From Bacillota bacterium (lineage in GTDB: Bacteria; Bacillota; Sulfobacillia; JACIYH01): a stretch of 34,978 nucleotides of DNA. The stretch is from assembly GCA_040757085.1 (NCBI GenBank), contig JBFLXJ010000014.1:1-34978 (forward strand), read 5' to 3'. Positions 1 to 34,978 of this stretch are shown here, piece by piece; the first letter of the stretch is position 1; each line of letters opens with the position of its first letter. The notes under the pieces were generated by a model. The model ran no database searches. It was given only the letters and a program-made list of their open reading frames with translations, and had not been told where the DNA came from. The translations under genes were made by a program, and so were the position numbers.

Positions 1-1
1 C

Positions 2-76
2 GGGCCGTATGCTGGTCGGCCGTGGGTGAAGTACGTTTTGCGGGAGTTGACTCGGGTTGGCCTAGAGGTAAGCTAG
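2..76 (+). CDS. Possible 3' end of a gene entering from the left
   Basis: Frame 2 is open from the window edge to a TAG at 74-76 and encodes 24 residues with a natural-looking composition, ending in VGLEVS. Frame 1 is also open to a TGA at 118-120, so frame choice rests on composition alone. No family is recognised. The segment belongs to the same lower-G+C block as the reductase-like gene that follows, so the two may have arrived together. Confidence 0.25.
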   Translation, partial: GPYAGRPWVKYVLRELTRVGLEVS

Positions 77-262
77 AGATTCCAAATACATACAGGTCGG
101 GGAGACCTACTGAAACTTGACACGGAGCGGTAGGCCAACTGGCTTGCCAAATCCGTAGCGGAGGTGGTATCGTACTCACGGGCGTTTGTTCCCTCGCTCT
201 ACCCAGTTGTTGCTAGAGCTTCCTAATGGTTACAGCGAGCTAGCGTAAGGAGGCGACAATAA
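77..262 (+). promoter_or_regulatory. Leader region of the sulfite-reductase-like gene
   Basis: This stretch holds several small inverted repeats. AGGTC and GACCT flank a five-base loop near 102-116, TGGC and GCCA flank TT near 140-149, and GCTAG at 212-216 pairs with CTAGC at 240-244 just before the ribosome binding site. A TTGACA lies at 117-122, but no convincing -10 follows at 16-18 bp. A strong SD, AAGGAGG at 247-253, precedes the ATG at 263 and fixes that start. Whether the dyads fold into a regulatory leader is not known. Confidence 0.35.
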
Positions 263-1192
263 ATGAAGTACGCCCACAAGGGGTTTATACAACAGCTGGA
301 CGGCACTTACGCTGTACTAATTCATCCTGTCAACGGATATCTGGAATCCGAACAACTGGAGGCCGTACGTAGGCTGGCCCAACGCTACGGAAAGGCGAAG
401 CTCACGGTTACCCAGGCCATCATGATTTACGGCATAAAGCCTGAGGACTTTGACCAGGTGGTGGAAGAGTTAGAAAAGGTCCGCCTGCCTTTGGCCGATA
501 TCGGTCGGGTGGTGCGAAATGTCAAAGTCTGTTCCAGTCAGTATTGTAAGCATGTGATCCGCGATGTCACTCCCCTGGCCGCACAAATCAATCGACGCCT
601 TGCAGGGATGCCTACGCCGAGAAAATTCAAGATGGCCTTGAATGGCTGCCCCAATTCATGCGTGGAGGCACAACTAAATGACCTGGGTATCATTGCTGTC
701 CAGGACGGGTACTGGCTTTACCTTGGGGGTAAAGCAGGGCGTCAACCCCAATTGGGTACTCGCCTGGACATGGTTATCAAGGAAGAGTATCTAGTCGAAA
801 CTGTCGAGCGGATAGTCAAGGCCTATATTCCACTTGCCGAGAACGAGCGGCTCGGTGAAGTTATTAACCGGATAGGTCTTCTGCGATTCCTGAAGGTAGC
901 ACTGGCTTGGAGCAGTGAAGGAATCAAGACGTGCATAGGAGCGCGGTATTGTAAGAACGGTGTTGGTGATGTCCATGCAATTGCCGGGCAAATTGTATCA
1001 TGCGGCCATGTGCAAGGTCAGATAACCCTCAGCGGCTGCGCCAATGCTTGCGCAGTGGAAGCCGAAGCGGGTTGTAATGTTATTTGTTTGAAAGACAGGT
1101 TGTGGGTATATAGAGAGGGTAACCTAGATGTTATAGGGACAGGCCAGTTGGCTGAATACCTCAGAAGCAATGGTATTTTAAGTGACTCGTGA
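263..1192 (+). CDS. Sulfite/nitrite reductase-like 4Fe-4S/siroheme domain protein
   Basis: This 309-residue protein has the layout of the nitrite/sulfite reductase family: a ferredoxin-like half domain (about residues 1-75) followed by the siroheme/4Fe-4S module. The first cluster motif is C90-x4-C95 with C129-x3-C133 (NGCPNSC). The canonical spacing is C-x5-C, so this copy is one residue short. After the family's ERLGxxIxRIG segment (about 196-205), a second cysteine set appears: C224-x5-C230 with C259-x3-C263 (SGCANAC), plus C247, C271 and C275. The protein therefore seems to carry a tandem, partly degenerate repeat of the cluster module. No flavin or NAD domain is present, so an electron donor would have to come from elsewhere. 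G+C is clearly lower than in the rest of the window, suggesting transfer. The SD AAGGAGG at 247-253 supports the ATG start. The substrate (sulfite, nitrite or none) is not readable. Confidence 0.8.
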   Translation: MKYAHKGFIQQLDGTYAVLIHPVNGYLESEQLEAVRRLAQRYGKAKLTVTQAIMIYGIKPEDFDQVVEELEKVRLPLADIGRVVRNVKVCSSQYCKHVIRDVTPLAAQINRRLAGMPTPRKFKMALNGCPNSCVEAQLNDLGIIAVQDGYWLYLGGKAGRQPQLGTRLDMVIKEEYLVETVERIVKAYIPLAENERLGEVINRIGLLRFLKVALAWSSEGIKTCIGARYCKNGVGDVHAIAGQIVSCGHVQGQITLSGCANACAVEAEAGCNVICLKDRLWVYREGNLDVIGTGQLAEYLRSNGILSDS

Positions 1193-1600
1193 AACGTAAT
1201 CCGGCCTCACAGAGCCAGTCTGTCCCCGAGTACGGAGCTCGCGCGACCGCAACCAATTCCCATCAGTCGGTCGCCAATCCAGCATCCGCAACAGCTGTTC
1301 AAGTCGGGTTCTGGTGTCCTGCTCACCAGGGCCCTGACCGGGAAGGCTGTGAAGCAGCTGGACTACGCTGGCGCAAGCGGGCGCGGGCGGTGGTCTGCGC
1401 CGTTCAAAAGCCACAACGGTGCGTGCGCGCGGGACTACGAAAACGACGTCGACCCCCACCCCCACCCGCGCACCTGCTCCCGCCCAGCTCACCGTGACCT
1501 ACCTGAAACTCCTCCGCGCCCAGCACGACCGGAAACCTGGAAGGCCCGCGAGTTCTGGGCCACCCTTGGCCCTCCTGACCTGGGGCTCTCAAGCCCGTGC
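1193..1600. other. Gene-free interval with possible decayed sequence
   Basis: About 400 bases between the reductase-like gene and the azlC promoter hold no convincing gene. Open frames exist on both strands (1189-1497 plus, 1178-1492 minus), but they lack a usable ribosome binding site, and their predicted proteins are rich in Arg/Pro or Gly/Val, as expected of spurious G+C-rich frames. A short helical-looking stretch on the minus strand (RLEQLLRMLDW) could be a remnant of a lost gene, but it matches nothing I recognise. Base composition changes here from the lower-G+C left edge to the G+C-rich chromosome, so the interval probably contains the junction. Confidence 0.4.
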
Positions 1601-1628
1601 TTGACACGCGGACCCGGTGCGATACACT
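1601..1628 (+). promoter_or_regulatory. Sigma-A promoter of azlCD
   Basis: A perfect -35 TTGACA at 1601-1606 is followed after 16 bp by TACACT at 1623-1628 (four of six matches to TATAAT). The predicted start of transcription is near 1635, about 45 bases before the azlC start codon. Confidence 0.6.
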
Positions 1629-1679
1629 GGAAAACAAGTCCGGCCCGACGCCGGACACCCTGCATGAGGAGCAAGGGGC

Positions 1680-2360
1680 ATGCGGGAAGCCGGCAAACTT
1701 ACCCTGGCCGAGGGAGCGCAGGCAGCTCTTCCCATCGTGTTGGGCTATGTCCCCATTGGCATAGCGTACGGGGTGGTGGCGGGGCAAGCCCACCTCACGA
1801 CGGCAGAGACCGTGGCCATGTCCCTCATCGTATTCGCGGGGTCGGCCCAATTCATCGCCGTCGGGATGCTGGCCGCCGGTGCGGGCGCCTGGCCCATCAT
1901 CGTCACCACGTTTCTCGTCAACCTCCGCCACCTGCTCATGAGTGCCGCCTTGTCCGTGCCGTTTCGTCGTATCCCCCGCAAGCTGCAGGCCATCCTCGCG
2001 TTCTGGATCACCGACGAATCGTTCGTCGTGACCAGCAGCGCCCTCGCCGGACGCCAGGCCACCGTTCCCTTCGTCGCCGGCCTCCAGATCACGGCCTATC
2101 TCGCCTGGGCCGCCAGCTCGCTTGTCGGAGCCGTGCTGGGCAACATGGCGTCCGGAATCGCCGGCCTCGGGATCGACTTCGCGCTCCCCGCCATGTTCAT
2201 CGCCCTGCTCGTCCTCCAGATCAAAGACTGGAGTTCCGTGCTGGTCGCCGTGCTGGCCGGGGCAGTATCCCTGCTGCTGGCGCTGTACGTCCCCGGCAAC
2301 GCTAACGTCATCGTGGCCACCCTGGTGGCCGCCACGGCGGGGGTGCTGCTCAAGAGATGA
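1680..2360 (+). CDS. azlC: AzlC family branched-chain amino acid exporter, large subunit
   Basis: This 226-residue hydrophobic protein has the AzlC hallmarks: an N-terminal segment with LPIVLGYVPIGIAYG, then FAGSAQFIAVGML and LVNLRHLLMSAAL, and a conserved ITDESF. The length and several predicted membrane helices fit the large subunit of the AzlCD system, which exports branched-chain amino acids and analogues such as 4-azaleucine. The ATG at 1680 is preceded by GAGGA at 1666-1670. The stop overlaps the azlD start by four bases (ATGA), the usual arrangement for translationally coupled azlC-azlD. A sigma-A promoter lies 52 bases upstream of the start. Transported substrates may extend to other hydrophobic amino acids. 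Confidence 0.93.
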   Translation: MREAGKLTLAEGAQAALPIVLGYVPIGIAYGVVAGQAHLTTAETVAMSLIVFAGSAQFIAVGMLAAGAGAWPIIVTTFLVNLRHLLMSAALSVPFRRIPRKLQAILAFWITDESFVVTSSALAGRQATVPFVAGLQITAYLAWAASSLVGAVLGNMASGIAGLGIDFALPAMFIALLVLQIKDWSSVLVAVLAGAVSLLLALYVPGNANVIVATLVAATAGVLLKR

Positions 2361-2689
2361 GGACGCCGCTGCTGCTGCTATTCCTCGGTATGGCCGTGGT
2401 AACGTATATACCGCGCATGGCGCCGCTGGTACTGTTGAGCCGGCTGCCCATGCCCGCCTGGTTCGTGCGCTGGCTGGCATGCGTGCCCGTGGCGGTGATG
2501 GCCGCCTTGCTGGTCCCCACTCTCCTGGTCAAACAGGTCGAAGGCGCTTCCGTCCTCTGGTTGTCCTGGGATAACCATGGGCTGCTCGCCGCGGCTCCCA
2601 CTGTCGCCGTAGCCCTGAGAACGAGGAACATCTTCGCCACCGTTCTGTGCGGGCTGGCCGCCATATTCGCCCTCAACTGCCTGTTGTAG
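2357..2689 (+). CDS. azlD: AzlD family branched-chain amino acid exporter, small subunit
   Basis: This 110-residue protein with about four predicted membrane helices has the AzlD signature near its N terminus (GMAVVTYIPRMAPLVLL) and a short hydrophobic C terminus. It is the small membrane partner of AzlC. The start ATG overlaps the azlC stop, implying coupled translation and a fixed stoichiometry. The gene ends 41 bases before the convergent end of the unrecognised minus-strand gene. Confidence 0.92.
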   Translation: MRTPLLLLFLGMAVVTYIPRMAPLVLLSRLPMPAWFVRWLACVPVAVMAALLVPTLLVKQVEGASVLWLSWDNHGLLAAAPTVAVALRTRNIFATVLCGLAAIFALNCLL

Positions 2690-2730
2690 CTATTCGAGCG
2701 GCACAGCTATGCGGCATGTTCCCGAGCATA

Positions 2731-3417
2731 CTACGTGTCCAGGACGAGTACCCCGGCCCTGACCAGCGCCTCGGTGAACGCCGTAGAGGGCGCAGGTCGC
2801 CACCGATATTCGTCGCGCAGGAACCATTCGAAAAGGGTGAACAGTGGATTGAGTGACAGGGACATTTTGAGGCGCTTTCCCAGGTCGTACAGCCCCACCC
2901 GCCCGCGTACGGCCGGGGACCGCAACAGGATGTCAGCAGCCGCCTGCTCGCGCCCGGCCAGAGGGGTGATGACCAGCACGTCGAAGCCCGGCGGCAGGTA
3001 TCCGATTCCCGCCGGAGAAAGGCGCACGACCACCGTCAGTGCGTGGCTCCGGTGGCGATACACGGCACCCCCCGCCAGTGGACCCTCCCCCGGCCGGTCC
3101 CCACGCAAATAACCGGCAAACTGCCCGGCCAGGACCCGCCAAGACACCGTGGCGGCCCCCAGGGAGATCGTCTCGCTCCACCTGAGGCCACCCAGCCATC
3201 TCAGGACCTCCCCTCGGCTCTCCCCGACGAGCTCGATGCCCTCCCCGGTGAGCCGGGCCAGCCTGGCGCTGACCAGGTAGTCCACGCTCGGGCACGGAGA
3301 GCCGAAACCCAGGAAGCGGAACTGCGCCTCCACCCCGGGCAGATCCAGGACCGCTCCGTCGGGGGAATCGGCTAGCATTTCCAGAAGGACCAATGCCGGA
3401 AGCGGCGCTCCTTCCAT
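2731..3417 (-). CDS. Hypothetical protein, unrecognised family
   Basis: The 228-residue product starts at an ATG at 3417, preceded on the minus strand by a purine-rich AAAGGGGGTCAGGGG ribosome binding site. A longer frame to 3492 lacks such support and runs into the pseudogene next door. The protein is soluble, rich in Leu, Gly and Arg, and has no predicted signal peptide, membrane helix or cysteine motif. I do not recognise it. A central stretch of alternating hydrophobic residues (VVVRLSPAGIGYLPPGFDVLVITPL) suggests beta structure. It lies directly downstream of the decayed ATPase fragment and the ThDP enzyme on the same strand, so it may have been part of that operon and may be losing its role. 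Confidence 0.65.
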   Translation of the reverse strand: MEGAPLPALVLLEMLADSPDGAVLDLPGVEAQFRFLGFGSPCPSVDYLVSARLARLTGEGIELVGESRGEVLRWLGGLRWSETISLGAATVSWRVLAGQFAGYLRGDRPGEGPLAGGAVYRHRSHALTVVVRLSPAGIGYLPPGFDVLVITPLAGREQAAADILLRSPAVRGRVGLYDLGKRLKMSLSLNPLFTLFEWFLRDEYRWRPAPSTAFTEALVRAGVLVLDT

Positions 3418-3488
3418 CCCCTGACCCCCTTTACCGGAGGCGCTAGCCCTTCCACCACATCGGCGGAGGAGGCTGTACCTTGCCCGCC

Positions 3489-3861
3489 TCACGAGAGGCG
3501 GTGGTCACCCGTCCCGCCCCCTTCCCGCAACTGACCGAGGCTGAGCAGCCGGCGCCTTCCCGCAACTGCCCGACCTTCCCGCAGGGGGCGGCGCAGGTCC
3601 ACGGCACCTGCCAGCCGGTCCTCGGTGGCGTTGAGAGGCAGATTGACCAGGCGGATGGGCGGGCGGAGCGACGGCAGCTGCTCCGAGGCCGCCCGGGCCT
3701 GGCAGCGCGGGCATAGTCCTCAGCAGACCGCGCACGAGCATTGACTTCGGGGTACCACTGGGACCCGATATCAGCACTTCGCCCAGGCGCGGGTTGACAG
3801 CATTGACGAGAAGTGCCCTCTTGACCTCCTCCTGGCCCACTACGGCACCAAAGGGAAACAT
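3489..3861 (-). pseudogene. Decayed magnesium chelatase ChlI-type AAA+ ATPase fragment
   Basis: The ATG at 3861 sits three bases after the ThDP enzyme stop. The frame begins with a clear ChlI N terminus: FPFGAVVGQEEVKRALL, then NAVNPRLGEVLI and a Walker A-like GPSGTPKSM, where the family has GxxGTAKS. Near 3715 the similarity leaves this frame. It resumes in another frame with CPRCQAR, then the ChlI segment LVNLPLNATEDRLAGAVDLRR, and stops at 3489-3491. Walker B, sensor and lid regions are absent. Two imperfect copies of CAGTTGCGGGAAGG occur near the 3' end. The fragment is therefore frameshifted and truncated and cannot make an active ATPase. The intact homologue in the window is the different ATPase encoded at 24.1-25.5 kb. 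Confidence 0.7.
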
Positions 3862-3864
3862 ATC

Positions 3865-5643
3865 CTACCTGATCTTCCTCTTGCCGAATGTGGGCTCCGC
3901 GGCCGGGATGGGCGGCATCTGCCATGTGGCGATCAGAGGTACGGGCAGGTCGCGGTCGATGATCACGTCCAACACAGTGGGACGGTTGGACTTGAGGGCG
4001 TGCTCGAACGCGGGCCCGAAGTCGGACGCCTTCTCCACCCTGATGCCCTGGCCGCCCATGGCCTCAGCCATGCGGGCGAAGTCGGGGTTCCACAGCTCTC
4101 CCGTGGATACCTTCCGGAAGCTGGTGCCGATCTCCCGGCCATCCAGGTAGAACCGCTGCAGATCGCGAATGCACCCGATGCTGTAGTTGTTGAGCACCAC
4201 CCACACCGCCGGCAGGTCGTACTCCACTGCGGTGGCCACCGCGTGGGGGGTCATTATGAAGCCACCGTCCGAGCACACGCACACGCACGGGGAATCGGGC
4301 CGGGCCAGTTTGGCACCCAGCACCCCGCACACGCCGAACCCCATGGCGGCGAAGCCACCTGGGCTGATGTGCGTGTATGGTCGCGGTGTCTGCCAGTACT
4401 GTTCGCACCAGGCCTGGTTGTTCCCCACGTCCACGACCAGGATCGTGTCTTCGGGGGCAATGCGCCTCATGTCGCCCAGCACGCGCCGCGGGTCGATGGG
4501 GTAGGCGGAGGATTCCAGGGCCGGACGCATGAACGCGTCCCACTCTCCCTTGAAGGCCCGGATTTCGTCCAGCCACGGGTAGTCCCCGCGGGGCTCGGTC
4601 CTCTGTCGGACCACCTCCAGCAACTGCTGCAGGAAGGCGCGCACGTCCGCGACGATGCCCAGCTCCACCGGGTAATTCCGCCCTATCTCGGCAACGTCTA
4701 TGTCTACCTGGATAAGCCGGGTGGGCGGGATGTTGTAGGCATAACCGGGGAGCCAGGAAGCCGTGTGCAGGTCGGAGAAACGACAGCCGAGGGCCAGGAT
4801 TACGTCCGCGTTGCGGGTGGCCTCCACGGCGGGGTAGTAACCCCAGCACCCCGTCACCCCCAGGTACAGAGGGTGATCCTCGGGCAGGACACCCTTACCC
4901 ATCAGGCTGGCGTACACGGGGATGTTAAGGTGTTCGGCCACCTGACGCAGTTCGCCGGTGGCGCGGGCTGCCATGACCCCGCCCCCCGCCAGGATCAAGG
5001 GCCTGCGGGCCTCGAGCAGGATGCCCAGGGCCTTCCGCACCGCTTCCGGAGAACCGGGGGTCCTCCCGTCCACCGGCGTGGACCACTCTTCGGGCTCGGG
5101 GATCGTCACCTCGGCCTTACACACGTATATGTCGTAGGGGACATCCAGGTGGCAGGGACCCGGCCTGCCCGTACGCATCAGCTTGTACGCTTTGGGCAGG
5201 TACTTGGCCAGCTGGTCCACCTTGTGCACCTGCCAGCTATGTTTCACTATGGGCTTGAAGATGGAAGGAAAGTCCGCCGGGAAGTAACGGTAGATTTCCT
5301 GCAGGGCGCCCGTGTCAAACTGGTCGGTGGCCGGGCACCCCGTTATGACCAGGAACGCAGATGAGTCGTAGAAGGCGTTGGCCACCGCTATGGTGAGGTT
5401 AGCAGGCCCGGGACCGGTGGAGGCGTACACGGGGAGCGGAACCCCCGTGAGCCGAAAGTACACGTCGGCCATGAATCCCGCCGCCTGCTCTATGCGCGGC
5501 CAGACGACCTTGATCTTGTCCGTGCGCTCGTAAATGCCGTCCAGCAACCCTATGGCTCCGTGACCCGCATACCCGAGGATGTAGGGGATCTTTTCTTTGA
5601 TCAGGTACTCGGCTATGATGTCGCAACCCCGGTACTCCGCCAT
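3865..5643 (-). CDS. Thiamine diphosphate-dependent enzyme, acetolactate synthase-like
   Basis: The 592-residue protein has the three-domain ThDP architecture. The Pyr domain holds the cofactor-activating glutamate E52 (PRIEQAAGFMAD) and a GPGPAN loop. A central Rossmann-like domain (about 195-330) follows. The PP domain carries the ThDP/Mg motif CSDGGFIM near residue 458 with the LNN asparagines near 484. The family cleaves or ligates 2-oxo acids, as in acetolactate synthase, benzoylformate decarboxylase, sulfoacetaldehyde acetyltransferase and oxalyl-CoA decarboxylase. The residue before the catalytic Glu is Ile rather than the usual His of acetolactate synthases, and no small regulatory subunit is encoded nearby, so a catabolic role is more likely than valine synthesis. 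The ATG at 5643 fits the family N terminus. A strong upstream SD serves a different, out-of-frame ATG at 5684. A sigma-54 promoter and the gene for a sigma-54 activator lie directly upstream. The substrate is unknown. Confidence 0.88.
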   Translation of the reverse strand: MAEYRGCDIIAEYLIKEKIPYILGYAGHGAIGLLDGIYERTDKIKVVWPRIEQAAGFMADVYFRLTGVPLPVYASTGPGPANLTIAVANAFYDSSAFLVITGCPATDQFDTGALQEIYRYFPADFPSIFKPIVKHSWQVHKVDQLAKYLPKAYKLMRTGRPGPCHLDVPYDIYVCKAEVTIPEPEEWSTPVDGRTPGSPEAVRKALGILLEARRPLILAGGGVMAARATGELRQVAEHLNIPVYASLMGKGVLPEDHPLYLGVTGCWGYYPAVEATRNADVILALGCRFSDLHTASWLPGYAYNIPPTRLIQVDIDVAEIGRNYPVELGIVADVRAFLQQLLEVVRQRTEPRGDYPWLDEIRAFKGEWDAFMRPALESSAYPIDPRRVLGDMRRIAPEDTILVVDVGNNQAWCEQYWQTPRPYTHISPGGFAAMGFGVCGVLGAKLARPDSPCVCVCSDGGFIMTPHAVATAVEYDLPAVWVVLNNYSIGCIRDLQRFYLDGREIGTSFRKVSTGELWNPDFARMAEAMGGQGIRVEKASDFGPAFEHALKSNRPTVLDVIIDRDLPVPLIATWQMPPIPAAEPTFGKRKIR

Positions 5644-5684
5644 GGCTCCCGCAGCAGGCTGCCATCCGCCCCGTCGGCAGCCAT
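5613..5684 (-). CDS. Possible 23-codon leader ORF overlapping the ThDP enzyme start
   Basis: An ATG at 5684 has the best ribosome binding site in this leader (AAAGGGGGGAG). It opens a short frame beginning MAADGADGSLLREP that stops inside the ThDP coding sequence, about 30 bases past the ATG at 5643. The two frames differ. Either this is a translated leader that couples to the enzyme start, or the SD acts at a distance, or an indel separates the true start from its SD. No protein family is recognised. Confidence 0.3.
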   Translation of the reverse strand: MAADGADGSLLREPWRSTGVATS

Positions 5685-5728
5685 GCTGCTCCCCCCTTTC
5701 CGAGAGAATTTCCGTCACGGCTTGTGGT

Positions 5729-5744
5729 CGCAATAACCGTGCCG
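5729..5744 (-). promoter_or_regulatory. Sigma-54 (-24/-12) promoter of the ThDP enzyme gene
   Basis: Read on the minus strand, the site is CGGCACG-GTTA-TTGCG. The invariant GG (5743-5742) and GC (5731-5730) are separated by exactly 10 bases, and GGCACG-N4-TTGC matches the consensus TGGCACG-N4-TTGCA apart from the outermost bases. Transcription would start near 5719, about 75 bases before the ThDP start codon. The gene immediately upstream encodes a sigma-54 activator. Confidence 0.8.
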
Positions 5745-5765
5745 GGAGGCAGAGCCCGGGGTGGA

Positions 5766-5786
5766 GTCAGAAACCGGGAATCTGAC
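5766..5786. promoter_or_regulatory. Inverted repeat GTCAGA-N9-TCTGAC, candidate activator site
   Basis: A perfect 6-bp dyad with a 9-base spacer is centred about 57 bp upstream of the predicted sigma-54 transcription start of the ThDP gene. It lies in the intergenic region and is a candidate enhancer for the adjacent Fis-type activator. Assignment is inference. Confidence 0.4.
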
Positions 5787-5856
5787 AGCACCAGGGACGT
5801 GCACGCACGACCGGAAGGGTCCTCGTGTCCCGCAACATCTGTCGTGATCTGCGCCA

Positions 5857-5877
5857 TGTGTCTTGCAATGCTACACA
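5857..5877. promoter_or_regulatory. Inverted repeat TGTGT-N11-ACACA, candidate enhancer
   Basis: A 5-bp dyad overlaps the last codons of the sigma-54 activator gene and is centred about 148 bp upstream of the predicted ThDP transcription start. That distance is normal for an enhancer bound by a sigma-54 activator. A single occurrence leaves this tentative. Confidence 0.35.
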
Positions 5878-7922
5878 AGGAAGGTGTCGGTCCCACCGGC
5901 CCACGTCCGGCGCACGACAATACCGTATTGCCGCATCTTCCGGTACAGAGAACTGCGCGCGATGCCCAGCCGCCTGGCAGCTGCCGCCACATTCCCCGTG
6001 CTCTGCTCCAGAGCCTCGGCAATGGCGAGCCGCTCTGCGTCGGCCAGACGCTTCACCGATGGCCGGGTAATGTGGCCCTCGGCCACGCGGAGCCCGCGCC
6101 GCAGGCCGGCCATCAGGTGCTCCGGCTCGAGGACGCCGGTCTGGGCGACGTTGATGGCGCACTCTATCACGTTCTCCAGTTCGCGCACGTTACCCGGCCA
6201 GTCGTGCGCCAGCAATAGCTCCAGCGCCCGGTTGCCAACGTCCTGCACGGACTTGCCCAGCTTGGTATTCAGTTTGTACAGGAAGTGACGGGCCAGCAGG
6301 GGTATGTCCTCTTTTCGCTCCCGCAGAGGGGGAATGACAATGGGGAAAACGTTCAACCGGAAGTACAGATCGCGTCGGAAGCTGCCCCGGGCCACCGCCT
6401 CGGACAGGTTCTTGTTGGTGGAGGCGATCACCCTCACATCCACCGGCGTCACCCGATGCCCCCCTATGCGCACCACCTGCCGGTCTTGGAGCACCCGTAA
6501 GAGCACCGCCTGCATGTCGAGCGGCATCTCTCCGATCTCGTCGAGGAAGATAGTGCCCCCATCGGCGAGCTCGAACTTCCCCGGGGACCCTTCCCTGCGC
6601 GCTCCGGTGAAAGCACCCTCCGCGTACCCGAAAAGCTCGCTTCCCACCAGTTCCCGAGGGATGGCAGCGCAGTTGATGGCCACGAATGCCCCGTCGCGCC
6701 TCCTGCCCGCATTGTGGATGGCGTGAGCGAACATCTCCTTGCCGGTACCGCTTTCCCCCTGCAGCAGAACGGTAGAAGAGCTCTCCGCCGCCGCGCGCGC
6801 CAGATCCACCGCCCGCCGGAAGCCGGGACTCTCCCCGATGATGTCGTCAAAGGTGAAAACGGCCTGGGCTCCGGCCATGCGATGGACCAATCTGCGCACG
6901 CTACGCATCTCCCTCAGGATGGCCATGGCGCCTATGACCGTGCAGCCGTCGCCCATCACCGGCTTGGCCGTCACCGTGGCGTGGAGGCGACCTGTACCCA
7001 GTTCCAGGTTGGTTTCCCGGTCCACGACTTCGCGGCCACTTTCCAGGATGGCAGCCAACCCCAACTGCCGGAACAGAAACTGGTCGAGGGGACGTCCTAC
7101 CGCTTCCCCCGCCTGCATCCCGAGCAAACGACCAGCCACGCTGTTGATGAGGGTAACCCGGCCGGCCGTATCCACCGAAACCAGTCCCTCGGACATGGAC
7201 TCGATCGTAGCCAGCAGGTAGCGATGGGCTACCAGCAGCCGGTCTGAGGCAGACGCCGCCCTTAGCTGATTCTCGATGGCCTGGGCGGCCGCCACCACCA
7301 TGCCCAGAGTGTGGGGATGAACGCGCCTGTAGTCTCCGGACATGGTAAGGACCCCGATCAGCCTCCCATCGGGGTCGTGGACGGCTGCACTGGAACAGGT
7401 CCAGGAATGGCATCCCACCCAGTAATGCTCCGCCCCGCACACCTGGATGGGACTGCCTGTCACCAGGCTGACACCTATGCCGCTGGTGCCCATTACCGCC
7501 TCAGACCACCTGACCCCGGGCACCAGCCAGATCTTTTCTGCTTCTCCCTCCGCATCTGCGTCGCCCACCAGCTCGAGCAGGTAGCCCTCCTCATCACAGA
7601 GGCAAACAACGAATCCCGAGCCCGCCACGAGCTCGTGCAGGCTGCGCATGAACGGCCTGGCCGCCTCGATCATGGCTCGCCTCCTGGCGAGACGCCCATC
7701 GAGCTCGCGCCCGGTGATCGCCACCCGCTCGACCCGCCAGGGATCCAGGCCGTGCTGCCTGCACCTCGCCCACGAGTCGGCTATCACCGGACGCACCACC
7801 TGCCGGTCAACCCGGCCGGTGCGCACGAATTCCTCCCAGGCCGAACGCAACCTGTCCTCGGGTATGCCCGAGATGGGGAACGTCAGCATATCCGATCCCC
7901 GCCGCCCTGCCGAAAAGTGCAC
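5871..7922 (-). CDS. Sigma-54-dependent transcriptional activator (GAF-PAS-AAA+-Fis)
   Basis: This protein of up to 683 residues resembles AcoR-type regulators. An N-terminal GAF-like sensor region (about 70-230, containing WSEAVMGTSGIG and VCGAEHYWVGCHSWTCSSAAV) is followed by a PAS domain (about 240-340). Next come a sigma-54 interaction AAA+ domain with Walker A GESGTGKE near 388 and GAFTGA near 433, and a C-terminal Fis-type helix-turn-helix (GNVAAAARRLGIARSSLYRKM). No receiver domain is present, so control is probably by direct sensing of a small molecule. The GTG at 7922 gives the longest form. An ATG at 7889 (MLTFPISG) is equally plausible because neither has a strong SD. The gene sits between the acyl-CoA transferase gene and a sigma-54 promoter for the ThDP enzyme, so activation of that promoter is the natural inference. 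Confidence 0.9.
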   Translation of the reverse strand: MHFSAGRRGSDMLTFPISGIPEDRLRSAWEEFVRTGRVDRQVVRPVIADSWARCRQHGLDPWRVERVAITGRELDGRLARRRAMIEAARPFMRSLHELVAGSGFVVCLCDEEGYLLELVGDADAEGEAEKIWLVPGVRWSEAVMGTSGIGVSLVTGSPIQVCGAEHYWVGCHSWTCSSAAVHDPDGRLIGVLTMSGDYRRVHPHTLGMVVAAAQAIENQLRAASASDRLLVAHRYLLATIESMSEGLVSVDTAGRVTLINSVAGRLLGMQAGEAVGRPLDQFLFRQLGLAAILESGREVVDRETNLELGTGRLHATVTAKPVMGDGCTVIGAMAILREMRSVRRLVHRMAGAQAVFTFDDIIGESPGFRRAVDLARAAAESSSTVLLQGESGTGKEMFAHAIHNAGRRRDGAFVAINCAAIPRELVGSELFGYAEGAFTGARREGSPGKFELADGGTIFLDEIGEMPLDMQAVLLRVLQDRQVVRIGGHRVTPVDVRVIASTNKNLSEAVARGSFRRDLYFRLNVFPIVIPPLRERKEDIPLLARHFLYKLNTKLGKSVQDVGNRALELLLAHDWPGNVRELENVIECAINVAQTGVLEPEHLMAGLRRGLRVAEGHITRPSVKRLADAERLAIAEALEQSTGNVAAAARRLGIARSSLYRKMRQYGIVVRRTWAGGTDTFLV

Positions 7923-7984
7923 CTTCTTCCAGGAATGGTTTCGACTCCGGAGAAGGCCATACCTCTCCCGGCCGCGCTACAGGT

Positions 7985-9508
7985 TCACGGGAGCATGGTA
8001 CCAGTTTCGAGGTAGCGCTGATGCCAGGATAGCGCCTCACCGAGCATGTGCGGTGAGTGTCCGCCCTGCCGACAGGCCCGGGCGAAGTAATCCTCCAGCA
8101 GTGGGCGGTAGGCAGGATGGGCACAATGCGCGATGATCCTTTGCGCCCTCTCGCGGGGGCTCAGGCCCCGCAGGTCGGCCACGCCCTGCTCGGTGATGAG
8201 CACGTGCACCTCGTGCTCGGTGTGGTCCACATGCGACACCATGGGGACGATGCACGAGATCTTCCCGCCCCGCGCGGTCGAGGGACTTACGAAAATCGAA
8301 AGATAGGCGTTCCGCGAGAAGTCGCCCGAGCCGCCGATCCCGTTCAGCATCTGTGAGCCGAAGACGTGGCTCGAGTTCACGTGTGCGTAAATATCCACCT
8401 CCACCGCCGTGTTGATGGCGATCACGCCAAGCCGGCGGATGGCCTCGGCGCTGTTGGAAACCTCCTGCGGTCGGAGCACCAGGAAATGCCGGTACCGGTG
8501 CAGGTTCCGGTACAGGCGCTCCTGACCCGCCGACGAAAGGGCCAGCGAAGTGCCGGAGGCACCGCGGGCGACGCCGGCATCAATGAGGTCGAGGACGCCG
8601 TCCTGCAGAACCTCAGAAAAGAAGGCCAGACCGGGCCGGTCCCACTCTTCCAGGGCGTTCAGGACGGCATTGCCCACATTCCCGACCCCCGTCTGCAAAG
8701 GTAGCAGGGCGGGCGGTAGCCTGCCCGCTTGCACCTCGCCACGCAGGAACTCCACAAGCTGTCCGCCTATCTTGCGCGACGCGTCGTCGGGAACCTCGAA
8801 ACTATAAGGGTGATCCGGTCGGCACGTCACCACGATGGCGGCGATGCGGTCCGGGTCCACCCCGATGGCCGGAGCGCCGATGCGCTGCAGGGGTTCCACC
8901 AGAGGAAGGGGATCCCGACCGGGGGGCAGGGAATAACTCCAGATATCGTGCAGCCCCTCCATTTCGGGCGGATGCCATAGGTTGAGTTCCACTATGACCT
9001 TCTCGGCGGCAGCGACGTAGAGGGCGCTGTTCCCCACCGACGAGGTGGGCACGATCCCTCCGTCCTCCCGGATGGCGCATGCTTCCACCAGCGCCACATC
9101 GACCTTTCCCAGGTGGCCGGCCCTGACCATCTCCGGGCACCCGCCCAGATGCTGGTCCACGTAGGCAATCTCGCCCCGGTTGATGAGTTGACGCAGGTTG
9201 GCGAGGGACTGGTACGGTAGCCGGCGAACCATCGCACCCGCACTCGCGAGTTCCTCGTCGACCTCACCGCCCACCGAACCACCAGACCAGATGCTGAGCC
9301 GGAGGCGACGTCCTTCCCGAGCCTGGCGGGCGAGGGCGAGGGGAACTTCCTTGGGGCTACCCGCCCGCGCGAAGCCGCTCACGCCGACGACGGCTTCGTC
9401 AGGCACCACTTCAGCGGCCTCATCGGCGGTCATGAGCCGCCCCCGGAGCAGGGGGTCGCGTACCCTATCCCGGAGCCCCGCCCCCACTTCCATGTTCAGT
9501 TCGTGCAT
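7985..9508 (-). CDS. Acetyl-CoA hydrolase/CoA-transferase family I (Cat1/AarC-like)
   Basis: The 507-residue protein matches the family of acetyl-CoA hydrolases and succinyl-CoA:acetate or propionyl-CoA:succinate CoA-transferases. Visible motifs are VSGFARAGSPKEVP near the N terminus, the glycine-rich TGVGNVGNAVL, and FFSEVLQDG containing the glutamate (near residue 298) that forms the glutamyl-CoA thioester. Further on are GSGDFSRNA and a C-terminal TEQGVADLRGLSPRERA. The enzyme would move CoA between small carboxylic acids in the cytoplasm. It begins nine bases after the TAXI binding protein stop and so is very probably cotranscribed with the TRAP transporter. This suggests activation of the imported acid. 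The ATG at 9508 has a weak, distant SD; an in-frame ATG at 9493 is an alternative. The exact donor and acceptor are not readable. Confidence 0.9.
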   Translation of the reverse strand: MHELNMEVGAGLRDRVRDPLLRGRLMTADEAAEVVPDEAVVGVSGFARAGSPKEVPLALARQAREGRRLRLSIWSGGSVGGEVDEELASAGAMVRRLPYQSLANLRQLINRGEIAYVDQHLGGCPEMVRAGHLGKVDVALVEACAIREDGGIVPTSSVGNSALYVAAAEKVIVELNLWHPPEMEGLHDIWSYSLPPGRDPLPLVEPLQRIGAPAIGVDPDRIAAIVVTCRPDHPYSFEVPDDASRKIGGQLVEFLRGEVQAGRLPPALLPLQTGVGNVGNAVLNALEEWDRPGLAFFSEVLQDGVLDLIDAGVARGASGTSLALSSAGQERLYRNLHRYRHFLVLRPQEVSNSAEAIRRLGVIAINTAVEVDIYAHVNSSHVFGSQMLNGIGGSGDFSRNAYLSIFVSPSTARGGKISCIVPMVSHVDHTEHEVHVLITEQGVADLRGLSPRERAQRIIAHCAHPAYRPLLEDYFARACRQGGHSPHMLGEALSWHQRYLETGTMLP

Positions 9509-9517
9509 GATCTGTTG

Positions 9518-10516
9518 CTACTGTCCTTTCCACACCTGTTTTTCTTTGTAGTACCTGATCGCCCCGGGGTGGTAGGGGATGGGCGATCCCAGCACTGCCG
9601 TCTGCAGGGTCAGGTTCTTGGCTTCCTTGTGAACCGCGATCAGATCGGCCTGGTGTTCGAACATGGCCTTGACAATCTCGTACACCAGATTCTCGTCCAT
9701 CTTCTCGCTGGCCACTAGGAGGTTCCCTACCGCGCTCACGGGCACATCCGCGTCCACGTTGGGATACGTTCCCCGGGGGATAACAAGCGAGAAATACACG
9801 GGCCCGTACTTCTCGACCATCTTCTTGACCGCGTCCTCGTGGGGCAGGAGAGCTATCTTGATCCCCGGCGTGGCGGCCAGATCCAGTACGGCTGCCGTAG
9901 GCAGACCCCCGCTCCAGAAGAACGCGTCGATCTTGCGGTCCTTCAGGGCTCCAGCGGACTCGGAAACGCCCAGGCGATCGCGGACTATATCCTTGTCCGG
10001 GTCGAGACCGCAAGCCTCCAGTACCCGCAGGGCAATTACCTCCGTACCGCTACCGGGAGCACCGGTGGAAACCTTCTTACCGCGCAGGTCTGCCACTGAC
10101 CTGATGCCGCTGCCCTCGAGGACCACGATGTGCGTGAAGTTGCTGTACAGGGTTGCCAGGGTACGCAGGGGCACCTGACCGGTCTCCTTGAACTTACCCT
10201 GCCCTCGGAAGGCATCGTTGGCCGTGTCCGCCATGACGAAGGCAAGATCAGCCTTTCCTGCTCCGATCAATTTGCAATTGTCCACCGATGCCGCCGTGAC
10301 CTCGGCGGTGGCCTCGACCCCCTTGACGTACCTGGATACCAGCGCAGCCAGACCACCACCGTACACATAGTAAACACCACCCGTCCCGCCCGTGGCAATC
10401 GACAGCCTCCTGACCTGCGGCCTGGCGCATCCTTGCAGTGCCAGGGTAGTAACCATGAGCACCACCAGGACGCCCACCAGCCCGAGTGCCGCCACTGACC
10501 TCCTCGCCCTCAGCAT
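9518..10516 (-). CDS. TAXI family TRAP transporter solute-binding lipoprotein
   Basis: The 332-residue product begins with a basic N terminus, a hydrophobic core and a lipobox-like LQGC near residue 29, so it is probably a lipoprotein anchored outside the membrane. The mature part has the TAXI features IATGGTGGVYYVYGGGLAALV near its start, then an NCKLIGAGKADLAFVMAD segment, GKKVSTGAPGSGTEVIA and a DAFFWSGGLPT motif. TAXI proteins bind carboxylates such as glutamate or 2-oxoglutarate for TRAP transporters. The start codon directly abuts the stop of the permease gene, giving tight coupling. Gene order (permease before binding protein) is the reverse of many TAXI loci. The ligand is unknown. 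Confidence 0.92.
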   Translation of the reverse strand: MLRARRSVAALGLVGVLVVLMVTTLALQGCARPQVRRLSIATGGTGGVYYVYGGGLAALVSRYVKGVEATAEVTAASVDNCKLIGAGKADLAFVMADTANDAFRGQGKFKETGQVPLRTLATLYSNFTHIVVLEGSGIRSVADLRGKKVSTGAPGSGTEVIALRVLEACGLDPDKDIVRDRLGVSESAGALKDRKIDAFFWSGGLPTAAVLDLAATPGIKIALLPHEDAVKKMVEKYGPVYFSLVIPRGTYPNVDADVPVSAVGNLLVASEKMDENLVYEIVKAMFEHQADLIAVHKEAKNLTLQTAVLGSPIPYHPGAIRYYKEKQVWKGQ

Positions 10517-12469
10517 CTACGATCCTCCCCTCTCCGGGCCTCGCTCTCTTGCGACCCGGCGTTTCCCCGCCTTGTACCTCCACACGTGAATCCCGACAGC
10601 CAGAGCCACCGCACCTGCCCCCGCCAGATCCCGCCCCACAGCCGGGTACAGAAGCAACAGGCTGGCGGCACCCAGCAGGGCACGCTCAAGGGGATGGGCA
10701 GGCCCCAGCAGCCAGCCTCCCAGTGCGCCTGCCAGAGCCGCCACACCGGCCACCCCCGTCACCAGGGCCCACAGGACCTGCAGGGGAGGTGCCTTCAGCA
10801 GCAGCGCCGTCCCGGACGGGTGCAGGCTGAACATGAAGGGGACCAGAAAGGCAGGCAGGGTGTATTTCCAGGTGATCATCATGGTCCGGAAAGGATTACC
10901 GCCGGTCAGCGCCGCGGCCGCCACCGGCGACAGCGCCACGGGAGGCGAAACCTCCGAAAGGACCGCGTAGTAGAAGATGAACATGTGGGCAGCGAATTCA
11001 GGCACCCCCAGCTTGATCAGGGCCGGTGCGGTGATCACCGCCGCCACGATGTAGGATGCGGTTATGGGAAGTGCGAGCCCCAGCACCAGCAGCACCGCAG
11101 CGGTGAGGAGCAGGGTAAGAAGAAGGTTTCCGCCGGCCAGGTCCAAGATCACACTGGAGAACTTGAGCCCCAGACCGGTAAGGGTGACGACCCCCACTAT
11201 GATCCCGGCACAGGCACAGGTGGGGGCAACGGTGAGAATGCCCCGGGCACCGCTCTCCAGGGCACGGAACAATCGAGCGGGATGGAGGGCGGTATCGAGC
11301 CTGACGTAGCTAACAACTACGGCTATGAGAGTAGCCCAAAACACAGCCCATATGGCCGTGAACCCGGCGGCCATAAGGACGACTATGGTGATCAGCGAGG
11401 TGAAGTGATACCAGTAACGCCGTGCCAGTTCGCCCGCCCGGGGACCTTCCGCTGCCACCTCTGCCAGCGTGAACCGGCGGGCATCCACCTCGATCATCAG
11501 CAGGATGCCCAGGTAGTACAGGAGAGTGGGAATCGTCGCCATCATGATGACTTCCAGGTACGAGACCTTGAGGATCTCGGCGATGATGAAGGACGCCGCC
11601 CCCAGCACGGGAGGCGAAAGTACCGCCCCGATTCCGCCCGCCGCCAGCAGGGCTCCCGCCGTGTCCCTGTCGTATCCGGCTCGCTTGAGCAACGGATAGG
11701 CAACCGATCCCAGGGTAACGGTAGTTGCCACGCCGCTTCCCGAAACCGTCCCCAGGAGAAAAGAGGCGAGGGTCACGGTGCGACCGGCACTGGTCCTCCT
11801 GCGACCCATGGCGGCCAGCGAGAAATCGACGAAGAACTTGCCCGCCAGGGATTGCTCGAGCACTGCTCCGTAAATGGTGAAGAGAACGATGAATGTAGAA
11901 GATACATCTATGGGGACACCGAATATGCCCTCCAGGGTCATGTAGGTGTGCCCCACCAGCCGATCGAGTCCGTACCCTCTGTGGGCCCACGGCTCGGGCA
12001 GGTACGGGCCCAGCCAGGCGTAAGCCAGGAAACCGAGGGCTATGGTCGGCAGTGCGGGTCCCACCGTCCGGCGGGTCGCCTCCAGCACCAGCACGATCGT
12101 AATGGTCCCCATGACGAGATCGAGCCCGAGCGGCGAAGCTGAACGGTACACGAACTCCCCGAAATCCAGGAACATGTAACCCATGGGCAAGATGGCCAGA
12201 CCGGCCAGCGCCCAGTCCCACCAGTGTATGCTTGCGAAACGGTTCTTCCTGGCCGGGTACAGGAGAAAAGTCAACACGAGAACCAGAAGCAGGTGAATGC
12301 CGCGGTGAATCTGGGTGGTGACGGTGGACACGGCCGCGTAGAGGTGGTAGAGGGACGTGGCAACAGCCAGAATGGCCACGCCCGTACCCAGCCGTCCTGT
12401 CAGGGGGCGGGTAACGCCCTCGAACCGCTCTATCATTTCCTGCGCCTTTTCTGTCAAGTCTGAGGACAT
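10517..12469 (-). CDS. TRAP transporter fused permease (4TM-12TM)
   Basis: The 650-residue membrane protein fuses the small DctQ-like and large DctM-like TRAP subunits, as is usual with TAXI binding proteins. The N-terminal helices (about 25-130) are followed by the large domain, with motifs such as GSGVATTVTLGSVAYPLLKRAGYDRDTAGALLAAGGIGAVLSPPVLGAASFI in the middle. The C-terminal half repeats the fold (VGVVTLTGLGLKFSS). It would use a sodium or proton gradient to import a carboxylate delivered by the TAXI protein. The ATG at 12469 has an AGGAGG eight bases upstream. A C-terminal extension of several helices beyond the core is typical of the fused type. Confidence 0.93.
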   Translation of the reverse strand: MSSDLTEKAQEMIERFEGVTRPLTGRLGTGVAILAVATSLYHLYAAVSTVTTQIHRGIHLLLVLVLTFLLYPARKNRFASIHWWDWALAGLAILPMGYMFLDFGEFVYRSASPLGLDLVMGTITIVLVLEATRRTVGPALPTIALGFLAYAWLGPYLPEPWAHRGYGLDRLVGHTYMTLEGIFGVPIDVSSTFIVLFTIYGAVLEQSLAGKFFVDFSLAAMGRRRTSAGRTVTLASFLLGTVSGSGVATTVTLGSVAYPLLKRAGYDRDTAGALLAAGGIGAVLSPPVLGAASFIIAEILKVSYLEVIMMATIPTLLYYLGILLMIEVDARRFTLAEVAAEGPRAGELARRYWYHFTSLITIVVLMAAGFTAIWAVFWATLIAVVVSYVRLDTALHPARLFRALESGARGILTVAPTCACAGIIVGVVTLTGLGLKFSSVILDLAGGNLLLTLLLTAAVLLVLGLALPITASYIVAAVITAPALIKLGVPEFAAHMFIFYYAVLSEVSPPVALSPVAAAALTGGNPFRTMMITWKYTLPAFLVPFMFSLHPSGTALLLKAPPLQVLWALVTGVAGVAALAGALGGWLLGPAHPLERALLGAASLLLLYPAVGRDLAGAGAVALAVGIHVWRYKAGKRRVARERGPERGGS

Positions 12470-12546
12470 TGGATGGCCTCCTGTTCGACCCGCCCCCTGT
12501 TACCTCCCACCCCGGCAGGTCAACAGGCCGGCCGGGCTCAGACCGG

Positions 12547-13074
12547 TCACCTGCCGCCGAGCTGCCGAGGATCCTTCCTGGTGCACCAGGCCCACAACCG
12601 CGGGACCGCGCCCACCCTGAGAAACACCGGGCGTTCCCCGGCAAGCAGCCACAAGGGATAGGCACGACCACGCAGCCGGAGAGTTCGCTGCCCCAGTTCT
12701 GAGGGATGCACCCAAAACCCGCGTGTCGACCAGGCCACTGGCAGGCACCACTGGCCGTCGCCATCCGGTCGCGGTGAGCCCAAGCCGTAGTAATACAGGC
12801 AGGCCAGGCTGGGGCTCCTGACCGCCGTGAGACACACCCCCGTATCCTTCAGACAGAGGTCTTCCTCAACCGGCGCATCGTAAAGCGAATGCTGGTAGCG
12901 AAGAAAAGCATGCTCCCCGGGAAAAATGATCCAGCGGCCCACCAGACCCGCCTGCGGTTGCATCAGATCCAGCACCGTGACGGGAGAAAACAGATAACCC
13001 GCCGCAAGGGCAAGCACTCCGGCGGCAATCAATCGACCGGGCTTTGGGAAAAGCTTCGGGCTCGCGGCCGCCAC
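12547..13074 (-). CDS. DUF1850 domain protein (TAXI-TRAP associated)
   Basis: The 175-residue protein has one N-terminal hydrophobic segment (about 14-31) and an extracytoplasmic domain with the DUF1850 hallmark FLRYQHSLYDAPVEEDL (Y-x-HS...PV-x-E). DUF1850 proteins are regularly encoded beside TAXI-type TRAP permeases; their function is not established, though a role in transporter assembly or regulation has been supposed. It is the first gene of the transporter cluster, 77 bases before the permease. The GTG start is preceded by a GGGAGGCAGG ribosome binding site. No clear promoter is visible upstream, and I see no -24/-12 element there. Confidence 0.8.
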   Translation of the reverse strand: MAAASPKLFPKPGRLIAAGVLALAAGYLFSPVTVLDLMQPQAGLVGRWIIFPGEHAFLRYQHSLYDAPVEEDLCLKDTGVCLTAVRSPSLACLYYYGLGSPRPDGDGQWCLPVAWSTRGFWVHPSELGQRTLRLRGRAYPLWLLAGERPVFLRVGAVPRLWAWCTRKDPRQLGGR

Positions 13075-13169
13075 CCTGCCTCCCGCCTCAGCGACTCACC
13101 AACGCGTGCTTTGCCGTGTGTTATTCCACAAACAGGCCGGCATATCCTGCCCGACCCGGGAAATAGGGC

Positions 13170-13203
13170 GGCCCGGGTTCGGCAAACGGCCGCAACCCGG
13201 GCC
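13170..13203 (-). terminator. Hairpin downstream of trxA
   Basis: A perfect 10-bp inverted repeat (GGCCCGGGTT / AACCCGGGCC) with an inner CGGC/GCCG extension starts 23 bases after the trxA stop. The minus-strand sequence after it (CGCCCTATTTCCC) is only weakly T-rich, so termination may be imperfect or factor-assisted. Confidence 0.5.
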
Positions 13204-13225
13204 GCAGTGAGAAGGGGTTCCCCGC

Positions 13226-13555
13226 TCAAAGGTGGGGATCGAGCTTCTTCTTCAGTTCTGCCCGGGGCACGTAGCCCACGATGCGGTCTACGGGCTGCCC
13301 CCCCTTGAACAGGATCAGGGTGGGGATGGCCATCACTCCGTGCTGACCGGCCAGGTCGGGGTTTTCGTCCACGTTCACCTTGCCAACCTTCAGCCGACCA
13401 TCGTACTCCGCTGCTACTTCTTCCACGACAGGAGCCACCATGCGGCAGGGGCCACACCACGGGGCCCAAAAATCAACCAGTACCGGCAGGTCGGAGTCGC
13501 CCACCTCACGGGCGAAGTTCTGCTCGGTCAACTCCACAGGCTTCGCCAACCCCAT
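13226..13555 (-). CDS. trxA: Thioredoxin
   Basis: The 109-residue product is a full-length thioredoxin. It has the active site W33-C34-G35-P36-C37, the cis-proline segment AIPTLILFKGG and the family's usual length. It reduces disulfides in cytoplasmic proteins using thioredoxin reductase, which is not encoded here. The ATG at 13555 is chosen over an upstream TTG (13570) because GAGGAGG lies just before it and because the likely promoter -10 at 13581-13586 would place the transcript start almost on the TTG. The gene appears monocistronic, with its own promoter and a downstream hairpin. Confidence 0.95.
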   Translation of the reverse strand: MGLAKPVELTEQNFAREVGDSDLPVLVDFWAPWCGPCRMVAPVVEEVAAEYDGRLKVGKVNVDENPDLAGQHGVMAIPTLILFKGGQPVDRIVGYVPRAELKKKLDPHL

Positions 13556-13577
13556 CGCCTCCTCGGACAAACTACGC

Positions 13578-13607
13578 CCTATTCTACCACACGTCCTGCC
13601 CTACCAA
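13578..13607 (-). promoter_or_regulatory. Probable sigma-A promoter of trxA
   Basis: TAGAAT at 13586-13581 is preceded by TGG, giving an extended -10 (TGnTAGAAT). TTGGTA lies 15 bp upstream as a weak -35. Transcription would start near 13574. Confidence 0.45.
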
Positions 13608-13662
13608 CATACCAGCCGCACCGGCCGCCGCGCGGCCAGCCCAGCGGATACCGTGTCAGCAC

Positions 13663-13890
13663 CCAAAACGAAAGGGCCCGCCGTGCCGCATCTCGCGTCG
13701 TTTTGAACCCGCTCTCCGCAGGTGGGTGCCCTCCTGTCTGCTTTTTGCGTCCCCGGAACCGGCCCTACGCCACCGGGGGGCATGCAAGCCACAGGCAGAG
13801 ACCAGGCTCCCTTTGTTTTGGTGTTGGCCCAAAACTTCGCAACGAGACAGCGCGCACGGCAGGCCGAGCCCGATGCCCTATTATTTTGTC
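13663..13890 (-). ncRNA. ssrS: Candidate 6S RNA downstream of aspS
   Basis: The interval between aspS and trxA contains no gene but can form a long rod. The arm at 13854-13865 pairs over 12 bp with 13675-13686 (GGCCTGCCGTGC with GCACGGCGGGCC, one G-U pair). A second TCTCG/CGAGA helix lies inside it. Next comes a large internal bubble whose 5' side carries a GTTTTGG/CCAAAAC hairpin. Then an inner stem forms (CCTG-G-TCT with AGACAGG) and a terminal CCCCGG/CCGGGG helix. The ends CAAAA and TTTTG also pair. Size (about 200-230 nt), rod shape with central bubble, and position after aspS (as for bsrA of Bacillus subtilis) all fit 6S RNA, which binds sigma-A RNA polymerase. A promoter precedes it. 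No covariance search was possible. Confidence 0.6.
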
Positions 13891-13896
13891 AAATGC

Positions 13897-13925
13897 AGTT
13901 TAGCACAGCCGCCCGCTCTTGGCAA
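13897..13925 (-). promoter_or_regulatory. Sigma-A promoter of the candidate 6S RNA
   Basis: TTGCCA at 13925-13920 (five of six to TTGACA) is followed after 17 bp by TAAACT at 13902-13897, which is preceded by TGC as an extended -10. The predicted start is near 13890, just before the 5' arm of the folded RNA. Confidence 0.5.
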
Positions 13926-14023
13926 GGGGGCGAACCAAGGATTTCCCACTCGTTGCCAACAAGTCGCTGCAGCAGGGAGCAGCCACTCCCGGGGACGATG
14001 CGGACCGTCAGAAGGAGGAGCGG

Positions 14024-15811
14024 TCAGGGACGGTCGACCGGCGGCGTGCGCAGGCGAAGGTGCAGTTCGTCCAGTTGCGCGGAGCTCACCGGCGCCGGTG
14101 CACCCGTGAGCAGACACGCGGCGCGGGCTGTCTTGGGGAAGGCAATCACGTCCCTCATGCTGGGGGCTCCCGTCATCAACATGAGCAGCCGATCCAGCCC
14201 CAGGGCTATCCCGCCGTGAGGGGGAGCGCCGTAGGAAAACGCGTCCAGCAGAAATCCGAAGCGTTCCCGGGCCTCCTCGGGCGAAATGCCGATCGCCTGG
14301 AAAACCCGCTCCTGCAGGTCTCGCCGATGGATACGGATGGAGCCCGAGCCCAGCTCCTCGCCATTGAGCACCAGATCGTAGCAACGCGCCCGCACCCTCT
14401 CGGGGGCTGTCTCCAGCCAGGGGAGGTGCTCCTCCAAAGGGGAAGTAAAGGGATGATGCTCGGCTTCCCACCTACCCTCTTCTTCGTTCCATTCCACGAG
14501 CGGGAATTCCACCACCCACAGGAAGCGCCAGCCCGGCTCCCGAACCACTTCCTTCTTCTCGGCCAGGCAACTTCGCAGGTAGCCCAGCACCCGCCGCACC
14601 AGGGGCACCGGTCCCGCCGAAATAAGGACCGTGTCCCCGGGGACGGCACGCAGACGCTGGCGCCAGTCGGGTGCGGCCTCGCCCACGAAGCGGGCCACTG
14701 ACCCGCGCACCTGTCCCCCTTCCTCCCAGGCCAGCCACCCCAGCCCCCTGGCACCCAGAGAGGCGATCTCTTCGGCGAGAATGTCGATCTCCCGCCGGGT
14801 AAGGGTTAGTCCCGGCAATCGCAGGCCCCGCACCGTACCCCGCTCCGCCAGGGCATCCTGGAATACCCGGAATTCAGTCCGGGCAGCCAGGTCGGAAAGG
14901 TCTACGATTTCCCATGGGAGCCGCAGGTCGGGCTTGTCCGTACCGAAGCGATCCATGGCCTCATCCCAGGTAAAACGGGGAAAGGGTAGCTCAAGTTCCA
15001 CCCCCAGGCAGACACGAAACAGGTGGGCCATCAGTTCCTCGGTGAGGGTGAGGATGTCCTCCTCGTCCGCGAACGCCATCTCCAGGTCGATCTGGGTGAA
15101 TTCGGGCTGACGGTCGGCCCGCAGGTCTTCGTCCCGGAAACACCGGGCTATCTGAAAGTAACGATCCACCCCGCTCACCATAAGCAATTGCTTGAACAAC
15201 TGGGGGGACTGGGGAAGGGCGTAAAAGTGACCGGGCTGCACCCGGCTGGGCACCAGGTAGTCCCGCGCCCCTTCCGGGGTGGATCTGGTGAGCATGGGCG
15301 TCTCCACTTCCCAGAAGCCCCGCGAGTCCAGGAAGTCACGGATGGCCTTGACCGCCCGGTGCCGAAAGCCCAGGCGCCCCAGCATCACGGGCCGGCGCAG
15401 GTCCAGGTAGCGGTAACGCAAGCGCACGGGCTCGTCCGGCTCCGTGCGTCCGTCCACCTCGAAGGGCGGCACCAGGGATGGAGCAAGCACCTCCAGGTGG
15501 GAAGGGATCACCTCCACCTCACCGGTGGCCAGATTGGGGTTGGCCCGCCCGGCAGGCCGCATGGCCACCCGTCCCCGCACCATCACCACATACTCGGACC
15601 GGAGCTCCTGCGCCCGCCGGAACAGCTCGCCGCCATCCTCTCCGGCGGGATGGAAAACCACCTGAACCACACCGGATCGGTCGCGCAGATCAAGGAACAG
15701 CAAACCTCCGTGGTCACGGACGCTCTTGACCCATCCCGCCAGACTGACTTCCTGCCCCACGTCGCGGGAACCCAGCTCACCGCAGTAATGAGTACGCAAC
15801 AACGCTGCCAC
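14024..15811 (-). CDS. aspS: Aspartyl-tRNA synthetase
   Basis: The 595-residue class II synthetase has an N-terminal OB-fold anticodon-binding domain ([26 protein letters not shown]). The catalytic domain has motif 2 ([21 protein letters not shown], about 215-235), the bacterial insertion domain, and motif 3 ([16 protein letters not shown], near 550). It charges tRNA-Asp, and possibly tRNA-Asn if the organism uses the indirect route; the sequence alone does not settle this. The GTG at 15811 is preceded by AGGAAGAG; an in-frame TTG five codons later would give the common MRTHYCGEL start. It lies 76 bases after hisS and is probably cotranscribed with it. A short GGGAG/CTCCC hairpin at 13975-13990 follows, before the 6S promoter. 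Confidence 0.97.
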
Positions 15812-15887
15812 CTCTTCCTGCCCCGGTCACCGAGCCCCGGCAGAGCCGGTACCCTCGACAGCAGGTCGACCGGGTATCATCCCCGGG

Positions 15888-17189
15888 CTAAGGCTCGCCC
15901 TCAGCCCGGGAAGGTTCACGTGCTAGATGACGCCTGAGCGCCTCGTCCAGCAGACCGGGGGTTACCCTCACCTGCTCGCCCGACCTCATGTCCCGAAGGG
16001 TAACTTCCCCGGCCGCCAGTTCGTCCCCTCCCACGATCACCACCAGGGGAGCCCCCAGGCGGGAAGCATGCTTCATCTGTGCCTTCAGGCCCCGGCCCAG
16101 GTAGTCCGTATCGGCCTGCCAGCCCAGCCGCCGCAGGCGGTACAGCAGGTCGAGCGCCGCCGGGCGGCTGGCGGGATCGGCGCACAGAACCATCACCTGC
16201 ACCTCGGCGGGGCGAGGGGGAAGCTTGCCCTCCAGTTCCAGGGTGGTGATGAGCCGCTCCAGGCCGGCGGCAAAACCCACCCCGGGGGTCGGGTCACCCC
16301 CCAACTGCTCCACCAGGCCGTCGTATCGCCCGCCCCCACACACCGAGTTCTGGGCCCCCAGGGCACCGTGTACGATCTCGAACACCGTGCGGGTGTAGTA
16401 GTCCAGGCCGCGAACGAGTGTGGAGTCAAGGGCGAAGGGGATGCCCATCCGCGCCAGGAACTCCTGGACCGAGGCGAAGTGGGTCCGGCAATCGGGGCAC
16501 AGGAAGTCCGTGGGCCGGGGCGCTTCCCGCACCAGTTCCCGGCAGGAAGGTTCCTTGCAGTCCAGTACCCGAACGGGATTCACCCCGAGCCGCCGCAAGC
16601 AGTCCGGGCACAGACCCTCGCGCCCCCGGAAGTACGAAAGCAGGCTTTCCCGGTAAGAGGGCCGGCACTGGGGGCAACCGATGCTGTTCAGGTGGACGGA
16701 AAGCCCCTCCAGCCCCAACCGCCGGAACAGTTCCCAGGCGAGGGCGATCACCTCGCCATCCAGGGCGGGATCGTGCGACCCGAACGCCTCCACACCGAAC
16801 TGGACAAACTGCCGGAAACGACCGGCCTGCGGCCGCTCGTGCCGGAACATGGGGCCCAGATAGTAGACCTTCCAGGGAAGCACGGGGCGTTCGAGCGCTT
16901 CCAGGTACGCCCGTACCACCGGGGCCGTGCCCTCGGGGCGCAGGGTCAGGCTGCGCCCCCCGCGATCGCGGAAGGTGTACATCTGCTTTTCCACGATGTC
17001 GGTGGCCTCTCCCGTGCGCTCGAACAGTTCGGTATGTTCGAATACGGGCGTGCGCACCTCCAGGTAGTGGTACCGCCGGCATACGTCCCGGATGACGTCC
17101 TCGATGTACTCCCACACGTAAACGGTCCCCGGCAGCACATCCTGCGTGCCCCGGGGCCTGCGTACGACGACCCTGGCCGCTGGAGCCAC
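15888..17189 (-). CDS. hisS: Histidyl-tRNA synthetase
   Basis: This class II synthetase charges tRNA-His. Visible landmarks are [10 protein letters not shown] near the N terminus, the [13 protein letters not shown] loop, motif 2 ([14 protein letters not shown], about 115-128), the histidine-specific [14 protein letters not shown] and GGGRYDGL, and a C-terminal anticodon-binding domain. A cysteine-rich pattern in the insertion region (CPQC, CPDC, CKEPSC, CPDC) suggests a zinc ribbon. An open frame reaches a GTG at 17219, but that codon lies inside a strong promoter, so I take the GTG at 17189 (433 residues). The order relA-dtd-MBL-hisS-aspS is common in clostridia. Confidence 0.96.
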
Positions 17190-17206
17190 CCCCTCATCAT
17201 GGCCCC

Positions 17207-17235
17207 ATTCTAAATTCACCGCTCCCGGGTGTCAA
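17207..17235 (-). promoter_or_regulatory. Sigma-A promoter of hisS-aspS
   Basis: TTGACA at 17235-17230 is followed after exactly 17 bp by TAGAAT at 17212-17207. Transcription would start near 17200, leaving a very short leader before the GTG at 17189. This argues against the longer hisS reading frame. Confidence 0.75.
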
Positions 17236-17241
17236 CGCGCA

Positions 17242-18054
17242 TCAGCGGCCGGCCAGGGCGATGAGGGCACGTCCGGCCCGGTAGGCGGTAAGGAAATCGG
17301 GTGCCCGGTATCCCAAGGTAACGTCGTCTAGACGCTGCGCACCCGGCATGAGTTCGGCAGCGTCGGCGAGCCCGCTGTGGACGAACCGGACCTGCAAGTC
17401 GACGGGGCGCTCGATGCGCAGGGGCGGGATCTCGCGGGTGCGGGCCACCGCCCGGCGGGCCGCCTCCCGGAGCAATCCGTGGACCACCTGGGGAGGCAGG
17501 CTCAGGGCAGCGCTGCGGGCGACGTATTCCTTGACCGCCACCGTCTCGACGGGACCGAGGAGGGCACGGGCCTCCGCCACCACGGCCGAATCGCCCGACA
17601 CCAGCACCACAGGCACCCCGTACTCTCCCGCCACTGCCGCGTTCATGCCCGTCTCGCCCAGAACGCGCCCGTTAACCCGGTATTCGGCCACAGTGCCGCT
17701 GTAGGTGTGGCTGAGCACGCCCCGGCTCTGCGCGCGGGCATGGTAGCCTATGAAGAAGGCGCAGTGGAAGCTTTCATCCAGGCCCTGCACCATGGAAAAG
17801 GGCTTGGGACTCCCACTTATGAGCCGGACCGCCGGGTGCAACTCCTCCAGGAGCAGGTTCCGCATGCTGCCGTGGGAGTCGTTGACGACCACCTCGGTGG
17901 CCCCCGCCTCCAGGGCTCCCTCTACGGCCGCGTTCACCTCCCGCGTCATCAGCCGGCGGGCCCGCTGGTAGTCCTCCCCGCCTTCCCTGCCCGTCTCGTC
18001 GAAATGCACGATGCCGCTTATGCCTTCCATGTCAGCCGATATGTACACCTTCAT
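17242..18054 (-). CDS. dppA: M55 family D-aminopeptidase (DppA-like)
   Basis: The 270-residue protein shows the DppA zinc-site pattern: D8 and E10 (SADMEG), H61 (NDSHG), H105 (GYHA) and E134 (GETGMNA), with LSHT (H116) as the probable catalytic region. DppA enzymes are decameric zinc peptidases that release D-amino acids from short D-peptides; in Bacillus they act in adaptation to starvation. The ATG at 18054 has AGGAGG upstream and gives the usual MKVYISADMEG start. The gene lies on the same strand between the MBL hydrolase and hisS but has no dipeptide ABC transporter beside it, unlike the Bacillus dpp operon. Confidence 0.9.
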   Translation of the reverse strand: MKVYISADMEGISGIVHFDETGREGGEDYQRARRLMTREVNAAVEGALEAGATEVVVNDSHGSMRNLLLEELHPAVRLISGSPKPFSMVQGLDESFHCAFFIGYHARAQSRGVLSHTYSGTVAEYRVNGRVLGETGMNAAVAGEYGVPVVLVSGDSAVVAEARALLGPVETVAVKEYVARSAALSLPPQVVHGLLREAARRAVARTREIPPLRIERPVDLQVRFVHSGLADAAELMPGAQRLDDVTLGYRAPDFLTAYRAGRALIALAGR

Positions 18055-18169
18055 CTGCCACTCCTCCTTCATGCACAGGCTGCCTCACCGTGCACCTGAT
18101 TTGCCCTGCTGGCACCCCCGCCCCAACCCCGACTGACGTGCCCACCTTCGCTGATTGAGGCCCCAACCC

Positions 18170-18796
18170 TCACTGGAGGAAGGGATTCCCCGCTCTCTCC
18201 TCACCGATGGTGGTGGAGGGACCGTGTCCGGGATACACCACCGTATCGTCAGGGAGCAGCAGAAGCTTTTCCCTGATCGACCGGATGAGGGCACCGTGGG
18301 AACCTCCCGGAAAGTCGGTCCGTCCCACCGATCCCGCGAACAGGGTGTCCCCGGAAAACACCACCCCTTCCCCCGCCAGGCAGATGCCACCCGGCGTGTG
18401 CCCCGGGGTATGGAGAACCCGGAAGCGCAACTGCCCCACTTCAACCAGGTCCCCGTCCTCAAGAAGGCGGCCCGGAGCCACCGGGGCCAGGGGGTCGCCC
18501 GCCCAGGCCGACAGGTTACGGGCCGGGTCCGCCAGCAGGGGGGCATCCAGGCGGTGGATGCACACCGGCGCCCCCGTGGCATCCTTTACGTCCCGATTTG
18601 CTCCGATGTGGTCAGCGTGACCATGGGTATTCACGATGCAACGCACCGTGATCTTCAAGCGTTGCACCGCCTCCAGGATACGCTCCGGCTCATCCCCGGG
18701 GTCGATGATCATGCCCTCGCGCGTGGCGGGGCACCCCACTATGTAGCAGTTGGCGGCGAACCAACCCAGGGCAAGTGTCTCCAGCAGCAACCTCAT
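18170..18796 (-). CDS. MBL-fold metallohydrolase (glyoxalase II-like)
   Basis: The 208-residue protein has the metallo-beta-lactamase binuclear metal motif TH58GH60AD62H63, followed by HTPGHTPGG and FSGDTLFAGSVGRTD. YPGHGP lies near the C terminus. It lacks the C-terminal helical domain of full glyoxalase II, so it belongs to the short YcbL-like group often found between dtd and hisS in clostridia. Hydrolysis of a thioester such as S-lactoylglutathione is the family reaction, but glutathione is unlikely in this host, so the real substrate is unknown. The start is preceded by GGATGGGGGG. Confidence 0.9.
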   Translation of the reverse strand: MRLLLETLALGWFAANCYIVGCPATREGMIIDPGDEPERILEAVQRLKITVRCIVNTHGHADHIGANRDVKDATGAPVCIHRLDAPLLADPARNLSAWAGDPLAPVAPGRLLEDGDLVEVGQLRFRVLHTPGHTPGGICLAGEGVVFSGDTLFAGSVGRTDFPGGSHGALIRSIREKLLLLPDDTVVYPGHGPSTTIGEERAGNPFLQ

Positions 18797-18892
18797 CCCC
18801 CCATCCGGCTACTTGCAGGCGCCCCCCGGGGTCTCCTGCGTGTGTCGGGCAACCGGGCACACCCCCGCCTCCCGGCACCGCACCTCAGAACT

Positions 18893-19342
18893 TCAGAAGG
18901 TGCGGTTGGTGTCGAGGAGGACGGTGACGGGGCCATCGTTCGCCAGCTCCACCAGCATATGTTCCCCGAAAGCACCCGTCAAGACGGGAACGCCCCGCTG
19001 GCGCAGCTCGGCAACGAATCCCTCGAACAGGGGTCGTGCTTCCCCGGGAGGAGCCGCGTCCGTGAAGCTGGGCCGGCGACCCTTGCGACAGTCGGCGTAG
19101 AGGGTGAACTGGGAAACGGCCAGCACCTCACCGCCCACATCCGCAAGGGAGAGGTTCATCTTACCCTCCCCATCCTCGAAGACCCGCAGGGTGGCCACCT
19201 TCTCGGCCAGGTAGCGGGCAGCCGCGAGGTCGTCGCCCCTCCCCACCCCCACCAGCACCAGGAAGCCGGGCCCGGTGCGCGCCACTTCCCTGCCATCCAC
19301 GGAAACCCGGGCCCATTTCACCCGCTGAACAACCGCACGCAA
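18893..19342 (-). CDS. dtd: D-aminoacyl-tRNA deacylase
   Basis: The 149-residue protein starts at a TTG to give the family N terminus LRAVVQRV; a longer frame to 19405 adds residues without family support. It contains the catalytic [17 protein letters not shown] segment and a Gly/Pro-type [11 protein letters not shown] motif near the C terminus, the cross-subunit motif that gives chiral selectivity. The enzyme removes D-amino acids (and glycine) mischarged on tRNA. It follows relA by 80 bases on the same strand. Confidence 0.95.
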
Positions 19343-19422
19343 ATGCCTCACCTGCCGGTCGCGGGTGCAGGGGACTGCTGCCCCACCCGCTTGCACCCGC
19401 CTCACCAGTATCCTGATCGCCG

Positions 19423-21645
19423 TCAGGGGGCACGGGAATCCCGCGCTACCCGCTCGACGGAGACCACATCCTTAACCTTGCGGATGCGGCGGGCCAGTTC
19501 ATCCAGCTCCCGCAGGTTGTGCACCTGAAGGACCAGGTCGATAAGGGCCAGCCCCCCCTTATCCGCCCAGGCCCGCGCAGAGAGGATGTTCGCCTTCGCA
19601 TCTGCCACCAGCGCTGTGACTTCAGAAAGCATCCCCGGGCGGTCCAGCCCCCGCACCTGCAACTCCACGGGATACCAGCCGTCGGCGCCCTCGTCCCAGG
19701 CGACTTCCACCAGCCTGCCGGAATCCTGGGCCAGCACCCGCACGTTGGGACAGTCGAGCCGGTGGATGGACACTCCCCGGCCGCGGGTGACGTAGCCGAT
19801 AATGGGATCGCCGGGGATGGGGGTGCAGCACCGCGAGAACCGCACCAGCACGTTCCCCACCCCCCGGACCAGGACGCCCTGGCTGCTGTGACGTACCTGG
19901 GCAGCGGGACCGGGCGCCGTCATGCCGGGAACCGGTCGGCCCAGGCGCTCGGCCAGGCGGGTGGCCACCCGCTGGGCGCTCACCGCCCCGTACCCGACCG
20001 CAGCCAGCAGATCGTCAGCGGCCGGGAAGTTAAGTTCCTGGGCCAGTTCGTCCAGCCACTGCGGCCGCACTTCCCTGCTCTCGAGCCCAAGGGCCCGCAG
20101 TTCCCGGTCCAGGCTCTCCCGCCCTGCCGCGATGTTCTCGTCCCGGCGCTGCTTCTTGAACCAGGCGCGGATCTTGGATCGCGCCCCCGAGGTCTTGACC
20201 ATCTGGAGCCAGTCGGGGCTGGGCCCGCGGGTGTGGCGCGAGGTGAGGATCTCCACGATGTCGCCGTTTTCCAGGGTGTGATCGAGGGGTACAATGCGCC
20301 CGTTTACCTTGGCTCCCACGCAGGCGTGGCCCACCTCGGTGTGCACCCGGTAGGCGAAGTCCAGGGGGGTGGCGCCGGCCGGGAGGTCAATCACGTCCCC
20401 CTTGGGGGTGAACACGAAAACCTGGTCGGAAAAGATGTCGATGCGCAGGGAATCCATGAACTCCTGGGCGTCCCGCAGGTCGCGGGACCACTCCAGCAAC
20501 TGACGCAGCCAGGAAAGCTTCTCCTCGAACCGCCGGTCGCTGACCCGCCCACCCTCCTTGTAGCGCCAGTGGGCGGCGACCCCGTATTCGGCCGTGCGAT
20601 GCATGTCCCAGGTGCGGATCTGCACCTCGAACGGTTCCCCGGTGGGCCCTATTACCGTGGTATGCAGGGACTGGTACATATTGGGTTTGGGGACAGATAT
20701 GAAATCCTTGAAGCGGGCAGGGACCGGCTTCCAGAGCGAGTGAACCACACCCAGGGCAGCGTAGCAGTTGGGGATGGTGTCCACGATCACCCGGACAGCG
20801 ATGAGATCGTAAATGTCCGATAGGTCTCGCCCCTGTTCCACCATCTTGCGGTGGATGCTCCACAGGTGCTTGGCCCGCCCCTGAATGTCCGCCCTGATAC
20901 CGGCTGCCGCCAGGTGCTCTTTAAGCACCTCGATGACCTGGGCCAGCTGGGCCTCCCTTTCCTCACGCCGTTTCGCCACCCGGGCGACCAGTTGCCGGTA
21001 GCGATCCGGGTCGCGGTAACGGAAGGCGAGATCCTCCAGTTCCCATTTGAACCGCCAAACCCCCAGCCGGTGAGCCAGGGGCGCGTATATCTCCAGGGTT
21101 TCATCGGCGATCTTGCGCTGTTTTTCCGGGGGCAGGTACCCCAGGGTGCGCATGTTGTGCAGGCGGTCGGCCAGCTTGATAATCACCACGCGCAGGTCCT
21201 GGGCCATGGCCAGGATCATTTTGCGCAGGTTTTCTGCCTGGGCCTCCCGGGAGGACGCAAATCCCAGGCGGCCCAGTTTGGTCACCCCGTCCACGAGCAG
21301 GGCCACTTGTTTGCCAAACTGGGACTCGATCTGGGCTAGCGTGACCCCGGTATCCTCGGCCACGTCGTGCAGGAGAGCAGCAGCGATCCCCACCGGGTCC
21401 ATCTCCAGTTCGGTGAGCAGAAGTGCCACCGCCAGCGGGTGAAAAATGTAACACTCCCCCGAAGCCCGCCGCTGTCCCTGGTGGGCCCGCAAGGCAAAGC
21501 GGTATGCCTTCTCCACCAGCTGCACGTCGGCGCCGGGGTAATAGGCGGTAAGTTTCTCACACAGCACCCCGAAGAGCTTATCCGCCGCCCGGAGGAGTTC
21601 TTCAGTGTATTCGCTGCGTACCACCCGTTCGGGCAGACTCAACAC
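19423..21645 (-). CDS. relA: Bifunctional (p)ppGpp synthetase/hydrolase RelA/SpoT
   Basis: The 740-residue Rel protein has an N-terminal HD hydrolase domain (H93-D94 in [10 protein letters not shown]). A synthetase domain follows (about 240-370; [22 protein letters not shown]). Its RFKD motif is the RXKD type of bifunctional enzymes. After these come a TGS domain (about 390-450, [23 protein letters not shown]), a linker with a CC region, and a C-terminal ACT domain. It makes and degrades the alarmone (p)ppGpp at the ribosome in response to starvation. The GTG at 21645 has GAGGAGG four bases upstream. It has its own promoter with a perfect -10. Confidence 0.97.
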
Positions 21646-21666
21646 AATGCCTCCTCATCCTTAACG

Positions 21667-21696
21667 ATTATAGTCGACCACGGCGGACGGTGTCAC
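21667..21696 (-). promoter_or_regulatory. Sigma-A promoter of relA
   Basis: A perfect TATAAT at 21672-21667 lies 18 bp downstream of GTGACA (21696-21691, five of six to TTGACA). The -35 overlaps the end of the lapA-like gene. The leader would be about 15 bases long. Confidence 0.7.
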
Positions 21697-22079
21697 CTTT
21701 CGCCGGTTTGCCCCGCTTCCTCCGGCACTTTCTCGCTTAACTGCCGCACTTGCTCCTCGGCTTTCCGCAACCGGTCGCCCAACCGGCGGGCTTCCTCTTG
21801 GGCTTTACTGACCTGCTCGCTCAGGAGGCGTTTCTCTTCCTGCAACTTGCGAACCTGGCCCTGCAGGTCCCAGGTGCGCAGGTGAACCCGCACCCGCTGC
21901 GGCAACGCGCTGAGTATGGTGAGGGCCGCGCCCCCCAGGGCAGCCAGGACGATGACCACGGCCTGCGACGTCCGCGCCTCCCAGCCCAGGAAGCGGACTA
22001 CCACCAGATCCGTATTCTGACCGGCAAACAGCGCAACCAGAACTGCTGACACCAACAACACCATCCAGGCCCAGGTCAC
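21693..22079 (-). CDS. LapA-domain membrane protein with coiled coil
   Basis: The 128-residue product has two predicted membrane helices (about 4-22 and 40-62) around the LapA/DUF1049 hallmark NTDLVVVRFLGWE. A heptad-rich cytoplasmic tail (about 70-118, Gln/Glu/Arg/Leu) probably forms a coiled coil. In Gram-negative bacteria LapA proteins act in regulated lipopolysaccharide synthesis; in Bacillota the role is unknown. It lies just upstream of relA on the same strand. The GTG start has several G-rich stretches upstream rather than a clean SD. Confidence 0.8.
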   Translation of the reverse strand: MTWAWMVLLVSAVLVALFAGQNTDLVVVRFLGWEARTSQAVVIVLAALGGAALTILSALPQRVRVHLRTWDLQGQVRKLQEEKRLLSEQVSKAQEEARRLGDRLRKAEEQVRQLSEKVPEEAGQTGER

Positions 22080-22255
22080 ATCCCGCGCCCCCCTCGCCCC
22101 TCAGGACGTTTTTGGCAAGCCATTCGCCGGCCAGCGCCTGCATTCCTGCCACACGCGCCTGCTGGCCTCCCAATGTACTGGCAACCGCCTGGGCGCCGGA
22201 ATGGATCGGCCGCACCGGCACCGCGCCGCACCCCGCAGGCGCGGGTGCTGTACGT

Positions 22256-24073
22256 TCAAGCGGTAAGGCGGCGCACGCGGCGCCTTTCGGCGTGGGCGAT
22301 GGCTACCAGGGCTTCCTTGTCCAGTTCATCCACGATATAGAGGTGACCGTTGGCCCGCCGGCATAGCCCCTCCAAGAAGGCACGGTTAGGCTCCAGGCCG
22401 ATGCAGGCGAAGTTGACCCGCGCGGCGGGTATGCGGCTGGCGGCATCCAGGGCGTCGCTCAGGGGATCCAGCGTCCACTTGGGTACAGTGGGGATACCGT
22501 CCGAAATCAGGAGCAGCACCGGATTCCGCGCCCGCGCCCGGCGCAGGTACTCCAGGGCCCCCATGATACCCTCCGCCATGGGAGTGAGGCCCAGGGCGGC
22601 GATGCGGGAGAGCCCGTGCTCCACCCGGCAGAAACTGCGGCACAGGGGGACGAAGGTTTCCACCTGCCGCTCCTGAAACACCAGCACCGCCACCCGGTCA
22701 GGAGTGGCCAGCACCAGGTGTTGGGCCAGGAACTTGGCCGCCCGCAGCCTCCGGCCCGCCATGCTGGCCGAGGCATCGATGAGCAGGCAGATGTCGATGG
22801 GGTTGCCCGGCCGGTGCCGCCACACCCGCACGTCCTCGGGCCTCAACACCGCCCGCGGCAACCCACCGGCTGACGCGGGCAACCCGGCCCCGGGGGCCAT
22901 CGGCATGAGCTGGCGGCGGACGCATTCCACCACGGTTTCGGTGACGGCAAGCTCTCGCGCCCACTCCCCCTTTTCCACGGGTGCAGGACGCATGGCCGGA
23001 CCCCGTCCTTGCACGGGACGACCCTCGAGACGACGGTTGACGCGGGAGGGCGCCGGAGCGGGGGCGGGAATGCGACGCAGCAGCTTGCGGAACTCAAGCT
23101 CGATTTCCTTCCGGCGTTCCCGCACCATCTGCCGCAGGGCCATCCCCGCAGGGGTCAGGGCTACTTTCCACCCATCCCGGCGAACCAGGCCGCGCTGCTG
23201 TAACTGCTCCAGGAAACGGGACACCGACCGGTGGGAACTGGCCATCCTGATCACCAGTGAACGCATACCGTCATCCTCGGCCAGCGCATCCAGGGCCCCC
23301 TGCAGGTCCCCCACACCGCCCAGTTCCTCCGCCAATTCGAGGGCGAACTCAAGTTGCCGGCTGGCCTGCACCTGCGGGGACTGCTCCCCCGGAGTCTCCT
23401 CCCGCAGGAGGGAGTCGGAGAGCGACCGGTAAGGAGAGAGGTCAACCTCGGGACTGCCGGGAGGAGCGGGCGGATCGCATATCACCTTCTCCACCTTGCG
23501 GATCTCCAGCCCACCCAGCATCACCTGTTCTTCCACCGCCGCCACGAAGAACAGGAGCAGGCCCATCATCTCCCGGGGGATGCGGGCGGCGATATGGACG
23601 TGGTTAGAATGGGCGTAGCGGACCGAGGCCCGCCGCCCGTACTTCAGGCTGCCCGTGCACCGACCCCCGCCCGTTGCCGTCTGGACGTCCACGTAGTCCA
23701 GCACCCGGCTCGCCGAGCGGTCGGGGAATTCGTTCATCCAGGGCAGACCGGGGGTGGCGACCCAGGCGTCAACCGCCCGCGCCAGCGCCCTGGCCACCCC
23801 GCGGTGATCCACTGCCCCCAACTGGTGAAAGACGTCCAGGTGGATTACGTCTCCCGGCCGGCGGCGGTGGTAGAACACCTGCCCGGCGTCTGATCCCGTC
23901 AACACGTGCAGTTCCTGAGGCCGCCGGGGATCCACGGTATGGACTTTCAGGGATGCCACCGCGGCTTCCCCCACGTGCACCCCCCGTCCCGATTCCAGAG
24001 CAGACGAAATCACCTGGCCGGCGCTGCGCAGGAACTCGGCATCCGCCAGGGCACGCAACCTGTTCAGGAACAC
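22256..24073 (-). CDS. VWA-domain protein, magnesium chelatase ChlD-like
   Basis: The 605-residue protein has a unique N-terminal region and a middle segment with a possible winged-helix fold (about 245-325). A proline/arginine-rich linker follows. The C-terminal von Willebrand A domain (about 425-590) has a complete MIDAS site: DASAS near 432, a Thr in GLTPMAEG, and SDG near 525. It has no AAA+ domain of its own. It starts three bases after the stop of the adjacent AAA+ ATPase, so the two very probably form a MoxR/ChlI-VWA pair that remodels or inserts metal into a target protein. No chelatase large subunit is nearby, so a true Mg or Co chelatase role is doubtful. Confidence 0.8.
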   Translation of the reverse strand: MFLNRLRALADAEFLRSAGQVISSALESGRGVHVGEAAVASLKVHTVDPRRPQELHVLTGSDAGQVFYHRRRPGDVIHLDVFHQLGAVDHRGVARALARAVDAWVATPGLPWMNEFPDRSASRVLDYVDVQTATGGGRCTGSLKYGRRASVRYAHSNHVHIAARIPREMMGLLLFFVAAVEEQVMLGGLEIRKVEKVICDPPAPPGSPEVDLSPYRSLSDSLLREETPGEQSPQVQASRQLEFALELAEELGGVGDLQGALDALAEDDGMRSLVIRMASSHRSVSRFLEQLQQRGLVRRDGWKVALTPAGMALRQMVRERRKEIELEFRKLLRRIPAPAPAPSRVNRRLEGRPVQGRGPAMRPAPVEKGEWARELAVTETVVECVRRQLMPMAPGAGLPASAGGLPRAVLRPEDVRVWRHRPGNPIDICLLIDASASMAGRRLRAAKFLAQHLVLATPDRVAVLVFQERQVETFVPLCRSFCRVEHGLSRIAALGLTPMAEGIMGALEYLRRARARNPVLLLISDGIPTVPKWTLDPLSDALDAASRIPAARVNFACIGLEPNRAFLEGLCRRANGHLYIVDELDKEALVAIAHAERRRVRRLTA

Positions 24074-24076
24074 ACC

Positions 24077-25459
24077 CTATTCCTCCCTGACCCAGGCCGC
24101 CACGGGCAGTTCCACCAGGGGCCGTGCCACCGCCGGCGGAGAACCAACGGGTGCCTGCAGGGGGTCGGTCAGGGGCGATGCACCCCCCGCTCCCTGTCCA
24201 CCCGGGCCGCCGCGCCCGGGCCTCCCCTCCCGACCCAATCTCCCCCCGACACTCCCGCCCGGCTCACCCCCCAGCAGGGCCTGCAGCTTATCCCGGGCAC
24301 GGGCGAACAGGTGGGTGAGGCCACCGTCCGTGTGCTCCTGGGTGGGGGCAGCGGCGGGCACCTGAGCCTCCGCCGTTCCGCCTCCTGGTTCCCGCGGAGA
24401 ATCGAGCCGGGCCATCACCTCACTCAGGGTGGACATGTCCACCCGGTGGCGCAGCACCAGCGGGGCCACGGCCAGGAAGTCCGCTACCTGCGCCTCTTTC
24501 CGGCCCGCCAGGCAGGCATGCATGCGTGCCCCCAACTGCCAGGCCTCCACCGCCCGGAGGCTCTCGAAACCAAAATCCACGTATAGCGAGGCGACCAGAG
24601 CGCGCAGGGCGTCGGGCACCACCACCTGGGGCATCCACTGCACGAAATGGCTCCAGCGCGTGCGATTACGTTCCAGGTCGGCAGGGCTGAGCGTGACCAC
24701 CGTGGGAACCACGGCGTCACCTCCCCGCAACCAGGCATCAGACACCTCCAGGACCCGCCTCACCGCTTCGGGGGCGGCGGGGCGGCCCATATTCACCACC
24801 AGGTCGAATCGGTCTGCCAGTTGCCGCCTGATGTCCTCCAGGGGACCAGGGTCCTCGTCGGGATTCGAGGCTGCCCAGACACACGCGTTCACCTCCACCG
24901 AGACGACGGGCAACCCGGTCTCTTCGATCTGCACCCTCCCCGGTTTGGTGCCCATCACTCCCAGCAGGACGTCAGTGAGTTCGGGCGAAGTCTCCGCCAG
25001 GCGGTTAATCTCGTCCACGAAGATGATGCCGCGATGAGCCTGGGGGATGGTGCCGGGCAGGAGAGCCGCTTCCGCGCCGCAGGCCGATGTCAGGCGACCC
25101 AAGTCGATGCTCCCCACAGCGGTACCCAGCTTTGCTGAATGGCTTATCTCCAGAAACGGCATGGGCACCCATTCCGTCCCCAGATCAGCCACCTCTTCCC
25201 GACCGAGGTCCCGGTGGTGAGGGCAGTGGGGACGGTCCGGGTGGCAGTTGTACACGCACCCGGCGATACGCAGGATGGGGGGCAGCACATGGCGCGCTGC
25301 CCGCAGGATGGTGGTCTTGCCCGTCCCCCGCAACCCCTCTGCGTGCAGGTGCAGGGGGCGACCACACAGCGTTCCCAGGACGCTCATTTCGATGGCCTCG
25401 AACAGCGCCTGGTTCCCCGGATAGCGAATCAATTCGTGATAACTCAGCACCGCCCGCAC
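24077..25459 (-). CDS. AAA+ ATPase, ChlI/MoxR type
   Basis: The 460-residue protein begins VRAVLSYHELIRYPGNQALFEAI and has a Walker A-like GLRGTGKT, a cysteine/histidine segment CVYNCHPDRPHCPHH, Walker B GIIFVDEINRL, and an ASNPDEDPGPL sensor region. A lid with a Gly/Pro-rich tail follows. The middle resembles the ChlI subunit of magnesium chelatase. The open frame extends to 25786, but the N-terminal 109 residues are low-complexity and overlap the divergent LUD gene, so I take the GTG at 25459, which has GAGG six bases upstream. It partners the VWA protein immediately downstream. It is related to the decayed fragment at 3.5-3.9 kb but clearly diverged from it. Confidence 0.85.
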   Translation of the reverse strand: MRAVLSYHELIRYPGNQALFEAIEMSVLGTLCGRPLHLHAEGLRGTGKTTILRAARHVLPPILRIAGCVYNCHPDRPHCPHHRDLGREEVADLGTEWVPMPFLEISHSAKLGTAVGSIDLGRLTSACGAEAALLPGTIPQAHRGIIFVDEINRLAETSPELTDVLLGVMGTKPGRVQIEETGLPVVSVEVNACVWAASNPDEDPGPLEDIRRQLADRFDLVVNMGRPAAPEAVRRVLEVSDAWLRGGDAVVPTVVTLSPADLERNRTRWSHFVQWMPQVVVPDALRALVASLYVDFGFESLRAVEAWQLGARMHACLAGRKEAQVADFLAVAPLVLRHRVDMSTLSEVMARLDSPREPGGGTAEAQVPAAAPTQEHTDGGLTHLFARARDKLQALLGGEPGGSVGGRLGREGRPGRGGPGGQGAGGASPLTDPLQAPVGSPPAVARPLVELPVAAWVREE

Positions 25460-25612
25460 CCCCTGCCTCGCTTTGCGGCATGTATTGTTTCCCGGCGGCA
25501 AGCCGGCCATAAGAAGCTTGCCCGGCCAGTTTTTCCCGCCGATGCCATAAGGCAGGGGAGCGGGCTGCCGGCAGCGAAAAGGCAAGCGAGGACTCGCAGG
25601 GGAGGGGTTGGG
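25460..25612. other. Divergent intergenic region between ATPase and LUD genes
   Basis: The 153 bases between the divergent starts contain A+T-richer patches (near 25485 and 25550) but no promoter pair that I can read with confidence on either strand. Confidence 0.4.
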
Positions 25613-26185
25613 GTGGCAGGGGCGGACCTGTTTGAGCTTTTCCGGCAAAGGGCAGAGCAGGCGGGTGCCCGCGTGGAGCGCCTGCCCGGGCCACAGGAAG
25701 CCTGCGCTTACGTGTCCCGCCTGGTAGCAGAACGAAAGCTGGCACCCGTGCTGGTGGCAACCGGCCCCCTCCTGGGGGGAATGCACCTGGTGGCAACCCT
25801 CTCAGGTCAGGGCGTGGAGGTCCTGCTGGACGCCGAACCGGGCGCGGACCGCGCTGCCCTGGGGGTAACCGAGGCCGACCTGGGCATCGCGGAGACGGGC
25901 ACCCTCTACCAGGACGCCACCTCTCTCGTGTTGCGGCTGGCCAGCATGTTGCCCCCGGTGCACGTGGCGGTGCTGCCCACCGATCGCATCGTGGGGACCC
26001 TGGAAGAAGCCCTGCCTTACATCGCGGGCCGCGGCCAGCCCCCCGCTTACGCCGCCCTCATCACGGGTCCCAGCCGGACCGCCGACATCGAGCGCGTGCT
26101 CACCATCGGCGTGCACGGACCCGCGGAATTGCACATCCTCTGTATAGATCAACCCCAGGCCGCCCAGCGGGCCGCCTCAGCCTGA
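25613..26185 (+). CDS. LUD-domain protein (LutC/YkgG-like)
   Basis: The 190-residue product starts at a GTG preceded by GGAGGGG at 25601-25607. It has the LUD-domain pattern: a central LGVTEADLGIAETGTL motif, a VAVLPTDRIVGTLEEAL segment and the terminal ITGPSRTADIERVLTIGVHGPAELHILCID, which is diagnostic. In lactate-using bacteria LutC works with LutA and LutB in L-lactate oxidation. Neither is encoded here, so this is a stand-alone copy whose partners are elsewhere or whose role differs. It overlaps the convergent cupin gene by nine bases. Confidence 0.88.
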   Translation: MAGADLFELFRQRAEQAGARVERLPGPQEACAYVSRLVAERKLAPVLVATGPLLGGMHLVATLSGQGVEVLLDAEPGADRAALGVTEADLGIAETGTLYQDATSLVLRLASMLPPVHVAVLPTDRIVGTLEEALPYIAGRGQPPAYAALITGPSRTADIERVLTIGVHGPAELHILCIDQPQAAQRAASA

Positions 26186-26521
26186 CCCGGGTTCGGCCGC
26201 CCGGCCATAGGCGTCCTCCAGCCTGACCACGTCCTCCACCTGGGGAGTGGACACCTCCAGGATCTGCAGGTCTTCACCGGCCCATATCCGGTGAACCGTC
26301 CCGGGCGGGATGGTCACCGCCAGGCCGGGCACGATCTCCTGTTCTTCGTCCCCCACCAGCAGACGCCCGCTCCCGCGCAGGAAATACATGCTCTCCAGTT
26401 TCTCGCGGTGATACTGCAGGCTCAAGCTGTGCCCGGCTTTGACCTCGATGATCTTGCCCACGTAGGAGGGCGTCACTGCCCACCAGATCTCCCGTCCCCA
26501 GGGCTTCTCCACGATCTTCAT
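26177..26521 (-). CDS. Cupin-domain protein, mannose-6-phosphate isomerase type II-like
   Basis: The 114-residue single-domain cupin begins MKIVEKPWGREIWWAVTPSYVGK, the start typical of mannose-6-phosphate isomerase/mannose-1-phosphate guanylyltransferase C-terminal domains. Metal-binding motif 1 is G-HSLSLQYHREKLESMYFLRG and motif 2 includes PPGTVHRI. The ATG at 26521 is preceded by a G-rich stretch. It could isomerise a sugar phosphate or simply bind one. It lies downstream of a sugar kinase (ROK) on the same strand, which supports a carbohydrate role. Confidence 0.8.
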   Translation of the reverse strand: MKIVEKPWGREIWWAVTPSYVGKIIEVKAGHSLSLQYHREKLESMYFLRGSGRLLVGDEEQEIVPGLAVTIPPGTVHRIWAGEDLQILEVSTPQVEDVVRLEDAYGRAAEPGSG

Positions 26522-26577
26522 TAACACCACCCCCCCACGCGGCGCATCAAACACTCCCCGGGCCGAGGCGCCGTGCC

Positions 26578-27582
26578 TCAGAGCGTCGTACCTGACTGCC
26601 CCTGCGCCGGGGCATCATCCTGAACCAGGGTCTCCTGGGCCAGGGCAGCTGCCCCCACCACTCCGGCGTCACGGCCCAGGGCAGCCGGCCTTATCTCCAG
26701 CTCCCGTACCAGGTAGGGCATGCCCCCTTCCCGCACCAGGCGCCGCACGGGCTCAAATAGCAAGTCACCCGCCGCCGCCAGCCCTCCTCCGATCACGACC
26801 ACGTCGGGGTTGAAGGCGTGCACGGCCGACACCACCCCGGCCGCCAGGTACCTCATGGTCTCTTCCCAAACGCGGGCCGCCAGGGCATCGCCCTGTCGCA
26901 CCGCCTCCACCACCGCAGCGGCCGTCAGGGGCGAGACGGCTGCGAGGACGCTGGCTCCACCCCCGGCAGCCAGAGCGGCCTGCATGCGGCGCACCAGGGC
27001 GGGCCCGGAGGCGTACGCCTCCAGGCATCCTCGGCCTCCGCACGGGCAGGGCTGCCCGCCCGCCTCCACGATGAGGTGACCCAGTTCTCCGGCTCCCCCC
27101 CGCGCCCCCGGGAAGATGCGACCATCCCACACCACTGCCCCGCCCACCCCGGTGCCCAGGGTAAAGTATACCACCAGGGAGCATCCCTGCCCCGCACCGT
27201 ATCGTGCCTCACCCAGGGCCGCCACGTTGGCATCGTTCTCCACGGCTACGGGTAACCCCAGCGCATCTCGCAGCAGGTCCCGCACGCGCGCGCCATCCCA
27301 CTGGCGCAGGTTGGGGGGATTGTACAGCACTCCTTCGCGGGGGTCGAGCGGGCCGGGAAACCCCGCCCCCACCCCCGCCACCCGGATTCCCGCCGCAGCC
27401 GCCCGGTCGAGCAGGGTGCGCGCCGCCCTCACCACCTGTCCGAAGGAAACGGCGAAGGGAGCATCGGCCAGGGTGGGCAGCTCCAGGGACTCCCTTACTC
27501 GCCCCTGCCCGTCCACCAGGGCAGCCGCCACCTTCGTCCCCCCGATATCCAGGCCCAGCCACACTTGCTCCCCGGCGGCCAT
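26578..27582 (-). CDS. ROK family sugar kinase (glucokinase-like)
   Basis: The 334-residue protein has the phosphate loop D12IGGTK, ENDANVAALGEARYGAG, a GTGVGGAVV segment and the ROK zinc motif GHLIVEAGG-x2-CPCGGRGCLEAYASG. There is no N-terminal DNA-binding helix-turn-helix, so this is a kinase rather than a repressor; ATP-dependent phosphorylation of glucose or a related hexose is likely. The ATG at 27582 is chosen because GGGGTGA lies at the right distance. It follows the MATE gene by 22 bases and precedes the cupin gene. Confidence 0.9.
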   Translation of the reverse strand: MAAGEQVWLGLDIGGTKVAAALVDGQGRVRESLELPTLADAPFAVSFGQVVRAARTLLDRAAAAGIRVAGVGAGFPGPLDPREGVLYNPPNLRQWDGARVRDLLRDALGLPVAVENDANVAALGEARYGAGQGCSLVVYFTLGTGVGGAVVWDGRIFPGARGGAGELGHLIVEAGGQPCPCGGRGCLEAYASGPALVRRMQAALAAGGGASVLAAVSPLTAAAVVEAVRQGDALAARVWEETMRYLAAGVVSAVHAFNPDVVVIGGGLAAAGDLLFEPVRRLVREGGMPYLVRELEIRPAALGRDAGVVGAAALAQETLVQDDAPAQGQSGTTL

Positions 27583-27604
27583 CCTCGTCACCCCTGCGTC
27601 ATCG

Positions 27605-28957
27605 TCAAACGCGCACTGACTTCCATGCCCCGGAACGAAAGCGGGCCAGGAACAGTGCTGACCTCACCAGCCAGTCCGCCAGCATGGCCATCCAGGCCCC
27701 GGGCAACCCCAGACCCAGACCAAACACCAACAGAAAAGTAAGGCAGAGGCGCACCAGCCACATCCCCACCACGGTGATGCCCATCACCACCGTGGTGTCC
27801 CCCGCCCCCCGTAACGCCCCGGGGAGGACAAACCCAACCGCCTCCGGGAACTGGGTGAAGGCCACAATGCGCAGGAGGGGGACCCCCAGCGCGATCACGC
27901 GGGGATCGGTGGTATATATGCGCAGGAAATAGCCCGGAATGGTGAAGAAAAGCACGGCCATGCCTCCCATGGTGGCAAGGGCAAACCACAGGGCTACATA
28001 AGCGCTCCTTTCCGCATCGCCGGGGCGCCCCGCCCCCAGGTTCTGTCCCACCAGCGCGGTGGCCGCGGTGGCAAATCCCATCCCCGGCATGTACGAGAAA
28101 GACTCCGCATTGAGGCAGAGCGAATGGGCGGCGTAGGCCACCGTACCCAGGCTGGCCACCTGCCGCGCATATACCAGTTGCCCTGCGCTCGTGAACGCCC
28201 GCTCTGCAGCGGCCGGGATGCCCAGCCGCAGCACCCGCCAGATCAGGGCCGTGTCCAGCCCTGCCATCTCCCTGCTTCCCACCCGCAGGCCGGCCCGGCC
28301 TGTCATCACCAGGATCATGAGGGCTACTGCCCCCAGGGCCCGTGACAGCGAGGTGGAGAGGCCAGCTCCCACCACCCCGAGGGCCGGGCAACCCAGATTG
28401 CCGAATATGAGCACCCAGTTCAGGAAGATGTGGATCACGTTCAGGGCACCGTTGACGTACAGGGGGGTACGGGTATCACCGGCCCCTCGCAAGCACCCGG
28501 CTACCACCGTGAACACGAAGAAAAAGGGCATCCCGGGCATGACGGCCCGGATGTACGCCGAACCCTCCGGGATCACTTCCGGTGCCGCCCCCATGAGTAC
28601 CACTATGGAGGTGGCCAGGGTATATCCCGCCCATGCTACCAGTGTCCCCAGTACGGCAGCGACCGAAACGGTCTGTCCGGTGACCCGTGCCGCGGTGGGA
28701 AGATCCCGGGCTCCCACCGCACGGGCCACCAGGGCGGTCGCTCCGATGGCCAGGCCCATGAAGATGGAACTCACGAACCAGAAGGGCTGGAAGCTCAATC
28801 CCACCGCCGTAACCGCCACGGTGCTCAGGTGGCCCACCATGGCCATATCCACCACCTGGGTCACCGTGCCCAGGGCCTGCTCCGCCACCACCGGCCAGGC
28901 CAGCCGCCACACTGCCCTGCAGAGTTCCGCTCCAGACCGGGATTCTTCCTCTCGCAC
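27605..28957 (-). CDS. MATE family efflux transporter
   Basis: The 450-residue protein has about 12 predicted membrane helices in two homologous halves. An AWPVVAEQALGTVTQVVDMAMVGHLS segment marks the N-terminal half. The repeated GAGDTRTPLYVN and GAGDTTVVMG motifs mark the end of each half, and ALVGQNLGAGRPGDA fits the second half. MATE proteins export cationic drugs, metabolites or polysaccharide precursors using Na+ or H+. The GTG at 28957 leads the minus-strand MATE-ROK-cupin set; functional linkage with the kinase is not evident. Confidence 0.92.
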   Translation of the reverse strand: MREEESRSGAELCRAVWRLAWPVVAEQALGTVTQVVDMAMVGHLSTVAVTAVGLSFQPFWFVSSIFMGLAIGATALVARAVGARDLPTAARVTGQTVSVAAVLGTLVAWAGYTLATSIVVLMGAAPEVIPEGSAYIRAVMPGMPFFFVFTVVAGCLRGAGDTRTPLYVNGALNVIHIFLNWVLIFGNLGCPALGVVGAGLSTSLSRALGAVALMILVMTGRAGLRVGSREMAGLDTALIWRVLRLGIPAAAERAFTSAGQLVYARQVASLGTVAYAAHSLCLNAESFSYMPGMGFATAATALVGQNLGAGRPGDAERSAYVALWFALATMGGMAVLFFTIPGYFLRIYTTDPRVIALGVPLLRIVAFTQFPEAVGFVLPGALRGAGDTTVVMGITVVGMWLVRLCLTFLLVFGLGLGLPGAWMAMLADWLVRSALFLARFRSGAWKSVRV

Positions 28958-29056
28958 TGCAGTACCACCTGCGCGGACTTCCCGGCCCGGGCCCCCTGGT
29001 GGGCACCTGCCCTCCCCGCCCGAGCCGCAAGGTTAAGCAATTCTTTCGGGTCCCCA

Positions 29057-29090
29057 GCTTTTCCTGCCGGCGTGCGAGTAGGAAGAAAGC
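29057..29090. promoter_or_regulatory. Imperfect inverted repeat, candidate enhancer for the CoA-transferase operon
   Basis: The arms GCTTTTCCT and AGGAAGAAAGC pair with a two-base bulge across a 14-base spacer. The dyad lies roughly 95 bp upstream of the sigma-54 promoter at 29171, in a region between divergent genes where no terminator is needed. It is a candidate binding site for the NtrC-type regulator encoded downstream. One copy only, so tentative. Confidence 0.4.
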
Positions 29091-29170
29091 ATCACACCCC
29101 CGAGATCCCAAATTCCCACCCCGCGCCGATCCTGGCCTTTCCCGTCGCGGTAAAACCGGCTCGGGCAGCC

Positions 29171-29186
29171 TGGCACGGAACTTGCA
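29171..29186 (+). promoter_or_regulatory. Perfect-consensus sigma-54 promoter
   Basis: The sequence TGGCACG-GAAC-TTGCA matches the -24/-12 consensus at every defined position, with GG at 29172-29173 and GC at 29184-29185 separated by 10 bases. Transcription would start near 29197, 45 bases before the CoA-transferase alpha start. Confidence 0.9.
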
Positions 29187-29241
29187 CGGCCGACCTGCAG
29201 GACTCCTCGCACGTGGGTCCCGAGCAAAGGAGGGCATGCGC

Positions 29242-30240
29242 ATGACCACGGCCGAAACAGAGGGCATCGGGCATCTATTCATGCTCCCCGATGTGGACGC
29301 GGCCCGCGCGCACTTTCGGGCCAAACCCAAGGGCATGGTGGATAAGGTCACCACCGTGAGCGAGGCGGTGACCCGCCTGATCCACGACGGGGATTACATC
29401 GCCATCGGAGGATTCGGGGCCAACCGCATCCCCACCGCAGTGCTGCACGAGATCGTGCGCCAGGGCAAACGGCACCTGGGGGTATCCGGGCACACGGCCA
29501 CCCACGACTTCCAGATCCTGGCCGCAGGTGGATGCATTGACCGCTGCGACGTGGCCTACGTGGTGGGGCTGGAAGCCCGCGGCCTCTCCCGCGTTGCCCG
29601 GCGGCTGTTCGAGGAGGGGGCTATCCAGGCCACCGAGTGGACCAACGCCGCTCTCGCCTGGCGGTACAGGGCGGCGGCTATGGGCATCCCCTTCATCCCG
29701 GCCCGCATCATGCTGGGCACCGACACCGTGAGGTACAGCGCGGCAAAGGTGATCACCTGCCCCTACACGGGAATCAAGCTGGTGGCCCTGCCCGCCCTCT
29801 ACCCGGACGTGGCCATCATCCACGTACACCGGGCCGACCCCTATGGCAACTGCCAGATCGACGGTATCAACGTGGCCGACAACGACCTGGCGCGGGCTGC
29901 CAGGCGGGTGATCATCACCACCGAGCGGCTGGTGCCCCCGTCGGTGATCAGGCAGGAACCTCACCGCACGGCCATCCCCTTCTTCTGTGTAGACGCGGTG
30001 ATCGAGGTCCCATACGGCTCGTATCCCGGCAACATGCCTTACGAGTACTTCTCCGACGAGGAACATTTGCGCCAGTGGCTGACCGCGCAGGAAGACCTCG
30101 AGACCTTCCGGCAATTCATGGACAAATACATCTACGGGCCCCGGGACTTCAACGATTACCTGCAACTGTGCGGCGGCATCGAGAAACTGCGGCGGCTGCG
30201 CGCCCTGGAACTCGGGCTCGAGCGCCCGAACTCGGCGTGA
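29242..30240 (+). CDS. CoA-transferase alpha subunit (glutaconate CoA-transferase type)
   Basis: The 332-residue protein has the family I alpha-subunit layout of glutaconate CoA-transferase GctA: MVDKVTTVSEAVTRLIHDGDYIAIGGFGANR, the CoA-binding glycine-rich stretch, and a GNCQIDGINVADNDLARAARRVIITTE segment. The catalytic glutamate is on the beta subunit. AGGAGG at 29228-29233 lies eight bases before the ATG at 29242 but only two before the ATG at 29236, so 29242 is chosen. It is the first gene after a perfect sigma-54 promoter and is followed 12 bases later by the beta subunit. The acid substrate could be glutaconate or another dicarboxylate or branched acid; no glutaconyl-CoA decarboxylase or dehydratase is in view. 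Confidence 0.9.
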   Translation: MTTAETEGIGHLFMLPDVDAARAHFRAKPKGMVDKVTTVSEAVTRLIHDGDYIAIGGFGANRIPTAVLHEIVRQGKRHLGVSGHTATHDFQILAAGGCIDRCDVAYVVGLEARGLSRVARRLFEEGAIQATEWTNAALAWRYRAAAMGIPFIPARIMLGTDTVRYSAAKVITCPYTGIKLVALPALYPDVAIIHVHRADPYGNCQIDGINVADNDLARAARRVIITTERLVPPSVIRQEPHRTAIPFFCVDAVIEVPYGSYPGNMPYEYFSDEEHLRQWLTAQEDLETFRQFMDKYIYGPRDFNDYLQLCGGIEKLRRLRALELGLERPNSA

Positions 30241-30252
30241 GGAGGTGCCGAG

Positions 30253-31035
30253 ATGGGTCATCAGGCGAACGAGTATAACCCCATGGAGCTCATGATCTGC
30301 CTGGCGGCCAGGTACCTGGAAGATGGGCGCACGGTGGTGGTCGGTACCGGTGCCCCCTGCGCCGCGGCCATGCTGGCCCAAAAGCTGTATGCTCCCAACC
30401 TGATCATCCTCTTCGAGGCAGGTGGCGTGGCCCCCATCCTCCCCACCATGCCCATCTCGGTGGGCGATTCCCGCACTTTCTGGAAAGCGTTCATGGCCAC
30501 CACCATGGACGACATCATGTCCTTCTGCCAGAAGGGGATGGTGGACTACACCTTCCTGGGCGGGGCGCAGGTGGACATGTACGGCAACATCAATTCCACC
30601 ATGATAGGCACCGACTACTCCCGGCCCCGGGTGAGGCTTCCCGGCAGCGGGGGTGCCAACGACCTGGGGTCTCTGTGCTGGCGGATCATGATGATCACCC
30701 CCCAGGATCGCCGCCGCTTCGTGCCCAGGTGCGACTTCATCACCACCCCGGGTTACCTGACCGGACCCGGGGCCCGCGAGGCGGCAGGGCTTCCCCCGGG
30801 CACCGGCCCCTACAAGGTCATCACCAATTTGTGCGTCATCGGCTTCCACGAAGAGACCAAGCGCATGCAGGTGGAGAGCCTGCACCCCGGCATCACCCGG
30901 GAGCTGGTGGAACAGAACACGGGGTTCGAGTTGCTGTGGGCAGATGAAGTGGGCCAGAGTGAACCACCCACGCGAGAAGAACTCCAGGTGCTTCGGCACG
31001 AGGTCGATCCCTACCGCTACATCATCGGCCGCTGA
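30253..31035 (+). CDS. CoA-transferase beta subunit (glutaconate CoA-transferase type)
   Basis: The 260-residue beta subunit carries the active-site glutamate E55 (LFEAGGVAP), the position at which this family forms the glutamyl-CoA thioester. It also has FLGGAQVDMYGNIN and LPGSGGANDLGS, both typical of GctB-like subunits. The ATG is preceded by GAGGAGGTG spanning the alpha-subunit stop, giving coupled translation. With the alpha subunit it forms a cytoplasmic heteromer that swaps CoA between an acyl-CoA (often acetyl-CoA) and a free acid. Confidence 0.9.
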   Translation: MGHQANEYNPMELMICLAARYLEDGRTVVVGTGAPCAAAMLAQKLYAPNLIILFEAGGVAPILPTMPISVGDSRTFWKAFMATTMDDIMSFCQKGMVDYTFLGGAQVDMYGNINSTMIGTDYSRPRVRLPGSGGANDLGSLCWRIMMITPQDRRRFVPRCDFITTPGYLTGPGAREAAGLPPGTGPYKVITNLCVIGFHEETKRMQVESLHPGITRELVEQNTGFELLWADEVGQSEPPTREELQVLRHEVDPYRYIIGR

Positions 31036-31183
31036 CCCGGCCATCTGCGAGCACGGGCGGCAGCCGGCGTCCCCTGAAGATCCCCGGTCTCGGTCTCGCT
31101 CCCGCAGCCACACCGCGACCACCCGCCCCCCGGGCAGGGTGCTCGCACTCTTCGTAGAACAACTCTTCAGGAGGTGCGTCGCG

Positions 31184-32932
31184 GTGCGCGCCCGCTACCT
31201 GCTCCTGCAAAAGGCAGAAGCCATCCTGCTGGAAGAAAAGGCAGATAAACTGTTCGGGATAACCCGCCTCCTCGATGCATACCTGAAGGGCGAATACGAC
31301 GACATCCTGCGGTCCCGGGGCATTCCCTCCCACGCTCCCCGGGAACAAAGGCTGGCAGCGCTCAACGAGGCTCTGGCCCCTTTCACCGACCTGGTGGCAG
31401 CCGCCTTCCCCGGCGTGGGGGTCGGGTACTACTCCGCCGGCCTGGACTGCATCCTCACCTACGGACCCAGCAGCGAGTTTGGCGACAAGGTGGGCGTAAC
31501 GGTAGATGCCGACCACCTGGGCCGGCAGGCCATGGCCCAAAGGCGCGAGGTGGTAGGAGTCGGCTCCATGGTGCGGGGCGACATAATGAATTGCATGCGA
31601 CCTCTTCTGCGGGGCGACCGCACCATCGGATTTTGCTGGGCCAACGAGACCCTCGAGGACATTTACCGCCAGATGGAGTTCCGGGCACGCAAGGTCTTTT
31701 TCTCACCACGTGTGGAACCCGTGCTGGGCCTCACCGGACTGCTCCTTTCCTCCAGCCGCTCCCTGCTGGCCAGCCTGCGGCCACCTGAGAGGCAGCCGCC
31801 AGAGGAGCCGCCGCGCCCGAGGCGATCCGCAGACCTGGGGGACCTGGCCTGGTCGCTGGATCGCATCAGACGGTATCTATCGCTCTTCCTGAACAGCCTG
31901 AGCCTGGGCGTGTTGATCGCCGACCACCAGGGACAGGTGGCATTCGCCAACCAGGCGCTGATCGACCTGGCCGGCGCCCCGCCGGCCTTGGTGGGCATGC
32001 CCCTGCCGGATGCCCTCACATTGCTGGGATTCGGCGACCTGGTGGCAGAGGCCGGGGAGCTGGCGCACACGGGCGAACGCTACCGCTTCATCTCCCACAC
32101 CCTGAGGACAGCCGGACGTCCTCCGCGGCCGGTCCGGATCATTCTTTCCCGGGTTGAAGACCTGCCCGGGGAGGGGGCCGGATTTGTCTTCCTGGTGGAA
32201 GACGAGGCCGCTGCCCGGGAAGAGGAAGAACGCCTGCGCCGGGCTGAAAAGCTGGCCGCCGTGGGTGAGCTGGCATCCGCCATCGCCCACGAAATAAAGA
32301 ACCCGGTGACCATCGTGGCCGGGTGCCTCCAGCTTCTCGGCCCCCGGGCGGGGGACCGGGACTTCGTGGCGGAGACCGCTCGCATCGCCAGTGAGGAACT
32401 GGGACGGGTCAACCGCACGGTCAACGCCCTCCTGGACTTCGCCCGTTTCTCCGAGCCCCATCTGGCGCCCACCGACATCAACCAGGTCCTGCGGCGTGCC
32501 ACCGCGCTGGTACGAGACTACGCTCGTTCCCAGCGGGTGGAGATGGTGGAGGAATATGGGGAACTCCCCCTCGTGAGCGCCGATCCCGACCACCTGCAGC
32601 AGGCTTTCCTGAACCTGCTCATCAACGGCATCCAGGCCATGCCCCGTGGCGGTACCCTGGGTGTGCGGACTTCGTACAGGCAGGGTAGCCAGCTGGTTCA
32701 GGTAGAGGTGGCGGACACGGGCGAAGGGATCAAACCCGAGGATCGCAGCCGCGTATTCAGCATGTTCTTCACCACCAAAAGCGGGGGGACGGGACTGGGC
32801 CTGGCCCTGGTACACCGCATCGTGGACGAGCATGCGGGAATGGTGGAATTCGAGAGCGAACCGGGCAAGGGCACCAGGTTCCTCGTCCACCTGCCGGTCC
32901 AGGTCGTCGCCTGGCCCGACCGACCCTGGTGA
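31184..32932 (+). CDS. PAS-domain sensor histidine kinase, cytoplasmic
   Basis: The 582-residue protein starts at a GTG with AGGAGG nine bases upstream; a longer frame to 30944 overlaps the preceding gene. It has no predicted membrane helix. An N-terminal sensor-like region (about 1-215, with GVGYYSAGLDCILTYGPS and a conserved-looking VGSMVRGDIMNCMRP) is followed by a PAS domain (about 234-345). The kinase core has H-box AIAH369EIKNP, N-box NLLINGIQAM near 477, DTGEGIKPED and a TGLGLALV G-box near 540. It would sense a cytosolic signal, perhaps a CoA-transferase substrate, and phosphorylate the regulator encoded next. The 3' end overlaps the regulator's longest possible start. Confidence 0.92.
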   Translation: MRARYLLLQKAEAILLEEKADKLFGITRLLDAYLKGEYDDILRSRGIPSHAPREQRLAALNEALAPFTDLVAAAFPGVGVGYYSAGLDCILTYGPSSEFGDKVGVTVDADHLGRQAMAQRREVVGVGSMVRGDIMNCMRPLLRGDRTIGFCWANETLEDIYRQMEFRARKVFFSPRVEPVLGLTGLLLSSSRSLLASLRPPERQPPEEPPRPRRSADLGDLAWSLDRIRRYLSLFLNSLSLGVLIADHQGQVAFANQALIDLAGAPPALVGMPLPDALTLLGFGDLVAEAGELAHTGERYRFISHTLRTAGRPPRPVRIILSRVEDLPGEGAGFVFLVEDEAAAREEEERLRRAEKLAAVGELASAIAHEIKNPVTIVAGCLQLLGPRAGDRDFVAETARIASEELGRVNRTVNALLDFARFSEPHLAPTDINQVLRRATALVRDYARSQRVEMVEEYGELPLVSADPDHLQQAFLNLLINGIQAMPRGGTLGVRTSYRQGSQLVQVEVADTGEGIKPEDRSRVFSMFFTTKSGGTGLGLALVHRIVDEHAGMVEFESEPGKGTRFLVHLPVQVVAWPDRPW

Positions 32933-32946
32933 AAGGCGGAGGGAGT

Positions 32947-34467
<1,521 letters not shown>

Positions 34468-34475
34468 GCATCTTT

Positions 34476-34509
34476 GCCCGCCGCCTGAATCCCCCATACT
34501 CGGGCGGGT
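34476..34509. terminator. Weak hairpin between convergent genes
   Basis: GCCCGCC at 34476-34482 can pair with GGCGGGT at 34503-34509 over a 20-base loop, between the regulator stop and the convergent DUF2642-like stop. No T-run follows on either side, so the call is weak. Confidence 0.25.
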
Positions 34510-34510
34510 G

Positions 34511-34747
34511 CTACATCATCATTCCGGGGGCGGTGGGCCGCACCCAGCACATCTGCCGCATGCGCACGTGAGCCGGTCCCTGAGGCGTCTCCAGCAGCAC
34601 GTGGTCGGGGAAGACCTGTCGCAGCACCCCGGCAATACTCCCGCAGGTCGTGGCCACCTGGACCTGCTGCCCTACCAAGGCGTGCAAGTGCCGGACAAAC
34701 TGCGGCTCGTCAAATCCCGAAATGAGCGAGGGCTCGGAGCTTGACAT
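34511..34747 (-). CDS. Small DUF2642-like protein
   Basis: The 78-residue protein has an SH3-like or LSM-like beta pattern: LHALVGQQVQVATTCGSIAGVL, then DHVLLETPQGPAHVRMRQMCWVRP. This resembles DUF2642 and similar small proteins of spore-forming Bacillota, some of them spore-associated. The ATG at 34747 has a near-perfect AGGAGGTGA six bases upstream, so it is almost certainly translated. It is transcribed toward the two-component genes and ends 43 bases from the regulator stop. Confidence 0.75.
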   Translation of the reverse strand: MSSSEPSLISGFDEPQFVRHLHALVGQQVQVATTCGSIAGVLRQVFPDHVLLETPQGPAHVRMRQMCWVRPTAPGMMM

Positions 34748-34978
34748 AATCTCACCTCCTGTCTACACGATTTTACGCAGCAGAACCGGAGAGCGTTCCG
34801 GTACAGACGCCCGCGCCGGCCACTATCAGAGACCGGACATACTGCGCTCGAGGTGCATGTTGCCTCAGAATAAAAAGTACTTGTACCACGGATCGTTGCC
34901 TCAGAATGAAAGGTACTTGTACTCAAGTGGGTTAACCCCTTTCTGCGAGGACTGGGGTTTGAGCGGAGACGACTGAGT
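34748..34978. other. Gene-poor right edge
   Basis: Apart from the SD and leader of the DUF2642-like gene and the tandem repeats, this stretch holds no convincing gene. Its base composition is less G+C-rich than the chromosome to its left, starting near 34850. GGTTAACC at 34929-34936 is a perfect palindrome. Confidence 0.4.
34859..34922. repeat. Two tandem 28-bp direct repeats at 36-bp period
   Basis: Copy 1 (34859-34886) and copy 2 (34895-34922) share GTTGCCTCAGAAT-R-AAA-R-GTACTTGTAC with two differences. Each contains a palindromic or near-palindromic GTACTTGTAC core. Short tandem direct repeats beginning TG near a junction resemble the multiple transposase-binding sites at the ends of IS21-family (and Mu/Tn7-like) elements. 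The rest of any element would lie outside the window, and no transposase is visible. Confidence 0.6.

Follow-up and report, generated by a model that had tools for sequence, protein, structure and literature searches.

Sigma-54-dependent operons in which the activator is encoded beside its target are known from Clostridiales, where the enhancer-binding protein (EBP) is of the Fis type with a GAFTGA loop (BMC Genomics 2019, PMC6615313). The same survey describes a class of upstream activating sequence (UAS) of the form TGT-N10-12-ACA, situated 100–250 bp upstream of the promoter (PMC6615313). The locus described here lies in a window (the whole stretch of DNA analysed, 34,978 nucleotides) from a Bacillota bacterium. 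It resembles the Clostridiales operons in having a Fis-type GAFTGA EBP gene beside its probable target, and a candidate UAS whose type and distance to the -24/-12 element both fit. It differs in that the target would be an acetolactate-synthase-like enzyme, and no orthologous EBP group matched. It is an ordinary sigma-54 arrangement for such a bacterium, and its kind is already known.

The features of the locus are as follows.

5871–7889, minus strand: sigma-54 activator (EBP), GAF-PAS-AAA+(GAFTGA)-Fis HTH, DhaR/AcoR-like, from domain and motif matches
5857–5877, minus strand: candidate enhancer (UAS), TGTGTAGCATTGCAAGACACA, spanning the stop codon of the activator gene, centre at about -149, with a counterpart in the related genome G040
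5760–5792, minus strand: imperfect 12-nt inverted repeat or hairpin, from repeat search and folding
5729–5744, minus strand: putative sigma-54 -24/-12 promoter element CGGCACGGTTATTGC(G), from a pattern match, with a counterpart in G040
about 5718, minus strand: predicted transcription start (+1), from the spacing to the -12 box
3865–5643, minus strand: ThDP-dependent acetolactate-synthase-like enzyme, likely promoter target, from domain matches
3505–3861, minus strand: remnant ChlI-like AAA ATPase gene, whose intact form at locus L065 encodes 363 aa
2731–3492, minus strand: conserved partner protein, probable later operon gene, found near the ThDP gene in relatives

The activator and RpoN

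The product of 7889–5871 has GAF, PAS, Sigma54_activat and AAA lid domains and a Fis-type HTH (PF02954, 48.1 bits), and its GAFTGA loop is exact. The combination of Sigma54_activat, GAFTGA and Fis HTH therefore identifies it as a sigma-54 activator. The domain order GAF-PAS-AAA-Fis is common to DhaR/AcoR-type activators, and DhaR is the best NCBIfam match, but at 439 bits the protein falls below the equivalog cut-off of 551. The neighbouring genes examined included none recognised as dihydroxyacetone kinase or acetoin dehydrogenase.

The preliminary description of this DNA named absence of rpoN as grounds for giving up the promoter. That objection falls, since the genome has one rpoN: the protein matches the full-length TIGR02395 model at 378.7 bits (cut-off 277), its DNA-binding domain is matched at 4.5e-55, and its C-terminal end carries the RpoN box RRTVAKYRAELGIAPS.

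In line upstream of the activator, on the minus strand at 7985–13074, are genes for a succinyl-CoA:acetate CoA-transferase, a TAXI-family TRAP binding protein and a fused TRAP permease. None of the window's 15 best sigma-54 matches lies upstream of this cluster.

The putative promoter element

A near-consensus sigma-54 site with exact GG-N10-GC spacing had been claimed between the activator gene (7889–5871) and the ThDP gene (5643–3865), and such a site is present. Minus-strand positions 5744–5730 read CGGCACGGTTATTGC, with one mismatch to TGGCACG-N4-TTGC in 11 defined bases; the departures from consensus are C for T at the first base and G for A/T at the last. The start predicted near 5718 agrees with the one proposed earlier and would give the ThDP mRNA a leader of ~75 nt before the start at 5643.

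When the window is ranked with an approximate sigma-54 weight matrix based on published sites, CGGCACGGTTATTGC comes second and a perfect site, TGGCACGGAACTTGCA at 29171–29186 (plus strand), comes first. Sites as good as CGGCACGGTTATTGC are expected 1.9 times per Markov-shuffled window, versus 2 observed; by sequence alone its score is weak and, window-wide, not beyond chance. The chance of such a site in the 227-bp activator–ThDP gap, on the coding strand only, is ~0.006. No sigma-70-like promoter or -35/-10 match was found in 5560–6000. Across the genome, a pattern search allowing at most one mismatch gives 19 sigma-54 sites, versus 10 for the reversed control.

For six of 12 GAFTGA activators examined in this genome, the 320 nt that follow on the same strand contain a site scoring at least 12; two of the 12 come from the window, and the 5729–5744 element is one of the six. 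The background is 1.5% of random stretches (binomial P ~1e-8 for 6/12), and the layout of activator, promoter and target is therefore common in this genome. One of the six sites, CGGCATGCTTCTTGCG at L118, shares the C...G variants of CGGCACGGTTATTGC, and two further activators of the genome have a near-perfect site upstream on the opposite strand.

The perfect site TGGCACGGAACTTGCA is a stronger sigma-54 case than 5729–5744. It lies upstream of a CoA-transferase A/B pair (29236–31035). Behind the pair, at 31169–34467, come genes for an AtoS-like kinase and a GAFTGA-bearing AtoC-like response regulator.

Comparison between genomes

A search covering 154 genomes from the class and ~400 from the phylum turned up few close relatives of the ThDP enzyme. 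One syntenic relative with the activator–ThDP pair was found, G040. Its ThDP enzyme is 77% identical and is directly preceded, in the same orientation, by an activator that is 57% identical. The G040 gap carries TGGCAGGGTTCTTGCG (L062:4307), 127 nt before the start codon, with a chance of ~0.0085; since aligning the two gaps with MAFFT failed to bring promoter opposite promoter, positions were compared by distance.

Orthologues with no activator beside them also have no such element: no site scores above 8.6 in G016 (92%), a Chloroflexi MAG (77%) and G231 (63%), nor at five alphaproteobacterial loci checked, which likewise have no neighbouring activator. Two of these orthologues have -35/-10 promoters instead, TTGACA-17-TAGATT in G016 and TTGACT-17-TATAAT in the Chloroflexi MAG. 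For more distant ThDP relatives (45–51%), the surroundings retrieved showed no convincing -24/-12 site before the gene, and the annotated stretches contained no recognisable activator. Thus the activator, the stop-codon dyad and the -24/-12 site come and go together, the positive side of this co-occurrence being two loci.

The two dyads

Two dyads had been placed at enhancer distances, with the suggestion that their conservation upstream of orthologues be checked. The check separates them: 5857–5877 is kept in G040, and 5766–5786 has no counterpart seen in the G040 gap.

The dyad 5857–5877 is a perfect short inverted repeat, TGTGT-N11-ACACA. Its G040 counterpart, TGTGACATCCTGGAACACACA (21 bp, L062:4155–4175), also lies over the activator's stop codon, and the two are ~110–150 bp upstream of the -24 box. 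They match as TGTG-N13-CACA, with TGT-N11-ACA within both; they have the TGTG/CACA ends and part of the inner bases in common, but not the whole sequence. The exact pattern, which was derived from these two dyads, occurs once per genome in both the window genome and G040. A search for TGTG-N11-15-CACA downstream of other homologous activators gave no match, which is what separate enhancers for the individual activators would predict.

The dyad 5766–5786, GTCAGA-N9-TCTGAC, extends to 12-nt arms (83%) over 5760–5792. As RNA this repeat folds into a stable hairpin (-22.5 kcal/mol, z -2.67), with no T run. It seems unlikely that both dyads are enhancer sites, as was first proposed. Both are perfect short inverted repeats, and multiple UAS are present at many targets in Clostridiales (PMC6615313), but 5766–5786 lies only some 48–68 bp upstream of the predicted +1, which is too close to the promoter, is unrelated in sequence to 5857–5877, is not conserved, and would form its hairpin in the activator mRNA. 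With low confidence, the repeat 5760–5792 can be read as a 3′ structure of that mRNA rather than an enhancer, or else as an unrelated site.

Alternative readings

Could the element be a coincidental GG-N10-GC in a gap rich in G+C, with the ThDP gene read from a promoter of another class or by transcription running on from the activator gene? The frequency of equal scores in shuffled windows agrees with this, as do the -35/-10 promoters of the G016 and Chloroflexi orthologues, and the genes from 13074 to 2731 run in the same direction, so that read-through is possible. Against it stand the low chance at the level of the gap, the independent site in the G040 gap, the absence of a -35/-10 match around the gap, the stable hairpin between activator and promoter, and the five other activators of the genome with the same layout; a chance match is thus improbable. 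It is very improbable that a genuine promoter here answers to another of the genome's activators, with the adjacent one controlling something else: the genome has at least 12 GAFTGA EBPs, and EBPs encoded apart from their targets are known (PMC6615313), but activator, stop-codon dyad and promoter occur together in G040, activator-less orthologues also have no promoter of this class, and the dyad pattern is single in each of the two genomes from which it was derived.

The comparisons of gap and genome point to 5729–5744 being, very probably, a genuine -24/-12 promoter that serves the ThDP gene, and probably the partner gene as well, and is fired by the adjacent activator. The tie between activator and ThDP gene proposed in the preliminary description is thus borne out by the presence of rpoN, the conserved G040 site and the recurrence of this layout next to other activators encoded in the genome.

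The ThDP enzyme and the genes behind the promoter

The ThDP gene product has three ThDP-enzyme domains, which it shares, along with overall similarity, with the biosynthetic acetolactate synthase large subunit (TIGR00118). It differs in scoring 419.7 against the TIGR00118 cut-off of 538.35, whereas a second gene of the genome, on contig C27, passes at 665 and adjoins ilvD. By this test the window enzyme is therefore not the valine enzyme, in keeping with the earlier view that it does not serve constitutive valine synthesis. The genes surrounding its counterparts in Chloroflexi and alphaproteobacteria did not show what its substrate is.

The partner gene 2731–3492 is probably cotranscribed with the ThDP gene. 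Counterparts of 20–41% identity lie close to the ThDP gene in the Firmicutes genomes G040, G231 and G016 as well as in the Chloroflexi MAG; the protein has no Pfam match, and a C-terminal KM...LR region is conserved. Between the two genes, the ChlI-like remnant (3505–3861) consists of the first ~52 matching residues only. At the related loci L065 and L066 an intact ATPase gene is followed by a VWA-domain gene, which is missing in the window. A 23-codon out-of-frame ORF (5684–5613, minus strand) with a strong ribosome site, GGGGGGAG, runs across the ThDP start codon. The ribosome site of the ThDP gene itself is weak, and translational coupling is possible.

Proposed mechanism and significance

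RNA polymerase carrying sigma-54 would bind 5729–5744 and wait there as a closed complex. The activator, made from the gene just upstream, may bind the dyad 5857–5877 and loop over to it, and its GAFTGA loop, with ATP hydrolysis, would open the promoter when GAF/PAS detects its signal. The proposal that this signal is carbon or nitrogen status is not supported: sigma-54 does not imply it, and the sensing domains of the activator are GAF and PAS.

The locus also illustrates how joint conservation of activator, enhancer and promoter can rescue a match that is individually non-significant. Perhaps, and this is put forward tentatively, this widespread ThDP family changes promoter class with its neighbourhood, having sigma-54 and a sensor-activator in some lineages and a -35/-10 promoter in others. 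If so, the switch would come with a dedicated sensor-activator, and the ligand of the activator would therefore point to the substrate of the ThDP enzyme. The activator and the ThDP gene form a testable regulator–target pair for the enzyme family, and the arrangement suggests an enzyme induced as needed, not a housekeeping valine enzyme.
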